A stretch of DNA of 64,000 bases. Origin: Nocardioides panzhihuensis (GTDB lineage: Bacteria; Actinomycetota; Actinomycetes; Propionibacteriales; Nocardioidaceae). Positions 1 to 64,000 of this stretch are shown in pieces. Both the position numbers and the translations under genes were made by a program. The notes beneath the pieces are model-generated. The model saw only the letters and a program-made list of their open reading frames with translations, had not been told where the DNA came from and searched no databases. The stretch's first letter is position 1. Each line of letters starts with the position of its first letter. The DNA lies in NCBI RefSeq assembly GCF_013408335.1, contig NZ_JACBZR010000001.1:4441501-4505500 (forward strand), written 5' to 3'.

Positions 1-989
1 TACTCCAGGTAGCCCTTCACGTTGGCCGCGTCCTCGGCGTTCTCATAGGTCGGGCACGCCAGCAGGTAGGACACCAGCACGACCGGGTAGACGCCGGCCT
101 CGGTGGTGGTGCGAGCGACCTCGACGGCCATGTCGTTGTCGCTGGTGCCGACCGACTTGGAGGCGGCCAGGATCTTCGAGGCGGCCTCGGCGCTCGGCGC
201 GACGAACTCCTCGCCGACCTTGACCTTGACCGTGGCGAGGTCGTTCTCGCGCGCCGCGGACTCGTCCATGAAGCCGATGTAGCCGGCACCCTGCATGGCG
301 GTCACGACACCGGAGGTGCCGTCGCCGCCCTCGCCGCCCTTGATGGAGGCGGGCCACTCACCGGAGGGCTCCTCGGCCCAGCCACCAGCGGCCGCGAGGT
401 ACTCGGTGAAGTTCTCCTGGGTGCCGGAGTCGTCGGAGCGGTGGACCGGGGTGATCGCGCTGTCCGGAAGCTTGGCGTCCGGGTTGGTCGCGGCGATCGC
501 CGGGTCGTTCCACTTGGTGATCTTGCCCGAGAAGATGCCGGCGAGGGTCTTGGGGTCGAGGTCGAGCTCGTCGACGCCCTCGACGTTGAAGACGACGGCG
601 ATCGGCGAGACGTACGCCGGGACCTGGATCGGGTCAGCGCCGCACTGCTCCTTGGCCTTGGCCAGCTCGCCCTCGTCGTCGTTCAGAGCCGAGTCGGTGC
701 CGGCGAAGAGGTAACCGCCGGTGATGAAGCCCTCACGACCCGAGCCGGAGCCCACGGGCTCGTAGACGACGCTGAGGTCGGGGTTCTCGTCCTGGATGCC
801 GGCGACCCAAGACGCCTGGCCCTTCTCCTGAGAGGAGGCTCCGCCACCCTTGATGGTGCCCGAGAGGGTGCCTTCTCCGTCGCCGTCGGTGGGCTGCTCG
901 TTGGCAGCGCCGCAGGCGCTGATCGCAAGAGCAAGGGCCGCAGCCGTGATGCCCGGGACGAGTGCCCGGCGCAGCGAGGTGGTGTTCAC
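1..989 (-). CDS. pstS: Phosphate ABC transporter substrate-binding protein PstS (C-terminus outside window)
   Basis: This extracytoplasmic phosphate-binding lipoprotein would deliver phosphate to the PstCAB importer. I translated it from a GTG start at 989, which follows an AGGAGA ribosome site six bases upstream. The N-terminus reads VNTTSLRRALVPGITAAALA and continues to a lipobox-like ISAC, a signal peptide for lipid attachment at that cysteine. The phosphate-binding stretches typical of PstS are visible: GGGASSQEKGQASW, PVGSGSGREGF and HRSDDSGTQENFTEYL. The gene runs off the left edge, so about 329 codons are seen of the usual 370 or so. A PHO box lies about 80 bases upstream, consistent with PhoP control under phosphate limitation. 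The pstC, pstA and pstB genes would be expected beyond the left edge. Confidence 0.93.
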   Translation of the reverse strand, partial: MNTTSLRRALVPGITAAALALAISACGAANEQPTDGDGEGTLSGTIKGGGASSQEKGQASWVAGIQDENPDLSVVYEPVGSGSGREGFITGGYLFAGTDSALNDDEGELAKAKEQCGADPIQVPAYVSPIAVVFNVEGVDELDLDPKTLAGIFSGKITKWNDPAIAATNPDAKLPDSAITPVHRSDDSGTQENFTEYLAAAGGWAEEPSGEWPASIKGGEGGDGTSGVVTAMQGAGYIGFMDESAARENDLATVKVKVGEEFVAPSAEAASKILAASKSVGTSDNDMAVEVARTTTEAGVYPVVLVSYLLACPTYENAEDAANVKGYLE

Positions 990-1068
990 GCAAGTCTCCT
1001 GATGATGATGCAGTCGATTCGGAGTTGTCGTGACGACCGTAAGCAGCCGAGGTGGACGGGAAACTCGG

Positions 1069-1090
1069 CGTAGGTGAACACAGGCTGAAC
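1069..1090 (-). promoter_or_regulatory. PHO box upstream of pstS
   Basis: On the minus strand two adjacent 11-base units read GTTCAGCCTGT and GTTCACCTACG. This matches the actinobacterial PhoP direct-repeat operator, whose unit is GTTCACC plus four bases. The site ends about 80 bases upstream of the pstS start, where an activator would bind. Confidence 0.72.
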
Positions 1091-1165
1091 GTGGGATACA
1101 GAGTCGATGGCAAATCGACGTCAGTTGCGGGCACAGAAGATGAACAGGCAGGCCTCAAGCCGTTT

Positions 1166-2032
1166 TCAGGCCTGAAAAACCTCCGCAGCACACACTTCGC
1201 CCGCCCGCACGTGCAGCACCATCAGCTCGCCCTTCGCCAGCTTCGGGTCGCGCGCGCCCAGGCCGTCGAAGAGCCACGGCAGCACCGGTCGGTGCGTGCA
1301 GATCACCGTCGGGACGGCCAGGTCGCGCAGGGTCTCCGCGGCCAGGGCCGACACGCTACCTTCCTCCGCACCCTCCTCGCTCAGCAGTCTCACCTGCTCG
1401 GACGAGATGCCGGCCATCCCGGCGTACGGCGCGACGGACTGCACGCAGCGGACGCTCGGCGAGGTGATCACCCGGCCGACGTCGTAGGCCATCAGCAGCC
1501 CGGCCAGGGTGACCGCCTGGGTCCGGCCGGTGTCGTCGAGCGGCCGCTCCCGGTCCACGCGGGACCAGGCCGAACGGCCGACTGCCGACCCGTGCCGGAG
1601 GACGACGAGGGGCGTGGTGGGGTGGCGTACGTCCGCCGCCTCCTGCAGCGTGGCCCGGTCGTGCGGATAGGTGAGCCGCTCGCGCGCCCTCTCCACCGAG
1701 AGCCACTCGACCTCGTCGATCTCGTCGTTGATCTGGTAGCCGTCGACGTCGTCGTCGGTGCCGGCGGCGACGCGGCCGACCCAGTAGTGGACCACCTTCC
1801 GTCCCGCCTCGACGGGATAGCGCTGCGGCCGGAGCGGGCGACCGAGCGCGACCCTCAGGCCGGTCTCCTCGTGCACCTCCCGGATCGCGGCCACCGGCAC
1901 CGTCTCACCGGGGTCGAGCTTGCCCTTGGGGAAGGACCAGTCGTCGTACTTGGGTCTGTGGACCAACGCCACCTCTGACAGGTCGTCGTGCTCGCGAAAC
2001 ACCACTACGCCGGCGGCCGGGATCTCGGGCAT
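1166..2032 (-). CDS. mutT1: Nudix hydrolase fused to a histidine phosphatase domain (MutT1-like)
   Basis: The protein has 288 residues. The N-terminal half is a Nudix domain with a complete box at residues 37-59: G37, E43, R51-E52, E55-E56, G58. The C-terminal half starts with the phosphoglycerate-mutase-type motif LRHG at about residues 145-148. This Nudix plus RHG architecture is that of mycobacterial MutT1, which hydrolyses 8-oxo-dGTP and diadenosine polyphosphates and sanitises the nucleotide pool. I chose the ATG at 2032 (MPEIPAAGVVV) over an upstream TTG because the fold begins there. The neighbouring pstS fits the phosphate and polyphosphate context in which mutT1 is often found. Substrate is inferred from family only. 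Confidence 0.85.
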   Translation of the reverse strand: MPEIPAAGVVVFREHDDLSEVALVHRPKYDDWSFPKGKLDPGETVPVAAIREVHEETGLRVALGRPLRPQRYPVEAGRKVVHYWVGRVAAGTDDDVDGYQINDEIDEVEWLSVERARERLTYPHDRATLQEAADVRHPTTPLVVLRHGSAVGRSAWSRVDRERPLDDTGRTQAVTLAGLLMAYDVGRVITSPSVRCVQSVAPYAGMAGISSEQVRLLSEEGAEEGSVSALAAETLRDLAVPTVICTHRPVLPWLFDGLGARDPKLAKGELMVLHVRAGEVCAAEVFQA

Positions 2033-2137
2033 GGGCACAGGGTATGTCGGCTGGGTGGATCGCAAGCGTCGCCGCCGCGCCCGGATGGCGGCGCGTAGCA
2101 GGCGGAGATCGCCGGATCGGGGCTAAGGTTCGTCGCG

Positions 2138-3271
2138 ATGCTCCCCACCCCCCAGCTTCTCGACCGCCCCCGGACGTGGGCCGGTCGATCATCCCGAGTC
2201 CTGCGCGCCCACCCCCTGGTGACCATCGCGGTGGGCGTCGTCGTCGTGGCGCTCGTCATCTTCCTGGCGCGGGCGTGGGTGACCCGCGGCGGCGACCTCG
2301 ACGAGGCGCTGCGGCTGGCCCCCAGCGAGGCGACGCGGGTCTCGTTCACCGACTGGGCCGGCATCCGCGAGAGCGTCGGCGCCGACCTCGACGCGAGCTC
2401 CACGCCGGCAGAGGTTCACGAGATGATCGACGAGGCCTATACGAAGGACCTCACCTCGACCTCGGTGCTGCCCGATGCCTCGGGACTGCTGCAGAAGCAC
2501 TTCGGCTGGTCACCGGCGACCCTCGACTGGGAGCTCTACACCCAGTCGACCGAGGGCGCGCTCATGCTCGCGCACCTCGAGGACATGGACGCCGACCAGC
2601 TCGTCGACCAGCTCACCTCGATGGGGTTCACCGCCCCGAAGGACGATCCCGCCGACGGTGGCGTCTGGGACGGCACCCTGGTCCCGTTCTCCAGCTTCAC
2701 CGACTCCGGGATCGACTCGACGATCTCCCCGCAGCTCACCTACATCGCCTTCCTGCCCGAACGGGACCTCATCGTGGCCTCGGACGGTCGGCGCTACCTC
2801 GGTGACCAGATCGAGAACCTGGGCGAGGGCGACCTGCACGAGCCGATGACGCAGGCCGCCGACCAGCTCGGCGATCCGCTCTCGGCGTTCGTCTACGACG
2901 GCGACTTCACCTGCAGCGAGATCGGGCTCGGCGGCGCGTCCGCCGCCGACCAGGACCAGGCCGACGGCCTGGTCGACGCGGCCGGCGACATCAACCCGAT
3001 CGCGGGCTTCGCCATGGCGGCCGAGCCGAGCGGGGACGTACGCGTCGCGATGACGTTCGAGAACGACGACCAGGCGCGCACCAACGCCGACACCCGGGCC
3101 AAGCTCGCGGTCGGCCCGGCACCGGGCCAGGGTGGCACCTTCGACGAGCGGTTCGAGCTCGGCAAGGTCGCGGCCGAGGATGCGGTCGTCACCATGCAGC
3201 TGCAGCCGAAGGACGGCACTGCCGTGCTCTCCGACCTGGCGAACGGGCCGCTGCTCTTCGCGACCTGCTGA
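2138..3271 (+). CDS. Membrane-anchored protein of unknown function
   Basis: This 377-residue protein starts with a basic segment and one strong transmembrane helix at about residues 27-45 (TIAVGVVVVALVIFLARAW). A large acidic, probably extracytoplasmic domain follows. No motif I recognise is present. The domain is rich in Asp, Gly and Thr and contains two cysteines far apart, one of them at the very C-terminus. Codon use and base composition match the neighbours, so it is a real actinobacterial gene. It faces away from the Nudix gene and stands alone; the following 48-aa gene is on the other strand. Confidence 0.75.
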   Translation: MLPTPQLLDRPRTWAGRSSRVLRAHPLVTIAVGVVVVALVIFLARAWVTRGGDLDEALRLAPSEATRVSFTDWAGIRESVGADLDASSTPAEVHEMIDEAYTKDLTSTSVLPDASGLLQKHFGWSPATLDWELYTQSTEGALMLAHLEDMDADQLVDQLTSMGFTAPKDDPADGGVWDGTLVPFSSFTDSGIDSTISPQLTYIAFLPERDLIVASDGRRYLGDQIENLGEGDLHEPMTQAADQLGDPLSAFVYDGDFTCSEIGLGGASAADQDQADGLVDAAGDINPIAGFAMAAEPSGDVRVAMTFENDDQARTNADTRAKLAVGPAPGQGGTFDERFELGKVAAEDAVVTMQLQPKDGTAVLSDLANGPLLFATC

Positions 3272-3276
3272 AACCT

Positions 3277-3423
3277 CTAGGGAATGATCCCGAGGATGCG
3301 GTCGATCTCCTCCTGGGAGAGGTGATCATCGGACTCGCTGGCGGCGACGATGAGGTTGGTGGTGAGCTCGACCTCGAGGAGCAGCTCGGGATCTTCCAGC
3401 GTCACATCGAACTGGTCAGCCAC
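3277..3423 (-). CDS. Conserved-looking 48-residue acidic protein
   Basis: A GTG start at 3423 is preceded by GAGGAGG at good spacing. The reading frame gives 48 residues beginning VADQFDVTLEDPELLLEVEL and ending EEIDRILGIIP. The protein is strongly acidic (about 14 Asp/Glu) with alternating hydrophobics and looks like a small helical adaptor or regulator. It overlaps no other gene and its stop lies six bases from the end of the convergent upstream gene. Function unknown. The ribosome site and clean acidic composition are the reasons for calling it. Confidence 0.6.
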   Translation of the reverse strand: MADQFDVTLEDPELLLEVELTTNLIVAASESDDHLSQEEIDRILGIIP

Positions 3424-3568
3424 GCCCGCCTCCTCACCCTAAGACCTCGTCTTCATATCATCGCCCAGTCTCGGTGGATCTGCGTGCCGATCCGCCAAGA
3501 ACCATCAAAAGTTGTCATATCAAGCGTGACACAGAAGCCTGAGAGCGCTCCAATCTGGACTCAGACCA

Positions 3569-3598
3569 CGAGGCCCCAGCCAGACGGCTGGGGCCTCG
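3569..3598 (-). terminator. Rho-independent-type hairpin downstream of the cold-shock gene
   Basis: A perfect 13-bp GC-rich stem (arms 3569-3581 and 3586-3598) with an AGAC loop lies just downstream of the cold-shock gene. The U-tract is weak, as is usual in high-GC actinobacteria. The 48-aa gene starts beyond it on the same strand. Confidence 0.75.
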
Positions 3599-3660
3599 GT
3601 GCAGATGATCAGTGTCGGCTTACGCCGAACCCGAGATCGTCTTGATGTTCAGCGAGCGAA

Positions 3661-3864
3661 TCAGAGAGGACGAACGTTCTCCGCCTGCGGACCCTTCGGG
3701 CCCTGCGTGACGTCGAACTCGACCTTCTGGTTCTCGTCCAGCGACTTGTAGCCGTTGGTCTGGATCGCAGAGTAGTGCACGAAGACGTCGTCGCCGCCGT
3801 CCTCCTGCGCGATGAAGCCGAAACCCTTCTCGGCGTTGAACCACTTAACGGTGCCCTGAGCCAT
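3661..3864 (-). CDS. cspA: Cold-shock protein, CspA family
   Basis: This 67-residue single cold-shock domain has the usual family length. RNP1 is KGFGFI at residues 13-18 and RNP2 is VFVHY at 27-31, the two nucleic-acid-binding motifs. It would act as an RNA chaperone, melting secondary structure in transcripts. The gene stands alone, with a long leader upstream and a strong hairpin downstream, both usual for csp genes. Confidence 0.95.
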
Positions 3865-4198
3865 CTGCTCGTTACTCCTTAGTCGGGGCGAGAGGCCACC
3901 AGGTTCGGTAGCCCCGCATCAGGGGCGGGTGACACGTCGCTCCGACCTGTGTTTCCCGAACCGGGGCCCGGGCGGGCACAGAGCAGAAACGCCGTTGGCT
4001 CACAAACTCCGCAGGCGTCAGACCTTCTGGAACTTGCTCCTGTTGCGGGAGTGACATTAGCAACTCGTGAGCCTGCGCGAACCCCCTTAGCCAATGGTTT
4101 TTGTACGAGGCCTCCGTGAGGGCTCGGCAACCAGCACGTGAAAGAGCCCCGCCATTCCTGTTCTGCCCCCATCCCGGACATCGCCCGCAGTCCGAAGG
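3865..4198 (-). other. Leader and promoter region of the cold-shock gene
   Basis: No convincing gene is seen here; the small frames lack composition and ribosome sites. On the minus strand the AT-richest part is around 4040-4110, where the promoter probably lies. That would leave a leader of about 150-200 bases ahead of the csp start, in keeping with the structured leaders of csp messages. Confidence 0.4.
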
Positions 4199-5689
4199 TC
4201 ACGTCGGTTCCGGCGCGGCGTCGAGGGTCGGACCGAGTGGCCCCATCCGTACGCCGGGTCTCAAGTTCTGCCACGGCAACTCGGCAGGATCCGCAGGGAA
4301 TGGGCCCGGAGCCAGGGCCACGAGAATCTTGCCGGCCACCTCCTGGTAGTCGCCACGGAAGTGGACCGAGCTCTTGACCACCAGCACCTGCTGCTCCTCC
4401 GGAGCGAGCCCGGCGCCTCGGAACTGGTTGCGGTCCATGATCTGTGCCTTGTGGCTGTTCACGACCAACCGGACGTTCCCGCGCCGCAGCAGGACGGAAG
4501 GCCCGACCGACAGCTGGTTGCCGTTCATCATCGGCCCGTCGAACCGGATCTTGCCGTCGGTGACAGCGACTACCTCGAAGGTCTCGGAGAAGGCGCGATC
4601 GCCCGGTGTGCTCGATCCCTCGAAGGTGGCCGTGACGCTGGCGCCGACACCGACGTCCACCGCGGCCTCGACCACGTCGGGAGCCCACATGGCGGCCAGC
4701 GCACTGCCAGGAAGATCTCGGCGCAGCAGCTCGATGAGGAGCCCGGTGGTGGTGGCGTCACCTCCAGCACCGGGGTTGTCTTGGGTATCGGCGACCACCA
4801 CCGGGACGAGACCGTCCGCTATCGCTCGCTCCACCTCGTCGAACGCCTGGTCAACTGGGTAGGCGTCGAGCTGAAACTCGGGCTCGCGGCTGGTGATGTC
4901 ACCGGCGATCTTTGCGATGGTGGCCCGGAGTGCATCCTCGTCGCTCCCGTAGCCGAACACACACGGTTGACACTCCTCGACGTCGCTGGCCGGAAACGCC
5001 ATCGCAATCGAGACCATGGCGTCGCCGGCTTCCGGCAGACTCGCGTAGACGGCCTGTGCCGGCCCGGCCATGGTGCTGCCGGAGATCGTGGGAACGAGGA
5101 AGTCGATCCGCTCCGCGTAGTAGCTGAGCTGCTCGCCGGCCAGGAGACGGTCCAGCATGTCCGCAGCTCGGCGGCCGGTGTCAGCCATGTCGATGTGTGG
5201 ATAGGTACGGTAGGCGACCATCGCGTCGGCGGTCTGCAGCATCGTGTCGCTGACATTGGCGTGGAGGTCGAGGCTCACCACGATCGGAACATCCGGCCCG
5301 ACCAGCTGACGGATCCGGCGCAGGATCTCGCCATCCGCGTCAGCGTGCTGTTGCGCGACCATCGCCCCGTGCAGGTCCAGGTAGACCGCGTCCGGCGATG
5401 CCTCGGCGCAGGCGTCGGTGATCAGGCCGGTGATGCGTTCGAAGGTCTCGGATTCCACCGGGCCTGACGGCGACGCACCACACCAGATGACCGGTAGCAG
5501 GGTCCAATCCTCGGGGGCCGCTGACAGGAACCCGCCCATGGAGACGTTGACCGACGCCAGGTCCCAGACCTCGTCGCCGAGGTGCATGCTGGGGAAGCCC
5601 TCGCCGTTCACGAAGTTCTCCCATCGTGCGACTGTGGGAGCGAAGGTGTTCGTCTCGTGCAGGAACCCCGCTACAAGGACTCGTGTCAT
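4199..5689 (-). CDS. M81 family metallopeptidase / MlrC-like protein
   Basis: The protein has 496 residues from the ATG at 5689 (MTRVLVAGFLHETNTFAP), which is the conserved start of MlrC/DUF1485 proteins. HETN near the N-terminus and DLHANVSD around residues 130-140 are family metal-site motifs, and DTQDNPGAGGDATTTGLL marks the C-terminal domain. MlrC itself processes linearised microcystin peptides; most homologues have unknown substrates. Its start overlaps the stop of the upstream MFS gene by ATGA, so the two are translationally coupled. The transporter probably imports the compound this enzyme hydrolyses. Confidence 0.85.
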   Translation of the reverse strand: MTRVLVAGFLHETNTFAPTVARWENFVNGEGFPSMHLGDEVWDLASVNVSMGGFLSAAPEDWTLLPVIWCGASPSGPVESETFERITGLITDACAEASPDAVYLDLHGAMVAQQHADADGEILRRIRQLVGPDVPIVVSLDLHANVSDTMLQTADAMVAYRTYPHIDMADTGRRAADMLDRLLAGEQLSYYAERIDFLVPTISGSTMAGPAQAVYASLPEAGDAMVSIAMAFPASDVEECQPCVFGYGSDEDALRATIAKIAGDITSREPEFQLDAYPVDQAFDEVERAIADGLVPVVVADTQDNPGAGGDATTTGLLIELLRRDLPGSALAAMWAPDVVEAAVDVGVGASVTATFEGSSTPGDRAFSETFEVVAVTDGKIRFDGPMMNGNQLSVGPSVLLRRGNVRLVVNSHKAQIMDRNQFRGAGLAPEEQQVLVVKSSVHFRGDYQEVAGKILVALAPGPFPADPAELPWQNLRPGVRMGPLGPTLDAAPEPT

Positions 5690-6999
5690 GCCGTGACCTC
5701 TGTTCGATTGCGCAGTGCGATGGGCAGCAGCAGCATTGCTGCGATGGATCCGAGCAGGAGCACGACCATCGTCATCAGGCCGCCCTGGGTGCTTCCCGTC
5801 AGCTCCTTGACCCAACCCATCAACGTGGGGGCGAAGAAACCTCCAAGGATGCCGATGGTGTTGATGAACGCGATCCCGCCGGCAGCGGCAGTGCCGCTGA
5901 AGTGGTGGCTCGGAATCGCCCAGAAGACCGTGTAGGCGCCCCACGCCGAGCAGATGGCGACGCACAGGGCCACGAAGGCGATGGCGAAGCTGCTGGCCGT
6001 GTAGGCGGCCACCGTCAGACCGACAGCCGCGAAAGCAGTCGGAATGACGATGTGCCACTTACGCTCTCGGAGTCGGTCGGACCGACGGCTGAGCAGGATC
6101 ATGACCGGGATGGTCAGCACATAAGGTATCGAGGCGTAGATCCCGAGCTGGGTGGTGGAGGTGACGCCGTTGTCGGCGAGGATCGTCGGCAGCCAGAAGC
6201 TCACCGCATAGATCCCGCACATGAGGCCGAAGTACGCCACAGACATGAGGTACACCGCCGGCTCCCTGAGGATGTCGGCGAAGCGCGATGCGTGGTGGGG
6301 CGTTTGGCTCTCCCCCACGACATCGCTGACGACGGACTTCTCTTGACGGCTCAACCAGGAGACGTCTTCAGGACGATCGGCCATGACCTTCCAGAACACG
6401 AAGCCCAGCACGACCGCAGGAAGACCCTGCAGCAGAAACATCCACTGCCAGCCTTCCAGCCCCCCGATGCCGTGAAATCCGTTGATGATCGCTGCCGAGG
6501 CACCCGCCCCCACGATCGAGCCGATGGGCCCGGCGAGCATGTAGATGCCCATCACGGCACCCATGCGCCGAGCCGGATACCAGTACGTCAGGTAGAGGAT
6601 GATCCCGGGTGCGAACCCTGCCTCGAAGACGCCGAGCAGGACCCGAAGCACGAAAAACGTCTCCACGTTCGTGACGAAGAGCGTCGATGCGGAGGTCAGG
6701 CCCCACAGCACCATGATCCGGGTGATCGTCTTGCGCGCCCCGATGCGGTGCATCAGCAGATTGCTCGGAACTTCCAGACAGGCGTAGGCGAGGAAGAACA
6801 AGCCCGCGCCAAGGCCGAAGGCAGCCTCCGTGAACCCTGGTATGTCCTCCTGCATCTGCAGCTTCGCGAAGCCCACGTTGACGCGATCCAGGTAGGCGAA
6901 GGTGTAACACAGGAGCAGGAACGGCAGAAGCCGCCGATTGAGCTTGCGGTACACCGACTGCTCGGTGACCCTCTCCGAAGTCGAGTTTAGCGAGGTCAA
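5686..6999 (-). CDS. MFS transporter, anion:cation symporter (ACS) type
   Basis: This 437-residue permease has about 12 predicted membrane spans. The signature YLDRVNVGFAKLQMQ in the first helix and the loop motifs are typical of the tartrate/phthalate/4-hydroxyphenylacetate (ACS) branch, which brings organic anions in with protons. The start I prefer is the TTG at 6999, because AAGGAG lies six bases upstream; a longer frame starting at another TTG has no ribosome site. It is the first gene of a two-gene unit with the MlrC-like hydrolase and is divergent from the Lrp-like regulator, which is its likely controller. Confidence 0.88.
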   Translation of the reverse strand: MTSLNSTSERVTEQSVYRKLNRRLLPFLLLCYTFAYLDRVNVGFAKLQMQEDIPGFTEAAFGLGAGLFFLAYACLEVPSNLLMHRIGARKTITRIMVLWGLTSASTLFVTNVETFFVLRVLLGVFEAGFAPGIILYLTYWYPARRMGAVMGIYMLAGPIGSIVGAGASAAIINGFHGIGGLEGWQWMFLLQGLPAVVLGFVFWKVMADRPEDVSWLSRQEKSVVSDVVGESQTPHHASRFADILREPAVYLMSVAYFGLMCGIYAVSFWLPTILADNGVTSTTQLGIYASIPYVLTIPVMILLSRRSDRLRERKWHIVIPTAFAAVGLTVAAYTASSFAIAFVALCVAICSAWGAYTVFWAIPSHHFSGTAAAGGIAFINTIGILGGFFAPTLMGWVKELTGSTQGGLMTMVVLLLGSIAAMLLLPIALRNRTEVTA

Positions 7000-7054
7000 G
7001 TTCTTCTCCTTCCGACTTGCTGCAGCGTAGGGATGCCCCTGCAACAACCCGCGA

Positions 7055-7073
7055 AAGCGAAGGGAAATCGCTT
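7055..7073. promoter_or_regulatory. Candidate operator between the MFS gene and the Lrp-like regulator
   Basis: An inverted repeat AAGCGA-N7-TCGCTT lies in the divergent promoter region. Its size and placement suit an Lrp/AsnC dimer, but no binding consensus could be checked. Confidence 0.35.
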
Positions 7074-7117
7074 CAGCCCGGCGTTATTGTTGGACTTCCT
7101 TTTCAGCATCGGAGCAG

Positions 7118-8134
7118 ATGATGGATTCGCTCGAGGTCAGTGTTCTCGATCAAGAGATCGTCGATGCGCTACAGATCTCGCCGCGCGCGAGCTGGGCCTC
7201 CGTCGGACGGGCCCTGGGCGTCTCGGAGATCACGGTCGCCAGGCGATGGCGCAGCCTTGAGACACGCGGTCTGGCGTGGACCGGCATCGCACTTCACCCA
7301 GGGGTCTCCTACGGCGCCGTCCTCGAGGTGCGATGCGCCCCTCGTGAGATCGACAACCTCGCCAACGGTCTCGCCCAACACCCAGACGTGAGCACCCTGG
7401 GCCAGACGACCGGCAGCTACAACCTGTTCGCGATCATCATCGCCACGACCCTCGAGGGCGTTCTCGACGCGGTGCATGGCGGGCTGCCCGAACTCATTGG
7501 GGCCACCGAGGTCCGCACCAATCTCTTCCACCAGATGACCGGAGGGGTCGACTGGCGCCAAGGCATTCTCTCCGCGGCGGAGGAACGACAGATACAGGAC
7601 GAACGGCGCCGATCCCACGGAGACGCTCATAGGCTGCTCGCAACGCACGATCGAGACCTGTTCCTTGCCCTGAGCGCGGACGCCCGCGCCCCGATCTCTT
7701 CCGTAGCCCGTGGCCTCGCCCGACATCCCGACGCGGTGAGTCGCCGTCTCGCCGAGCTCGAGGCGGCGAACCAGGTGACGTTCCGCTGCGACGTCTCACG
7801 CCCGGCCTTCGACCTCCAACTGGGTGCACTCGTCTTGATGAAGACCCCTCCGCTCGAGTCCGAGAACACTGCCCGCGCGCTCGGCCTGCAGCGGGAGACC
7901 AGGTTCTGCGCCTCTGTGGTCGCGGAAGCCAACGTGATCCTGGTCGTCGGTCTGCACGACCTCGCCGATGCCGAGCGTCTCCTGGCGCGCCTCGCTGTCG
8001 ATCACCCGGACGGGGAGATAGTCGACCGACGGGTGCTGACCCGGATGTTCAAGATCCACGGTCGGCTGCTCGACGACCAAGGGCGGTCAGTGGGCCACGT
8101 CCCGGTCGATCCCTGGATTCGCTCTCGCGCATAG
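7118..8134 (+). CDS. Lrp/AsnC-family regulator with two tandem winged-helix/ligand modules
   Basis: This 338-residue protein is twice the usual Lrp length. Residues 1-60 hold a first AsnC-type HTH (LDQEIVDALQISPRASWASV), followed by a RAM-like domain. A second HTH begins near residue 175 (HDRDLFLALSADARAPISSV), followed by another ligand domain. Such double Lrp proteins are common in actinobacteria and generally regulate the divergent gene. The divergent MFS/MlrC pair is therefore the expected target, with its substrate as the probable effector (inference). Two ATG codons stand at the start. Confidence 0.85.
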   Translation: MMDSLEVSVLDQEIVDALQISPRASWASVGRALGVSEITVARRWRSLETRGLAWTGIALHPGVSYGAVLEVRCAPREIDNLANGLAQHPDVSTLGQTTGSYNLFAIIIATTLEGVLDAVHGGLPELIGATEVRTNLFHQMTGGVDWRQGILSAAEERQIQDERRRSHGDAHRLLATHDRDLFLALSADARAPISSVARGLARHPDAVSRRLAELEAANQVTFRCDVSRPAFDLQLGALVLMKTPPLESENTARALGLQRETRFCASVVAEANVILVVGLHDLADAERLLARLAVDHPDGEIVDRRVLTRMFKIHGRLLDDQGRSVGHVPVDPWIRSRA

Positions 8135-8209
8135 TGTGCGCGGCTCGCAGCGGTCAGCGCTCGCCGTTCACCCCTCCGCACGAAGGTGACGCCCATGACC
8201 TCACGCGCG

Positions 8210-8257
8210 AGACCCATGCCTCCATCCCGAAGTTCCCTCGGGAGGAGGCATGGGTCT
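8210..8257. terminator. Hairpin between the Lrp-like gene and tRNA-Lys
   Basis: A 14-bp perfect stem (8210-8223 with 8244-8257) encloses a 20-base loop that itself contains CCCGA and TCGGG arms. It lies between two convergent genes and can stop transcription from both sides. Confidence 0.7.
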
Positions 8258-8267
8258 GCGCGAGCGG

Positions 8268-8340
8268 TAGGCCGTGTCGGGCTCGAACCGACGACCCATG
8301 GATTAAAAGTCCACTGCTCTACCAACTGAGCTAACGGCCC
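8268..8340 (-). tRNA. tRNA-Lys (anticodon UUU)
   Basis: The minus strand folds as a 73-base cloverleaf. The acceptor is GGGCCGT/ACGGCCT, the D-loop reads AGCTCAGTTGGTAGAGC and the anticodon loop is CTTTTAA. The T-loop is GGTTCGAGCC and the discriminator is A. No CCA is needed in this group. Confidence 0.96.
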
Positions 8341-8371
8341 GCCGGGAGTCTACCGGAGCAACGGTCTTCTC

Positions 8372-9241
8372 CTATTCGTGGACGCACGGCGACGGGCTCA
8401 TCCGCTCACGGACGATCCGGGAGCACCGCTCGGCGGCGGCCGCGCCGGTCAGCGCATGCTCGAGCAGCAGCTGGGCCCAGCGGTCGTAGCGGGCGACCTC
8501 GACCGGGTCGGCGATCTCGAGATCGCCGGCACTGGTCTCCAGGGTGACGATCCGGTCGCGCTGGTCCCAGCCGTGCTGGACCAGGACCGGGAAGCTCTCG
8601 AAGGGGACGATCCCGATGGTCGCCTTCGTGGTCGTCGCCAGCCTGGCGATGTGATCGATCTGGGCGCGCATGATGTCGGGCGAGCCGACCAGGTGATGAA
8701 GGGCCGCCTCGCCGACCAGGATGGTGATCGATCTTCCTGCCTCGTAGAGGATCGCCGAGCGGCGCAGCCGCGCCGCGATCACGCCGGAGGCCTCCTCGGG
8801 ATCGGCGTCCCGCTCAGGCGAACCACCCGCCAGACCCAACAGGGCACGCGCGTAGTCGGGGGTCTGCAGCAGCTCGGGGACGCTGTGCGGCGCGAAGCTG
8901 GTCAGGACCTTCGTGGCGACCTCGGTCGCCGCGTACGCATCCTGGCGCTGCTCGGCGCCGCCGCCGGTCGGAGGGGCGTCTCGGAACGCAGCCTGCTCGA
9001 GGTCGGCACGGGCACGCAGCGCGAGCAGCATCTCCCTGTCTGCGCCCACCGCAGCCGCCCAAGCGCGGACCTCGGACTCGGAGATCGACTGGCGGCCCGA
9101 CTCGATCTTCGACACTTTCGGCTGGGACCAGCCCGACCCCAGAGCATCCGCGAGATCGATTCCGGTCAGCCCGGCGGCGCGACGGGCATCTCGGAGCGCC
9201 TCGGTGAGCGCTTCGCGGGCTCGACGGTTGGGACGGGACAC
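8372..9241 (-). CDS. XRE-family regulator with DUF5753 domain
   Basis: The 289-residue protein starts at a GTG (VSRPNRRAREALTEALRDAR) with GAAGGAG nine bases upstream. Residues about 15-70 form a helix-turn-helix of the XRE type (LTGIDLADALGSGWSQPKVSKIE). The rest is the DUF5753 domain common in streptomycetes and relatives, marked by PELLQTPDYARALL and YDRWAQLLLEHAL. In Streptomyces such genes often sit beside a small DUF397 partner, but I see none here. It is divergent from the TetR gene, with a shared palindrome between them. Confidence 0.85.
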   Translation of the reverse strand: MSRPNRRAREALTEALRDARRAAGLTGIDLADALGSGWSQPKVSKIESGRQSISESEVRAWAAAVGADREMLLALRARADLEQAAFRDAPPTGGGAEQRQDAYAATEVATKVLTSFAPHSVPELLQTPDYARALLGLAGGSPERDADPEEASGVIAARLRRSAILYEAGRSITILVGEAALHHLVGSPDIMRAQIDHIARLATTTKATIGIVPFESFPVLVQHGWDQRDRIVTLETSAGDLEIADPVEVARYDRWAQLLLEHALTGAAAAERCSRIVRERMSPSPCVHE

Positions 9242-9311
9242 GGCAGGGGTCTCCTTCGACGGATGTGGCCGCTTCGGGCAAGAGCGACAGCTGGACGGAA
9301 CCATCGTGCCC

Positions 9312-9342
9312 GATGTGCATACTGCGCGTCCAGATGCACATC
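9312..9342. promoter_or_regulatory. Inverted repeat in the XRE/TetR divergent promoter region
   Basis: Two 9-base arms, GATGTGCAT (9312-9320) and ATGCACATC (9334-9342), are separated by 13 bases between two divergent regulators. This is a candidate operator for one of them. Confidence 0.5.
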
Positions 9343-9361
9343 ATGATTGGCACGGGCATCA

Positions 9362-9367
9362 TATAAT
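9362..9367 (+). promoter_or_regulatory. Candidate -10 element of the TetR gene
   Basis: A perfect TATAAT hexamer lies 48 bases before the start in otherwise GC-rich DNA. No good -35 hexamer stands at the normal distance, so only the -10 is proposed. Confidence 0.4.
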
Positions 9368-9414
9368 GCTTTACTGAGGACGGGGTCGGCGTCGACAGGA
9401 AGGCAGGGCCTCGG

Positions 9415-10116
9415 ATGAGCACCAGACGAACCCAACCCGGACGACCACGCCTCGTCCCAGCGAGCACGACAGCCCCACCACGCGAGCAGGTCCTCCATGC
9501 CGCTGCGCAGCTGTTCGTCACCAAAGGCTTCTCGGCCACCTCCACCCGGGAGATCGCCGAGAAGGTCGGGATCAGGCAGGCGTCGCTCTACTACCACTTC
9601 ACCGGCAAGGACGAGATCCTCGCCGAGCTCCTGGAGCGATCCGTTCGTCCCACCGTCGACAGGGTCGAGCAGATCGAGAAGCTGACCGTGTCGGAGACCC
9701 CCGAGACCGTCCTCTACCTGCTGGCCCTCGTCGACATCCGGACACTCGCCGAGGCGCCGGACAACATCGGCATGCTCGCCACCCATCCCGATGTGACCAG
9801 CAGCGAGGCGTTCGACGCCTTTCGAAGCATTCGCGCCGAGCTCGCCAGCGCCTACGGTCGGATCGCCAGCCAGGCCGCAGGACCCGACGTCGCCACAGCG
9901 GCCGAACCGAGCCACCTCGGCGAGATGCTCCTGCATCTGGTCGAAGTCACCACCAGCCTTCGAGGCAGCGGTGTGCCGATCGACGACGCGACCGCCGCCG
10001 TCATCGCCTCGACCTGCCTTCGCGCCTGCGGGATCCCCGACAGTCACATCGCCCGGGCAGCCTCGCCGGCGACGGCCCTCGCGAGCGACCTGACGATGAG
10101 CGGCTCCGGTGACTAG
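9415..10116 (+). CDS. TetR/AcrR-family transcriptional regulator
   Basis: The 233-residue protein has a TetR HTH at about residues 22-70. AAQLFVTKGFSATSTREIAE and VGIRQASLYYHFTGKDEIL are classic for helices 1 to 4. The C-terminal ligand domain is not diagnostic. The gene is divergent from the XRE gene and convergent with the MarR gene that follows. The target is unknown; the nearby palindrome may be its own operator. Confidence 0.9.
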   Translation: MSTRRTQPGRPRLVPASTTAPPREQVLHAAAQLFVTKGFSATSTREIAEKVGIRQASLYYHFTGKDEILAELLERSVRPTVDRVEQIEKLTVSETPETVLYLLALVDIRTLAEAPDNIGMLATHPDVTSSEAFDAFRSIRAELASAYGRIASQAAGPDVATAAEPSHLGEMLLHLVEVTTSLRGSGVPIDDATAAVIASTCLRACGIPDSHIARAASPATALASDLTMSGSGD

Positions 10117-10137
10117 GACTCGCGATGCCCCTCGTCG

Positions 10138-10608
10138 TCACCTCCGCACGGCCTCCCCATAAGCACCCACGAAGCGCTCGAGCAGCTCGAGAAACTTCCC
10201 GGACTCGCCCCCGAGAGCGGCCAGCCCGTCCGCGTAGGCGCCCAGCGCGCGCGCCGAGGCCGCCTCATAGACCGCGAGCCCCTCCTCGGTCGGCTCGATC
10301 AGCCGCGCCGAGCGCCCCGGCTCAGCGAACCGCCGCAGATGACCGGCCGAGAGCGCGGCGTTCACCTGCCGGTTCACGGTCGACTGCTCGAGATTGAGGC
10401 CGTCGGCGATCTCCCGGAGCGTACGCGGCCGACCGTCGGAGAGGAACCAGAGCAGACGACCATCAGCGAAGTTGAGCGCACTCAGGTCCTCGGCGAGACG
10501 GCGGTGAACCTCGAGTCGTCCAAGCAGGGAGGCCAAGCGGCGATCCGCGGACAGGTCGGGGCTGATCGGCCTGAAGATCGGGTCCTCCGACGACGGCTTT
10601 GACGGCAT
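10138..10608 (-). CDS. MarR-family transcriptional regulator
   Basis: The protein has 156 residues from the ATG at 10608, where GGAGA lies at good spacing; a longer frame to 10656 has no ribosome site. The winged helix is clear: LSALNFADGRLLWFLSDG, then LREIADGLNLEQSTVNRQVN as the recognition helix, then the wing. It is divergent from the DHA2 efflux gene, with a palindrome between them. A local repressor of that pump is the usual arrangement. Confidence 0.88.
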   Translation of the reverse strand: MPSKPSSEDPIFRPISPDLSADRRLASLLGRLEVHRRLAEDLSALNFADGRLLWFLSDGRPRTLREIADGLNLEQSTVNRQVNAALSAGHLRRFAEPGRSARLIEPTEEGLAVYEAASARALGAYADGLAALGGESGKFLELLERFVGAYGEAVRR

Positions 10609-10655
10609 CACATCTCCAAGAACTGTCGCACGAACCTCATAATGTGTAGCATACA

Positions 10656-10669
10656 TACATCGATATGTA
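10656..10669. promoter_or_regulatory. MarR operator candidate
   Basis: The sequence TACAT-CGAT-ATGTA forms an inverted repeat in an AT-rich patch midway between the divergent marR-like and MFS genes. Related ACAT/ATGT half-sites extend to either side. Confidence 0.5.
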
Positions 10670-10691
10670 GATTACATAACTGAGGTGTGCC

Positions 10692-12164
10692 TTGAGTTCG
10701 TCCCCGTCCCCCAGTCCCGAGCCGGCAGCGCCTCCGGCGGGTGGCGCCGTGGCAGTCGTCATGGTGCTCTGCTTCGGCAGCCTCTGCGCCGCACTGATGC
10801 AGTCACTGGTCATCCCGATCCAGAGCGAGCTTCCCGAGCTGCTCTCCACCACTGCCAGCACCGCCTCCTGGGTGCTGACCGCCACGCTGCTCGGCGCCGG
10901 TGTGACGATGCCCGTCAGCGGCCGCCTCGCCGACCTCTACGGCAAGAAGCCGGTGCTCGTGATCTCGGGCATCGTGCTCGTGGTTGGCTCCGTCATCGTG
11001 GCGCTCTCCGACGCCGTCGGGCCGGTCCTGGTCGGCCGCGTGCTCCAGGGCATGGCGATGGGTTACATCCCGGTCGCGATCAGCCTCGTTCGTGAGGTCA
11101 CCCCGGAGCACCTGCGCAACACCGCGGTCGCGGGCGTCAGCGCCACCCTCGGGGTCGGCGGTGCACTCGGCCTGCCGCTGGCGGCCTGGATCGCCCAGGA
11201 CTTCGACTGGCACACCCTCTTCTGGGTATCCGCCGGCCTGGCCGTCGCCGTCACCGTGCTGACCGCGGCCGTCGTCCCGCACGTACGCGACGCCCATCCC
11301 GGCCGCCTCGACATCGTCGGCGCCTTCGGGCTCGCGGCCGGGCTCGTCGGTGTGCTGGTCGGTGTCTCCAAGGGCAACGACTGGGGCTGGGGCTCGCCGG
11401 AGACCCTCGGCATGATCGTGGGTGGCGTCGCGATCCTGCTGCTCTGGGGCTGGTTCGAGCTGCGCCAAGACGCCCCTCTGGTCGACCTGCGCACCAGCGC
11501 GCGCAAGCCGGTGCTGCTCACCAACATCGCGGCCGTCCTCATCGGATTCGGCATGATGGCGCAGTCGATCGTGGTCCCGCAGCTCCTCCAGATGCCCGAG
11601 GCCACCGGCCACGGCTTGGGCCAGACGATCTTTCAGGCCGGCATGTGGATGGCGCCGGCCGGTCTGATGATGATGCTCTTCACCCCGGTCTCCTCGCGCC
11701 TGCTGACCCGCCTCGGTGGACGGAGCACGATGGCGATCGGTGCGGTCGTCCTGTCCGCCGGCTACGTCGTCGCGGTCTTCCTGATGGACGCGCCGTGGCA
11801 GCTCATGCTCGCCTCCTGCATCGCCTCGGCAGGCGTGGGCATCGGGTACGCAGCGATGCCCACGCTCATCCTCAACAACGTTCCGGCTGCCGAAGCCGCC
11901 GCGAGCGTCGGGCTGAACAGTCTGATGCGCTCGATGGGCACCACCGTCGCCGGCGCGGTCATGGTCATCGTGCTGACCAGCCGGACAACCGTTGTCGCCC
12001 CCGGCGTACCCGAGATCCCGACCTCGGGTGCCTTCCAGCTCTGCTTCGTGATCGGTGCGCTCGCGGCCGGCGTCGGCGCGCTGATCGTTCTTCTCATCCC
12101 CAGGCCGCGGAGGGAGACGGCCGACGGCGACGCGGACGAAGCGGTGCTCGCCGGATCGCGCTGA
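10692..12164 (+). CDS. MFS drug exporter, DHA2 (EmrB/QacA) family
   Basis: This 490-residue transporter has about 14 membrane spans. The family motifs are visible: motif A in the loop after helix 2 (SGRLADLYGKKPVLVIS), motif B (LVGRVLQGMAMG) and motif C in helix 5 (GVSATLGVGGALGLPLAA). It would expel drugs or metabolites with proton antiport. It probably starts at the TTG at 10692, with GAGG upstream. The divergent MarR gene is its likely regulator. Confidence 0.9.
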   Translation: MSSSPSPSPEPAAPPAGGAVAVVMVLCFGSLCAALMQSLVIPIQSELPELLSTTASTASWVLTATLLGAGVTMPVSGRLADLYGKKPVLVISGIVLVVGSVIVALSDAVGPVLVGRVLQGMAMGYIPVAISLVREVTPEHLRNTAVAGVSATLGVGGALGLPLAAWIAQDFDWHTLFWVSAGLAVAVTVLTAAVVPHVRDAHPGRLDIVGAFGLAAGLVGVLVGVSKGNDWGWGSPETLGMIVGGVAILLLWGWFELRQDAPLVDLRTSARKPVLLTNIAAVLIGFGMMAQSIVVPQLLQMPEATGHGLGQTIFQAGMWMAPAGLMMMLFTPVSSRLLTRLGGRSTMAIGAVVLSAGYVVAVFLMDAPWQLMLASCIASAGVGIGYAAMPTLILNNVPAAEAAASVGLNSLMRSMGTTVAGAVMVIVLTSRTTVVAPGVPEIPTSGAFQLCFVIGALAAGVGALIVLLIPRPRRETADGDADEAVLAGSR

Positions 12165-12169
12165 CTCGG

Positions 12170-12249
12170 CAGCGCAGCAATACGACAGCGCAGCAATACG
12201 ACAGCGCAGCAATACGACAGCGCGCCGATACGACAGCGCGCCGATACGA
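12170..12249. repeat. Five tandem 16-bp repeats
   Basis: Three units read CAGCGCAGCAATACGA and two read CAGCGCGCCGATACGA, followed by a partial sixth unit. The array lies just after the stop of the DHA2 gene and before a short CCAGC/GCTGG hairpin, in the gap to the convergent nucleotidase gene. It has no spacers, so it is not a CRISPR. Confidence 0.9.
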
Positions 12250-12306
12250 CAGCGGGGCCGACCAGCACTGAGCTGGCCGGACCGCTGCGTACGAACGAAT
12301 TTTCGT

Positions 12307-14157
12307 TCAGTGGGTTCCGGTGATGCGGTCGAGCGCGGCCGGGGTGTAGGGCGAGCTGGTCTCCAGGTAGTTGGCGAAGGCGTCGACGTCGAGACCGCCG
12401 TAGTACGGGTCGGTGCCCTTGGTGAAGGCCTCGAAGGCGTCGCCACCGCCCTGCAGGAAGTTGTTGGTCACGACCCGGTAGGAGGCGGCCTTGTCGATCG
12501 GCTGCCCGTCAAGCTTGACGGACCCCTCGACCGGACCCGAGGGGCTGATCTCGTAGGAGAAGCCCTCCGAGACCTGCAGGATCTTGTGGGTCGCGGCGTT
12601 GGCGCCGGTGACCTGCTGGGTGAGCAGGTCGTAGATGTCCTGGCCGGTCATGGTCAGCGAGACCAGGTAGTTGTTGAACGGCTGGACCGTGAACGCCTCG
12701 TCGTAGGTGACGTCGCCGACGGGCTCACCGTAGGGCGAGTTGGCCGCGGTCAGGTCGGCGCGGATGCCACCCGGGTTCATGAACGCGATCACCGGCGTCT
12801 GCCCGTTGTGGACCGTCGACTGGTCGGCCAGCTGGGCGTCGGCGATCAGGTCACCGAGCGCGGACTCACCGGCGGGGCTCTGGTCACGCTTGACGTCGGC
12901 GGTGATCGAGCCGAGCACCCGGGAGGCGATCGGCTCGACCAGCTCCTTGTAGGTGTTGATCAGCTCGGTCTGGTCCGGAGCCCTGGTGACGTCGCGGGTG
13001 ACGAGCATGTTCGAGCCCTTGACCGAGGAGCGGACGATGTCGCGCGACTTGAGGTTGTACTTCAGGTTGGTCTCGGTGTAGAGCCGCCCGAAGGACGAGG
13101 CCGAGGTGATCATGCGCGACTTGCCCTCGGGGTCGGGCACGTCGCAGACGTAGGGGTTGTGGGTGTGACCGGTGACCACCATGTCGATCTCGGGGTGGAG
13201 GTTCTGGGCGATCGGCAGGATCGGCGAACCGGCGACCAGCTCGCCGCCGCCCGAACAGGTGTAGTCGTAGCTGGCGTTGACGTCGTAGACCTTGCCGGTG
13301 GCCGGGTCGGTCCACTTCTCCTTCGGCAGGTTGGCGCCCTCGTGGATCAGGGTGACGATCGCCTTGACGCCCTTCTTCTTCAGCACGGGCACTAGCGCGT
13401 TGGCGGTCTCGACCTCGTCCTTGAAGGTGAGCCCCTTGACGCCCTCGGCGGTGACGATGTCGGGAGTGGCCTCGAGGGTCATCCCGATGAAGCCGATCTT
13501 GGCGCCGTCGACCTCCTTGATCGCGTACGACGGCAGGATCGTCTCTCCGCTCGCGTCCTCGATCACGTTGGAGGCGAGGATGTCGAAGTCGGCACCCTCG
13601 TAGTCGTGGGCGGCGCAGGAGTTCTGGTTGTCCTTGCCGTCCCCGTCGTCGATGCAGCCACCGTCGGCGATGCGCTGCAGCTCCTTGTAGCCCTCGTCGA
13701 ACTCGTGGTTGCCGACCGCGGTCACGTCCAGGCCGAGCTTGTTGAGCGCCTCGATGGACGGCTCGTCGTGGAAGGCGGCCGAGAGCAGCGGCGAGGCACC
13801 GATCAGGTCACCCGCGGCGACGGTCAGAGAGCGGTCGTGACCCTTGCGGGCCTTGTCCAGGTGGGAGGCGAGATATTCCACCCCACCCACGTTGACGGTG
13901 TCGTCGACAGGCTTGCCGGTGGCCGGGTCGATGTGGTGACCGGTGACCAGCCGACCGCTCGAACCCGACGGCGCCTCGAGATTGCCGTGGAAGTCGTTGA
14001 ACGAGAGCAGCTGGACGTCGACCAGGTGCTTCCCGGATCTGTCCGCACCGGGCTGCGCAGAGGCAGAGGTCGCGCCCGGAGTGGCGACCGCGGCGGCCGC
14101 GAGAGCGACGGCGGCGACGGCCACAGCGGGACGAAGCTTTCGGATGTTACGCGGCAT
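12307..14157 (-). CDS. Secreted bifunctional metallophosphatase / 5'-nucleotidase
   Basis: The 616-residue protein starts at the ATG at 14157 with GGGGAG upstream. A signal peptide covers residues 1-35 (basic MPRNIRKLRP, then an Ala-rich core ending TSASAQP). The calcineurin-like domain has LLSFNDFHGNLE, GDLIGASPLLS, AVGNHEFDEG and VVTGHTHNPYV. The C-terminal substrate domain carries NPGGIRADL and the nucleotide-stacking region VQPFNNYLVS. It would release phosphate from extracellular nucleotides. This fits the phosphate-scavenging theme of pstS and phoX elsewhere in the window. Confidence 0.93.
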   Translation of the reverse strand: MPRNIRKLRPAVAVAAVALAAAAVATPGATSASAQPGADRSGKHLVDVQLLSFNDFHGNLEAPSGSSGRLVTGHHIDPATGKPVDDTVNVGGVEYLASHLDKARKGHDRSLTVAAGDLIGASPLLSAAFHDEPSIEALNKLGLDVTAVGNHEFDEGYKELQRIADGGCIDDGDGKDNQNSCAAHDYEGADFDILASNVIEDASGETILPSYAIKEVDGAKIGFIGMTLEATPDIVTAEGVKGLTFKDEVETANALVPVLKKKGVKAIVTLIHEGANLPKEKWTDPATGKVYDVNASYDYTCSGGGELVAGSPILPIAQNLHPEIDMVVTGHTHNPYVCDVPDPEGKSRMITSASSFGRLYTETNLKYNLKSRDIVRSSVKGSNMLVTRDVTRAPDQTELINTYKELVEPIASRVLGSITADVKRDQSPAGESALGDLIADAQLADQSTVHNGQTPVIAFMNPGGIRADLTAANSPYGEPVGDVTYDEAFTVQPFNNYLVSLTMTGQDIYDLLTQQVTGANAATHKILQVSEGFSYEISPSGPVEGSVKLDGQPIDKAASYRVVTNNFLQGGGDAFEAFTKGTDPYYGGLDVDAFANYLETSSPYTPAALDRITGTH

Positions 14158-14264
14158 TGCAGGGCTCCCCATCTCAGTGATCGACGAAGGGAACAATGCC
14201 CCTTCGGGTTCTCATTGTGAAGAGGTAACAGGATTACCGCTGCCTAATCGTCACCAACCGTTAA

Positions 14265-15584
14265 TCACCCGAAAAATTCGGTAACGTCCACCGCTCCCCC
14301 GGCCTCCTCGAACTCGTCTCGGACCGTCTCCCGCAGCTTCGCGTCGGAGAGATAGTCGGCAGCCACCGCGGCGAGGCCGTAGGCGGCGTCGACGAGCACC
14401 TCGTCGGCGTACGGCGTGACCGCGGCGGCGGCGAACTCCCGGCTGTGCAGGGACACGTCGGGCTCGGCGATCTTGACCATCGCGTGCAGGCCGGGAACTC
14501 GGAAGGAGACGTTGCCGAAGTCGGTGGAGCCGGCGAGGAGATCCGGAACCACACCGGGCGCGAGGACGGTGTGGTTGCGCTCCTGGTAGCGGCGGTTCCA
14601 GGCCTCCGCGAGCCCGGTGTTGTTGCGGATCGGCAGGTAGACCGGTGACTCGTCCCAGCTGAACTCGACGCCGCAGCCGGTCATCAGCGCCGCACCCATC
14701 GCCATCTCCTCCAGCCGCTGGGAGAGGATCTTGAGCGTCTCGGGGTAGGCGGAGCGGACGTAGAACTGGAGCGAGGCGTTCTCCGGGATCACGTTGGGGC
14801 GCAGGCCGCCTTCGGTGATGATCGCGTGCACGCGATCGGTCGGCGGCATCTGCTGCCGGTTGAGCGCGACGCCGGTGTAGAGCAGGTTGGCCGCGTCCAG
14901 GGCGTTGCGCCCCATGAACGGCTGGATCGAGGCGTGCGCCGGCACCCCGACGTACGTCACCCGCAGCTGCCTGCGGCCCAGGAAGACCGGCTCGGAGTTG
15001 TCGTAGGTGAAGGGGTGGACCATGATCGCGGCGTCGACGCCGTCGAAGGCGCCCTTCTGCGCCATCAGCTCCTTGCCGCCACCGCCCTCCTCGGCCGGGG
15101 TGCCGAGCCAGATGACCCGGCCCCCGATGCGGTCGATCACGCTCGCGATGGCCAAGAAGGCGCCCACGCCGACCGTGGCGATCAGGTTGTGGCCACAGCC
15201 GTGACCGATGCCGGGGAGCGCGTCGTACTCGGAGAGCACCGCGACCGTCGGACCGTCCAGGGTGTCTCCGGCCGAGGCGTAGAGGGCGGTCGGGAGGCCA
15301 TAGGCACCGCGGGCCACCTCGATGCCGTGGGCCTCGACGAACTCGGCGAGACCGGCCGCGCTCCGGTGCTCCTCGAACCCGGTCTCCGGGTGGTCGGCAA
15401 GATCGTGGGAGACCGCGACCAGCTCAGGGCCGAGGTCCACGAGCTTGTCGCGGATCGCGTCGAGGATCCCCCGCGGCGCACCCGCCGAGGGGGATTCGAC
15501 CGCCTTGGTGATGAGCGCCTTGGCGTCCGCCTCGTCGCGGAGCTGGTTGACCAGGAACGGGTTCGGTTGCTGCGGCTGGCTCAT
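14265..15584 (-). CDS. M20-family amidohydrolase (aminobenzoyl-glutamate hydrolase-like)
   Basis: The 439-residue zinc peptidase has HPETGFEEHRSA at the start of the catalytic domain, the metal-site motif GIGHGCGHNL, PAEEGGGGKELM with the catalytic glutamate, and AHASIQPFMGRNALDA in the dimerisation domain. It is closest in pattern to AbgB and related M20D amidohydrolases, which cleave N-acyl or p-aminobenzoyl amino acids. It is the last gene of the AbgT-containing set, with gaps of 130 bases or less. The substrate is inferred. Confidence 0.85.
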   Translation of the reverse strand: MSQPQQPNPFLVNQLRDEADAKALITKAVESPSAGAPRGILDAIRDKLVDLGPELVAVSHDLADHPETGFEEHRSAAGLAEFVEAHGIEVARGAYGLPTALYASAGDTLDGPTVAVLSEYDALPGIGHGCGHNLIATVGVGAFLAIASVIDRIGGRVIWLGTPAEEGGGGKELMAQKGAFDGVDAAIMVHPFTYDNSEPVFLGRRQLRVTYVGVPAHASIQPFMGRNALDAANLLYTGVALNRQQMPPTDRVHAIITEGGLRPNVIPENASLQFYVRSAYPETLKILSQRLEEMAMGAALMTGCGVEFSWDESPVYLPIRNNTGLAEAWNRRYQERNHTVLAPGVVPDLLAGSTDFGNVSFRVPGLHAMVKIAEPDVSLHSREFAAAAVTPYADEVLVDAAYGLAAVAADYLSDAKLRETVRDEFEEAGGAVDVTEFFG

Positions 15585-15717
15585 GCCGCCGCCTCGGTAG
15601 AGAAGGGCAAAGAATACCGAAACGGCGGCCTGAGGCCTATGGTCACTCGCTGGCGCTCGCTCATGTGGCCAGAGGCTATCGGTGGAGTGCCACCGACAGC
15701 CGCTGAGGGCCTAGCCG

Positions 15718-17547
15718 TCACCGATCGCTCAGAGCCCATCCGTCCGCGACGATGCGGGCCGCGTCGGCGGGACGCGCCGAGTCGAACACCGTACGCCGTC
15801 CCTTGCTGACCACGATGTCGTCGACGTAGATCCCGCGGCCCTGAGAGGACGAGTCGGTCTCGTAGGTCCACCTGACCGCGGTCGTGCCGGCGGGCAGCGC
15901 CGCATGTCCGCGTAGCCACCGGCGCCCGCCGTAGCCGTTGACCGCCTCGCTGGTCTCCCAGCTCCAGTCGCCACCCTCGAGCTTCCACGGCAGAGCGCTG
16001 AAGGTGGTGCCGTCGGTGGAGTACTGCAGCCGGCCGAAGTCGAAGCGCGGCTCGGTGTCGAAGTAGTAGTCGAAGTCGAGCTTCGCGCCGTCCGTGGCCG
16101 CGAGCGGCACGTCGAGCGTCGCCTTCTTCGCGTTGGCCAGACCCGAGAACCACGACGTACGTCCCTTCGCGGGCTTGACCGCCGAGGCCATGCCGAGCGC
16201 GTCGGAGACGACCCGCCGGGAGGGGTTGTTGCTGCCCCAGTCACGGCTGGGGTGGACGCGGTTGGTCATGAGCACGACGAGCTGGTGGCCGATCGGGTCC
16301 ATCACGATGCTGGTGCCGGTGTAACCGGTGTGACCGAAGGAGACCGGCGACCAGATCGGTCCGTGGTACCAGGTCGTGGCGAGCTCCCAGCCGAGACCGC
16401 GCGAGCTGGTGAACTGGCCACCGGTGTAGTCGCGCAGCGAGAGCCTGACCGTCTCCTCCTTCAGGATCCTGGTGCCGTTGTAGACGCCGCCGTTGAGGAA
16501 CATCTGGCCGAACCTGGCCATGTCCGCGGCGGTCGAGAACATGCCCGCGTGGCCGGCGACGCCGCCGAGAGCCCAGGCGTTCTCGTCGTGCACCTCGCCG
16601 CGGATCATCGGGCGGCCGGCCCACGGCTGGTACTCGGTGGCGGCGACACGGTGGAGGACGTCGGCGGGCGGGTTGTACATGGTGTCGCGCATGCCCAGGG
16701 GTGCGGTGATGTGGTCGCGTACGTAGGCGTCGAGCTTCTTGCCCGAGAGCCGCTCGATGAGCAGCCCGAGGGTGATCAGGTTGATGTCGGAGTAGCGGTA
16801 GACCTGCTCGGGAGCGTGGGTGGGCTTCGTGTTCATGATCGCCGCGACCCGCTCGTCGTAGGTGTCGTAGCCCGCCCACAGCGACGGCGACGGGCCGGCG
16901 AGCAGGCCGGAGACGTGGGTGAGGAGCTGGCGCACGAGGATCACGCTCTTGCCGTTCGGCGCGAACTCGGGCAGATAGGTGACCACCGGAGCCTCGAGAT
17001 CGAGGCTGCCCCGCTCAACCAGCTGGAGGATCGCGGTCGCGGTGAAGAGCTTCGACATCGAGGCGACGTCCCACAGCGTGTCCAGCCCGGCGTCGACCTG
17101 CTGGTCCGCGGGCAGCTCGACGACGGTCGTGCCGTCGAGGCCGTACCTGAGCGCCTTGCCGACGCTCTCGTGGGCCACGATGACACCGTCCTTGACCGCG
17201 ATCGCGGTGGCCCCTGCGTACAGGGGGTGGGCGGGGTTCTCCGTGGTCGGCTCGAGGAACCGGGCCAGCTCCGAGCGGATCTTCGCGATCCGCGTCGGGT
17301 CCAGGCCGACCTGGCGGGGGTGGCCGGGGCGCAGGACCGTGCGCGGGGTGAAGGTGAGGTCCTCGGGCGTGATCGTGGGCGGCCGACCGGCCAGCGAGGC
17401 GAGCGTCTTGGCGCCCACCTTCGTCGGCGTCTCGGGCGTCGAGGCGACCGCGGTGCCGCCGACCATCGCCATCGTGATTCCACCGAGAGCGCCGCCGAGG
17501 AGGCTGCGCCGTGAGGACATGACCAAGTCTGACCGTGGGGGCGTCAT
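15718..17547 (-). CDS. Exported serine hydrolase, beta-lactamase / class C PBP-like, with C-terminal beta domain
   Basis: The 609-residue protein has a twin-arginine-like leader (SSRRSLLGGALGG at residues 11-23). The beta-lactamase fold carries S163-x-x-K166 (ASMSK), a YSDIN motif and FGHTGYTG in place of the KTG box. Residues about 480-609 form an extra beta-rich domain (FDYYFDTEPRFDFGRLQYST) like carbohydrate-binding or jelly-roll modules. It probably hydrolyses peptides, amides or esters outside the cell. An in-frame ATG nine codons downstream (17520) is an alternative start placed closer to the twin-arginine motif. Confidence 0.85.
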   Translation of the reverse strand: MTPPRSDLVMSSRRSLLGGALGGITMAMVGGTAVASTPETPTKVGAKTLASLAGRPPTITPEDLTFTPRTVLRPGHPRQVGLDPTRIAKIRSELARFLEPTTENPAHPLYAGATAIAVKDGVIVAHESVGKALRYGLDGTTVVELPADQQVDAGLDTLWDVASMSKLFTATAILQLVERGSLDLEAPVVTYLPEFAPNGKSVILVRQLLTHVSGLLAGPSPSLWAGYDTYDERVAAIMNTKPTHAPEQVYRYSDINLITLGLLIERLSGKKLDAYVRDHITAPLGMRDTMYNPPADVLHRVAATEYQPWAGRPMIRGEVHDENAWALGGVAGHAGMFSTAADMARFGQMFLNGGVYNGTRILKEETVRLSLRDYTGGQFTSSRGLGWELATTWYHGPIWSPVSFGHTGYTGTSIVMDPIGHQLVVLMTNRVHPSRDWGSNNPSRRVVSDALGMASAVKPAKGRTSWFSGLANAKKATLDVPLAATDGAKLDFDYYFDTEPRFDFGRLQYSTDGTTFSALPWKLEGGDWSWETSEAVNGYGGRRWLRGHAALPAGTTAVRWTYETDSSSQGRGIYVDDIVVSKGRRTVFDSARPADAARIVADGWALSDR

Positions 17548-17650
17548 GTCTCGATGATGCCGCTCCGGAGGCGCCTTCGCGTCGGAAAGAAAAATTTCTT
17601 TCAGCGAGACGGAGACGGGACCAGAGAATCTGTCCTCAGATTCCCCGCCT

Positions 17651-19126
17651 TCAGAGATTCGGCCGATGCTCCGCCCACGGTGCCGACTGCTCCAGCTGAG
17701 CAGCGACCTGCAGCAGCAGGCCGTCGTCGCCGAGCTGCCCGGACAGCTGCACGCCCAGCGGCAGCCCGGACGCGGTCCGGTGGGTCGGCACCGAGATCGC
17801 CGGTCGTCCGGTGAGGTTGGCGAGCTGGGTGTAGGGCACCCAACCGAGGTTCTCGGCGACCAGCTGGTCGATCAGGCCGGTCGCCCGCATCGCCCGACCG
17901 CCGCGCACCTTGTAGAGCAGCCGCGCCGCGGTCTGCAGAGCCTTGGGCGTGACCACCTGCCCCACCTTCAGCGGCGGCTTGGCCAGCGTCGGGGTGAGCA
18001 GCAGGTCGTACGTCGCGTGGAAGTCGCTCAGGCGGCGGACGTGGTTGCGGCGGTTGATGTGGGCCAGCTCGACGGCGACCACTCCCCCGGCTCGGCCGAG
18101 CTCGGCCACCGCCAGGGTGTCGGCCTCGAAGTCGGCATCCTTGGCGCCGACCCGGAGCTTGGTCTCGGCGACCTCGGCTGCCGCCGAGGCGAACCAGATG
18201 GTGAGGAAGTCGCGGCCGAGCTCGGCAGCGTCGTAGGGCGCCTCGACCGCCTCGACCTGGTGGCCGAGCGCCTCGAGCATCTTGGCCGCGTCTTCGACGG
18301 CCGCGATCGCCTCCGGGTCGGGCGCGGAGATCGAGGACACCGAGGTGAAGCCGATGCGGAGCTTGCGCGGTGGGGTCGCGATGGCCTCGGAGAACGCCGC
18401 GCCGGGACGAGGCGCGTGGATCATCGCCATCGCCTGGTCACCGACGAGCGCGTCGTAGAGCCCGGCCGCGTCGCGTACGGAGCGCGTCACCACCCCCTGG
18501 ACGACGAAGCCGTTGGAGGCGTCCAGGCTCTGGGGCCCCAGGGGGAGCAGCCCGCGGGTGGTCTTCAGCCCGACCAGGCCGTTGCAGGCGGCAGGGATCC
18601 GGATCGATCCGCCGCCGTCGTTGGCGCCGGCGGCCGGAACGATCCCAGCGGCCACCGCGGCCCCCGACCCGCCCGAGGAGCCACCGGGCGTGTGGCCGGT
18701 GTTCCACGGGTTGCGCGCGGCACCGAACAGCTCCGGCTCGGTGATCCCCTTCGATCCGAACTCCGGGGTGTTGGTCTTCCCGAAGATCACCAGACCGGCG
18801 TCGAGAGCGCTCTGGGTGAAGTAGGAATGCTCTTCGGCGACATCGTCGACGAGTGCCCGGGAGCCGTAGGTCGTCGGGTGGCCCCGATACTCCTGAGCCA
18901 GGTCCTTCACCAGGAACGGCACCCCGGCGAACGGCCCGGTCGGGCCGTCGCCGGAAACTTGGGCGTCGGCCTCCGGGATGTCCGCGACGATCGCGTTGAT
19001 CCGCGGATTCACCGCGTCCGCCCGTTCCCGCGCCGCGGCCAGGACCTCGGCCGCGGTCACCTCCTTGGAGGCGACCAGCTCCGCCAGCCCGGTGGCGTCG
19101 TACCTCAGATACTCATCGACCCGCAT
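17651..19126 (-). CDS. Amidase, amidase-signature family
   Basis: The 491-residue protein carries the Ser-cisSer-Lys triad of the family. Lys74 is in FLVKDLA, the cis-serine is in TPGGSSGGSGAAVAAG (about residues 147-162), and the nucleophile Ser174 is in DGGGSIRIPA. It hydrolyses carboxamides to acids and ammonia; the substrate is unknown. It lies 19 bases downstream of the AbgT gene on the same strand, so the two are surely co-transcribed. Confidence 0.92.
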   Translation of the reverse strand: MRVDEYLRYDATGLAELVASKEVTAAEVLAAARERADAVNPRINAIVADIPEADAQVSGDGPTGPFAGVPFLVKDLAQEYRGHPTTYGSRALVDDVAEEHSYFTQSALDAGLVIFGKTNTPEFGSKGITEPELFGAARNPWNTGHTPGGSSGGSGAAVAAGIVPAAGANDGGGSIRIPAACNGLVGLKTTRGLLPLGPQSLDASNGFVVQGVVTRSVRDAAGLYDALVGDQAMAMIHAPRPGAAFSEAIATPPRKLRIGFTSVSSISAPDPEAIAAVEDAAKMLEALGHQVEAVEAPYDAAELGRDFLTIWFASAAAEVAETKLRVGAKDADFEADTLAVAELGRAGGVVAVELAHINRRNHVRRLSDFHATYDLLLTPTLAKPPLKVGQVVTPKALQTAARLLYKVRGGRAMRATGLIDQLVAENLGWVPYTQLANLTGRPAISVPTHRTASGLPLGVQLSGQLGDDGLLLQVAAQLEQSAPWAEHRPNL

Positions 19127-19145
19127 GGGCGCAGGCTAGGGCATT

Positions 19146-20756
19146 TCAGTCCATCCGTGGGCTGACTCCTGGCCCGACGTCGAGCCCGCCGAAGTAGAAG
19201 ACCACCAGCACCAGCAACCAGGCGACCCAGAACGGGATCACGAACGGGAGGGTGCGGGAGATCAGGGTGCCGAGGCCTGCTGCCGGTTCGTACTTCCTGA
19301 TCATCATCAGCACGACGAACATGTAGGGGTTCATCGGAGTGATCACCTGGGTCGCGCTGTCACCGATGCGGAAGGCGGCCTGGGTGAAGCCGGGCTCGAA
19401 GCCGATCAGCGCGAACATCGGCACGAAGACCGCGCCCATGATCGTGTACATCGATGATCCGCTGATGATGAACAGGTTCAGGATCGAGCACAGGATGATG
19501 AAGCCGACGATCACCGGAAAGCCGGTCAGACCGGTGCCCTGCAGGCCGTCGGCGCCGACCTTCGCGAGCGCGGGACCGACGTTGGACCAGTTGAACAGCG
19601 CGATGAACTGGCCGAGCATGAACGCCAGCACCAGGAACGGCGCCATCTCCCTGATGCCCTCACCCATCACCTTCGGTACGTCGGCGGCGGTCTTCAGGGT
19701 GCCCGCGACGAATCCGTAGACGATGCCCGGGGCGAGGAAGAGCACGAAGGTGATGAAGACGATCGAGTCCATCAGGGCGGACTCCGGCAGGAAGTTGCCG
19801 TCGTCGTTGCGCCATGGCGAACCCTGCGGGACCACGGCCAAGACCATCGCGAGCGCCAGGACCGTTCCGGTCGCGATCGCCGCCCAGAACGCCTTGCGCT
19901 CCTGAGACGTGAGCTGGGCCTCCAGCGGCCGGCGGTGGCTCCTCAGGGCCGCCGCGACCTCCTCGTCGTTGCTCTGGAAGCGGTCGGCCGCGTCGCCTTC
20001 GACCTCGTCGGTCGGTACGTTCTGGCGGACCATCCTCGGCTCGAGGACCCGGTCGATGATGAAGCCTGCGACCAGCGCGAGCACGATCGCCGAGGCGACG
20101 TTGAAGTAGTAGTTGGACACCGGGGTCACCGCGGCGCCCGGATCGGGGAGCGTCGAAGTCACGGAGTTGGTGATCCCGGAGAAGAGGGCGTCCAGGCTGG
20201 TCACCACGAGGCTGGTCGAGTAACCGGCGCCGGCGGCGGCGAACCCGCCGACGAGCCCCGCCATCGGGTGCCTGCCGGCCGCCTTGAACACGGCCGCGGC
20301 CAGCGGCGGGATGACGATCATCGACGCGTCCGCCATCACGCTCGCGGTGACGCCGACGACCCCGAGGGCGTAGGGCAGCAGCCACCGCGGCGCGGAGGCC
20401 AGGGTGAGGCGGATGGCCGCCGCCAGCAATCCCGTCCGCTCTGCGACCGTCACGGCGAGCAGGATCGTCACCACGGTCAGCAGCGGCGGGAACCCGATGA
20501 AGTTCGCACCGATGTTGACCGTGAGCCAGGTCAGCCCCTCGGCCGTGAAGAGCCCGTTGATCACGAGCGGCTCGTCGGCACCGGGAAGCGTCACCTGGGC
20601 ATCCATGGCGGCCAGGAGCGTCGAGACCACCCCGACGACCAGGAACAGAATCAGGAACAGGATGAACGGGTCCGGGAGCTTGTTGCCGGTCCTCTCGACC
20701 CAGGCGAGCACCCGGTCGCCTCGTGTCGATGCGTTCGGTTCAGCGGTCGCGGACAT
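19146..20756 (-). CDS. abgT: AbgT-family transporter
   Basis: The 536-residue membrane protein has the AbgT family pattern. It contains an early PDPFILFLILFLVV helix, a long substrate domain, and FLAPGIVYGFVAGTLKTAADV. Near the end is PMNPYMFVVLMMIRKYEPAAGLGT. In E. coli AbgT imports p-aminobenzoyl-glutamate, while other members export sulfonamides. It heads a run of hydrolases (amidase, serine hydrolase, M20 amidohydrolase), so uptake and cleavage of amide-bonded compounds is the best reading. Confidence 0.9.
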   Translation of the reverse strand: MSATAEPNASTRGDRVLAWVERTGNKLPDPFILFLILFLVVGVVSTLLAAMDAQVTLPGADEPLVINGLFTAEGLTWLTVNIGANFIGFPPLLTVVTILLAVTVAERTGLLAAAIRLTLASAPRWLLPYALGVVGVTASVMADASMIVIPPLAAAVFKAAGRHPMAGLVGGFAAAGAGYSTSLVVTSLDALFSGITNSVTSTLPDPGAAVTPVSNYYFNVASAIVLALVAGFIIDRVLEPRMVRQNVPTDEVEGDAADRFQSNDEEVAAALRSHRRPLEAQLTSQERKAFWAAIATGTVLALAMVLAVVPQGSPWRNDDGNFLPESALMDSIVFITFVLFLAPGIVYGFVAGTLKTAADVPKVMGEGIREMAPFLVLAFMLGQFIALFNWSNVGPALAKVGADGLQGTGLTGFPVIVGFIILCSILNLFIISGSSMYTIMGAVFVPMFALIGFEPGFTQAAFRIGDSATQVITPMNPYMFVVLMMIRKYEPAAGLGTLISRTLPFVIPFWVAWLLVLVVFYFGGLDVGPGVSPRMD

Positions 20757-20833
20757 ACAGCTCTCCTACCGAGTCGGAGCGTGGGGTCGCCTGCAACAAC
20801 GAAGGCCCCGCGACGGTAGCAAATCCGCATCCC

Positions 20834-20857
20834 GGACCAGCGCGATTCAGCTGGTCC
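20834..20857. terminator. Hairpin between the aldo/keto reductase and AbgT genes
   Basis: Arms GGACCAGC and GCTGGTCC flank an 8-base loop just after the aldo/keto reductase stop. It lacks a U-run, so termination is only likely. Confidence 0.5.
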
Positions 20858-20862
20858 GTAGG

Positions 20863-21921
20863 TCAGTTGAAGATCTGGCGATGATCTCCCTCGACCCGGT
20901 CGCGCTTCCACATGTCGATCCCGGTGGCGGTGGCGTACTCGTCGATCCTGGCCAGCTCCTCGGTGGTGAGCTCGGGACCGGAGAGCGCGCCGATGCAGTC
21001 GGTGACCTGCTCGGGGCGGGAGGCGCCGATGACGACCGAGGTCATCCGCGGATCACGCAGCGCCCAGGCGAGCGCCATCTGAGCGAGAGTCTGGCCACGG
21101 TCTGCGGCGAGGGCGTTGAGCGACTCGATGCCGGCCAGCGTCTCGGGCGTGAGCGCGTCCGGGGACAGGAACCGTGCCTTGGCCGCACGGGAGTCCTCGG
21201 GGACGGTGCCGCCGAGATACTTGTTCGTCAGCAGACCCTGCGCCAGCGGCGAGAACGAGATCGCGCCGGCACCGACCTCGTCGAGCGTGCCCAGCAGCCC
21301 GTCGGTCTCGAGCCAGCGGTTGAGGATGGAGTAGGAGGGCTGGTGGATCAGCAGCGGTGTGCCGAGATCGCTCAGGATCGCCGCCGCCTCCCGGGTCAGC
21401 GCCGAGGAGTAGGAGCTCAGCCCGACGTAGAGCGCCTTCCCGGATCGCACGATCTGGTCGAGCGCACCCATGGTCTCCTCCAGCGGCGTGCTGGGGTCGG
21501 GGCGGTGGTGGTAGTAGATGTCGACGTAGTCGAGCCCCATCCGCTTCAGCGACTGGTCGAGGCTGGAGATCAGGTACTTCCGCGAGCCGCCGATCTTGCC
21601 GTACGGCCCCGGCCACATGTCCCAGCCGGCCTTCGTCGAGATCACCAGCTCGTCCCGCAGCCCCGCGAAGTCCTCGCGCAGGTGGCGGCCGAAGTTCTCC
21701 TCGGCCGAACCGTAGGGAGGGCCATAGTTGTTGGCCAGATCGAAGTGGGTGATGCCGGCGTCGAAGGCCGTACGCAGGATCGCGCGCTGCCGCTCGAACG
21801 GCAGGTCGTCACCGAAGTTGTGCCACAGCCCGAGGCTGACCGCCGGCAAGTCCAGGCCGCTGTGGCCGGTCCGCCGATACTCCATCGCGTCGTAGCGGGA
21901 TGCTGACGGAACGTACGTCAT
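20863..21921 (-). CDS. Aldo/keto reductase
   Basis: The 352-residue enzyme follows the YghZ (L-glyceraldehyde-3-phosphate reductase) pattern. Asp and Tyr of the catalytic set are in FDLANNYGPPYGSAEENFG, Lys is in VISTKAGWDMWPGPYG, and the partner His is in YYHHRPDPSTPLEE. The NADPH site is seen in VVIGASRPEQV. The ATG at 21921 overlaps the stop of the upstream DoxX-like gene by ATGA, so translation is coupled. Confidence 0.92.
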   Translation of the reverse strand: MTYVPSASRYDAMEYRRTGHSGLDLPAVSLGLWHNFGDDLPFERQRAILRTAFDAGITHFDLANNYGPPYGSAEENFGRHLREDFAGLRDELVISTKAGWDMWPGPYGKIGGSRKYLISSLDQSLKRMGLDYVDIYYHHRPDPSTPLEETMGALDQIVRSGKALYVGLSSYSSALTREAAAILSDLGTPLLIHQPSYSILNRWLETDGLLGTLDEVGAGAISFSPLAQGLLTNKYLGGTVPEDSRAAKARFLSPDALTPETLAGIESLNALAADRGQTLAQMALAWALRDPRMTSVVIGASRPEQVTDCIGALSGPELTTEELARIDEYATATGIDMWKRDRVEGDHRQIFN

Positions 21922-22328
21922 GCGCCGGTTCCCTTTCCGGCGCGCAGCGCCACCTTGATCATCGGCCACTGCAGCGGCAGCCGCGCGAGCGTGCCCGCGA
22001 AGTAGGCGCCCGACTTGGCGGTGCGCTTCCGGTTCGCCCGCTTCCCCGCGTCGACGCTCATCTGCACGTTGGCCGGAAGCACCCCCACCAGCAGCGCAGC
22101 GCTCGCCAGCCCCGCGATCCTGCGGGTCTTCGGGTGCAGCAGCCCCAGTCCGCAGACGATCTCCGCGATCCCGGAGACCTCGACCACCTTGCGCGCCTCC
22201 GGCAGCGCCGGCGGCACGATCGGCTCGAAGACCTGCGGCCTCACCAGATGCAGGGTCCCGGACCCGAGGAACAGAGCGGCCAGCCCGGCCAGCGGCAGAT
22301 CGAGCCGCGAAGAAGATTCAGTGCTCAC
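21918..22328 (-). CDS. DoxX-like small membrane protein
   Basis: The 136-residue protein has four hydrophobic segments and the DoxX-like layout: a first helix (LAGLAALFLGSGTLHLV), a KVVEVSGIAEIVCGLGLL helix and a final pair. The family is associated with redox and thiol stress but is poorly defined. I chose the GTG at 22328 (VSTESSSRLDLP) because residues upstream of it do not resemble the family. It is coupled to the aldo/keto reductase gene. Confidence 0.75.
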   Translation of the reverse strand: MSTESSSRLDLPLAGLAALFLGSGTLHLVRPQVFEPIVPPALPEARKVVEVSGIAEIVCGLGLLHPKTRRIAGLASAALLVGVLPANVQMSVDAGKRANRKRTAKSGAYFAGTLARLPLQWPMIKVALRAGKGTGA

Positions 22329-22461
22329 GGGACGACTCTGCCACGCTGGCCCAACGTGGCTCGTAACGTCAACGGTCTTCACCAAGCCAAGGATCCATTC
22401 ACCGAGTTCAGGCACCTCACCGCTCTACAGGCTGCCGAGGGTCGCGGCTGCCGCCGGAGCC

Positions 22462-22500
22462 GGGGAGTGTGAGGCGCACCACGTACGCCTCACACTCCCC
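22462..22500. repeat. Hairpin repeat, copy A (downstream of the DUF559-like gene)
   Basis: A perfect 15-bp stem (22462-22476 with 22486-22500) encloses a 9-base loop. A copy identical at 36 of 39 positions and in the same orientation lies at 23514-23552, so the two bracket one gene. It can also act as a terminator for that gene. Confidence 0.9.
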
Positions 22501-22508
22501 AGGTTCAG

Positions 22509-23498
22509 TCATGCTTCCTTCATCCGGCACGTCTCACCACAGGCTCTCATCGTGCCGTCCCAGCCGTTGCGCCTCAGGATTCTGGCGATTCTCGTGGCGG
22601 TCTGGCAGGGGGTCTCGAAGACCTGGTGGAAGCGGAGCCGGGCGGTGAGCATCCCAGCCGAGGCGAGGTCGTCTAGCGCGCGGTCGGCGTCGCGCGCCTG
22701 GTCGCGCCAGGACTCGTGACCCAGCGCGCCGTCGAGCTCGACGACCAACTTGTATGCCTGGTACTCGACATCTCGGAACTGACTTCCGTCTGGGCCAGGC
22801 CGCGGAGCCTGACGCGCACCGATCGGCAGGCCGTGAGCACGCTCGACCTTGGCGAGATAGCCGTGCTCGAGCACCGAGTGGGTGCCTGCCTCGAGGTCGT
22901 CGATCAGCCCTGCGATGAGGGATCGACGTCGGACCGACGGATAACGGTCGAGCGCGGCGCGGAGCGTGGCGGCCGTGACGTACCGTCTGCTCGCCACCTC
23001 GGCAAGCCGGGCGATGGCGTCGATCTCCCGCTTGGCCTCATGGGCCATCGCCAGCGCGTTGTCCTCAACCGCGAGGCGGGGTGGGACGCCTCCGTACGCT
23101 CGCTGTTCCATGTTCTTCATCCGGTGGATGACGATCCCGTCCTGGGGCCTGATCCTGCGCGAGTGGTCGATGGCGACATGGATAGGAGCACCGTCGTCGC
23201 GTCCTCTCGGCTCCTCGATACTGGTCCAGCAGAGGTAGGCCGGTCCCGCGTAGAGGACGGCTGCCCAGGCACGCTGTGGCCAGGTCATCGGGCCGGCATG
23301 GTCGACATAGACCCTGGGATGGACCCGGCGGAGCTCCTTTCGCCGGAGCCTCCGCTCCATGTCGACCTTGGTCACCCCGCCGGCAGCGAGTTGCGCGTGA
23401 CTGGCCACTCCCGCCTGCATGAGCAGCTGAGCCCGAAGCATCCGGGCGGCGTCCTCCGCCTTCTCCCGGGCCAGACGCTGCTCCTCGCTCTCGCCCAT
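22509..23498 (-). CDS. AbiEi-like N-terminus with DUF559/Vsr-like endonuclease-fold C-terminus
   Basis: The 329-residue protein starts at the ATG at 23498. Residues about 25-75 are a winged-helix-like segment (AGVASHAQLAAGGVTKVDME, then RRVHPRVYVD), as in type IV antitoxin AbiEi. The C-terminal 100 residues match the PD-(D/E)XK fold of DUF559: FRDVEYQAYKLVVELDGALG, then a pair of helices and LRFHQVFETP. No toxin gene lies beside it. This is a very common actinobacterial orphan family; its role is unproven. It is bracketed by two near-identical hairpins. Confidence 0.7.
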   Translation of the reverse strand: MGESEEQRLAREKAEDAARMLRAQLLMQAGVASHAQLAAGGVTKVDMERRLRRKELRRVHPRVYVDHAGPMTWPQRAWAAVLYAGPAYLCWTSIEEPRGRDDGAPIHVAIDHSRRIRPQDGIVIHRMKNMEQRAYGGVPPRLAVEDNALAMAHEAKREIDAIARLAEVASRRYVTAATLRAALDRYPSVRRRSLIAGLIDDLEAGTHSVLEHGYLAKVERAHGLPIGARQAPRPGPDGSQFRDVEYQAYKLVVELDGALGHESWRDQARDADRALDDLASAGMLTARLRFHQVFETPCQTATRIARILRRNGWDGTMRACGETCRMKEA

Positions 23499-23513
23499 GA
23501 GGCACGCTAACCC

Positions 23514-23552
23514 GGGGAGCGCGAGGCGCACCAGGTACGCCTCACACTCCCC
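23514..23552. repeat. Hairpin repeat, copy B (upstream of the DUF559-like gene)
   Basis: This is the same 39-base sequence as copy A at 22462-22500 except for three positions, two of which break one arm of the stem. It sits between the start of the DUF559-like gene and the end of the aldolase gene. Confidence 0.9.
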
Positions 23553-23567
23553 AGATCCATGGGCGAC

Positions 23568-24593
23568 TCAGGTCGCGGCTGTTTCGCGCTCTGCCAGCTT
23601 TGTCAGGCAGATGTCTACGATCATGTCCTCCTGGCCGCCCACCAAACCCCTCCGGCCGCACTCCATCAGGATGTCGCGGGTGTCGACGCCGTAGCGGGCG
23701 CTGGCGTTCTCGGCGTGGCGGAGGAAGGAGGAGTAGACGCCGGCGTAGCCCATCGTCAGGGTCTCGCGGTCGACTCGGACGGGGCGGTCCTGGAGCGGGC
23801 GGACGATGTCGTCGGCGGCGTCCTGGAGCTTGAACAGGTCGCAGTTGTGCTTGAAGTCCGACAGGTTGGCGACCGCGATGAAGGCCTCGATCGGGCAGTT
23901 GCCGGCGCCGGCTCCGTGGCCGGCGAGCGAGGCGTCGACGCGGTAGACACCGTTCTCGACCGCGACGACCGAGTTGGCCACCGACAGCGAGAGGTTCTCG
24001 TGGGCATGGATGCCGATCTCGGTCTCGTCGTTCAGCACGTCGCGGTAGGCACGGGCGCGGTCGCGGACATCGTTCATGGTGAGCCGGCCGCCGGAGTCGG
24101 TGATGTAGACGCAGTGGGCGCCGTAGGACTCCATCAGCTTCGCCTGCTGGGCGACCACCTCGGTCGGTGCCATGTGGTTGAGCATCAGGAACCCGGAGAC
24201 GTCCATCCCCATGTCGCGAGCCGCGGCGATGTGCTGCGCCGAGACGTCCGCCTCGGTGCAGTGCGTCGCGACCCGCACCGACCTGACCCCGAGCTCGTAG
24301 GCACGCTTCAGGTCGTGGATGGTGCCGACGCCGGGCAGCAGCAGGGTCGTAAGGCGCGCATTCTTGATGACCGAGGCCGCCGCCTCGATCCACTCCCAGT
24401 CGGAGTTGGAGCCGGGACCGTAGTTGACCGAACCGCCGGTCAGGCCGTCGCCGTGGGCGACCTCGATGGCGTCGACGCCGGCCTCGTCGGCGGCGATGAC
24501 GATGCGCTTGACGTCCTCGGGGGTGATCCGGTGGCGTACGGCGTGCATGCCGTCGCGCAGCGAGACCTCCTGGACATAGATCGGGATGCTCAC
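23568..24593 (-). CDS. 4-hydroxy-2-oxovalerate aldolase
   Basis: The 341-residue enzyme belongs to the DmpG/HsaF group and cleaves 4-hydroxy-2-oxoacids to pyruvate and an aldehyde. The TIM barrel begins with [11 protein letters not shown], giving the catalytic Arg13 and Asp14. The metal-binding pair is in [11 protein letters not shown], and the C-terminal dehydrogenase-contact domain includes [17 protein letters not shown]. It overlaps the dehydrogenase gene by ATGA. The two enzymes form a complex that channels the aldehyde. Confidence 0.95.
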
Positions 24594-25600
24594 TTGTCGG
24601 CCTCCTTCGAAGCAGCGCTCTGCGCTTTTGTCGCTACCGCAACGAGCTCAGCCATCTGCAGCGCGGCCGAGGTCATGATGTCGAGGTTCCCCGCGTACGC
24701 CGGGAGATAGTGTGCGGCGCCCTCGACCTCGAGGAACACCGACACCTGGTGCGTGGGCCGGGTCGTCTCGCCCTCGGCCAGCAGCGTCTCCACCGGCTGG
24801 TCCGCGGGGATCTCCTGCACCTGCACCTTCTGCTTGAGCCGGTAGCCGGGGACGTACGCGGCGACGTCGCCGACCATCTTCTCCACCGACTCGGTGATCT
24901 CGGCGCTCAGCTCCGCCAGCGAACGCGACCCACCCTCGACCAGCGCATAGACCGTGTCGCGCATGATCAGCGGCGGCTCGGCCGGGTTGAGGATGATGAT
25001 CGCCTTGCCACGCTTGGCGCCGCCGACCTGCACGATCGCGCCCGAGGTCGTCTCGGTGAACTCGTCGATGTTGGCCCGGGTGCCGGGACCCGCGGACTTG
25101 GACGAGATCGAGGCGACGATCTCGCCGTAGGCCACCGGTACGACCCGCGCGACCGCGGCCACGATCGGGATCGTGGCCTGGCCACCGCAGGTCACCATGT
25201 TCACGTTGGGAGCGTCGATGTGCTCGTCGATGTTGACGGCCGGGACGACGTACGGCCCGATCGCCGCCGGGGTGAGGTCGATGAGCCGCTTGCCGTAGGG
25301 CGCGAGACGCTCCGCGTTGGCGACGTGCGCCTTGGCCGAGGTCGCGTCGAAGACGATATCGATGTCATCGAACTCGGGCAGCGCGATCAGGCCCTCCACA
25401 CCGTCGGACGTGGCCGCGAAGCCGAGCTTCCGCGCCCGCGCCAATCCGTCGGAGGCGGGGTCGATCCCGACCATCGCGCCCATCTCGAGGTGCTGCGATG
25501 TACGCATCACCTTGATCATCAGGTCGGTGCCGATGTTGCCCGACCCGATGATCGCCACTTTCGTCTTGGCTGTGCTTGCCGCTGAGCTGTCCACTGGCAT
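24590..25600 (-). CDS. Acetaldehyde dehydrogenase (acylating)
   Basis: The 336-residue protein has the NAD-binding motif [17 protein letters not shown] at the N-terminus and the catalytic Cys138 in [12 protein letters not shown]. It turns the aldehyde from the aldolase into acyl-CoA. The gene order hydratase, dehydrogenase, aldolase matches hsaE-hsaG-hsaF of actinobacterial sterol catabolism. The same trio also serves other meta-cleavage routes, so a generic name is kept. Confidence 0.95.
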
Positions 25601-25604
25601 GAAG

Positions 25605-26420
25605 TCACTTCCCTACGCTGAAGACCACCGAGCCGAGGCCCGACACGGTGGAACGGACGGTGTTGCCCGGGGCGATCGGCCGCATCGGCCCGAGCGCGCC
25701 GGAGAGGATGAGCTGGCCGGCACGCAGCGGCTCCCCGAAGTCGCGGGCGTAGCGAGCCAGCCACTGGACCGCGTTGACCGGATCGCCCAGGCACGCGGCC
25801 CCGGTGCCGGTCGAGACCTCCTCGTCGTCGATCGACATCGACATCGAGACGTCCTTGGGCTCGAACTCGTCCAGCCGCCGACGTTCGGTCCCGAGGACAT
25901 AGGCCCCCGCGGAGGCGTTGTCCGCGACCGTGTCACCGAAGGCGATCTTCCAGTCCGCGATCCGGCTGCCGCAGATCTCGATCGCCGCGACGGCGTAGTC
26001 GATGGCCTCCCTGACCTGGTCGTAGCCGAGGTCACAGTCGGCGAGGTCGGCCGCGAGGACGAAGGCGATCTCGGCCTCGGCCCGTGGCTGGAGGATGGTG
26101 TCGGCGGGGATCGTGTCACCGGCTGCGTACGCCATGTCGTCGAAGAGCACGCCGAAGTCGGGGGTGTCCACGCCGATCTGCTCCTGCACGGCCTTGGACG
26201 TGAGCCCGATCTTGCGGCCCACGATCGTGGCGCCAGCAGCGACCCGGGCGGCGGTGAGCCGCTTCTGGATCGCGTACGCCGTCGCCAGATCGGTCGCCTC
26301 CAGCAGGTCCCGCATCGGTGGCACGGGGGTGCCGGTGGCGGCCGCGGTCAGCAGCCGGTCGGCGGCGGCCGCGACGGCAGCGTCGCCGGCGATGTCGGGC
26401 GGGGAGGTCACTTCGCTCAT
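25605..26420 (-). CDS. 2-keto-4-pentenoate hydratase (2-hydroxypenta-2,4-dienoate hydratase)
   Basis: The 271-residue hydratase belongs to the fumarylacetoacetase-like superfamily. [20 protein letters not shown] and the acidic metal site in [15 protein letters not shown] are characteristic. It adds water to the dienol produced after ring fission, giving the substrate of the aldolase. It is the first gene of the trio and is divergent from the IclR gene 68 bases away. Confidence 0.93.
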
Positions 26421-26488
26421 GTGCCCACCGTCTCAGCAGTAGGCCCAGGCAGCAGGGCTCACGTCCCGCTGACCGGTACGGTGATCCC

Positions 26489-27256
26489 ATGCCGCACCAA
26501 CCTGCCGATCTCGACACCGTGCTCGGCAAGGCGGTGACCATCCTGCGGGCCTTCACGGTCGATGACCAGGTGCTCCCCCTGGCCGAGCTCGTTCGCCGCA
26601 CCGGCCTCCCGAAGGCGACCGTCCACCGCGTCGCCGGCGACCTGGTCACCAACCGCCTCCTGGACCGCACCCCGCTCGGCTATCGGCTCTCGGGCGGCCT
26701 CTTCGAGCTGGGCATGCGCGCCTCGGTCGAGCGCTCTCTGCTAGAGCTGGCGATGCCGTTCCTCCAAGACCTCTACGAGCGCACCCACGAGACCGTCCAC
26801 CTGGGGGTCCGCGAAGGGCACGACGTCGTCTACGTCGCCAAGATCGGTGGCCACCGACAGGCCAAGTCGCCCTCGCGGCCGGGCGGACGGATGCCCGTCC
26901 ACTGCACCGCGATCGGCAAGGTCCTGCTCGCCTTCTCCGACCCCGAGGTGCAGCAGGAGGTCCTCAGCAGCCCCCTCCAGCGGCGTACGCCCCACACGAT
27001 CGTCGCGCCCGGCCTGCTGGAGCGCCAGCTCGGCGCCGCGGTCGAGAACGGCGTCGCCTTCGAGCGCGAGGAGTCGGCGCCCGGGCTCCAGTGCATCGCC
27101 GCCCCGATCCTCACCGACGGCGACCGGGCTCTGGCCGCGATCAGCATCACCGGCCCCGTGGGGCGGTTCCGCCCCGAGGCCTACGTGACGCAGGTCCGGG
27201 CGGCCGCCCAGGGTCTGTCCAGCCTGGCGAGCCGCCGCCGCTCACTCTCCAGCTGA
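26489..27256 (+). CDS. IclR-family transcriptional regulator
   Basis: The 255-residue protein starts at the ATG at 26489 (MPHQPADLDTVLGKAVTILR). Residues 12-70 are the winged helix (LAELVRRTGLPKATVHRVAG). The IclR ligand domain follows, marked by GGRMPVHCTAIGKVLLAF and REESAPGLQCIAAPI. It is divergent from the hydratase operon and probably controls it in response to an aromatic intermediate. Confidence 0.92.
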   Translation: MPHQPADLDTVLGKAVTILRAFTVDDQVLPLAELVRRTGLPKATVHRVAGDLVTNRLLDRTPLGYRLSGGLFELGMRASVERSLLELAMPFLQDLYERTHETVHLGVREGHDVVYVAKIGGHRQAKSPSRPGGRMPVHCTAIGKVLLAFSDPEVQQEVLSSPLQRRTPHTIVAPGLLERQLGAAVENGVAFEREESAPGLQCIAAPILTDGDRALAAISITGPVGRFRPEAYVTQVRAAAQGLSSLASRRRSLSS

Positions 27257-27261
27257 GGAGC

Positions 27262-27537
27262 TCAGTCGGTGCGGGTCGGCGGCAGGTCGGCCAACCTGGC
27301 GTCGGGATGGGCCCGGACGGCGTCGAGAAGCTCAAGCCAACCCCGCCCGACGTCGTCGAGCCTGTCTTCGGCGACGAGCCGGAAGGCGGCGGCCCGCAGC
27401 ACCTCGACACCTGCCTCTGGCGTACGTCCGGTGGTTCGCAGGACCGTCAGCACGTCCTCCACCGCGTCAGCAGGGGCGGCGGCATCACCGGCCAGCGCCC
27501 ACGCCACCTCCCCCTCGGTCGCGACGCTGTCCCTCAA
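27262..27537 (-). CDS. Small protein of unknown function
   Basis: This 91-residue, Ala/Asp-rich and probably helical protein begins at a TTG that overlaps the GNAT stop codon (TTGA). The overlap and actinobacterial codon use support translation by coupling. No family is recognised. Confidence 0.5.
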   Translation of the reverse strand: MRDSVATEGEVAWALAGDAAAPADAVEDVLTVLRTTGRTPEAGVEVLRAAAFRLVAEDRLDDVGRGWLELLDAVRAHPDARLADLPPTRTD

Positions 27538-28067
27538 AGTTTGATCCAGTAACGCCGGGTGGGGCCATGCCCGTACGCAGACGCGTCGATGACGTCTTGG
27601 AGCTCGCCACCCTGGGACTCGATGGTGCGAGCCGAGGCTCCGTTGTCCTCGTCGCAGGTGATCAGGACGCGCTCCAGACCCAACGCCCGAGCCTCGGCGA
27701 GCACCATCCCCAGCGCTCGCCGGGCGTGCCCCTGGCGACGAGACGAAGGCCGCACGGAGTAGCCGATGTGCCCGCCCACGTTCTCCAAGAACTCGTTGAG
27801 CTCGTGCCGCAGCTGGATGAACCCGACGACCTCACCGTCGTCGGTGATCCAGAAGGTCGAGGCGTGCACCCGTCCGGGCGGCGGCGGCATCGAGACGTCC
27901 CGGTCCCGCGCGGTCTTCCCGACCAGCCGCTCGCACGCCTCCCGAGTCGTGTCGGCGGCCTCCTCATCAGGGATGGAGGCGCCGTCGACGTGCCCTCCCT
28001 CGAACTCTCGGACGGTGGCCGCCCAGGAGTCGTAGAGGTCGAGCGTGGGAAGAACGAGTGCAGTCAT
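27534..28067 (-). CDS. GNAT-family N-acetyltransferase
   Basis: The 177-residue protein starts at the ATG at 28067. It has the acyl-CoA motif A (IGYSVRPSSRRQGHARRALG), which contains the R/Q-x-x-G-x-A pyrophosphate loop. Downstream is the motif B region ERVLITCDEDNGASARTIES. The substrate is unknown. It is followed by the coupled 91-aa gene and preceded by an 80-base gap after the reductase gene. Confidence 0.88.
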   Translation of the reverse strand: MTALVLPTLDLYDSWAATVREFEGGHVDGASIPDEEAADTTREACERLVGKTARDRDVSMPPPPGRVHASTFWITDDGEVVGFIQLRHELNEFLENVGGHIGYSVRPSSRRQGHARRALGMVLAEARALGLERVLITCDEDNGASARTIESQGGELQDVIDASAYGHGPTRRYWIKL

Positions 28068-28147
28068 ACCGCAAGCAGACCAGCCAACGGCCCCTCGAAC
28101 AAACCGATAACGCAGAACCGGGGCCGGACAGGCCGTCCAGGACGGCA

Positions 28148-29236
28148 TCAGCCGTCGATCACCACGGTGCCCCGGGCTCGCGAGACGCACAGGATCATGT
28201 GCCCCTCGCGCTCGTAGTCGGCCAGGGCGTGGTCGCGGTGCTCGACCTCGCCCTCCAGGACCCGCACCCGGCAGGTGCCGCAGAAACCCTGCTGACAGGA
28301 GTACGCCTGGGCCGGCCGCACCCGGCGGACCGCCGTCAACGCCGACTCCTCGGCGCCCACCTCCACCTCGGTCCCGGAGTCGTCGAGGCGCACCCGGAAC
28401 GGGCGGCCGCCGAGCACAGGCGGCGGCGAGAACCGCTCGTAGTGCAGACGGTCGATCTGCGGGTCGGGGATCTGTGCCCGGATCGCGTCGATCATCGGCA
28501 TCGGACCGCAGCAGTAGAGCGCGGCCCCCTCGGGCGCCATCGAGATGATCTTGGCCGCGTCCGGTCTCCGCCTTGTTCCTGGGGCGAACTCGTCGTCGGG
28601 CCACAGCTGGATCTCGTGGTCGCCGACGATCGTCCGGATCTCCTCGAGGAAGGGCATGGTGTCGCGAGAGCGGCCGGTGTAGACGAACTCGTACGGCACG
28701 CCTCGGCGAACCACGTCGCGCAGCATCGGCAGGATCGGGGTGATCCCGATGCCGCCGGCGACGAAGAGGTAGCCGGCGGGCGAGTCGACGAACGGGAAGG
28801 CGTTACGCGGTCCCTTCAGCACCAGCCGGTCACCGACGCCGAGATGGTGCGCCTCGACCGACCCGCCGCCTCCCCCGGCGGTCGGCTCGATCAACCGCAC
28901 GCTGATCCGGTAGGCGGAGAGGTCGTCGGGGTCGGAGTTGAGCGAGTACTGCCGCAGCCTCCCGCTGGGCAGCACCACGTCGACGTGGGCGCCCGGGTCC
29001 CAGACCGGGAGGTCGGCACCGCCCTCGCGTTCGAACCAGATCGCCTTGACGTCGGCGCCCTCCTGGTCGATGCGGCTGACGCGCACGTGGAGGTCACGGT
29101 CGATCCGGCCGAGCGGCCTGCGGCGGCGCCAGGACCGGTAGGCGGCCTTGGTCCAGTAACCCCCGACGACCGCTTCGAAGCCCTTGTAGAGCCGCGAGTC
29201 GGGGATCTCCGGGACGGCGTAGTGAGCCGGCTTCAC
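28148..29236 (-). CDS. Flavin reductase with C-terminal plant-type 2Fe-2S domain
   Basis: The 362-residue protein begins at a GTG that overlaps the stop of the PF10118 gene (GTGA). It has a FAD/FMN-binding beta-barrel (LRQYSLNSDPDD), an NAD site (FVAGGIGITPILPML and YCCGPMPMI) and a ferredoxin end with CQQGFCGTC plus a distal Cys. This is the order of phthalate dioxygenase reductase-type electron suppliers. Translational coupling with a di-iron-like protein points to that protein as its partner. Confidence 0.9.
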   Translation of the reverse strand: MKPAHYAVPEIPDSRLYKGFEAVVGGYWTKAAYRSWRRRRPLGRIDRDLHVRVSRIDQEGADVKAIWFEREGGADLPVWDPGAHVDVVLPSGRLRQYSLNSDPDDLSAYRISVRLIEPTAGGGGGSVEAHHLGVGDRLVLKGPRNAFPFVDSPAGYLFVAGGIGITPILPMLRDVVRRGVPYEFVYTGRSRDTMPFLEEIRTIVGDHEIQLWPDDEFAPGTRRRPDAAKIISMAPEGAALYCCGPMPMIDAIRAQIPDPQIDRLHYERFSPPPVLGGRPFRVRLDDSGTEVEVGAEESALTAVRRVRPAQAYSCQQGFCGTCRVRVLEGEVEHRDHALADYEREGHMILCVSRARGTVVIDG

Positions 29237-30177
29237 TGGCCCTCCGCGAGGGCGTCGGCCCGCAACGCCGCCGGCGACTTGGCCAGGTAGCTCACCGCCT
29301 GGGCGGTCGACCCCTCCTTGGCCGGGTCGTAGGCGGGCAGGAAGAACTTCCAGGTCGCCCACCCGATGCGTACGGCCCCGGGCACCAGTCCGCGGCGCTC
29401 GGCGTCGATCAGCTTGAGCAGACTGGCCTTGGACCGCTTGGCCTGACCCGGCTGCGCCGGATCGAGCGGGGTCGGGTCGTGGTCCATCAGGTACTGCGCA
29501 CCACGCCACCACAGCACGAGCAGCGCGGTGCCGCCGAGCAGATAGGAGCGGACGCGACGCAGGTAGCGCCCGTCGACATGCTGGAAGACGTCGTAGGCCA
29601 CGTTGCGGTGCTCGACCTCCTCGGCGCCGTGCCAGCGCAGCAGGTCGAGCATCGTCTCGTCGGCGCCGGCCTCGTCGAGCGCGGGCGAGTTGAGCACCCA
29701 GTTGCCGAGCACCGCGGTGAGGTGCTCGAGGCCGGCGATGATCGCGGCGCGCTCGATCAGCCACTCCTCCTTGGCCCGTCCGGTCAGGTCGCGGTCGCCC
29801 AGGATCTTGCGGAACAGCGCCTCGATCTCGGCCGCGAAGGGACGTACGTCGAGGCCGTTGGCGGTGAAGTAGTCCTGGACCTCCTGGTGGGCGGCGGCGT
29901 GCACGCCCTCCTGTCCGATGAAGCCGATCACGTCCTCACGGAGCTGGTCGTCCTCGATCAGCGGCAGGATCTCGGAGAACACCTTGACGAACCACCGCTC
30001 GCCCTCGGGCAGCAGCAGGTGCAGCACGTTGACGTAGTGGGAGGCGAAGGCCTCGCCCGGGATCCACACCAGCGGCAGCCGGCTCCAGTCGAACTTCACG
30101 TTCCGCGGGTGCAGGGCCACCTTGGCCGGCTCGTGCCCGCGCTTGCTCTCCTTGCTCCCCTTGCTCCCCTTGTTCAT
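29233..30177 (-). CDS. PF10118-type 'metal-dependent hydrolase', ferritin-like di-iron candidate
   Basis: The 314-residue protein matches the PF10118 family, annotated as metal-dependent hydrolase. The helical core carries ligand-like motifs: E90-x-x-H93 (EGVHAAAH), E151-H152 and EEVEH at 186-190. These resemble ferritin-like di-iron oxygenases rather than hydrolases. Its stop overlaps the start of a 2Fe-2S reductase, and its start overlaps the stop of an epoxide-hydrolase-like gene. Function as an oxygenase or desaturase is therefore likely but unproven. The N-terminal Lys/Ser/Gly repeat is low complexity. Confidence 0.8.
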   Translation of the reverse strand: MNKGSKGSKESKRGHEPAKVALHPRNVKFDWSRLPLVWIPGEAFASHYVNVLHLLLPEGERWFVKVFSEILPLIEDDQLREDVIGFIGQEGVHAAAHQEVQDYFTANGLDVRPFAAEIEALFRKILGDRDLTGRAKEEWLIERAAIIAGLEHLTAVLGNWVLNSPALDEAGADETMLDLLRWHGAEEVEHRNVAYDVFQHVDGRYLRRVRSYLLGGTALLVLWWRGAQYLMDHDPTPLDPAQPGQAKRSKASLLKLIDAERRGLVPGAVRIGWATWKFFLPAYDPAKEGSTAQAVSYLAKSPAALRADALAEGQ

Positions 30178-31013
30178 CGCACACCAGCCTTCTCGACGAA
30201 GGCCGCGATCTCGCCGGCGATCAGCTCCGGCTCCGCGGTCACCACCCAGTGTTCGCCGTCGATGACCTGCGTGGTCAGCGACGGCGCGTACGCCCGGGGA
30301 GCCTCGGTCTGCAGCGGCACCGTCACGTAGGCGTCGTCGCGTGGGGCGATCACCAGCACCGGCACGTCGGTCGGCCGCGGCTCCGGACGGAGCAGCTTGC
30401 CGAGGAAGTTCGCACGGTAGAGCTCGACCCCGTTGACCTGGTCCTTCGTCGGTCGCGACCCGCCACCGACGAACCGGGCGAGCAGACCCGAACGCACCAT
30501 CGCCTCCGGCAGCAGCGGCGCCTGGAAGACGAAGACGTACCAGGAGTGAGCCAGCTGCCGCAGCGAGCTCCGCAGGTGCGTCCGCTCACGCAGCCATGCG
30601 GTCGCCATCCCCAGGTCCGGCCCCGAGATGGAGACGTACGTCGCGATCCGGCTGCTCAGGGCCGGGTCGGTCACCGACTCCCAGGTCTGGATCGAGCCCC
30701 AGTCGTGCGCCGCGACGTGCACCGGCGCATCGGGCGAGACGGCGTCGATGACCGCCTTGAAGTCCGCGGAGAGCTGCGCCAGGCGGTAGCCGCCGGTCGA
30801 GCCGGGAACCCCCGACTCCCCCGTGCCGCGTACGTCATAGGCGACGACGTGGAATCGCTCGGCCAGCACCTCCGCGACTCCGTCCCAGACGGAGTGGTTG
30901 TCGGGGTAGCCGTGGACGAGCACCACGGTCTCCGCGTCGGCCGGCCCGCGCTCGTAGACCGCGAGCCTCAGCCCGTCGGTGGTCTCGACCAGCCGTTTGG
31001 TCTGCTCGGTCAT
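30174..31013 (-). CDS. Alpha/beta hydrolase, epoxide-hydrolase-like
   Basis: The 279-residue fold has the oxyanion motif HGYPDN at residues 34-39. The nucleophile elbow AAHDWGSIQ has Asp104 where lipases have Ser, which is typical of epoxide hydrolases and haloalkane dehalogenases. The catalytic His is in DGEHWVV near the end. It is the first gene of a coupled trio with the di-iron-like protein and the reductase. It might hydrolyse an epoxide made by that system (inference). Confidence 0.87.
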   Translation of the reverse strand: MTEQTKRLVETTDGLRLAVYERGPADAETVVLVHGYPDNHSVWDGVAEVLAERFHVVAYDVRGTGESGVPGSTGGYRLAQLSADFKAVIDAVSPDAPVHVAAHDWGSIQTWESVTDPALSSRIATYVSISGPDLGMATAWLRERTHLRSSLRQLAHSWYVFVFQAPLLPEAMVRSGLLARFVGGGSRPTKDQVNGVELYRANFLGKLLRPEPRPTDVPVLVIAPRDDAYVTVPLQTEAPRAYAPSLTTQVIDGEHWVVTAEPELIAGEIAAFVEKAGVR

Positions 31014-31134
31014 GCGTCCTCCTACGTCGCAGGCATCTCATCCAACAGTTAATGAGACACCCTCCCCGCAAACAATAGCAAGCACTTCTTCGAGGCAGGA
31101 CTCACCCGGGCGCAGAGATCACCGCCGAAAACCA

Positions 31135-31168
31135 CCGGCCCGCCGCAGACAGGTCTGCGGCGGGCCGG
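31135..31168 (-). terminator. Terminator hairpin after ndh
   Basis: A perfect 16-bp GC-rich stem (31135-31150 with 31153-31168) with a two-base loop lies 15 bases past the ndh stop. The promoter of the downstream trio must lie between it and 31014. Confidence 0.8.
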
Positions 31169-31182
31169 TTCGAGAGCCGAGG

Positions 31183-32625
31183 CTACGAGACGCTGCGGGA
31201 GTCAGCCAGGCGCGACTCCTCCGCGGCGTGCTCCTCGAGCTCCTTGCGTCGGGCCTCCACCTGGGCGGCGACCTCGTCCGGGTCGTCGATGAGAGCTGCC
31301 ATGCCACCCGGGACGCGTTCGAGCGCCTCACGGGCGAAGATCTGCTGCATGGTGGTGGTGCGCTCGGAGCGGTCCCTGCCGATGAAGGACATCATCCAGT
31401 GCAACGTCGCGGTGAGCCGGTTGCGGAACCCGGTCATGTAGGCCAGGTGGACCACCAACCAGCCGAACCAGGCGAGGACGCCGGAGAGCTTGAAGCTGCC
31501 CATGCTGAGGACGGCGTTGAAGCGGCTGATGGTGGCCATCGAGCCCTTGTCGAAGTACTTGAAGTCGCCGGGCTCCGGCTTGTCCTTCTGGCGGGCCTTG
31601 ATGGTCTTGGCTGCGTGCTTGCCGCCCTGGATCGCGACCTGGGCCACGCCTGGCAGGTGGTCGAGGCTGATCATGTCGCCGACCACGAAGATCTCGGGGT
31701 GGCCCGGCAGGGTGAGGTCGGGGTTGACCGCGATTCGGCCGGCACGGTCGAGCTCGGCACCGGTCTGCTCCGAGAGCGTCTTGCCCAGCTCGGAGGCCGA
31801 GACGCCCGCGGCCCAGATCTTCGCGATCGAGCCGATCCGCTGGGTCTGGCCGTCCTTGAACTTCATCTCGATGCCGAACTCGTCGACGTGCGTGACCATC
31901 GCACCGAGGACGACCTCCACACCGGCCTTCTCCAGCGCCTTCTGCGCCTTGGCGCCGAGCTTCTCACCGAACGGCGGCAGCACCTGCGGCGCGGCGTCGA
32001 CGAGCACGACTCGCGCCTTCTCCGAGGAGATGTGGGTGAAGTCGTTCTTCAGCACCCGGTGGGACAGCTCGGCGATCTGGCCGGCCATCTCCACACCGGT
32101 CGGACCGGCGCCCACCACGACGAAGGTGAGCAGGTCACCGATCGGCTCGCCGCGCGAGGCGGTCAGCTCGGCGATCTCGAAGGCTCCGAAGATGCGACCG
32201 CGCAGCTCGAGCGCGTCGTCGATGGACTTCATGCCGGGAGCGAACTCGGCGAAGTGGTCGTTGCCGAAGTAGGACTGGCCGGCACCGGCGGCCACGATCA
32301 GGGAGTCGTAGGGAACGTCGATCTGCTGGTTGAGCATGGTCGCCTTGACCGTCTTGGCCTCGGTGTCGATCTCGTTGACCTCACCGAGCAGCACGCTGGC
32401 GTTCTTCTGCCGGTGCAGGATGTCACGGGTCGGCGGAGCGATCTCGCCCTGCGAGAGGATGCCGGTCGCCACCTGGTAGAGCAGCGGCTGGAACAGGTGA
32501 TGGGTCGTCTTCGCGATCAAGGTCACCTCGACGTCGTCGCGGCCCTTGAACGCCTTCGCGGAGAAGAGCCCCCCGAAGCCGGAACCGATGATGACGACCC
32601 GGTGCTTTTCCTGGTCCGCTGACAT
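31183..32625 (-). CDS. ndh: NADH dehydrogenase, type II
   Basis: The 480-residue NDH-2 transfers electrons from NADH to menaquinone without pumping protons. The two nucleotide motifs are visible: VVIIGSGFGGLFSAKA at the N-terminus for FAD and VVVGAGPTGVEMAG near residue 170 for NADH. The C-terminus holds a membrane-associating segment (LAWFGWLVVHLAYMTG). I chose the ATG at 32625, which has GGAGG nine bases upstream; the TTG two codons earlier is too close to it. Confidence 0.95.
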   Translation of the reverse strand: MSADQEKHRVVIIGSGFGGLFSAKAFKGRDDVEVTLIAKTTHHLFQPLLYQVATGILSQGEIAPPTRDILHRQKNASVLLGEVNEIDTEAKTVKATMLNQQIDVPYDSLIVAAGAGQSYFGNDHFAEFAPGMKSIDDALELRGRIFGAFEIAELTASRGEPIGDLLTFVVVGAGPTGVEMAGQIAELSHRVLKNDFTHISSEKARVVLVDAAPQVLPPFGEKLGAKAQKALEKAGVEVVLGAMVTHVDEFGIEMKFKDGQTQRIGSIAKIWAAGVSASELGKTLSEQTGAELDRAGRIAVNPDLTLPGHPEIFVVGDMISLDHLPGVAQVAIQGGKHAAKTIKARQKDKPEPGDFKYFDKGSMATISRFNAVLSMGSFKLSGVLAWFGWLVVHLAYMTGFRNRLTATLHWMMSFIGRDRSERTTTMQQIFAREALERVPGGMAALIDDPDEVAAQVEARRKELEEHAAEESRLADSRSVS

Positions 32626-32943
32626 TGCCAATACCCTCCGCTACCTCAAACAAGAGACCGTTTGAACGTTCCACTCATATTCTGAACCATTCCGGCGGAT
32701 CTGTTCATTCCCGGGTGGGACTACTTGGTCACAGTTGCCAGTCCGCCGCTGAGCATGCGTTTCTGCCGCGTGTCAGTTGTCGGGTCGATACCCGCTCACT
32801 TTAATCTATGAGGGTGACCGGGACCTTGTGCCCTAGTGGTCCATGGCCAGGATCAGACACCTTCAAGTGCGGAAAATCCTTGCAACGAACAACACACAAC
32901 GCGATCGTGTGTATGCGAACCCCCGAGCGCGGAGGAGGAGTCC
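32626..32943. other. Divergent promoter region of ndh and the RsbW-like gene
   Basis: No gene is seen. An AT-richer stretch at 32640-32720 likely holds the ndh promoter. The sequence before 32944 has imperfect ACACA/TGTGT arms at about 32888-32910. No promoter could be assigned with confidence. Confidence 0.4.
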
Positions 32944-33882
32944 ATGCCGTTGAGCCGGCCAGCTCTCCTGCTCCGCACCGGTTCCCGCGCCGTCCAGGAC
33001 GCCCGCTCCTGGGTCCGGGCGGCCTGTGACGAGATCGACCGCGCCGATCTCGCCGAGTGCGCCGAGTTCGGCGTCTCCGAACTGGTCTCCAACGCCCTCT
33101 TCCACGGCGCCGCTCCGGTCACGATCCGGATGCGCGGCACCGTCAGCCACCCCCGCGTGGAGATCCGCGATGCGTCGACCGAGCCACCGCTGCTACCGGT
33201 CCCGCTCGCTCTCGACGACGAGGAGGAGGTCCTGCTGACCGTCGGCCGCGGCCTCTCGATCGTGGCCAGCGTCTCCGACGCGTGGGGCGCCGACATCGAC
33301 GCGTCCGGCAAGACCGTCTGGTTCACCCCGGCCGCGGAGATCGACGAGGGCGACGGGGTCGAGGGCGTGATCACCGGCCCGCCCGGCGCACCACCGAGGC
33401 CCGAGCGCCTCGGCTCCGAGACCGTCGACGTCAGCATCCTCGGCGTACCTGTTGCGCTCTACAAGGGCTTTCAGCATCACTTCCGCGAGCTGAGGCGCGA
33501 GGTGCGTCTCCTCTCCCTCGCACACGCCAACGACTACCCGCTCGCCGCCAGCCTCTCGGCCCTGTTCGGCTCGCTGGAACGCCAGCTCCTCGACGGCCTC
33601 GGCCACGGTCACCTCTCCGGGGTGATCGGCTCCGGCCGGCACCGGGAGACGGCAGACCTGCACGTACGCATGCCGCGGTCCGCGGCCGAGACGATGCGCC
33701 GTTTCCTCGACATGCTCGACCTCATCGACGAGTTCTGCCGCCAGGAGCGGCTGCTCGTCCTGGCCCGCTCCCCCGAGCAGGTCGCCTTCCAGCGCTGGTT
33801 CCTCGGCGAATACCTCACCCAGGCCGCCGGCGGGCGCCCTACCCGCTGGGGCGGGACCCAGATGATCGGCCCGCTCCACTAG
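32944..33882 (+). CDS. RsbW-like HATPase protein with long C-terminal extension
   Basis: The 312-residue protein starts at the ATG at 32944 behind GGAGGAGGAG. Residues 1-130 are a HATPase_c_2 domain: the N-box is in EFGVSELVSNALFHGA and the later glycine motif is in VGRGLSIVASVSDAWGAD. This is the fold of anti-sigma serine kinases. Residues about 160-312 are an extra helical domain with no recognised family. No sigma factor or RsbV partner lies nearby. Confidence 0.75.
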   Translation: MPLSRPALLLRTGSRAVQDARSWVRAACDEIDRADLAECAEFGVSELVSNALFHGAAPVTIRMRGTVSHPRVEIRDASTEPPLLPVPLALDDEEEVLLTVGRGLSIVASVSDAWGADIDASGKTVWFTPAAEIDEGDGVEGVITGPPGAPPRPERLGSETVDVSILGVPVALYKGFQHHFRELRREVRLLSLAHANDYPLAASLSALFGSLERQLLDGLGHGHLSGVIGSGRHRETADLHVRMPRSAAETMRRFLDMLDLIDEFCRQERLLVLARSPEQVAFQRWFLGEYLTQAAGGRPTRWGGTQMIGPLH

Positions 33883-33900
33883 AGGCCGTACGCTGTCGGC

Positions 33901-34341
33901 GTGCTGCGTGAGCATCGCGACCTGCTCGCTCCCATCGCCGCGGGCGGCGCGCTCGGGTCGCTGGCCCGCTGGGGGATCGCGGAGGCGCTCCCCCAGAGCC
34001 CCCAGGAATCGACACTGCCGTGGGCGACGCTCCTCACCAACGTCTCCGGCTGCCTGCTGCTCGGCCTGCTGATGGCTTTCATCCTGGGCCCGTGGTCGAC
34101 GGTCCCGTTCTGGGGCCGCTATCTGCGCCCCTTCCTCGGGGTCGGCGTGCTCGGCGGCTACACCACCTTCTCGACCTACGCGCTCGAGACGTACGCACTC
34201 AGCGGGCATGCGACGGCGCTCGCGATGTTCTACCTGCTCCTCTCGGTGGTCGCCGGGGTGGCCGCCGTCTGGCTCGGGCTGATCCTCGGCCGGGTCGTCG
34301 TGCGCGATAGCGGTCGCCCGGTCGAAAGAGGGCACCGATGA
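33901..34341 (+). CDS. crcB1: Fluoride exporter FluC (CrcB), subunit 1
   Basis: The 146-residue four-helix protein has the family motifs GGALGSLARWG in helix 1, NVSGCLLLGLL in helix 2 and GYTTFSTYALE around the TM3 break. It would form one half of a dual-topology fluoride channel. It starts at a GTG and overlaps the second crcB gene by ATGA; two genes suggest a heterodimer. No fluoride riboswitch is seen upstream. Confidence 0.93.
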   Translation: MLREHRDLLAPIAAGGALGSLARWGIAEALPQSPQESTLPWATLLTNVSGCLLLGLLMAFILGPWSTVPFWGRYLRPFLGVGVLGGYTTFSTYALETYALSGHATALAMFYLLLSVVAGVAAVWLGLILGRVVVRDSGRPVERGHR

Positions 34342-34706
34342 CCGTGCTCCTGGTCCTGCTCGGCGGCGCGGTCGGCGCGCCGGCGCGCTACCTGACCGAC
34401 GTCTACCTCCGGGAGCGGACCGGCGCGGACTTCCCCTGGGGAACGATGGCGGTCAATGCCGTCGGCTCCCTCGTTCTCGGGCTGCTCGCCGGGGCGGCCG
34501 CGGGCGGCGTACTTCCTGCGTGGGTGCTCACCCTGGCCGGCACCGGCTTCTGCGGGGCATTGACCACGTTCTCGACCTTCTCCTACGAGACCGTCCGCCT
34601 TGCCGAGGACGGCCGGTGGCGGTCAGCGGCGCTGAACGTGGTCGGCTCGCTCGCGATCGGTGCGATCGCGGTCAGCCTCGGCTGGGTGGCCGGGTCGGCG
34701 ATCTAG
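34338..34706 (+). CDS. crcB2: Fluoride exporter FluC (CrcB), subunit 2
   Basis: The 122-residue partner of the upstream gene has GGAVGAPARYL, NAVGSLVLGLL and GALTTFSTFSYE. It is translated from an ATG inside the stop region of crcB1. Together the pair protects the cell against fluoride. Confidence 0.93.
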   Translation: MTVLLVLLGGAVGAPARYLTDVYLRERTGADFPWGTMAVNAVGSLVLGLLAGAAAGGVLPAWVLTLAGTGFCGALTTFSTFSYETVRLAEDGRWRSAALNVVGSLAIGAIAVSLGWVAGSAI

Positions 34707-34722
34707 GCCGAGGGAGCCGCGA

Positions 34723-35088
34723 TCAGGCCCAGCCCAGCTGGTGGAGCTTGTCGTCGTCGATGCCGAAGTGGTGGGCGATCTCGTGGATGACGGTGATGCG
34801 GATCTCGGCGGCCAGGTCATCCTCGTCGACACACATCTGCTGCAGCGGTTGACGGAAGATGAAGATCCGATCCGGGAGAGTGCCGCCGTAGAGGTCGTTA
34901 CGGTCGGTCAGCGCCACCCCGTCGTAGAGGCCGAGGGTCTCCTGGGGCTCGCCCTCGGGCGGCCACTCCTCGACGAGCACGACGAGGTTGTGCACCTGGG
35001 CGGCCAGCTCGTCCGGGATCGCGTCGAGCGCCTGGTCCACGAGTGCGTCGAAGCGCTCTGGGCTTATCTCAATCCCCACACCCGCCAT
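34723..35088 (-). CDS. Zincin-like metallopeptidase (PF06262 type)
   Basis: The 121-residue protein has the full zinc motif HEIAHHFGID at residues 102-111, where His102, His106 and Asp111 bind zinc and Glu103 is catalytic. The family is found throughout actinobacteria as a small stand-alone protein and its substrate is unknown. It is convergent with crcB2, with only 16 bases between them. Confidence 0.92.
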   Translation of the reverse strand: MAGVGIEISPERFDALVDQALDAIPDELAAQVHNLVVLVEEWPPEGEPQETLGLYDGVALTDRNDLYGGTLPDRIFIFRQPLQQMCVDEDDLAAEIRITVIHEIAHHFGIDDDKLHQLGWA

Positions 35089-35109
35089 TCTGCCGGGTGA
35101 CAGATACTC

Positions 35110-35457
35110 CTACGCAACCGCTTCCGGAGTATTTTTTCGCAGGTTTGCGCGAGCCTGGCGCTCCAGGTCCCGCTGGTGGAGCTCTCCGTTGCGCGGGCGG
35201 CCGCGGGTGCGCTTGCGAGCGACCACGATTCCCTCGTAGAAAACCTCGCCGCCCCACACGCCGTGCGGCTCCTGCCGGGCGATCGCGCCCTGCAGGCAGG
35301 AGCGCTGCAGCGGGCACGTATGACACAACGCCTTGGCCCGGTCCGCGTCGACGCTGGTCGCCGCGAACCACAGGTCTCCGTCCTCGATCGCGCACGGCAG
35401 CTCGCTCCAGTGCACGCCGGTGGTCTCTCTCGCCGTCGTCACAGACGAACTAGTCAT
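35110..35457 (-). CDS. whiB7: WhiB-family iron-sulfur regulator, WhiB7-like
   Basis: The 115-residue protein has the four cluster cysteines (22, 45, 48, 54), the GVWGGE turn at 67-71 and the AT-hook RGRPR at 85-89. The hook is the mark of WhiB7, the activator of intrinsic antibiotic resistance, which binds SigA at AT-rich promoters. I chose the ATG at 35457; an upstream GTG frame is not needed. The leader upstream is about 150-200 bases, in line with the attenuator leaders known for whiB7. Confidence 0.85.
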   Translation of the reverse strand: MTSSSVTTARETTGVHWSELPCAIEDGDLWFAATSVDADRAKALCHTCPLQRSCLQGAIARQEPHGVWGGEVFYEGIVVARKRTRGRPRNGELHQRDLERQARANLRKNTPEAVA

Positions 35458-35739
35458 CACAGTCCCATCCCCTCGCTGATCCCCGTCGTCAGGGATCCCC
35501 ACTGAAGAGGGTGGTCGGACTGCCTGTCAGTTTTCTGTCAATAGGCAGGTGCTTGGAGCGGTCACGCAGAGTTGAGCTGTCATCTACAACAGGGGATTCC
35601 ACAACATCGCGACCCTGCTGGTACAAACTGTCCACACTAGAGGGAGGAAGGGCTAGGGTTTGCGACCATGCGCTCAATGAGAAAGGCCTCGGCGTCCATC
35701 ACCGTGGGCCACCGACCCGTGGAGGATTTCCACAGACGG

Positions 35740-36780
35740 ATGGCGCATGATCCCAACAGCCGAGCCATCGCCTCGGAGACCCGGGACTGGCTTCTGGTGA
35801 AGTCCCTGCTCCAGCCAGGTGAGGTCCAGTGGGCCCGGGTCGCGGTGAAGTTCCCCCACGAGGGAAATGCCTCGGGCCACGCGTTCCTGACCGACCGTCG
35901 GGTTATGTTCGAGTTCCACGAGCGCGTCTTCTCGGTCAACCTGGCCGTGGTCACCTTCATCGGTGTCCCTCCCCCGCCCAGCCTGGGTGACTTCATCATC
36001 GAGGCCCTCGTGCCCGGTTCGTCGTACTCGACGACGATGAAGATCCGGGACAAGGACGCCTTCCACGACTTCTTCCCGACCCTCGACTATGCGGCCCGCG
36101 CCGCCGGCGCCCAGCTGAACGTCGACGCCAGCTGGGGTGGCGAGTACGGCTCTGCCCAGGGCCAGCCTGCGCCCAGCAGCTACGGCGTCGCTCCGGCCCC
36201 CGGGTCCTACCCGGCCCAGGGGTCATACCCGAACACCGGCTCCTACTACCCCAACCAGGGCGCGTACGGCACCAACACCGGTTCCTTCTACGGTCAGTCG
36301 CCGAGCACGGGCGCCCAACGCGCCGTCGGCGGCTACGCCGGACAGCAGGGAGCGCAGCAGCGCGCCCGCGAGGAGGCCGCGCTGGTCGAGGCCAACCTCG
36401 CCCACGCGCTGCAGGCGTTCCTGCACGAAGGCGAGTCGATCCTCGCTGGGGCCGACATGCTCCAGAACATGACCGACGTCGAGATGAAGGTGATGGCCAC
36501 CGAGTCACGTCTGCTCGTCGTCGAGGGCAACATCTTGTGGGCCTCCCCGCTCGAGCAGACCCACGTCATCTACGCCGGTGGCGAGCGCAGCCACCTGCGT
36601 CTGCTGGTCGAGCGGGTCACCGAGACCATGTCGCTGACCCCGGCCCCACCGTCGGCGAGCCCGACCGACCAGCGCCGTCTCGTACTTCGTACGTTGCGCG
36701 ATGCCGCTGCCGGTGAGCAGCTGCACAACCACCTGACCACCAACGGCGGCCAGGTCTTCGACGCCTGGCCGGAGCACTAG
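35740..36780 (+). CDS. Unknown protein with two PH-like parts and a Gly/Ser/Tyr/Pro-rich linker
   Basis: From the ATG at 35740 the protein has 346 residues; an in-frame ATG at 35668 would add 24. Neither has an ideally placed ribosome site. Residues about 10-110 look like a beta-rich PH/bacterial-PH domain (GHAFLTDRRVMFEFHERVFS). The middle is low complexity with repeated GSYP/GSYY/GSFY units. The last 150 residues form a second, similar domain (VMATESRLLVVEGNILWASP). It faces away from whiB7. Function unknown. Confidence 0.75.
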   Translation: MAHDPNSRAIASETRDWLLVKSLLQPGEVQWARVAVKFPHEGNASGHAFLTDRRVMFEFHERVFSVNLAVVTFIGVPPPPSLGDFIIEALVPGSSYSTTMKIRDKDAFHDFFPTLDYAARAAGAQLNVDASWGGEYGSAQGQPAPSSYGVAPAPGSYPAQGSYPNTGSYYPNQGAYGTNTGSFYGQSPSTGAQRAVGGYAGQQGAQQRAREEAALVEANLAHALQAFLHEGESILAGADMLQNMTDVEMKVMATESRLLVVEGNILWASPLEQTHVIYAGGERSHLRLLVERVTETMSLTPAPPSASPTDQRRLVLRTLRDAAAGEQLHNHLTTNGGQVFDAWPEH

Positions 36781-36793
36781 CTTCTAGATACGA

Positions 36794-36825
36794 CGAGAGC
36801 CCCAGCCGACCGGCTGGGGCTCTCG
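36794..36825. terminator. Bidirectional terminator hairpin
   Basis: A perfect 15-bp stem (36794-36808 with 36811-36825) with a two-base loop, followed by TTTCT, lies between two convergent genes. Its arms resemble those of the hairpin at 3569-3598. Confidence 0.88.
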
Positions 36826-36838
36826 TTTCTGCTGTGGG

Positions 36839-37573
36839 TCAGTCCTGCGGGTTGAAGAACAGACCGAGGGCGACGGCCCAGACGAGGTGCCACAGGTAGA
36901 CACCCAGGACGGTGCCCCACCCGAGGTTGATCGAGAAGAAGCCCGGGTCGATGCCGATGACATCCTCCGGGTGCAGGGCCGGGATCCACCAACCGCAGGA
37001 GGCGGTGGCGAGGAACATGCCCATGCCGAGCGAACGCGCGAGGTTGCTCGAGGTGGTGTGGGTCTTGCCGAGCCACGGGAAGATCACCAGGGCGTAGGCG
37101 AGCGCGAAGACCATGCCGTTGAAGTAGTGGAAGCCCATGCCGGCGAACCACTGCGAGACGGCGAAGCCGGCCTCGTTGGCGGTGGCGTTCGGGGTCAGGA
37201 TGACGCCGTTGAAGAACGCGAAGTCCAGCGGACCGTCCATGATGCCGAGGCCGTAGATCCAGTAGCCGAACATCGTGGCGAGCTGGGTGGCGCCGAAACC
37301 GGCGACAAGGGCGCCGATGAGACGGTGGTTGTTGACGAACTGCGGCCAGTGCGTTCCGGTCGTCTGCGCCATCACCGCCGGCTGCTGGATCGCCGGCTCC
37401 TGGTACTGGGGCTGGGCCTGTGACTGCTGCGGACGCTGGTCCCAACCAAGGGCGGGGGGCTGCTGCTGGGCGGGGGCCGACGGGGTGCGGTAGGCACCGT
37501 TCGTCTGCATCCGCGACGCAAGCTCGTCCGCACTCGCCGCATGGGGCGGCCGATGCGGGTAGTACGACGACAT
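36839..37573 (-). CDS. Membrane protein with Gln/Pro-rich N-terminal tail
   Basis: The 244-residue protein has a cytosolic-looking tail of about 75 residues rich in Gln, Pro and Ala, followed by five or so hydrophobic segments (LIGALVAGFGATQLATMFGY; FNGMVFALAYALVIFPWLG; LGWGTVLGVYLWHLVWAVAL). No family is recognised. It stands alone, with the 36794-36825 terminator downstream. Confidence 0.78.
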   Translation of the reverse strand: MSSYYPHRPPHAASADELASRMQTNGAYRTPSAPAQQQPPALGWDQRPQQSQAQPQYQEPAIQQPAVMAQTTGTHWPQFVNNHRLIGALVAGFGATQLATMFGYWIYGLGIMDGPLDFAFFNGVILTPNATANEAGFAVSQWFAGMGFHYFNGMVFALAYALVIFPWLGKTHTTSSNLARSLGMGMFLATASCGWWIPALHPEDVIGIDPGFFSINLGWGTVLGVYLWHLVWAVALGLFFNPQD

Positions 37574-38045
37574 GGTGGTGTTGCCTCCTGATTACCGAAC
37601 GTCTTAGTCGTTCCCCCGTGCCCTGCCGAATTTGCGACGTCGACACAAGCGGCAGAATCCTCTCACGGGAGGACAGCAGCCCGCACGTTACCGCCTATTC
37701 GGCTTATATCCCACAGGGTCGAACGGCCCGAGCCGGGGTGAGGTCGGGGACCTCTGGCCCGAGACTCCTGCCGAAGCAGGAGGACTACCCTCCCACGCAC
37801 GCCCTCCCCCGCGCTCGCCACCGCCCGGCGTGTCCCGCCCTCTGGGCACAACACAGATCGCACCAGTAACACCAGCCCCAGGGTTACCCGGTTGACCGGG
37901 TAACCCACAGCAGCCACCGCCCGAACGAACACCCCGAGGAACCAAGAGGGTGCGGGGGATATCCCCCGCCGCGGCCGGAGGCCGCCGTATAAATCGAGAA
38001 ACGACGTGGACCGCTTTGCGGTCACACGTCGTCTTCGTTTTCGAG
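37574..38045. other. Non-coding region with several palindromes downstream of tRNA-Asp
   Basis: Short frames here lack ribosome sites and gene-like composition. Three structured sites stand out. An 11-bp stem with a TTGA loop lies at 37881-37906. A perfect 18-base palindrome, GCGGGGGATATCCCCCGC, lies at 37952-37969. The third is the tRNA terminator at 38001-38032. The first two have no assigned role. Confidence 0.6.
38001..38032 (-). terminator. Terminator of tRNA-Asp
   Basis: Arms ACGACGTG and CACGTCGT, plus ACCGC/GCGGT inside, form a stem-loop just past the 3' end of tRNA-Asp. Read on the minus strand it is followed by TTTCTCGATTTAT. Confidence 0.8.
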
Positions 38046-38119
38046 CGACCCTGACGAGACTTGAACTCGCGACCTCCGCCGTGACAGGGCGGCGCGCTAA
38101 CCAACTGCGCTACAGGGCC
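38046..38119 (-). tRNA. tRNA-Asp (anticodon GUC)
   Basis: A 74-base cloverleaf on the minus strand has acceptor GGCCCTG/CAGGGTC, D-arm GCGCAGTTGGTTAGCGC, anticodon loop CTGTCAC, T-arm GAGTTCAAGTCTC and discriminator G. Confidence 0.96.
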
Positions 38120-38198
38120 TAGTTTTGTTTCCGCTGTTCTGCGGCAACGGGAAAAACATAGCCCATGGGTGCGGACGATTCACAATCGGGGGAGCGTC

Positions 38199-39992
38199 CT
38201 ACTCCTCGAAGGGCTCCTCGCCCTTCGGCTCCTCGTCGGTGAGACCCTCCACGAGGCGGTTCTTGACCATGTACGCCATCGCTCGGTCGGCTGCCCGGGC
38301 CTTGCGTCGCAGGGCCTCGACACCAGGGGCCTTCTCGTCGCTGTACGCCGCGAGCCGAGCGACCTCGCGCCCGGTCTGACGCTGGATCTCGGACATCGCG
38401 AGCCACACCCCGAGGTCCTGCTCGAGACCTTCGCGGGAGCGCAGGATCGCTGCGGTGAGGAGCTGGATGACGGTGACCTCGACGTCCTCGGCGGTGGACG
38501 AGCTGGAGACGAGGGTCGCCGCGATCGTGCCGGCGCCGGTGGTGGTGATCGCACCGGCGGTGACGAGGCCGCCGACCATCCCACCTGGCCCGAAGGCGGA
38601 GAGCGCCCCGATGATCGCGGCTCCCCCGGCCAGCCCGGCGGGGGCGGCCAGCGCGAGGCCGATCGGCCCGGCGACCAGCACCGCGGCTCCGATCCCGATG
38701 CCGACCCACAGCTTCCACTGGTCGACCGGGTAGACGGCCTTCGACGCAGACTGCATCGCGATGTGCAGGTTCTCGCCGAGCCCGCCACCGAGCCCCATCC
38801 AGACCGTCAGATCGTGGAATGCCTGGCGGCGTACGTCGTCGGGGACGTCGATCTCGTAGGGCCGCACCGGGTTGGCGGTGGCCAGCGCCACCAGGGCGAG
38901 GACGGCCTCTTCCTTGGAGAGCTGGGTCAGCGGCTTGGGCCGAGGCAGGTCCCGGTCACCGGGAAGGTCGGGCGAGACGCGCAGGTCCAGGAGCTGTTGG
39001 GGGATGCGTACGCCGTCGTGCTGGTAATTCTCGATCAGCCGTTCCAGGACCTCGTGCTGGACGACGCGCAGGGCGGCGCCGAAGCGCTCCTGAGTGGCGC
39101 CCTTGAGGTGGTCGCGGAGGAACTGGGCGTAGGCGAGCCACAGCTCCAGGCGCACCTCGAGCGAGTTGAGGGCGACGTCGGGGGTGCCCTCGACGAGCGC
39201 GACCTCCTTGGCCAGAGAGCCGAACAGGCCTCGTCCGATCGCAGTGGCGACCGGCTTCGAGCGGAGGTAGGTGGTGGTGCGGTGATCGAGGCCGAGCCCG
39301 ACCTGGAGATCGAGCGCCCACGGGAAGTGGCGCCAGATGCCCCGCAGCCCGGTCACCGCGTCGCCGTTGCTCCATACGTTGACCCACCAGCCGACGTGGT
39401 CGACGGGCGACTTCATCTCCAGACGGTCGGAGTCCTCGTGGAGGTTCGGGTGGGCGGCCGGGCTGCCGATGGTGACCAGCCCGACGACCGTCAGCTTCGG
39501 CGGGAGCCGGCGCAGCAGATCGATCGCGATGATCGAGCCGAGGCTGTGGCCGACGATGACGATCTCACCCTCCTCGGGGAGCTCGTCCAGGACCATGCGC
39601 AGCGTACGCGCCCGGATCCCGGGCTTGGTCACGTAGTTGTGCGCCTGACGGAGCACCCGCAGCACGATCGGCGCCAGCGAGTCGGTCACCCCGACCGGAG
39701 ACGCCGGGACAGGTTCACCGAGGATCTTCTCGAGCTCAGCGGTCGCACGCTCGACCCGGCGACGTACGCCCCGCTGCTCCTCGGCACTCGGTCTCGGCGT
39801 CGTGACCGGCGGGATCCTCAGGGTCTTGTCAGCGATATCGGTCCGGAGCACGTCCGGATACTTCGGCGCGATGACCTCGACCCCCTCGAGCCCCGGGTAG
39901 CCGACATCCTGGAGCGCCTTGTCCAGCGCGCGGCGCCAGGCGTCGCGCGGATCACCGTTGCCGACGCCGTGAAGGTAGAGGAGCGAGACCAC
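38199..39992 (-). CDS. Predicted serine esterase/lipase with C-terminal glycine-rich hydrophobic domain
   Basis: The 597-residue protein starts MVSLLYLHGVGNGD, an oxyanion-type HG motif. The nucleophile elbow GHSLG is at residues 148-152, followed by LVTIGSPAAHP, typical of lipases that act on lipids or large esters. Residues about 427-500 are almost free of charge and rich in Gly and Ala (IGIGAAVLVAGPIGLALAAP and following), a glycine-zipper-like membrane or pore segment. The end is charged and helical. No partner gene lies beside it. It is cytosolic or membrane-bound, since no signal peptide is present. Confidence 0.75.
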   Translation of the reverse strand: MVSLLYLHGVGNGDPRDAWRRALDKALQDVGYPGLEGVEVIAPKYPDVLRTDIADKTLRIPPVTTPRPSAEEQRGVRRRVERATAELEKILGEPVPASPVGVTDSLAPIVLRVLRQAHNYVTKPGIRARTLRMVLDELPEEGEIVIVGHSLGSIIAIDLLRRLPPKLTVVGLVTIGSPAAHPNLHEDSDRLEMKSPVDHVGWWVNVWSNGDAVTGLRGIWRHFPWALDLQVGLGLDHRTTTYLRSKPVATAIGRGLFGSLAKEVALVEGTPDVALNSLEVRLELWLAYAQFLRDHLKGATQERFGAALRVVQHEVLERLIENYQHDGVRIPQQLLDLRVSPDLPGDRDLPRPKPLTQLSKEEAVLALVALATANPVRPYEIDVPDDVRRQAFHDLTVWMGLGGGLGENLHIAMQSASKAVYPVDQWKLWVGIGIGAAVLVAGPIGLALAAPAGLAGGAAIIGALSAFGPGGMVGGLVTAGAITTTGAGTIAATLVSSSSTAEDVEVTVIQLLTAAILRSREGLEQDLGVWLAMSEIQRQTGREVARLAAYSDEKAPGVEALRRKARAADRAMAYMVKNRLVEGLTDEEPKGEEPFEE

Positions 39993-40064
39993 CTTCCGAT
40001 TCTCTCTTATGTCATGAGAAACACGGGGTTACGCGGGGCCGACTGTTTCTGGGGCGGGCTTGTC

Positions 40065-40218
40065 TAGACCCCATCCCCGCTGGCCGAGACCCCGACCCCC
40101 GCTGGCCGAGACCCCGACCTCCGCTGGCCGAGACCCCATCCCCGCTGGTCGAGACCCCGACCTCCGCTGGTCGAGACCCCATCCCCGCTGGTCGAGACCC
40201 CGACCTCCGCTGGTCGAG
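40065..40218. repeat. Tandem array of 21-22-bp repeats
   Basis: About eight units alternate between GAGACCCCATCCCCGCTGGYC (21 bp) and GAGACCCCGACCTCCGCTGGYC (22 bp). The GCTGGTCGAG motif at unit ends recurs in the dispersed repeat that begins at 40207. No gene covers 39993-40429, which holds this array, that repeat and inverted-repeat arm A. Confidence 0.9.
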
Positions 40219-40258
40219 CCGCCGGAGCCGCTAGGCGGAGGCGTGTCGAGACCAACAC
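40207..40258. repeat. Dispersed palindromic repeat, half copy
   Basis: These 52 bases match 54905-54956 at 51 positions. They run from CCGCTGGTCGAGCC to GTGTCGAGACCAACAC. Only one half of the larger palindrome at 54905-55021 is present here. Confidence 0.9.
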
Positions 40259-40296
40259 AGTTCCCTGCCGGAACGTCCCACCCAAAGGCCGGACAG

Positions 40297-40412
40297 GGCC
40301 GCCGACCCGACTTTCGAGGGTCTTCTCGACGAACCCCGGAGTCAAGGACGGCCTTCGGCCGCCGGCTACGCCGGCCGCTTCGCGGTCCTGGACACCGGAC
40401 CATGTCGAGAAA
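40297..40412. repeat. Long inverted repeat, left arm, outer part (A)
   Basis: Read rightward, this segment matches the reverse complement of 44939-45078, with some indels. Shared landmarks are GGCCGCCGACCCG, CCCGGAGTCAAGG, ACGGCCTTCGGCCGCCGGCT, CGCCGGCCGCT and GCGGTCCT. The match ends at GAGAAA, where IS110 DNA begins. Confidence 0.8.
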
Positions 40413-40429
40413 AGACGCTTCTATGTTTG

Positions 40430-41485
40430 TCAAGCGGTGTTGAGGGTGCGGTAGATCTGTCGGGTGGTGTAGCGCTTGAGGATGCGGCGGATCTCTCGGG
40501 TGGTCTTGCCCTCGGCTCGGCGTCGTTCGGTGTAGGCGCGGGTGGTGGGGTCGCAGCGCATGCGGGTCAGGACGATGGTGTGCAGGGCGCGGTTGAGACG
40601 GCGGTCCCCGCCGCGGTTGAGGCGGTGGCGTTGGGTGTTGCCGGAAGAGGCGGGGAGTGGGGCGGTGCCGGCGATCTTGGCGAAGGCGGTCTCGCTGCGT
40701 ACGCGGCCGGGGTGGGACCAGGCGGTGAGGATGATCGCCGCGGTGACGGGGCCGATGCCGGGCTGGTCGAGCAGGATGGGCGCTTGGTCGTGGACGAGTG
40801 TCTTGATCTGGTTGGCGTTGTCGGTGATCTGGGAATCGAGCTCGGTAATTCGGAGCGCGAGGCGCACGGCATGGGCCCTGGTGGTGGCGAGGTCGATGGG
40901 TTCTTCGCGGCGTCGCCACCGGGAGATGGTCTTGATCTGGGTGTTGGTCAGGGCACGGCGGGCGTCGATGTCGAGGTCGTTGGTCCGCAGCAATGCGGTG
41001 AGCGCATTGACTGCGCGGGTGCGTTCCCCGGTGGCCTGTTCACGGGCGGTGAGCAGGACTTGCAGCGCTGAGCGCACGCTGGCGGCGTGCTGGTCCCCAC
41101 CGCCGCGACGATCGCGGAGTCGGCGGGTCGGCGTCGTCAGCGTGGAGCGCGCCGCGGCGAGGGAGTCTATGGCGTCGTTCTTGCCCGCGGCCGGGTCACG
41201 ACGCGGGGTGGGGGCTTCCACGACCCGGTAGCCAGATACGGCCAGACGGCCGGCCAGGATCGCGCCGTAGGTGCCGGTGTCCTCTGCTGCGACCAGGGTG
41301 GCGTCGAGGTCGCCTTCGGTGCGGCGCCCGATCCAGTCGATTGCTCGGGTCAGGCCGGCGGGGCTGGCGGGAAACTGCTGCTGGTCGATCACTCGACCGG
41401 AGGACTCCAGGATGGTGTAGGTGTGGGTGGCCGCGTGGGTATCGACTCCCACGACGAATCTGAACAGGTCTGCCACGATGGTCAT
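40430..41485 (-). CDS. IS110-family transposase (DEDD recombinase)
   Basis: The 351-residue protein starts at the ATG at 41485. The RuvC-like DEDD domain shows Asp15 in VVGVDTHAATHT, Glu68 in VAAEDTGTYG, and Asp104 and Asp107 in KNDAIDS. The C-terminal Tnp domain has LLDQPGIGPVTAA and the serine-bearing PASSGNTQRHRLNRGGDRR. It would move the element through an RNA-guided mechanism. The gene appears intact. About 300 non-coding bases lie upstream and only 17 downstream, the layout of the IS110 subgroup. Confidence 0.93.
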   Translation of the reverse strand: MTIVADLFRFVVGVDTHAATHTYTILESSGRVIDQQQFPASPAGLTRAIDWIGRRTEGDLDATLVAAEDTGTYGAILAGRLAVSGYRVVEAPTPRRDPAAGKNDAIDSLAAARSTLTTPTRRLRDRRGGGDQHAASVRSALQVLLTAREQATGERTRAVNALTALLRTNDLDIDARRALTNTQIKTISRWRRREEPIDLATTRAHAVRLALRITELDSQITDNANQIKTLVHDQAPILLDQPGIGPVTAAIILTAWSHPGRVRSETAFAKIAGTAPLPASSGNTQRHRLNRGGDRRLNRALHTIVLTRMRCDPTTRAYTERRRAEGKTTREIRRILKRYTTRQIYRTLNTA

Positions 41486-41782
41486 CGGCGATGGACTCCT
41501 CTGCTTCGGGATGGACGTCGTCACCGGCGTCGGCCCGGGAGTGAAGTCACCACGAGGCATCACTGTGATGAGCCACGACCACGGCTGCTACCGGGTCGGA
41601 CATGCTTCTGATCAAGCCATCGAGGTGGGCCAGGGTCGGCGCCGGACCCCATCGAGACGGACACGTCTTTTCGAAGACACCACGAACATGATCGCGGGCC
41701 AATTTGGCTGGGAGTCACATCCCGACAGGACCGGCCCCGACCCTGCCAGCCAGCCCCAGGCCAGCCGTCATCAACACTCACA
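41486..41782 (-). ncRNA. Candidate bridge-RNA region of the IS110 element
   Basis: In the IS110 subgroup the bridge RNA is made from the non-coding stretch between the left end and the transposase start. That stretch is about 300 bases here and has no gene. I could not fold it, so the loops that match donor and target are not assigned. Confidence 0.35.
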
Positions 41783-41826
41783 GATTTGGCTGGCTAACGG
41801 GGCGGCGGCCCGGGTGTGGCGCAGCG
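41783..41826. repeat. Long inverted repeat, left arm, inner part (C)
   Basis: From GATTTGGCTGGCTAACGGGG to GTGTGGCGCAGCG this matches the reverse complement of 44899-44938 closely. It continues arm A beyond the IS110 insertion. Confidence 0.75.
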
Positions 41827-41895
41827 AAGTCTCGCTTCGGAACGGTGCTGTTCGTGGGGTGGGAGGGTGGCCCTTCGGGCCACTTACCATCCACA

Positions 41896-41910
41896 GGGCC
41901 AAGGCCGTTC
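41896..41910. repeat. Target-site duplication, left copy (IS481)
   Basis: GGGCCAAGGCCGTTC directly precedes the IS481 element and recurs directly after it at 43332-43346. Confidence 0.92.
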
Positions 41911-43331
41911 TGTCGTGTCTCAGGACATCGGTGACAGTTCTGCATCAGGACATCGGTGACGTTTGATGTGTCAGGACATCGGTGACGTTTTGAGGTTCCC
42001 GGGGCCGGGGTTGAGGGGTCGCCCGTTGCCGACGTAGGTGACGCCTGGTGCGGGTCGGGTGTGCTCGATGAGGATCTCGCCGTCCAGATCGGCGATGGTG
42101 ATGTTCTCACCGCTGGTGATGACCAGGACGTGTTCGTGACGACGTCCTCTGGCGACCTTGTACTGGACCTTGTCCAGGAAGAGTGTGCCGACGCAGGTCA
42201 ATTTCCGAGCTTGGGTGTCGGGCGGCAGGTCGGTCGGGATCACCGCTGGTCGCGGTCGGTGGGCAGGGGTGAAGGGTGTCGGCGTGGGTCGCGGTGCCTC
42301 GGTCTTTTCGGTGGCCTCCCACGCCGTCTGCGGCGTGACGCGGCCAGGTAGCCCTTGATGGGGGCGCTGGGTGTTGTAGATCTGGTCGAATGTGTCGACT
42401 TGGGCCTGCAGCTCGGCCAGGCTGGCGGCGAGTGGTTGTTTGTCGAGGTAGCGAAACAGGGTCTGGTGGAAGCGTTCGTTCTTGCCCTGGGTGGTCGGCT
42501 TGTAGGGCTTGCCGGTGATGGGCTCGACTCCCAGCTCCATCGCTCGCACCACGAGACGGCCCAATATCCCGCGCCGGGTCGGATTCAGCGCCAGGCCGTT
42601 GTCGGACAGCAGACGTTGGGGCACGCCGTGGGCCGTGAGGGCCTTGTCGAAGACGGCGACCGCCGCATCGGAGGTCTCTGCCCACGCCACATGGGAAGCG
42701 ACCGCGTAGCGGGAGTGGTCATCGATGAGCTGGAAGATCACGCACCTACGGCCCCTGGTCAAGACGTACTCGGTGGCATCCAGCTGCCAGCACGCGTTCG
42801 GTGCGGGGTACACGAACCGACGCCACGCCGAGCGGGGCTTCTTCCTCGGCTCAAGACGAGCCACACCAGCGGCACGGAAGATCCGTGCCAACGATGCGAC
42901 CGAGGGGACCGGGTCGAGCCCCATCGCGTGCATCTTGTCGTGCACGCTGATCGGGCCGTGGTCCAGGCCCGAGGACTCCAGTGCCGCACGCACCTCAAGG
43001 GCTTGCTGCTTGACCACCTCGGTGATCCGAGAAGGGCTCGCCTGGGGCCGCCGGCTGCGGGGCTCAAGCGCTGGGGCCGCGCCCTCGGCGCGAACCCTGG
43101 CACGGATCGAGTAGAAGGTCTTGCGAGAAATCTCGTGCTCGGCACAGAAGGTCGTCACCGCTCCCCGCGGCGCATCACGTGGCCACTCCACGATCGCGAG
43201 ACGGACACGAGGATCAACAGGCTCATTGGCAGGCACCACCCAAACCCAGCCAGAAGTGTCACCACCAAGGTGATTCGAAGTGTCACCGATGTCCTGATGC
43301 AGAACTGTCACCGATGTCCCGCGACATGACA
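41911..43331 (-). mobile_element. IS481-family insertion sequence, 1421 bp, complete
   Basis: The element is bounded by 50-bp terminal inverted repeats (41911-41960 and 43282-43331) matching at 47 positions, beginning TGTC. It is flanked by an exact 15-bp target duplication. The 15-base motif CAGGACATCGGTGAC occurs three times at the left end at about 25-base steps and twice, once with one change, at the right end. These are probably transposase-binding sites. Everything needed for movement seems present. Confidence 0.93.
41971..43239 (-). CDS. IS481-family transposase (DDE)
   Basis: The protein has 422 residues from the GTG at 43239 (VVPANEPVDPRVRLAIVEWP). The open frame continues upstream beyond the element end, so the start must be internal and this GTG is the likeliest. 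An HTH occupies residues 25-50 (FCAEHEISRKTFYSIRARV). The catalytic triad is Asp154 (WQLDATEY), Asp213 (LLSDNG) and Glu255 (GKNERFHQT). The C-terminal tail is typical of longer IS481 members. Its stop overlaps one of the end-repeat motifs. Confidence 0.9.
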   Translation of the reverse strand: MVPANEPVDPRVRLAIVEWPRDAPRGAVTTFCAEHEISRKTFYSIRARVRAEGAAPALEPRSRRPQASPSRITEVVKQQALEVRAALESSGLDHGPISVHDKMHAMGLDPVPSVASLARIFRAAGVARLEPRKKPRSAWRRFVYPAPNACWQLDATEYVLTRGRRCVIFQLIDDHSRYAVASHVAWAETSDAAVAVFDKALTAHGVPQRLLSDNGLALNPTRRGILGRLVVRAMELGVEPITGKPYKPTTQGKNERFHQTLFRYLDKQPLAASLAELQAQVDTFDQIYNTQRPHQGLPGRVTPQTAWEATEKTEAPRPTPTPFTPAHRPRPAVIPTDLPPDTQARKLTCVGTLFLDKVQYKVARGRRHEHVLVITSGENITIADLDGEILIEHTRPAPGVTYVGNGRPLNPGPGNLKTSPMS

Positions 43332-43346
43332 GGGCCAAGGCCGTTC
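43332..43346. repeat. Target-site duplication, right copy (IS481)
   Basis: An exact copy of 41896-41910. It lies 116 bases upstream of the DUF222-HNH start, so the insertion is in or near that gene's promoter. Confidence 0.92.
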
Positions 43347-43462
43347 GCTCACCGCGAAAACAAGGCTTGACCTGCGAATATAAGTAGAATTGAGCGGTCG
43401 AAACGAGTAGAATCAGACCCATCACGACACGCCTCTACACGCCGGAGAGGAGGGCGGCCGCG

Positions 43463-44725
43463 ATGAGTCTCGAACCCGAGATCAACCACTGGGGCACGAA
43501 CCCCGTTGATGCGATCGATGCAGGGCTCGCTGCCCTTGAGTCCTCCCTCGACAACCTGCTCGCGAGGGACCCGGCCTACTGGCGCACCGCGGAAAAGAAG
43601 AACCGGCTGAAGCACCTGGAGATCATCCAGGCCAAACAGGCCGCACTGAAGCTCCGGATCCTCGCTACTGCCGGTGACATCGCCGAAGAAACCGGCGCCA
43701 AAGATGCCTCGGGGTGGATGCTGACCGAGCTCTTGGTCGACAAGAAGATCGGCCGCGCCGAGGTGAAGTTCGCTGCCGCGGTGAGCAGATACGACCTCGT
43801 CGCCGCCGGCCTCGCTGAGGGTGTCGTGTCCCAGGAGAAGGCCCGGGTGATCACCAAGGCCCTCGAGGCGGTCGAAGCAGACCCGACCGCCAGTCGCGAA
43901 GACCTGGCCTACGCGGAGAAACTGTTGGTCGACTACGCCACCCGGCTGACCGCCGACGACCTCAAGAACATCGGGAAACGGATCCTGGTCGAGGTCGACC
44001 CCGAACGGTTCGAGGCCGCCGAGGCCAAAGCGTTGCAGCGGGAGGAAGAACACGCCCAACGGCGCACGTTCTTCACCTCCCGCGCCAACGGCGACGGGAC
44101 CGTAGACATCCACGCCCGGGTCTCCTACGCGGTCGGCATGAGGCTGCGCACCCTCCTGGACTCCCTGGCCCAGCCCCGGAAGTTGTCGGCTGAGGACCGC
44201 GGCCGCAAAGCACCGTATGACCGGCTGCTGGGCCAGGCCTTCGCTCGGATCGTTGAGACCTACGACGTCGACCAGCTCCCCCGACATGGTGGCCACGCGA
44301 CCACGGTGTTCATCACCATGGACGTCGAGGACCTCCGCAACGACCTCGGCACCGCCGCGTTGGGGTTCGACGGTGACAAGATCACCGCCGCCGAGGCCCG
44401 CCGGATGGCCTGCAACGCCGACCTCATCCCCGTCGTGCTCGGCACAGGTTCCGACATCCTCGACTTCGGTCGCACCACCCGCCTCGCGCCCCCGGTCCAA
44501 CACCGAGCACTCCGGTTACGAGACAAGTGTTGCCAAGCCGAAGACTGTGACGCCCCCGCGGCCTGGACCGAGGCCCATCATCTGAAACCTTGGTCCCAAG
44601 GCGGGCTTACGAATCTGGCCAACATGGTCTTGTTGTGTTCCAGCGATCATCGCCGGATCCACGACCCGAACTACGACTATGAGCGACTCCCGGATGGTCG
44701 GATCCGGTTCGCCCGCCGCGTCTGA
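43463..44725 (+). CDS. DUF222-HNH endonuclease (13E12 repeat family)
   Basis: The 420-residue protein starts at the ATG at 43463 behind GGAGAGGAGGG. Residues about 30-320 are the DUF222 domain, mostly helical. The HNH nuclease ends the protein: CQAEDCDAP, TEAHHLKPWSQGGLT, NMVLLCSSDHRRIHD with its Cys and His metal ligands. The family corresponds to the M. tuberculosis REP13E12 repeats and is present in many copies in actinobacteria, but its function is unproven. The gene is intact. It lies between long inverted repeats, suggesting a self-contained unit. Confidence 0.92.
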   Translation: MSLEPEINHWGTNPVDAIDAGLAALESSLDNLLARDPAYWRTAEKKNRLKHLEIIQAKQAALKLRILATAGDIAEETGAKDASGWMLTELLVDKKIGRAEVKFAAAVSRYDLVAAGLAEGVVSQEKARVITKALEAVEADPTASREDLAYAEKLLVDYATRLTADDLKNIGKRILVEVDPERFEAAEAKALQREEEHAQRRTFFTSRANGDGTVDIHARVSYAVGMRLRTLLDSLAQPRKLSAEDRGRKAPYDRLLGQAFARIVETYDVDQLPRHGGHATTVFITMDVEDLRNDLGTAALGFDGDKITAAEARRMACNADLIPVVLGTGSDILDFGRTTRLAPPVQHRALRLRDKCCQAEDCDAPAAWTEAHHLKPWSQGGLTNLANMVLLCSSDHRRIHDPNYDYERLPDGRIRFARRV

Positions 44726-44898
44726 TCACGTATCCCTGGCTGCCCTGTCCCCGGCGGCTGTCCCGGCCTGTTCCGGCCCGCCGAGCTCGACCTTGTGAAC
44801 GATTCACGAGGTGTCATCGTCTAGTACAGCGCCCCGCAAACCTCCCCTGGCAGAACCGGCTACCCCTGGTCCCCAATCCCGTACCCAACCCGAAATCC

Positions 44899-45078
44899 GC
44901 TGCGCCACACCCCGCCGCCGACCCGATAGCCAGCCAAATTTCTCGCCGGATCACGGTGTCAAGGACCGCGATAGCGGCCGGCGAAGCCGGCGGCCGAAGG
45001 CCGTCATCTCGACAAGCTCGATACATCGCCTTGACTCCGGGATACGGCGAGAACACCATCCAATACGGGTCGGCGGCC
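44899..45078. repeat. Long inverted repeat, right arm, intact (B)
   Basis: Read on the minus strand from 45078, this arm matches A (40297-40412) and then C (41783-41826) without interruption. It is the unbroken counterpart of the left arm. It occupies most of the gene-free stretch 44726-45115. Confidence 0.8.
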
Positions 45079-45115
45079 CCAACCCAACGAAGACGACCAG
45101 CCCCGAGCGCCGAAC

Positions 45116-45763
45116 CTAGTCGCCGTCCAGCCCCTGCTCGATTGCGTAGCGCGTGAGCTCGACGCGATTGTGCATCTGGAGCTTGCGCAGGATGTTCTGT
45201 ACGTGGTTCTGGACCGTGCGGTGGGACAGAACCAGGCGGTCGGCGATCTGGCGGTAGCTCAGGCCCTTGGCGACTAGCTTGAGGATCTCGGTCTCGCGGT
45301 CGGTGAGCGTGGGCTTGTCTCCGCGTACCTCGGTGGCGGCGCTGTGCTGGAACTCGCCCAGGACCAGGCCGGCCAGGCCGGGGGTGAAGACCGGGTCGCC
45401 GGCGGCGACGCGGCGTACGGCTTCCAGGAGCTCGTCGCGGGAGGCCGACTTGATCAGGTAGCCGGTGGCTCCGGCCTTGACTGCTGCGAGGACGTCGTTC
45501 TGCTCGCCGGAGGCGGAGAGGATGAGGACCTTGGTCGTCGGGTGCAGAGAGATGATCTCGGTGGTGACCTGGACACCGTCGGGCTCGGGGATGTGCAGGT
45601 CGAGCACCACGACCTCGGGCCGCGTCGCGGCGAACCTGGTGATCGCTTCCCGGCCGGTGCTGGCGGTGGCGACGACTTCGAAGCCCGCGGCAGCGAGGTC
45701 GCGCTCGACCGCGTCGCGCCACATCGGATGGTCGTCGACGACCATCAACCTGACCGCGGTCAC
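45116..45763 (-). CDS. Response regulator, NarL/LuxR type
   Basis: The 215-residue protein starts at a GTG overlapping the kinase stop (GTGA). The receiver has the acidic pair in LMVVDDHP, the phospho-acceptor Asp55 in VVVLDLHIPEPDG and Lys in GYLIKSAS. The LuxR HTH covers about residues 148-192 (LTDRETEILKLVAKGLSYRQ, then LSHRTVQNHVQNILRKL). It pairs with the kinase directly upstream. The receiver-HTH order and MacS-like partner resemble the MadRS/MacRS systems of actinobacteria. Confidence 0.93.
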   Translation of the reverse strand: MTAVRLMVVDDHPMWRDAVERDLAAAGFEVVATASTGREAITRFAATRPEVVVLDLHIPEPDGVQVTTEIISLHPTTKVLILSASGEQNDVLAAVKAGATGYLIKSASRDELLEAVRRVAAGDPVFTPGLAGLVLGEFQHSAATEVRGDKPTLTDRETEILKLVAKGLSYRQIADRLVLSHRTVQNHVQNILRKLQMHNRVELTRYAIEQGLDGD

Positions 45764-46905
45764 CGGTGGTCGAGCCTGTCGAGACCCATGCGAGGAACGA
45801 CCATTTCCCATTCCGTCCCAGTCCTTCCTGTGATGAGTTCGGCCGTGCCCCCGAGATCGAGGATCCGGCCCCGGATCGAGCCGGCGATGCCCAGCCTGCC
45901 GTCCTTCTCGGCCGTGGCGACGCGACCATCGGGGATACCCGGGCCCTCGTCGCGCACCGAGATCTCGACATGGTCGGGGAACGCCTGCAGGAGCACCCAG
46001 GCGCGAGCGTCCTCACCGACATGGCGGCGTACGTTGTCCAGCGCTGCGCGGGTCGCCGCGACGATCTCCTCGGCGGGGTGTGCGGGCATCTCGACGGCGG
46101 TCGCGGGTCCGGAGACGGTCACGGTGCCGGTCTCCACCTGGGCCAGCGCCGCAGCCAGGTCGACCATCCCGGCGGCCGGGCCACGGCCGGGCTGCTCGCC
46201 ACGGATCAACGCTCTCAGCTCACGCTCCTGCTCCCCCGCCAGCCTGCCCAGCTCGGCACCGTCGCCACCGAGGTCGCCGCCGCGGCGCTGGACGAGAGCA
46301 AGCACCTGGAGCACGCCGTCGTGGACCGCCCGGGCGAGCCGCGCTCGCTCCTCGGCCCGTGCCGCCGCACGTTCGGCCTCGTCCCGCTCGAGCGCCATCC
46401 GCTGCACCGACTCGCACATGTAGCCGACCACCGGGCCGCCGATGACCAGCAGGAACGCGTTGCCGTAGATCGACTGGTCGATCTCCTGACGCAGTCCGAG
46501 GTCGACCGCGGCCAGCGCCACACCGGCCAGCAGACCGCCGATCCAGCGATAGTGGATCGCACACGCGAGCAGCGCGCCGCTCACCCAGAAGCCCGGCACG
46601 CTCGCCTGGAACCCCGAGCCCTTCACCAGCGGCGTCACGAGCAGGAGCCCGAGCGAGATCACCAGGTCGGCGCCGACGAGCGCCGCGGTGCGCCGGGTGG
46701 GTGCCGCGTACGCCCAGACGGCGAAGGCCGTCCAGCTCACCATGACGAGCGCGCAGACCAGCGCCGCCGACGGCGGATCGAAGTTGCCTGCACGGTAGGC
46801 GGTCAGGCCGATGGCATTGACGAGAACGACCACGCGCAGCACCGCGAGAGCCCGGAAGAGCCGGTTCTCGACCTCGATCGCCGCCGGCGACGTCCACGCA
46901 CTCAC
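45760..46905 (-). CDS. Sensor histidine kinase, HisKA_3 type
   Basis: The 381-residue protein has five or six membrane spans in residues 20-165. The dimerisation helix follows, with phospho-accepting His195 in RARLARAVHDGVLQVL. The HATPase end has the N-box in ALDNVRRHVG and a DEGPGIPDG glycine loop. It is coupled by GTGA to its response regulator. The last residues (GLDRLDHR) are encoded by a copy of a dispersed repeat motif. Confidence 0.9.
   Translation of the reverse strand: MSAWTSPAAIEVENRLFRALAVLRVVVLVNAIGLTAYRAGNFDPPSAALVCALVMVSWTAFAVWAYAAPTRRTAALVGADLVISLGLLLVTPLVKGSGFQASVPGFWVSGALLACAIHYRWIGGLLAGVALAAVDLGLRQEIDQSIYGNAFLLVIGGPVVGYMCESVQRMALERDEAERAAARAEERARLARAVHDGVLQVLALVQRRGGDLGGDGAELGRLAGEQERELRALIRGEQPGRGPAAGMVDLAAALAQVETGTVTVSGPATAVEMPAHPAEEIVAATRAALDNVRRHVGEDARAWVLLQAFPDHVEISVRDEGPGIPDGRVATAEKDGRLGIAGSIRGRILDLGGTAELITGRTGTEWEMVVPRMGLDRLDHR
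45765..45787. repeat. Dispersed repeat motif inside the 3' end of the kinase gene
   Basis: GGTGGTCGAGCCTGTCGAGA followed by CCC resembles the ends of the repeat at 54905-55021 (TGGTCGAG and TGTCGAGACC), with the middle missing. It encodes the last few residues of the kinase next to the coupled start of the regulator. Confidence 0.6.
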
Positions 46906-47038
46906 AGTCGGAAGTGTCGCACTACACGATGCGGCGTACGTCTTGGATATGAGTATCCGTGCGGATGCCGGCGGTGCCGCGCGAGATCCAGAATCGGGTC
47001 ATGGATCGAGGCGAGCTGATGCCACAGGCAAGCTGTTG

Positions 47039-47111
47039 TACCCCCTACCGGATTCGAACCGGCGCTACCGCCGTGAAAGGGCGGGGTCCTGGGCCGCTAG
47101 ACGAAGGGGGC
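47039..47111 (-). tRNA. tRNA-Glu (anticodon UUC)
   Basis: A 73-base cloverleaf on the minus strand has acceptor GCCCCCT/AGGGGGT, D-arm GTCTAGCGGCCCAGGAC, anticodon loop CTTTCAC, T-arm CCGGTTCGAATCCGG and discriminator A. Confidence 0.96.
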
Positions 47112-47225
47112 CTGCCGGGACATCCTAGAGGTCTGCGTCCTGGGCCGCCAAAGCGAGGGCGTACGTGTGTGCACGGACCCCGATTCGGAACGCCGCGGGC
47201 ATTTCCGGTAATGTTTCACCTCGCT

Positions 47226-47300
47226 TGGGCAGGTAGCTCAGTTGGTACGAGCGATCGCCTGAAAAGTGATAGGTCGGCGGTTCGACCCCGCCCCTGCCCA
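47226..47300 (+). tRNA. tRNA-Phe (anticodon GAA)
   Basis: The acceptor is GGGCAGG/CCTGCCC, the D-arm is AGCTCAGTTGGTACGAGC, the anticodon loop is CTGAAAA and the T-arm is GCGGTTCGACCCCGC. The discriminator is A. It is divergent from tRNA-Glu. Confidence 0.94.
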
Positions 47301-47422
47301 CAAGCAACGACCGGCTTCGACCCACAGCGATGGGTCGGAGCCGGTTGTCATTTCGGGACTCGGCTCGGACCCTCTGCGTTTCCCGCACACGCATCGGCGG
47401 AACTACGCAAGGATGGTGGGCT

Positions 47423-50400
47423 GTGAAGTACGCCGATCCTGGTCGCTGCCCCGACTGCCGGGAGGCTCTCGAGCCCGGCACCAGCCCCTGCCTGAACTGT
47501 GGGCTGCCCTTGGAGAACGCAGTAGCCCAAGAGCTCTACGGGACCCTGCTGCGAGCCGACGTACTCATGACCCGGTTGCGCTCGATCCGGGACGAGGCCA
47601 GCCGAGCCGCGCGGCCGACCCCGCCGCCGGCTGCCGCGCCACCTGCCGCTCCGCCCGCGGCGCCCCCGCTGATCCAGCCCGAACCGGTCGCCGAGCCTGT
47701 CGCCGCGACGGCGGCCACACCGGCAGCAGCGACAGCCGTCGCCGGACCGGCGCCCTTCCCCGGCTCCCCGGTCGCGGCCGCCCGGCGCGCTCCGATCACC
47801 GTGCCGCTGATCCTGGTCGGCGTCGGCGTTCTCTTCCTGCTGGTCGCGGGGGTCATCTTCCTCGCGGTCGCCTGGGCCGCGATGGGTGTCGGTGGCCGCA
47901 CGACGATGCTGCTCGTCTTCACCGCCCTCTTCACGATCGGTGGCGCGGTGCTGATGCATCTCGAGCTGCGTGCCGGCACCGAAGGCGTCTGGACTCTCGC
48001 GCTGGGACTGCTCGCCCTGGACATAGCCGGGATGAAGTACGCCGGTTGGCTCAGTGGAGCCGACTGGGACCGTGGCTTCCTGGTGATCGTCGGCGTCGCC
48101 GTCTTCATAGCCGGCACCGCGATGTCCCTGATCGGCGAGCGCAGCGAGAAGCTCACCGCAGTGATCGGGCCACAGGTGGCGGCCGCCGCCGGCGTACTCA
48201 CCGCGCTGATCGGTCTCGAGCTCATCTCCGACCTCATCTGGTTCCCGCTGATCGCCGCGGTGATCGCTCTCGTCGTGGTGATCGCGGCGAGCAAGGCCGA
48301 GCTGCAGGCACTGACCCTCGGCTCGATGGTCGTGCTCGCGGGCTTCTGGCTGATGCTGCTCGTCCGCGGCCTGGCCGACCCCGCGCTGACCGGCTCCGAG
48401 CTCCTGACCGGCGGCACCCTGCCCCTGCTGCTCGGCGCGGCCGCGGTGCTGGCAATCGTGGCGCTGCTGTTCCCGCTGCCCAAGGACGCCAAGGTCGCCA
48501 TGGTCGGGGTCTCGCTGCTGATCGCGGCCTACACCTTCACCCAGCCGGCTCTCGATGACGGTCCGGTCACCTTGACCGTCGTGGCCGTGGTGGTCACCTT
48601 GGTCGCCGCCGGCGCGCTGTTGGCACTCCCCCGACCCTGGCGGTGGGCCGCTACCGCGTTGACGCCGTACGCCGTCGCCCTTGGCATCACGGTCCTCGTC
48701 CTGACCGTCTCGGCCGCCATCCGGCTCGCGGCCGTGCCGTGGACCGAGTCGGCGTTCTCCGCGGTCACCGGCCCGGATCCGTTGCTGCCGGGCTGGCTGA
48801 CACTGCCGGCGCTGCTCGCGATCCTCGCCCTCGGCACCGCCTGGTTCTACCAGTCCAACCGGCCGGCTTTCCGCACCTACCGACCCACGGTCCGCTGGAT
48901 CATCTTCTCCGGCGGTCTCTCCGGGTTCGCCGTCACGGCCGCCTGCTACGCCGCCCCGCTGCTGGTCCCGGCGCTGCTGCTGCTCGGCGTCGCCGTCGCG
49001 CTGGCCTGGTGGGCGCAGCGGCGCCCGCGGCTCATCGCCGCCGGCATCTTCGGCCTGGTCGCCCTCGCCGCAGCGCTGCCCAGCGACCTGCTCACCGTGG
49101 TCGTCGCGCTCGCGCTCGCGGGGGTGGCTGCGTACGCCGTTCGGGGTCTGGCCGGAGCCGACCGCGAGGTCACCGCCAGCTACTCGGTGGTGACGCTCAG
49201 CCTCGGCCTGTGGTCGCTCGCGCCGCTGGTCGACGTGGAGCGGCAGTGGGCCGCGTGTGCGATCGTCACCGTCCTCGGGCTGATCACGCTCTTCCGTTTC
49301 CGAGCCTCCGGCTGGTGGGCAGCCGCGGCCAGCGCCGCGATCTCGATCGGGATCGGCTCGGTCGACGTCACCTGGGCGGCGGTCCTGCTGACCATCGCCA
49401 CCATCCTCGCTGCGGCCATCGGCCTGCACCATCGCCAGCCTCCCGCGCTGGCGGTGGCGGGCACCGTCGGGATCGGCGCGGCCACGGCCGCGGTCCTCTC
49501 GAGCGACGTGCTCGCCCTGGCCGTGACCATCATCCTCACCGCGCTCGCCGTCACCGTCGACCGCGTCCAGTCCGGCCAGACCAAGGAGGTCGCAACCGCC
49601 TACTGGATCCTCGCCCTGACCGCCGCCGTCTGGCAGGCGGCCCGGATGGCCGACGTCGACCGTCCCTACACCGCGGTGGTGGTCGTCGTCACGATGGGCG
49701 CCATCGTGCTGGTGCGCCGCAGTCCCTCCACCGAGGCGGCGGCCGCCACCGGCGCGGCCGTGTCGATCGTCCTGGGCGCCTTCGCCGAAGGCGGGTCGCT
49801 GGACACCGACTGGCTGGCGATCCTGCTGCTCATCGCCGGCGTCATGTGCATCGCGACGATCCTGCGCCACGAGCCGGAGCAGTCCGGAGCGCGGCTCGTG
49901 ATCGCCGGCCTGCTCGGCCTGGGATCTCTGGGCGCCGCGTTCGGCAACGACCTGCTGGCGCTGGTGGTGGCTGGGGTGCTCACCGCCGCCGCGATCGCCG
50001 TCGACCGGCTCACCCGGGAGCAGCAGACCAAGGCCGTCACTGCTCCCTACTGGATCATCACGCTGACGGCGTTCTGCTGGATGTTCGCCAACGTCAGCGA
50101 CATCGCGGCGCCGCACGCCGCGGCCGGGATCATCGTCGTCCTGACCGTCGTCACCGTCTTCCGGCTGCTGCCCTCCGCCGAGATCACCGCCGCGGTGGCT
50201 GCCGCGGTCACGATCTTCTTCGGCACGGTCAGCCTCGGTCCCACGATCGTCCTGACTCCGGACGGCCCGACCGCGGTCGGATCGAGCGGGGTCGACCTTC
50301 CCTGGCTGAGCATCCTGCTGACGCTGGCCGGCGCCGCCGTCTCCACGCACGCGATCGCTCACCACGAGCGTCGCCGGCTGGGTTGGGCCGGCGCCACGCT

Positions 50401-50866
50401 GATGACCATCGCCCTGTGGATCCGGTTGGGCGACACCTCGGTCACGACCTGGGAGCACTACACCCTGCCGCCGGCGATCGCGCTGGTCGCCTACGGCGTG
50501 ATCAAGCTCCGCCTCGACAGGGAGGTTGCCTCGCTGCCGATGCTCGGCCCCGGCGTCTTCCTCGCCCTCGTCCCGTCCATCCCCGCAGCGCTCCAGGACC
50601 CGATCTCGATGCGGAGCGTCGTGCTCGGCATCGCCTGTCTCGCCTTCATCATCGGCGGCGCCTGGCTGCGCTGGGCCGCGCCGCTGGTCGGTGGCGCCCT
50701 AGTCGCCTCGGTCCTGGCTCTCGCGCAGATGCCGTCGGCGGCGATGCTGCAGCAGTGGTGGGCGCTCGGCGCGGCCGGCCTCCTGCTGCTCTTCCTTGGC
50801 ATCACCTGGGAGGCGCGCCTCCATGACCTGCGACGGGCCACCGCCTACGTCCGGGGGCTGCGTTAG
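47423..50866 (+). CDS. Very large polytopic membrane protein with N-terminal zinc ribbon
   Basis: The 1147-residue protein starts at the GTG at 47423. Residues 8-28 form a zinc ribbon of two Cys pairs (CPDC and CLNC). A Pro/Ala-rich linker follows at about 60-125. The rest holds some 30 or more hydrophobic segments with short, acidic or basic loops. Several segments near 500-1000 resemble each other, with repeated TAxYWIxxLTA-type and VDRxxxAxxxVVxV patterns. That suggests internal duplication. Homologues in actinobacteria are annotated only as SCO-type membrane proteins. Function unknown. Confidence 0.85.
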   Translation: MKYADPGRCPDCREALEPGTSPCLNCGLPLENAVAQELYGTLLRADVLMTRLRSIRDEASRAARPTPPPAAAPPAAPPAAPPLIQPEPVAEPVAATAATPAAATAVAGPAPFPGSPVAAARRAPITVPLILVGVGVLFLLVAGVIFLAVAWAAMGVGGRTTMLLVFTALFTIGGAVLMHLELRAGTEGVWTLALGLLALDIAGMKYAGWLSGADWDRGFLVIVGVAVFIAGTAMSLIGERSEKLTAVIGPQVAAAAGVLTALIGLELISDLIWFPLIAAVIALVVVIAASKAELQALTLGSMVVLAGFWLMLLVRGLADPALTGSELLTGGTLPLLLGAAAVLAIVALLFPLPKDAKVAMVGVSLLIAAYTFTQPALDDGPVTLTVVAVVVTLVAAGALLALPRPWRWAATALTPYAVALGITVLVLTVSAAIRLAAVPWTESAFSAVTGPDPLLPGWLTLPALLAILALGTAWFYQSNRPAFRTYRPTVRWIIFSGGLSGFAVTAACYAAPLLVPALLLLGVAVALAWWAQRRPRLIAAGIFGLVALAAALPSDLLTVVVALALAGVAAYAVRGLAGADREVTASYSVVTLSLGLWSLAPLVDVERQWAACAIVTVLGLITLFRFRASGWWAAAASAAISIGIGSVDVTWAAVLLTIATILAAAIGLHHRQPPALAVAGTVGIGAATAAVLSSDVLALAVTIILTALAVTVDRVQSGQTKEVATAYWILALTAAVWQAARMADVDRPYTAVVVVVTMGAIVLVRRSPSTEAAAATGAAVSIVLGAFAEGGSLDTDWLAILLLIAGVMCIATILRHEPEQSGARLVIAGLLGLGSLGAAFGNDLLALVVAGVLTAAAIAVDRLTREQQTKAVTAPYWIITLTAFCWMFANVSDIAAPHAAAGIIVVLTVVTVFRLLPSAEITAAVAAAVTIFFGTVSLGPTIVLTPDGPTAVGSSGVDLPWLSILLTLAGAAVSTHAIAHHERRRLGWAGATLMTIALWIRLGDTSVTTWEHYTLPPAIALVAYGVIKLRLDREVASLPMLGPGVFLALVPSIPAALQDPISMRSVVLGIACLAFIIGGAWLRWAAPLVGGALVASVLALAQMPSAAMLQQWWALGAAGLLLLFLGITWEARLHDLRRATAYVRGLR

Positions 50867-50899
50867 CTCCGGAGCGGAACGCACGGAAGACTGGAGCCG

Positions 50900-52204
50900 A
50901 TGTTCCCAGAGTTCGAAGTCGTACGTCGCCAGCGCCCCGTCACGATCGCGGTCGAGTCCACCAGCTCGTCCCGGCCCGCGGCCAACGCCGCGATCGAGGT
51001 CGCTTGTGACGGCCCGGTCTCGCTGAGCTTCACCTCGGGCGGGGACGTGCTCACCGGGAGGTACGACGGGCGGCGGGTGTGGCTGGCGGTGACCACGGGG
51101 TCGCGGCGTACGACTCACGCGAGCCGGCGCCACGCCAGGGTCCGCCGCGGCGTCAGCCGATTCGCGCTGACGTTGACCGGGACCATGCTGACCGCGCTGA
51201 CCCAGGAGACGGACAGCGCATGGGTCGCGCGAGCACGGGTCGACCTCTCCGAGCTCGGGATCGAGCCGCGTGACGAGGCCTGGCTCGCCGACCTGACCGC
51301 GGACCACGAGGGCGCGGCGCGGGACGTGCGCGTCGGCGCCTTCGGACAGCTCGGCCTGCGCGACATCCGGGCGGTGACGTACGCCGACGGCTCACCGTTC
51401 CGTGACGACGACGGCACCGTGCTGCTCACCGCCACCAGCGCCGGACCGGGCTTCTTCCCCACCGCGCACACCTCGGTGTGGGCGCTGGACCCGACGACGT
51501 ACGAGCTCGTCCATCGGGGCGCGCTCTACTTCCGCCGGGACGGGTTGGTCTACGGCGACCACGCCACCCACCTCATGCGCGACGGCGACGAGTGGGTCGT
51601 CACGACGAGCACGTGGGCCGGTTTCAAGGCGCCCGACGAGAAAGACCCAGGCAAGCCGTGGAGTCCGGTCGGAGTCACGATCGCCCGCTCACGGGAGGAC
51701 GTGACTCGAGGCGAGCACGTCCTCGACGCGACCCCGCTCGCTCTGCCGACGGACGGCCTGACGTCGGTCGGCGTCTGGGACCCGCACCTGGTGCGCCGCG
51801 ACGGCGAATGGCTGGTCGGCTACGTCAGCGCCGAGAAGTACTTCGCCTTCCATCCGGTCCTCGCGAGCGGGCCGAGCCTGGACGCGCTCAGCCTGCGGGC
51901 AGCGCGAACCGACCGGACAGCCACCGAGGGCACCACGCTTGTCCCGCTGGGCGGCACAGTCGTGGTCGGCGCCAGCGACGGACGCGACAACCCGCGTCGC
52001 GTCCGTGCTCGCTACCCGATCTTCGACCTGGACCTCAACGAGGTCGCAGAGCTCCGTTCGGCGTACGTCTCGAACCTGCCGTGGCCCACTCTGATCCCGG
52101 TCGGGGACGAGTGGTTGCACGTCGCCTTCGACGGCACGCCTTACGGCGGGCTGCTACCCGGCTACGGCACTCACGGGGAGGTCCTGATCAGCCGATCGGT
52201 CTGA
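50900..52204 (+). CDS. Predicted five-bladed beta-propeller protein, GH43/GH32-like
   Basis: The 434-residue protein has strand-rich blocks resembling glycoside hydrolase clan F/J propellers: DIRAVTYADGSPFRDDDGTV, GVWDPHLVRRDGEWLVGYVS and WPTLIPVGDEWLHVAFDG. A beta-sandwich-like N-terminal third precedes them. No signal peptide is evident. Whether it binds or cuts a glycan is unknown; the catalytic acids cannot be assigned by eye. It follows the large membrane protein gene by 33 bases and may be co-transcribed. Confidence 0.65.
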   Translation: MFPEFEVVRRQRPVTIAVESTSSSRPAANAAIEVACDGPVSLSFTSGGDVLTGRYDGRRVWLAVTTGSRRTTHASRRHARVRRGVSRFALTLTGTMLTALTQETDSAWVARARVDLSELGIEPRDEAWLADLTADHEGAARDVRVGAFGQLGLRDIRAVTYADGSPFRDDDGTVLLTATSAGPGFFPTAHTSVWALDPTTYELVHRGALYFRRDGLVYGDHATHLMRDGDEWVVTTSTWAGFKAPDEKDPGKPWSPVGVTIARSREDVTRGEHVLDATPLALPTDGLTSVGVWDPHLVRRDGEWLVGYVSAEKYFAFHPVLASGPSLDALSLRAARTDRTATEGTTLVPLGGTVVVGASDGRDNPRRVRARYPIFDLDLNEVAELRSAYVSNLPWPTLIPVGDEWLHVAFDGTPYGGLLPGYGTHGEVLISRSV

Positions 52205-52242
52205 GGGGATGCCGACCGCAGCGTTGCCGCTGTGACCGACCG

Positions 52243-52279
52243 CCCCTTAAGCGCGTCTCTGAGAGACACGGCCTAAGGG
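52243..52279. terminator. Bidirectional hairpin overlapping the DUF3073 stop codon
   Basis: Outer arms CCCTTA and TAAGGG and inner arms GTCTC and GAGAC form a stem between convergent genes. One arm includes the DUF3073 stop. Confidence 0.65.
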
Positions 52280-52464
52280 CGCGAGGGCCCCGCGTCGTAG
52301 TCCGACCAGTCGTCGTAGTCGTCCGGTATCGGATCGGCCTTCTGACTGGTGTCTTCATCACCATGAAGTTCGCGCGCAAGGGCCCCGAAGTCCGTCTCAT
52401 AGGTCCGGTACTTCAGGTCGCGTGCGACCTTCGTCTGCTTGGCTTTCGCTCGGCCGCGCCCCAT
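52273..52464 (-). CDS. DUF3073 family small basic protein
   Basis: The 63-residue protein starts MGRGRAKAKQTKVARDLKYR and continues to ETDFGALARELHG, the family signature. A long acidic tail ends it. The family is specific to actinobacteria and usually encoded near purM and purF; here phoX lies between. Function unknown. The ATG at 52464 is the conserved start. Confidence 0.93.
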   Translation of the reverse strand: MGRGRAKAKQTKVARDLKYRTYETDFGALARELHGDEDTSQKADPIPDDYDDWSDYDAGPSRP

Positions 52465-52757
52465 AGGGTCCAGCCCCCTCGTCGCACTTGGCCGGGATAG
52501 TCCCGGGCTGTTCACAGGTTTCTCGTAAGAGCAACGCTACCGGTTAATGCCAAGAATCCGCACGCCGGGGTGTCGAAAATGCGTTCGCTAGGAGCGAATG
52601 TTACTGAGGTCACATGATTCCCCGCCTGATGACCGGCCTGACGACTCGTCATTCCCCGTTCACCTCGCCGACAGACTGAGGGGCCGGCCGGTTGTCTCAC
52701 CGCGCATAGCCTCCCTTCCGATTCTTGGGATACTGACAACGCGTCTTGAACGGAAAT

Positions 52758-54896
52758 GCAGTGACCGAACTGAGCGACATCCAGACCGACACCGCCTGCC
52801 CCTCGTGCAGCGACTCGAGCGCCCCTGCCACGGACGGCCGCCGCACCATGCTGTCCTTGCTCCCCATGGCGGGCCACACGCGCGGCAAGCGCAGCGCCGT
52901 GACCTGCGCTCTCAAGTGCGACAGCGCGTGCGCCAAACCCGCCCCCAACACCTCCGACAACGGCTACTTCCGCGACATCGCCGGCAAGGCCCTCAGCCGC
53001 CGCCATGCGCTGGGTCTCGCCGGCGCCGGTGCCGTCGCCCTCGCGGTCGGCAGCAGCGGCCTGGCAGCCGCCGCCAGCCCCCTCGAGGCCGGCCTGGCCG
53101 CGGGCCACGGCCACGGCCACGGCGGGCGTACGAAGCTGCCGTTCAAGCCGATCAGCGCGGTCGCGGCGACCGAGGACAGCTTCGTGGTGCCGCAGGGCTA
53201 CACCTGGGAGCCGATCATCCGTTGGGGCGACCCGATCCTTCCCGGCGGCGTCCCCTTCGACGTCAACAACCAGTCTGCCGAGATGCAGGCGCTCGCCTGG
53301 GGCTACAACAACGACTACACCGACGTCATCGTGACCAACAAGGCCGGCACCAAGGCCCTGCTCTGCTGCAACAACGAGTACGTCAACCCCGACATCATGT
53401 TCCCGCCCGACCTCGACGCCACCGAGCAGCTCAGGATCTCCATGGCCGCTCACGGCTTCGGGATCGTGGAGCTCGAGCGCTCCGCACCGGGTGAGAAGTG
53501 GAGCTACGTCCCGTCGGCTCCGAAGAACCGTCGCATCACGGCTTCGACCCCGTTCGAGATCACCGGCCCCGCTGCCGGCAGCGACCTGGTCAAGACCGCC
53601 GCCGACCCGACCGGCACCGTGGCGCTGGGCACGATCGGCAACTGCGCCGGCGGCACCACTCCCTGGGGCACGATCCTGTCGGGCGAGGAGAACTTCAACG
53701 GCTACTTCCGGGCCAACGGCACCTCGGCGGAGGAGAAGCGCTACGGCCTGACCGACGCCGCCTCGACGTACGGCTGGGAGGCCATCGAGCCGCGCTTCGA
53801 CGCGCGCTCGGCCGACTACGCCAACGAGCCGAACCGGTTCGGCTACATCGTCGAGATCGACCCGACCGACCCGACCTCGACCCCGCGCAAGCACACCATG
53901 CTCGGCCGCCTCAAGCACGAGGGCGCGAACGTCGTCATCGCCAAGAACCGCAAGGTCGTGGCCTACACCGGTGACGACGAGCGGTTCGACTACCTCTACA
54001 AGTTCGTCTCCAAGGGGAAGTACAACCCCAACAACCGGAAGAAGAACCTCGACCTGCTGACCGAGGGCAACCTCTACGTCGCCCGCTTCCACGGCGACTC
54101 CCCGGCCACCGAGATCGACGGCACCGGAACCCTGCCCAGCGACGGCAGGTTCGACGGCTACGGCCAGTGGGTCCCGCTCGTGGTCGACGGCCGCAGCAAG
54201 GTCGCCGGGATGAGCGTCGAGGAGGTGCTCGTCTTCACGCGTCTGGCCGCAGACAAGGCCGGCGCCACCAAGATGGACCGCTGCGAGGATGTCGAGCCTT
54301 CGCCGAAGACCGGCAAGGTCTACGTCGCCTGCACCAACAACTCCCAGCGCGGCACCACGGGCAAGGCCGGGGTGGACGAGGCCAACCCCCGCAGCACCAA
54401 CCGCGACGGCCACGTCATCGAGATCACCGAGGACGACGGCGACCACACCTCGCGCATCTTCCGGTGGAACATCGTCATCGTCGCCGGCGACCCGTCGGTG
54501 AACGAGTCGACCTACTTCGCGGGCTACCCGCAGGACAAGGTCTCGCCGATCTCCTGCCCGGACAACCTGGCCTTCGACTCCGAGGGCAACCTGTGGATCT
54601 CCACCGACGGCCAGCCCAGCTCGATCCAGAAGGCCGACGGGCTGTTCAAGGTTCCGCTGGAGGGTCGCGAGCGCGGCCACGTCCAGCAGTTCCTCGCCGT
54701 ACCCCGTGATGCCGAGACCTGCGGTCCGGTCATCCACGACCGCGACGGCTCGGTCTTCGTCGCCGTCCAGCACCCGGGCGAGGACGGGACCTGGGAGTCC
54801 CAGAACTCCCTCTTCCCCGACTACGTCGACGGCACCCCCGGCAAGGGCGAGTTCGCCGGTCCGCGGCCTTCGGTCGTGCAGGTGCTCAAGAAATAG
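52758..54896 (+). CDS. phoX: PhoX-type alkaline phosphatase (DUF839)
   Basis: The protein has about 712 residues from the GTG at 52758; a TTG four codons earlier (52746) is an alternative. A twin-arginine signal is at about residues 80-105 (LSRRHALGLAGAGAVALAVG), behind a long N-terminal extension. The PhoX core has WGDPILPGGVPFD, LLCCNNEYVNPD, GTILSGEENFNGYF and a calcium/iron site region near SPISCPDNLAFDSEGNLWIS. It releases phosphate from organic esters outside the cell and is usually a PhoP target. A single GTTCACC lies at 52658-52664, but a full PHO box is not seen. Confidence 0.93.
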   Translation, partial: AVTELSDIQTDTACPSCSDSSAPATDGRRTMLSLLPMAGHTRGKRSAVTCALKCDSACAKPAPNTSDNGYFRDIAGKALSRRHALGLAGAGAVALAVGSSGLAAAASPLEAGLAAGHGHGHGGRTKLPFKPISAVAATEDSFVVPQGYTWEPIIRWGDPILPGGVPFDVNNQSAEMQALAWGYNNDYTDVIVTNKAGTKALLCCNNEYVNPDIMFPPDLDATEQLRISMAAHGFGIVELERSAPGEKWSYVPSAPKNRRITASTPFEITGPAAGSDLVKTAADPTGTVALGTIGNCAGGTTPWGTILSGEENFNGYFRANGTSAEEKRYGLTDAASTYGWEAIEPRFDARSADYANEPNRFGYIVEIDPTDPTSTPRKHTMLGRLKHEGANVVIAKNRKVVAYTGDDERFDYLYKFVSKGKYNPNNRKKNLDLLTEGNLYVARFHGDSPATEIDGTGTLPSDGRFDGYGQWVPLVVDGRSKVAGMSVEEVLVFTRLAADKAGATKMDRCEDVEPSPKTGKVYVACTNNSQRGTTGKAGVDEANPRSTNRDGHVIEITEDDGDHTSRIFRWNIVIVAGDPSVNESTYFAGYPQDKVSPISCPDNLAFDSEGNLWISTDGQPSSIQKADGLFKVPLEGRERGHVQQFLAVPRDAETCGPVIHDRDGSVFVAVQHPGEDGTWESQNSLFPDYVDGTPGKGEFAGPRPSVVQVLKK

Positions 54897-54904
54897 CAAT
54901 ACCC

Positions 54905-55021
54905 GCTGGTCGAGCCGCCGGAGCCGCTAGGCGAAGGCGTGTCGAGACCAACACGGTCGCATACGAACTGTGTTGGTCTCGACACCGGCTCGCTGGCGCT
55001 CGCCGGGCTCGACCAGCGGGG
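54905..55021. repeat. Dispersed palindromic repeat, complete copy
   Basis: Outer arms CCGCTGGTCGAGCC (54905-54918) and its complement (55008-55021) enclose inner arms GTGTCGAGACCAACAC (54941-54956) and its complement (54972-54987). The whole 117 bases can form a nested hairpin between the convergent phoX and purM genes. Its left half recurs at 40207-40258. Confidence 0.92.
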
Positions 55022-55025
55022 CGGT

Positions 55026-56090
55026 TCACCAGCCCGCGTACGCCCCGCTGAGCTCGACCTTGCCACCCGGGGTTGCGGTGACCTCGCCGGCAGCCCAGGC
55101 GCGGATGTCGTAGCCGGCGAGGATGCGTACAGCCTCGTCGACGTCCTCGGGGTCGATCAGGGCGACCATCCCGACGCCGCAGTTGAGGGTCATCTCCAGG
55201 TCCTGCAGGGCGACGGAGCCGGTGCGGCGGACGAGGTCGAAGACCGGTGCGGGCGTCCAGGTGGTGCGGTCGATGCGCGCGGAGAGCTCCGGCGGCATGA
55301 CCCGCTCCAGGTTCGCGGCGAGGCCGCCGCCGGTGACGTGGGACATGGCGTGGGTCTTCGTCCCACGAGCCAGGTCGAGGCAGGCCTTGGCGTAGACGCG
55401 GGTCGGGGTGAGCAGCGCTTCGCCGAGCGTGCTGCCGAGCTCGTCGACGTGCTGGTCGAGCGTGTAGGCGCCGGAGTTGAGCAGCACGTGGCGGACCAGG
55501 GAGTAGCCGTTGGAGTGCAGGCCGGAGGCCTCCATGGCCAGGACGACGTCGCCCGCCTTCACCAGGTTCGCACCGAGGAGGTTGTCGGCCTCGACGACGC
55601 CGGTGGCCGCGCCGGCCACGTCGTACTCGTCGGCGGCCAGCAGGCCCGGGTGCTCAGCGGTCTCGCCGCCGACCAGCGCGCAGCCGGCCTCGACACAAGC
55701 CTCCGCGATGCCCTTGACGATCGCCGCGACCCGCTCCGGGACGACCTTGCCGGTGGCGATGTAGTCGGTCATGAACAGCGGCTCGGCGCCGCAGACGACC
55801 AGGTCGTCGACGACCATGCCGACCAGGTCGAAGCCGATCGTGTCGTGCTTGTCGAGCGCCTGCGCGATAGCGACCTTGGTGCCGACACCGTCGGTGGAGG
55901 TGGCCAGCAGCGGCCGCTCGTACGCCTTCAGGGCGCTCGCGTCGAAGAGCCCGGCGAAGCCACCGACCCCGCCGAGGACCTCGGGACGCCGGGACTTCTC
56001 GATCCAGACCTTCATCAGGTCCACGGCGCGGTCGCCGGCGTAGATGTCGACGCCGGCTGCGGCGTAGGCGTTGGTCGGGGTCTGGCTCAC
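55026..56090 (-). CDS. purM: Phosphoribosylformylglycinamidine cyclo-ligase
   Basis: The 354-residue AIR synthetase, fifth step of purine synthesis, starts at the GTG at 56090 (VSQTPTNAYAAAGVDIYAGD). Family motifs are GGVGGFAGLFDASA, LLATSTDGVGTKVAIA, VVCGAEPLFMTDYIATGK, ALVGGETAEHPG and HVTGGGLAANLERV. It lies 14 bases after purF on the same strand, forming an operon. Confidence 0.97.
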   Translation of the reverse strand: MSQTPTNAYAAAGVDIYAGDRAVDLMKVWIEKSRRPEVLGGVGGFAGLFDASALKAYERPLLATSTDGVGTKVAIAQALDKHDTIGFDLVGMVVDDLVVCGAEPLFMTDYIATGKVVPERVAAIVKGIAEACVEAGCALVGGETAEHPGLLAADEYDVAGAATGVVEADNLLGANLVKAGDVVLAMEASGLHSNGYSLVRHVLLNSGAYTLDQHVDELGSTLGEALLTPTRVYAKACLDLARGTKTHAMSHVTGGGLAANLERVMPPELSARIDRTTWTPAPVFDLVRRTGSVALQDLEMTLNCGVGMVALIDPEDVDEAVRILAGYDIRAWAAGEVTATPGGKVELSGAYAGW

Positions 56091-56104
56091 TGGTGGATCT
56101 CCGA

Positions 56105-57622
56105 TCACGGGTTGTTCAGGACCGGCAGGGCCTTGCCCGCGGTCGGGGACTGCAGCGAGACCTCGAGGAGGTGCTTGCCGAGCATGCTCTCGTCGGGCAG
56201 CTCCACGGGGTATTCGCCGGTGAAGCAGGCGGTGCACAGCGTGGAGGCGTCCTGGTCGGTTGCCGAGACCATCCCGTCGAGCGAGATGTAACCCAGCGAG
56301 TCGGCGCCGACCGAGGAGGCGATCTCGTCGACGTCGAGCCCGTTGGCGATCAGCTCGGCGCGGGTCGCGAAGTCGATGCCGTAGAAGCACGGCCACTTCA
56401 CCGGCGGGCTCGAGATCCGGACGTGGACCTCCAGCGCACCTGCCTCGCGCAGCATCCGCACCTGGGCGCGCTGGGTGTTGCCGCGCACGATCGAGTCGTC
56501 GACGACGACGACCTTCTTGCCGCGCACCATGTGCTCGAGCACGTTGAGCTTGAGCCGGATGCCGAGCTGGCGCAGCGTCTGGGAGGGCTGGATGAAGGTG
56601 CGGCCGACGTAGGAGTTCTTCACGAACGCCTGACCGAAGGGCAGGCCGCTCTCCAGCGCGTAGCCGGTGGCGGCGGGGATGCCGGACTCGGGCACCGGGA
56701 TGACCAGGTCGGCGTCGACCGGGAACTCACGGGCCAGCTCGCGGCCCATCTCCACACGCGACTCGTGGACGTTGCGCCCGGCGATGGTGGCGTCGGGGCG
56801 GGCCAGGTAGACGTATTCGAAGACACAGCCCTTGCGGTCGACCTCGGCGAACCGCACCGAGCGGAGACCGGACTCGTCGATGATGAGCATCTCGCCCGGC
56901 TCGACCTCCCGGACCACGCTCGCGCCGACGGTGGCCAGCGCCGAGTCCTCCGACGCGATCACCCAGCCGCGGTCGAGGCGACCGAGGACCAGCGGGCGGA
57001 TCCCCTGCGGGTCACGCGCCGCGAACAGGGTGTCCTCGTTCATCCACACCAGCGAGAAGGCGCCGCGGATCGTCGGCAGCACCTCCAGCGCGCGCGCCTC
57101 CAGCGAGGAGTCGGGGTGGTAGGCGAGCAGCTCGGTGAGCAGCGAGGTGTCGTTGGTCGACACCGGCGCGTGCCGGCCCTCGGAGTGCTCGGGCAGCGCC
57201 TCGACGGACGAACGAATCTCGGCGACGTTGATCAGGTTGCCGTTGTGACCCAGGGCGACCGAGCCGTCCGGGGTCGGCTTGAAGATCGGCTGCGCGTTCT
57301 CCCACACCGAGGCTCCGGTGGTGGAGTAGCGGGCGTGGCCGATGGCGATGTGTCCCTTGAGGGACTCGAGGGTCGGCTCGTCGAAGACCTGGCTGACCAG
57401 ACCCATGTCCTTGTAGACCAGGATCTGACGACCGTTGCTGACCGCGATACCCGCCGACTCCTGGCCACGGTGCTGCAGGGCGTACAGGCCGAAGTACGTC
57501 AGCTTGGCGACGTCCTCCCCTGGCGCCCACACACCGAAGACTCCGCAGTGGTCCTGAGGACCCTGGTCGTGGGGGTCGAGGGCGGCGGTGAGCCGGCCGT
57601 CGCCACCCTTGCGTCGGGACAC
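56105..57622 (-). CDS. purF: Amidophosphoribosyltransferase
   Basis: The 505-residue enzyme catalyses the first step of purine synthesis. Cys26 in DHCGVFGVWAPG is the glutaminase nucleophile exposed after propeptide removal. Further motifs are ALQHRGQESAGIAV, GHARYSTTG and LGHNGNLIN. The PRPP motif is KVVVVDDSIVRGNTQ in the C-terminal half. I chose the GTG at 57622, which has AGGTAGG upstream; an in-frame GTG at 57652 lacks a ribosome site. Confidence 0.96.
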   Translation of the reverse strand: MSRRKGGDGRLTAALDPHDQGPQDHCGVFGVWAPGEDVAKLTYFGLYALQHRGQESAGIAVSNGRQILVYKDMGLVSQVFDEPTLESLKGHIAIGHARYSTTGASVWENAQPIFKPTPDGSVALGHNGNLINVAEIRSSVEALPEHSEGRHAPVSTNDTSLLTELLAYHPDSSLEARALEVLPTIRGAFSLVWMNEDTLFAARDPQGIRPLVLGRLDRGWVIASEDSALATVGASVVREVEPGEMLIIDESGLRSVRFAEVDRKGCVFEYVYLARPDATIAGRNVHESRVEMGRELAREFPVDADLVIPVPESGIPAATGYALESGLPFGQAFVKNSYVGRTFIQPSQTLRQLGIRLKLNVLEHMVRGKKVVVVDDSIVRGNTQRAQVRMLREAGALEVHVRISSPPVKWPCFYGIDFATRAELIANGLDVDEIASSVGADSLGYISLDGMVSATDQDASTLCTACFTGEYPVELPDESMLGKHLLEVSLQSPTAGKALPVLNNP

Positions 57623-57801
57623 GTGCCTACCTGAGCTGGTGAGGTTGACCACGCCATCGAGTGTAAGGCCGTACTCCGAGGATCAGCGAACCCTTGACAG
57701 TCCTGTAAGGGTGGTCACATGAACGCCTCGGATTCATGAATGCAAAGAACCATCCACGTCTGCCCTACCGCCCGGGACCGACTTCCCGGATAATCGATCC
57801 G

Positions 57802-59691
57802 ATGACTTCTCCAGCGCCCAAGCCCGCCGGCGGTCACCGTCTGACGGTGCCGCCGGGATTCGCGCCACCCCCGTTGGGCGGGAACCGCGCCAGAAGCGAC
57901 CTCACCACGACGATGACGACGATCACCACCGATCTGGCCGAGATCGGCGGTCTGCTCACCCCTGGTGAGGATCTCTCCGACCTCCAGCTGATCGCCGACA
58001 GCCTGACCGCGCTGGCCGGCTTCGAGATGGCCACGATCAGCGTCGCGCGACCTGACGACCACCTCCACATGGTGGTGGTCTCGGGCCAGGAGTCCGCTCG
58101 CGCCGACCTGCTCGGCATCGTCACACCGATCGAGCGCCTCGAGGCCGAGCTCGCCCGCGCCGACGACTGGGGCATCTTCAAGTTCGTGCCGGCCGAGCGG
58201 CTGGATCCCTCCGCCGATGTGTACGGCTGGATCCCGACGATGACGACGATCGACGCCGCCGGCGCCTGGAACCCGCTGGACCTGCTGGTCGCGCCGCTGC
58301 GCGACGACGACGGCAAGCTCCGCGGCACCCTGATCGTCGACATCCCGACCGACGGCCTCCGCCCCAGCCCGGAGAAGCGCGCCGTGCTCAACCGGCACGC
58401 GGTGCAGGCGCAGCGCGCGATCCTGCTCGCCCTGGAACGTGAGGAGCTCTCCGAGCAGGTACGCCTCGCGGAGGCCGCCCGCGACGTCATCCGCCGAGCC
58501 GGACGCGAGCTGGACCCCGACGAGATCCTCAACTCGCTGAGCACCGGGCTTGTCGACGTGCTCGACCTGACCGACTTCTGGCTCCACATGTCCAAGCCGG
58601 GTGGCCGCGGCATCCGCACCAAGGTCTACCGGGAGGACTTCAAGCTCCCGATCGAGGACCTGACCAGCCCGTTCATGGTCGAGTACGGGCAATACCTCTG
58701 GGACCAGCGCAGCGTCACCGTCCAGACCCCCGAGGGCGCCGAGCGGCTGCCCCACCCCGACCCGGAGATGCAGCAGCTGATCACCGAGTGGATCCGCCAC
58801 TACAAGGTCGGCTCGATCGTCGGGGTCCCGATCGGCTCCGGCCAGACCTGGTACGGCGCGATGCTCCTCGCCCGCGGTCCCGACAAGCCCCACTGGAGCG
58901 AGCTCGAGCTGATCACCGCCGCCGACCTCGGCCGCGACTTCGGCCGCGTGGTCCACAACTCCAGGGCCTACCTGCGCCAGCGGGCCGCGGTCGACTCCCT
59001 GCGTGAGCTCGAGGCCCACAAGAGCCGGCTGATCGCGACGGTCGCCCACGAGCTGAAGAACCCGCTCTCCGCGTTCCGGTGGAACATCGAGTCGCTGCCC
59101 TACGCGGAGTCCGAGGAGGAGTACGCCGAGGTGCTGACCGCGCTCACGCGCAACCGTGACCGCACCGAGAAGATCGTGGCGGACCTGGCGATGCTGTCGA
59201 AGGTCTCCGACCCCGACCACCTGCCACCCACGGTGCCGATCCAGGTCGCCCAGGTGCTCGAGGAGGTCCACAGCCAGCTCAGCGCCGAGATGCCCACCAG
59301 CGACGTCCACGAGCTCGTCTTCGAGGTGCCGTCCGACGACGTCTACGTGACCTTGGCTCCGGGCGATCTGGACCGAGTGGTGATCAACCTGGTCACCAAC
59401 GCGATCAAGTACAGCCCCGAGGGTGGTCAGGTGATCGTGAGCACGCGGACCAGCCCTGGCTGGTTCGAGCTCCGGGTGACCGACCACGGCCTCGGGATCT
59501 CGCCGGAGGACCAGGATCGGCTCTTCACCGAGTTCTTCCGTTCGACCAACCCCACCGCCCTCAAACAGCCGGGCACCGGACTCGGGCTGACCATCGTGTC
59601 GCGGATCGTCAGCCGCCGCGGCGGACTCATCTCGGTCGACTCGACCCCTGGCGCAGGAAGCACATTCCGTGTGACGCTGCCCATTGTTTAA
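57802..59691 (+). CDS. GAF-domain sensor histidine kinase, first of three paralogues
   Basis: The protein has about 629 residues from the ATG at 57802; an in-frame ATG at 57736 is possible. It has no membrane spans. An N-terminal GAF-like domain is at about 50-200 and a second GAF at about 235-395. The HisKA helix follows with His416 in ATVAHELKNPLSAFRWN. The HATPase domain has an N-box VTNAIKYSPEGG, DHGLGISPED and GTGLGLTIV. All kinase motifs are intact. No response regulator lies nearby; the two following genes are paralogues of it. Confidence 0.92.
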   Translation: MTSPAPKPAGGHRLTVPPGFAPPPLGGNRARSDLTTTMTTITTDLAEIGGLLTPGEDLSDLQLIADSLTALAGFEMATISVARPDDHLHMVVVSGQESARADLLGIVTPIERLEAELARADDWGIFKFVPAERLDPSADVYGWIPTMTTIDAAGAWNPLDLLVAPLRDDDGKLRGTLIVDIPTDGLRPSPEKRAVLNRHAVQAQRAILLALEREELSEQVRLAEAARDVIRRAGRELDPDEILNSLSTGLVDVLDLTDFWLHMSKPGGRGIRTKVYREDFKLPIEDLTSPFMVEYGQYLWDQRSVTVQTPEGAERLPHPDPEMQQLITEWIRHYKVGSIVGVPIGSGQTWYGAMLLARGPDKPHWSELELITAADLGRDFGRVVHNSRAYLRQRAAVDSLRELEAHKSRLIATVAHELKNPLSAFRWNIESLPYAESEEEYAEVLTALTRNRDRTEKIVADLAMLSKVSDPDHLPPTVPIQVAQVLEEVHSQLSAEMPTSDVHELVFEVPSDDVYVTLAPGDLDRVVINLVTNAIKYSPEGGQVIVSTRTSPGWFELRVTDHGLGISPEDQDRLFTEFFRSTNPTALKQPGTGLGLTIVSRIVSRRGGLISVDSTPGAGSTFRVTLPIV

Positions 59692-59739
59692 CCTTACGAA
59701 CAGGTGACGGGATGCGGATTCCATCTCGGCGGAGAACTC

Positions 59740-61575
59740 ATGACCAGTACGCCCTCAGAGGGTTCGGACGTGCCAGACGGCGCCTCCGAGGCGTACCCGA
59801 CCCCGGACCCGGGTCTGCAGCTGATCGCGGAGGGCGTCACGGAGCTGGTCGGCTTCGGCGCCGCCGTCATCAACATCCGTCGAGGTGACGAGTTCGAGAT
59901 CGTCGCGGCGTACGGGGACGAGACCGGCCACACCGTAGACGGCGAGATGACCGTGGCCGAGATGCTGGGCACCCGGTTCCCGGTCTCGGTGGTCACGGAC
60001 CTGCTGGACATGTCCGTCGACTGGGGCGACATCAAGTTCATCCCGCACGAGCAGAACACCATCGGGCAGGCGGAGGGCTACTGGATCCCCGACACCGACG
60101 AGAACGTCCTGAAGAACCCTCAGGACTGGCACCGTCTCGACGAGCTCCTGGCACCTTTCTACGACGAGAACGGCGAGCTCGTCGGCGTACTCTCGATCGA
60201 TCGCCCGACCAACGGTCGCCGCCCCGGTCGCAGGCAGCAGCGGATCCTCAACCGGTTCGCCCGCCAGGCCAGGCGAGCGGTGCTGCTGACCCTGCAGCGC
60301 GAATACCTCGAGGAGCGGGCCAACAACCTGATCGAGGCGCAGAGCTTCCTGCGCGAGGCCAACTCCCAGCTCGGTCTCACCGAGGTGCTCGAGGCCACCC
60401 AGGAGGCGATGAGCCGAGGTCTCGACGCCGACGGTCTCTACGTGCAGGCCAAGGACGGCGATGGCGGCACCGTCGCGTACGCCTCCCCCGGCGTCCGATG
60501 GAACCGCAAGGAGCACGCGCTCGCCGGCGCGCAGTCTTACCAGAGCACCCGGCTGTGGGACAAGGGCGAGCACGCCATCGTCGACCGCAACCTGCTCCAG
60601 CAGCTGATCCGCGGCGGCGAGCCGGAGCGGCGGAAGTACGCCAAGATCGGTCTCGAGTTCCTGGACTCGGTCGGGGCCGACTCGCTCCTCGTCGTACCGA
60701 TCGGGGTGGAGACGACGGCGCTCGGTCACCTCGTCCTGCTGCGCGGGGCGGGACGCCCCCAGTGGACCGACACCGAGGGACGGCTCGCGATGGAGTTCGG
60801 TCGCGATTTCGGGCGCATCGTGCTCACCTCCAACGCCTACACCCAGGAGCGCGACCTCGCCCAGCGACTCGCAACCGCCGACAGAGTCCACAGCCGGCTC
60901 ATCGAGTCCGTCGCGCTGGAGCTGCACAGCCCGCTCACCGCCCTCACCACCGGCATCGACGCCCTGCGTCACGAGGACCGCGGATCGTCGACCTGGTTCC
61001 AGCAGGTCGGCAACCTGATCAGCCGGTCCGACCAGCTGGTCGCCATGGTCGACGATCTGCTCCTGTTCTCCCGCTTCTCCGACCCCTCGTCCCGGCCGAC
61101 CCGGACCTACGTCGATCTGGTGTCTCTCCTGCAAGAGATCTTCGAGCAGAGGACGTACGAGTCCGAGAAGCGCGGCATCGAGGTGAGCATCGACGTGCCC
61201 GCTCACAGCATCCAGGTGCTGGGCGATCGCAGCGAGATCAAGGCGGCGGTCCTCCGGCTGGTCGACAACGCGCTCGTCTACACCCATCGCGGCGGGCACG
61301 TGCGGCTCTACATCGTGGAGAGTGCGAGCGAGGCGGCGATCTCGGTGACCGACAACGGCGTCGGCATCCCGGCCGCCGAGCAGCTCCAGGTCTTCACCGA
61401 GTTCTACCGCGGCACGAGCCAGGCGATCGGCGGCCGGAAGGGTGTCGGCCTCGGGCTCAGCATCGTCGACCGGGTCGCACGCCGCCACGACGGCCGCGTC
61501 ACGCTGCGCTCGGAGCCCGGCACCGGCACCCGCGTCTCGCTGGTCATTCCGTTGGCCACCGACGCCTCGATCTAG
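59740..61575 (+). CDS. GAF-domain kinase-like protein lacking the phospho-His, second paralogue
   Basis: The 611-residue protein starts at the ATG at 59740 with GGAGA upstream. It has the same GAF-GAF-HisKA-HATPase layout as the first paralogue. At the H-box the expected VAHEL reads VALEL: codon 60916-60918 is CTG, giving Leu393 where the phospho-accepting His should be. A His occurs three residues on, in a non-equivalent place. The ATP site looks intact: VDNALVYTHRGG, TDNGVGIPAAE and GVGLGLSIV. It may bind ATP and pair with the first kinase without being phosphorylated itself. Confidence 0.9.
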   Translation: MTSTPSEGSDVPDGASEAYPTPDPGLQLIAEGVTELVGFGAAVINIRRGDEFEIVAAYGDETGHTVDGEMTVAEMLGTRFPVSVVTDLLDMSVDWGDIKFIPHEQNTIGQAEGYWIPDTDENVLKNPQDWHRLDELLAPFYDENGELVGVLSIDRPTNGRRPGRRQQRILNRFARQARRAVLLTLQREYLEERANNLIEAQSFLREANSQLGLTEVLEATQEAMSRGLDADGLYVQAKDGDGGTVAYASPGVRWNRKEHALAGAQSYQSTRLWDKGEHAIVDRNLLQQLIRGGEPERRKYAKIGLEFLDSVGADSLLVVPIGVETTALGHLVLLRGAGRPQWTDTEGRLAMEFGRDFGRIVLTSNAYTQERDLAQRLATADRVHSRLIESVALELHSPLTALTTGIDALRHEDRGSSTWFQQVGNLISRSDQLVAMVDDLLLFSRFSDPSSRPTRTYVDLVSLLQEIFEQRTYESEKRGIEVSIDVPAHSIQVLGDRSEIKAAVLRLVDNALVYTHRGGHVRLYIVESASEAAISVTDNGVGIPAAEQLQVFTEFYRGTSQAIGGRKGVGLGLSIVDRVARRHDGRVTLRSEPGTGTRVSLVIPLATDASI

Positions 61576-61758
61576 AGATCGCGCGGCGCGCAGCCATACC
61601 TGCGCCATCTATTGTTAACCGAACGTCACAATCTGGTCGAGACGTCGCTCTACCCCTGCACAGGATGGGCGATTCATGCAACACTCCGTGGTGCCAAGGT
61701 CCTCAGGACTGCCACGCAGTTGCAACACCTGCCCTGACCGACCTACCCGAGAGCAAGG

Positions 61759-63573
61759 ATGCCCCCACCACAGTCAGTCGAAGCCCTCGACGTGCCCCAG
61801 CGTACGTCGAGCAGGCAGTCGTCGTCTGTGTCGCTCTCCGCCGTCGACCCTGCTCTGCAGATGATCGCGGAGGGCATCTGCGAGCTGCTCGGCTTCGGCA
61901 TCGCGGCGATCAACGTGACCCGAGGTGACGAGCTCGAGGTGGTCGCGGTCCACGGTTTCACCAGCGGCCTGAACGCGCACGGCCAACGGGAGTCGGCCGA
62001 GGAGATCCTCGGCACCCGATGGGCCCTCGCCGATCTGCGCGGCAACCTGTCCCGCGGTGAGAACTGGGGCGCGTGGCGGTTCGTTCCCCAGGAGCGGGTG
62101 AACCTTCATGAGGGCAGCTGGATCTCCACCAACAACATGATCGACGCCCCCGACGCGTGGCACCCCCACGACATGCTGATCGCGCCGATCATCGGCGACG
62201 ACGGCTCCATCCAGGGCTGTCTCTCGGTGGACATGCCGGTCAGCGGACGACGGCCGGACTTCACCCAGCGCCGGGTGCTCAACCGGTTTGCGAAGCGAGC
62301 CCAGCGGGTCGTGCTCGGCTACCTCGAACGCGAACGACTCTACGAGCGCGCCGCGAACCTCGAGACCGCCAAGGAGTTCCTGCGCGACGCCAGCTCCAAG
62401 CTCAGCCTCGCCGACGTGCTCGACGCCAGCCATGACGCGCTGGTCCGCGGCCTGGGGGCCGACGGGATCTGGATGGCGACCAAGGGTCCAGGTCACCAGA
62501 TGGTCGTGCATGCGACCCCCGGCCTCGACTGGGAGCCGGAGCCGGACCTGGCTGCGCTCACCGCGAGGAACACGTCCCGATACTGGGCGGAGGGCACCTA
62601 CTCGATCCTGTCCCGCCAGCAGATCAACGGTCCCTCGGACTGGTACGAGAAGGCCGCTGTCGTCGACAGGTTCTTCAGGACCCTGGGAGCGGACAGCGCC
62701 CTGGTGGTGCCGGTCGGGGCCGACCACGAGTGGCTGGGCCACATCGTCCTGCTCCGCTCGCCCGGGCGACCCGTCTGGAGCGATGCCGAGGGCCGGCTGG
62801 CGCTGGAGCTGGGCCGCGACTTCGGACGTATCGTGCTCACCGCCGACGCCTACACTCAGGAGCGCGACCTCGCCCGGCGGCTCGCCGAGGCCGACCGCGA
62901 ACGCAACCTGCTGATCGAGGCCGTCGCTCGCGAGCTCAGGATCCCGGTGAACGCCCTCGGCACTTCGCTGAACGCGCTGTGCGCCGAGAAGGTGAACACC
63001 TTGCCCTGGATCGTCCAGGTGGAGACGCTCACCGTACGCAGCGCCCAGATCGAGGGCATCGTCAGCGACCTGCTGCTCCTCTCCCGAATACGTGACCCAG
63101 CCAACGCCCCCGGCGAGACCACGATCGAGATCTCCGAGATGCTCGACGACGTGCTCGACGAGCTCGATCCCGACAGCGCGCAGAAGGACATCGAGTGCGT
63201 GCTGACCACACCGACCGGACCTGCGTACGTCGTCGGTGACCCGCGGGAGCTGCGCGCGGCCTTCATGCATCTGGTGAAGAACGCGCTGACCTACAGCCAT
63301 CGGGGCTCGCGGGTGCAGGTGATGCTCTACAGCGCCGGCAACGAGGTCACGATCATCGTCGCCGATGCCGGTGTCGGCATCTCCGACGAGGAGCAGGCGA
63401 AGGTCTTCGAGCCGTTCTACCGAGGCACCAACTCTGCGCTGGGCGGTTCGCGCGGAGCTGGGCTCGGGCTGACGTTGGTCGAGCTGATCACCAGGCGTCA
63501 CCACGGGCTGGTCGAGCTCGACTCCCGGCCCGGTGAGGGCACCCGGGTGGCGCTGACGCTGCCTGGCGTCTAG
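61759..63573 (+). CDS. GAF-domain kinase-like protein lacking the phospho-His, third paralogue
   Basis: The 604-residue protein has the same domain order as the previous two. The H-box reads VAREL: codon 62929-62931 is CGC, so Arg391 replaces the phospho-accepting His. The ATP-binding motifs remain (VKNALTYSHRGS, ADAGVGISDEEQ, GAGLGLTLV). The gap to the second paralogue is 183 bases. Its TAG stop is formed by the first bases of an inverted-repeat element. The ATG at 61759 has GAGAGCAAGG just before it. Confidence 0.9.
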   Translation: MPPPQSVEALDVPQRTSSRQSSSVSLSAVDPALQMIAEGICELLGFGIAAINVTRGDELEVVAVHGFTSGLNAHGQRESAEEILGTRWALADLRGNLSRGENWGAWRFVPQERVNLHEGSWISTNNMIDAPDAWHPHDMLIAPIIGDDGSIQGCLSVDMPVSGRRPDFTQRRVLNRFAKRAQRVVLGYLERERLYERAANLETAKEFLRDASSKLSLADVLDASHDALVRGLGADGIWMATKGPGHQMVVHATPGLDWEPEPDLAALTARNTSRYWAEGTYSILSRQQINGPSDWYEKAAVVDRFFRTLGADSALVVPVGADHEWLGHIVLLRSPGRPVWSDAEGRLALELGRDFGRIVLTADAYTQERDLARRLAEADRERNLLIEAVARELRIPVNALGTSLNALCAEKVNTLPWIVQVETLTVRSAQIEGIVSDLLLLSRIRDPANAPGETTIEISEMLDDVLDELDPDSAQKDIECVLTTPTGPAYVVGDPRELRAAFMHLVKNALTYSHRGSRVQVMLYSAGNEVTIIVADAGVGISDEEQAKVFEPFYRGTNSALGGSRGAGLGLTLVELITRRHHGLVELDSRPGEGTRVALTLPGV

Positions 63574-63735
63574 TGGCGCGTCCCGGAAGTTCCTAGGCGC
63601 TTCGCGCCGCCATGGCACGCGCCTCGCGGCGTTGGCGCCGCTCGGAAGACGCCCGGTATGACTTCGCGACGCCGCCTTGCGATGCACGCACCCTGACGAC
63701 GCCAAGCATCCAGGAACTTCCAGGACACACCACTA
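63571..63735. mobile_element. MITE-like element, 165 bp with 24-bp terminal inverted repeats
   Basis: The ends TAGTGGCGCGTCCCGGAAGT plus TCCT, and the reverse complement of 63712-63735, agree at 21 of 24 positions, all differences being C/T. TA stands at both ends and may be the target duplication. The interior has no gene. The first three bases are the stop codon of the third kinase gene. Confidence 0.7.
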
Positions 63736-63750
63736 GCAGCGCGTACGGAT

Positions 63751-63836
63751 GTTCACCGAGTCACCTCGGTGAGCACACGCTGCCTTCGCGGAACTCCGCG
63801 AAGGCAGCGTCACTCCACCGAGGTGACTCGGTGAAC
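63751..63836. terminator. Large compound palindrome between convergent genes
   Basis: The outer arms are 21 bp and perfect (63751-63771 with 63816-63836). The inner arms are 16 bp and perfect (63777-63792 with 63795-63810), separated by 5-base bulges. Each outer arm also contains its own CACCGAG/CTCGGTG repeat, so a three-armed fold is possible. It probably ends transcription from both sides. Confidence 0.8.
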
Positions 63837-63838
63837 GA

Positions 63839-64000
63839 TCAGCTTCCCAGCTTCTGGAGCAGCAGCGCCTCGGCGACGACGACGCGTCGGAACTCGGCGA
63901 GGTGGAGACCCTCGTTGGCGCCGTGGGCACGGGTGTCGGGGTCCTCGACGCCCGTCACCAGCACGCTGGCGTGCGGGAACGCCTCGAGGAACTCCGCGAT
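63839..64000 (-). CDS. M20-family dipeptidase, C-terminal part only
   Basis: The frame, which continues past the right edge, encodes 53 C-terminal residues. They include VTGVEDPDTRAHGANEGLHL followed by AEFRRVVVAEALLLQKLGS. This is the conserved end of M20/M25/M40 dipeptidases, in which the His of AHGANE is a metal or substrate ligand. The stop lies two bases from the compound palindrome. Confidence 0.85.
   Translation of the reverse strand: MAEFLEAFPHASVLVTGVEDPDTRAHGANEGLHLAEFRRVVVAEALLLQKLGS

Follow-up and report, generated by a model that had tools for sequence, protein, structure and literature searches.

Background

Many actinobacterial genomes contain 13E12-type genes in several copies. 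In Mycobacterium tuberculosis, these genes are hotspots of gene conversion without a defined function, and the REP13E12 repeat harbors a prophage attachment site. One passage of a 2026 preprint (PMC13061034) reports 87 gene-conversion events in the REP13E12 regions of this species and says that these regions "lack defined biological function". REP13E12/HNH/DUF222 is also counted among repetitive elements in a passage of another work (PMC10589994). In the open-licence literature that we searched, we found no description of defined ends or mobility of DUF222-HNH units. Other known systems offer useful comparisons. Free-standing HNH homing endonuclease genes occur in T-even phages, and in REP/RAYT systems a nuclease gene is associated with a palindrome of which many further copies stand alone.

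Here, we analyze a DUF222-HNH unit in a stretch of 64,000 nucleotides (the window) of Nocardioides panzhihuensis (contig NZ_JACBZR010000001.1, positions 4,441,501 to 4,505,500). Its gene encodes both a DUF222 and an HNH domain and there are several copies per genome, as in 13E12-type genes. The units share with the REP13E12 family these two domains, the many copies per genome, and the exchange between copies, and differ from it in that their ends are palindromic and defined, that gene-less derivatives occur, and that empty sites exist. The resemblance to free-standing HNH homing genes lies in a lone intergenic gene, presence or absence at orthologous sites, gene conversion, and an HNH nuclease with conserved catalytic residues (36 sequences). 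Unlike such genes, the units are dispersed in many copies, their ends are structured, and some derivatives have lost the gene. As in REP/RAYT systems, the nuclease gene is linked to a palindrome also found alone in many places, but the nuclease is of the HNH rather than the tyrosine (HUH) type and the REP stands at the left end only. Finally, miniature inverted-repeat elements (MITEs) and inverted-repeat transposons also have gene-less two-arm units of about 0.5 kb alongside gene-bearing ones, and here short gene-less units (L172-L176) have the ends of the gene-bearing element. The units nevertheless differ from such transposons, since the right arm is optional in gene-bearing units, a known transposase of their own is absent, and a target duplication could not be resolved. 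We think that the window probably holds a subfamily A copy of a family of small mobile units of the Nocardioides albus/luteus clade that would spread by homing-like copying by the DUF222-HNH protein.

Organization of the unit in the window

The unit lies between two host genes that form the flanks of the empty site described below. The start codon of the left one (38199..39992, minus strand) and the stop codon of the right one, a response-regulator gene (45116..45811, minus strand), adjoin the unit; the match with the empty site stops at 40004/40011 on the left and begins again at 45118/45119 on the right. The left end comprises an array of imperfect REP-like repeats (GCTGGTCGAGACC..., 40058..40211), which differs among copies, and a 42-bp REP palindrome (40212..40253, plus strand) located 45 bp outside the left arm. 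The outer piece of this arm (40298..40412, plus strand) starts with GCCGCCGACCC and is separated from the inner piece (41783..41826, plus strand) by an IS110-family insertion (40413..41782, minus strand) whose transposase frame spans 40430-41563 on the minus strand. Further inside is an IS481-type insertion (41911..43328, minus strand) with an rve transposase frame (41971-43425, minus strand) between the left arm and the DUF222-HNH gene, bracketed by an exact 18-bp repeat (41893-41910 and 43329-43346). The DUF222-HNH gene (43463..44725, plus strand) belongs to subfamily A, encodes 420 amino acids, and is intact. This is the unit's own gene and it has no known transposase domain, the IS110 and IS481 transposases being later insertions. 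The right arm (44916..45077, minus strand) is an inverted copy of the left one with about 24 bp extra near the tip. At their outer edges, the left arm has GCCGCCGACCC, at 40298, and the right arm the complementary sequence, whose last base is 45077. An outer right tail (45078..45101) follows, with GACCAGC as its last bases; the sequence common to units L064 and L065 stops at the equivalent CCAGC.

The preliminary description of this locus had joined 40297-40412 to 41783-41826 as one left arm and matched it to the reverse complement of 44899-45078. This match is confirmed: 140 of the 152 aligned positions are identical, the 35 gap positions fall mostly in one stretch of about 24 bp exclusive to the right arm, and the local score is 173, compared with at most 31 among 300 mononucleotide shuffles. 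The two insertions, used there as markers of an older unit, are also real, and other copies carry them at the same points. The IS110 element of the window (99.9%) is present in an arm of the gene-less unit L078, and its IS481-type element (99.9%) is found at the same point in the A units L061 and L065. A different IS110 element targets the HNH coding sequence of B units (7/8). Its seven copies are 99.9-100% identical, whereas the DUF222 parts of the host units are 85-94% identical and their other segments 80-98%. Hence, we rejected the co-amplification of this IS110 with the B units and conclude that it inserted at one and the same HNH codon in seven units that had diverged. One passage of an earlier study (PMC1525189) describes members of the IS110 family with every copy located in a REP. 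The two different IS110 elements that hit fixed points of the units are reminiscent of them, except that one of the targets, the HNH coding sequence of B units, is no REP. Once the units are in place, IS110 and IS481 elements would use fixed points in them as landing sites.

Distribution and fold of the arms

A covariance model search identified 44 arms in the host genome. Of these, 38 are neighbors of an A, B, or D gene, at 3.5 kb or less (in 2000 random placings, the number of such arms averaged 1.87 and reached 8 at most), and the other 6 are in four gene-less units. An arm is present at all 27 A, B, and D loci of the host and at none of the 6 C loci. Since most arms adjoin DUF222 genes and all these 27 loci have one, they are not ordinary REPs scattered without DUF222-HNH genes, an outcome that would have undone the preliminary description.

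The changes among copies indicate that each arm is a cloverleaf palindrome maintained by two-sided base changes. In the arm fold, 97.9% of the cells are paired, for at most 48.1% in slid controls, and two-sided changes number 81 against 26.3 in shuffles. Further pair types were not above shuffles (17 vs 17.9). In a long palindrome, two-sided changes could also stem from template-switch correction. A search of positions 39900-45500 for known RNAs gave no Rfam match up to an E value of 1.

Arms were detected solely in the Nocardioides albus/luteus clade, to which the host belongs. In a survey of 215 Nocardioides genomes, A/B-type proteins and strong arm matches (best score 141 bits or more) were found in the same 9, a co-occurrence within one clade that does not count as independent evidence. 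Beyond these, searching with the protein turned up a relative at 44% in G098, and searching with the arm gave weak matches (52-67 bits) in 5 more genomes. Outside the clade, we found no inverted flanks at 15 other DUF222 loci, none more than 2 points above shuffles at the 20 DUF222 copies of another genome, and, with the arm model on 49 DUF222 loci, a single match at chance level. The arms are thus no property of 13E12-type genes at large. The family elsewhere does not need them, since neither the C units nor these DUF222 genes have any.

Unit forms in the host and its relatives

The host carries 33 DUF222 loci in one genome (34 rows, two of which are halves of one broken gene), distributed in subfamilies A (8), B (8), C (6), and D (11). 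Two arms are present in 6 of the 8 A and 5 of the 8 B units, and in none of the D or C units. Flanks are inverted by more than 3 points above shuffles in the five A/B units tested and in none of the ten D units tested. All 11 D units have the upstream arm only, and in G135 and G198 the same holds for nine units of subfamily A or B (L178-L181, L184-L188). The HNH stop codon is the exact end of many units: in the short units of two relatives, similarity stops -2 to +12 bp around it in 25 cross-site copy comparisons. Gene-less units exist in two-arm form (L172-L176, five units of 483-547 bp) and, partly degraded, in the host (L076-L079). These results lead us to amend the preliminary description. 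Its defined ends, two later insertions, repeated copies, and empty sites stand, but units are not generally enclosed by inverted arms, and the right arm is optional.

The arms could be the terminal inverted repeats of a cut-and-paste transposon, with the DUF222-HNH protein as its HNH-type transposase. The A and B units with two arms, inverted in all five cases tested, and the MITE-like size of the gene-less two-arm units are in line with this idea. Yet, it leaves aside the 11 D units and the nine A/B units of G135 and G198 that have no downstream arm, no target duplication was seen at the diverged junctions, and DUF222 does not resemble a solved transposase fold. We therefore regard it as unlikely.

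Unlike the arms, the 42-bp palindrome has the distribution of a REP: of its 80 copies in the genome, 28 stand at the left ends of units and 52 elsewhere. A REP lies outside the left arm, in the same orientation, in 26 of the 27 A, B, and D units of the host, a count for which the degenerate left arm of L064 was positioned by hand. This fixed place, together with the existence of gene-less units, would be expected if the units were passengers, i.e., if an unrelated enzyme such as a REP-associated tyrosine transposase moved the REP and the arm in trans and the HNH gene were cargo. We find this improbable given the many REPs elsewhere and the several units of YR527 and N. turkmenicus that begin at the arm without a REP; in an unsystematic look, no transposase gene was noticed within units besides the nested insertion sequences.

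Empty sites, age, and exchange between copies

An empty version of the window site was proposed as a check on the unit, and we found it in 5 of 8 close congeners, with 25-33 bp between the flanks. The other three are occupied, one of them by a B unit. The site of L063 is empty in 3 of the 4 congeners examined, that of L066 in 2 of 3, that of L177 in G198 and G011, and that of the gene-less L173 in G062. Judged by distance, the sites of L172 and L174 had seemed vacant in a number of species. Most of these, however, hold remnants of the gene-less unit, and in some the arms were excised near the hairpin base. Empty sites could partly be losses. A target-site duplication or target motif was not resolved at the sites of the window unit, L061, L063, L066, L090, L177, and three gene-less units, because even in the nearest species the intergenic flanks are too divergent. 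As units are present at some sites and missing at the same sites in relatives, the DUF222-HNH family becomes testable as a mobile element.

The growth of an old host gene family by duplication, with the arm as a conserved 5' leader or other gene structure and the empty sites as losses, would agree with the upstream position of the sole arm of D units, with purifying selection on the genes, and with the 20 gene copies of G230 that are alike within the coding region only, but it is quite implausible in view of the inverted second arm downstream, the gene-less two-arm units, the absence of the unit alone between otherwise continuous flanks in several species, and the occurrence of subfamily A or B at one and the same site.

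The copies are old, with a mean dS of about 0.4 within one genome, and we found no very recent copy of a whole unit. They exchange sequence, since runs of identity extend over 87 sites (0 of 1000 permutations), and 559 bp are identical.

A possible mechanism of spread

The mobility of the unit is well supported, and it is likely that the HNH nuclease drives it. The preliminary description had suggested a homing-type nuclease that spreads its own unit, and we infer from the sequences that this may be so. The constant left end of a unit is the cloverleaf arm, in this species with a REP outside, and the DUF222-HNH gene follows. In the long form, a second arm in inverted orientation closes the unit, whereas the short form has nothing past the stop codon. 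The protein may bind the arm, or a site structured in a similar way, and would cut or nick DNA with its HNH domain; repair would copy the unit into intergenic sites and convert existing copies. The same process might act in trans on gene-less units.

If the HNH enzyme does the moving, the unit is a mobile element driven by an unusual type of nuclease; we know of no case of an HNH-type nuclease acting as a transposase. A bolder reading, which we put forward tentatively, is that a new class of mobile elements relies on DUF222-HNH proteins as its enzymes, the HNH counterpart of REP-associated tyrosine transposases. These proteins would recognize the cloverleaf palindrome and the REP at one constant end, the other end being fixed by the gene's own stop codon or by a second arm. 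Such a mechanism would account for the end of C, D, and short A/B units at the stop codon, as well as for the neighboring gene that some D units have picked up. Gene-less two-arm units would then be mobilized in trans, with REPs left behind, and the many 13E12-type genes found in Actinobacteria would go back to such elements, as copies or relics. In any case, the clear ends, empty sites, gene-less derivatives, and intact nucleases make the function of 13E12 amenable to bench experiments in soil bacteria that are harmless.

The DUF222-HNH protein

The product of the window gene matches PF02720 (DUF222, 78.9 bits) and PF01844 (HNH, 36.2 bits), both above the curated cut-off. In the 36 aligned sequences, H373 and the cysteines 357, 362, and 392 are invariant, and N387 and H396 are conserved in at least 90%. 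The dN/dS of host DUF222 genes (7 of 8 A, 4 of 6 C, and 8 of 11 D genes) is 0.12-0.14, which indicates purifying selection. L037 was left out of alignment A3. Of two structure models, the first is poor (pLDDT 55.9) and the second usable (81.2, pTM 0.45). Foldseek with the DUF222 model gave no PDB match at an E value of 0.001 or better, the weak best matches being HNH nucleases, and it matched one unnamed viral protein at 9e-4. A role as a defence system was discarded, as one A, one C, and one D protein had no match in PADLOC. Spread by phages or plasmids was also discarded: only 1 phage and 6 plasmid records contain relatives, all distant and below 60% identity. One plasmid relative, at 30% identity, is annotated as "13E12 repeat family protein".

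Structure of the window unit and its copies in the host genome

The DUF222-HNH gene of the window belongs to a family of mobile units whose ends are defined and structured, a conclusion we consider well supported. The inverted arms described for the unit at 40297-45078 are real: once the two pieces of the left arm are joined, 140 of 152 aligned bases are identical to the right arm (score 173, against at most 31 in 300 shuffles). The IS110-family insertion does sit between these two pieces, and the IS481-type insertion, with an 18-bp repeat on each side, separates the left arm from the gene, whose 420-aa product has the domains DUF222 and HNH. The picture of a gene enclosed by inverted arms holds for this copy, but in the general anatomy the left end is constant and the right arm optional.

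We counted 33 DUF222 loci in the host genome (6.3 Mb in 3 contigs), from 34 search rows of which two are halves of one broken gene, and assigned them to four subfamilies by identity to the window protein. Subfamily A comprises 8 loci (90-94% identity for the six others that are unbroken; one is split), B comprises 8 (57-59%), C has 6 (41-44%), and D has 11 (about 22%, with the start MNETVDxLL). A covariance model built from 36 arms gave at least 44 arm places in this genome (150 of 12614 first-look candidates scored), 43 of them above 100 bits and one a partial arm of 40.7 bits. The same arms recur at other DUF222-HNH genes: 38 of the 44 are no more than 3.5 kb from a gene of subfamily A, B or D, against a mean of 1.87 and a maximum of 8 in 2000 random placings. 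Two arms are present at 6/8 A loci and 5/8 B loci, one at 11/11 D loci, and none at the 6 C loci. Since the model was trained on many of the same arms, which match by construction, the informative part of this search is the small number of other arms found, six. BLAST with the window arm alone (40 of 189 candidates scored) recovered 6 of the 11 D arms and no place beyond the 44.

The remaining six host arms form four units without a gene (L076-L079), some of them degraded, with inner palindromes of their own. Five gene-less units that have both arms and are 483 to 547 bp long (the length of one, L174, being measured from its arm) were found in the relatives G198, G135, and G051. Three further loci (L196, L197, L193) are remnants of gene-less units in which the core is left and the arms were seemingly cut out near the hairpin base.

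Ends of the units

The right end of long units, those with a second, inverted arm, is close to GACCAGC. Units L064 and L065 share 559 identical bp, remain nearly identical across the right arm, and diverge immediately past CCAGC. In short units the right end is the HNH stop codon. Among eight short B units (host L068 included), the similarity in 25 between-site comparisons stops between 2 bp upstream and 12 bp downstream of this codon, three other pairwise comparisons being kept apart as pairs at the same site. In C units similarity stops within about 15 bp of it (5/5), and in D units compared with L120 it stops at most 18 bp from it in 9/10 copies, the tenth being internally shortened. In three host D units (L114, L115, L117) an extra small gene, presumably DUF1048, immediately follows the HNH gene, and the unit ends approximately at the stop codon of that gene. 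Nine A or B units of G135 and G198 (L178-L181, L184-L188) have the upstream arm only. Tandem left arms before a single DUF222-HNH gene were seen in one of these, L180 of G135, with two weaker further arms upstream besides its strong one, and in L153 of N. luteus JCM 3358 (three, at 1563-2248).

Each arm is an imperfect palindrome whose long stem carries three hairpins at its tip. The fold, which was derived from the same sequences used to test it, has 38 pairs, with 97.9% of cells paired; when the partners are slid by 1 to 3 columns, pairing falls to 24-48%. Two-sided changes affect 11 pairs (7.1 in shuffles) and 81 cells (26.3 in shuffles), but further pair types show no excess (17, against 17.9 in shuffles). 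Template-switch correction can be an alternative source of such two-sided changes.

Outside the left arm, 26 of the 27 A, B, and D units of the host have a 42-bp REP in fixed orientation, 45 bp from the arm in 13/16 A/B units and 58 bp in 10 D units; it was found at 0/12 right arms. The REP palindrome, which reads GGTCGAGCCGCCGGAGCC...GTCGAGACC, occurs at 80 places of the host genome, 52 of them away from units. Several units of N. sp. YR527 and N. turkmenicus lack the REP and begin with the arm after a short tail.

Empty sites in related genomes

The right flank of the window unit (45118-45600) is present in all nine genomes of the Nocardioides albus/luteus clade. Its distance from the left flank is only 33 bp in G051, 25 bp in G011, and 29 bp in each of G135, G198, and G015, so the unit is absent there. 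The site holds an A unit in G159 (apparently broken, with one stop) and in N. albus (G062), and a B unit with a right arm in G001. Empty sites, which the preliminary description proposed to look for, were also found for other units. Three genomes (G011, G015, and G051) have an empty L063 site, at which G001 has a B unit. At the L066 site G011 and G015 are empty and G051 has a unit. G198 and G011 lack the L177 unit of G135, and G062 lacks the gene-less L173 unit, having other palindromic DNA at that site. Loss is a possible cause of any single empty site.

At the junctions read, at least one of the flanking genes has its stop codon next to the unit. The window unit lies between the response-regulator stop and the start of the next gene, both on the same strand. 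No target duplication was readable at junctions, whose intergenic parts are too diverged to show one. Between the C unit L090 and its conserved right host flank there is a small gene, read by eye as P-loop kinase-like, which G159 lacks at the corresponding place (L121).

Distribution beyond the host

Arm matches (E up to 1e-8) were found in 14 of 215 Nocardioides genomes, nine strong (best at least 141 bits) and five weak (52-67 bits). A/B-type proteins (E up to 1e-100) occur in the same nine genomes and once in G098, at 44%. The filters were strict and per-genome counts are lower bounds. Draft contigs of relatives (L136, L148, L152, L154, L156, and others) stop inside or beside units, so that draft genomes probably give copy numbers that are too low.

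DUF222 is present in 27 of 60 genomes of the phylum, and G230, from another class, has 20 copies whose likeness is confined to the coding region. Inverted flanks exceed shuffles in 5/5 A/B units tested, by more than 100 points each, in 1/20 G230 copies, by 2 points, and in 0/15 other DUF222 loci. Upstream self-complementarity is at least 15 points above shuffles in 15/15 A/B/D units tested, clearly above them in 3/15 other loci (L220, L222, L226), and slightly so, by at most 9 points, in 9/20 G230 copies, making other upstream palindromes in other genera possible. The arm model gave one match, at chance level, on 49 DUF222 loci outside the clade.

The gene product, selection, and insertions into units

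Sequence similarity links the HNH region to McrA (E 6e-4) and, at a weaker level, to a group II maturase and IscB. In a second AlphaFold model (36 sequences, pLDDT 81.2) the N-terminal half is helical. No PDB match reached E 0.001 in Foldseek; its best weak, high-probability matches are HNH nucleases (McrA, a Geobacter HNH nickase, IscB), and the top matches in a viral structure library are mostly HNH proteins. No fold relative of DUF222 was found among the matches of either search.

Mean dN/dS is 0.12 in A (7 host genes), 0.13 in B, 0.14 in C (4/6), and 0.13 in D (8/11), with dS of about 0.4 across the compared copies. The simplest driver of the units would be their one gene, an intact, selected HNH nuclease: it would break DNA, and repair would then copy the unit. 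Identity runs between L064 and L065 (87 polymorphic sites; 0/1000 permutations), and between the window unit and L063 and between L062 and L065 (33 sites; p 0.006), point to gene conversion between copies.

The units are landing sites for sequence-specific IS. Seven of the 8 B units (L069-L075), although diverged, have a 1336-bp IS110 at exactly the same HNH codon, with copies 99.9-100% identical, a clear natural case of sequence-specific targeting of coding sequence. Most B divergence must predate these recent insertions, so the dN/dS of B is no sign of present function. The IS110 of the window was also found within the arm of the gene-less L078. PMC1525189 reports REPs as landing sites for sequence-specific IS, a likeness to the units. 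The IS481-type element of the window (41893-43346) recurs at an identical position in L061 and L065, which makes 3/8 A units, and occurs in both orientations. Each copy has its own 18-bp flanking repeat, longer than usual for the IS481 family.
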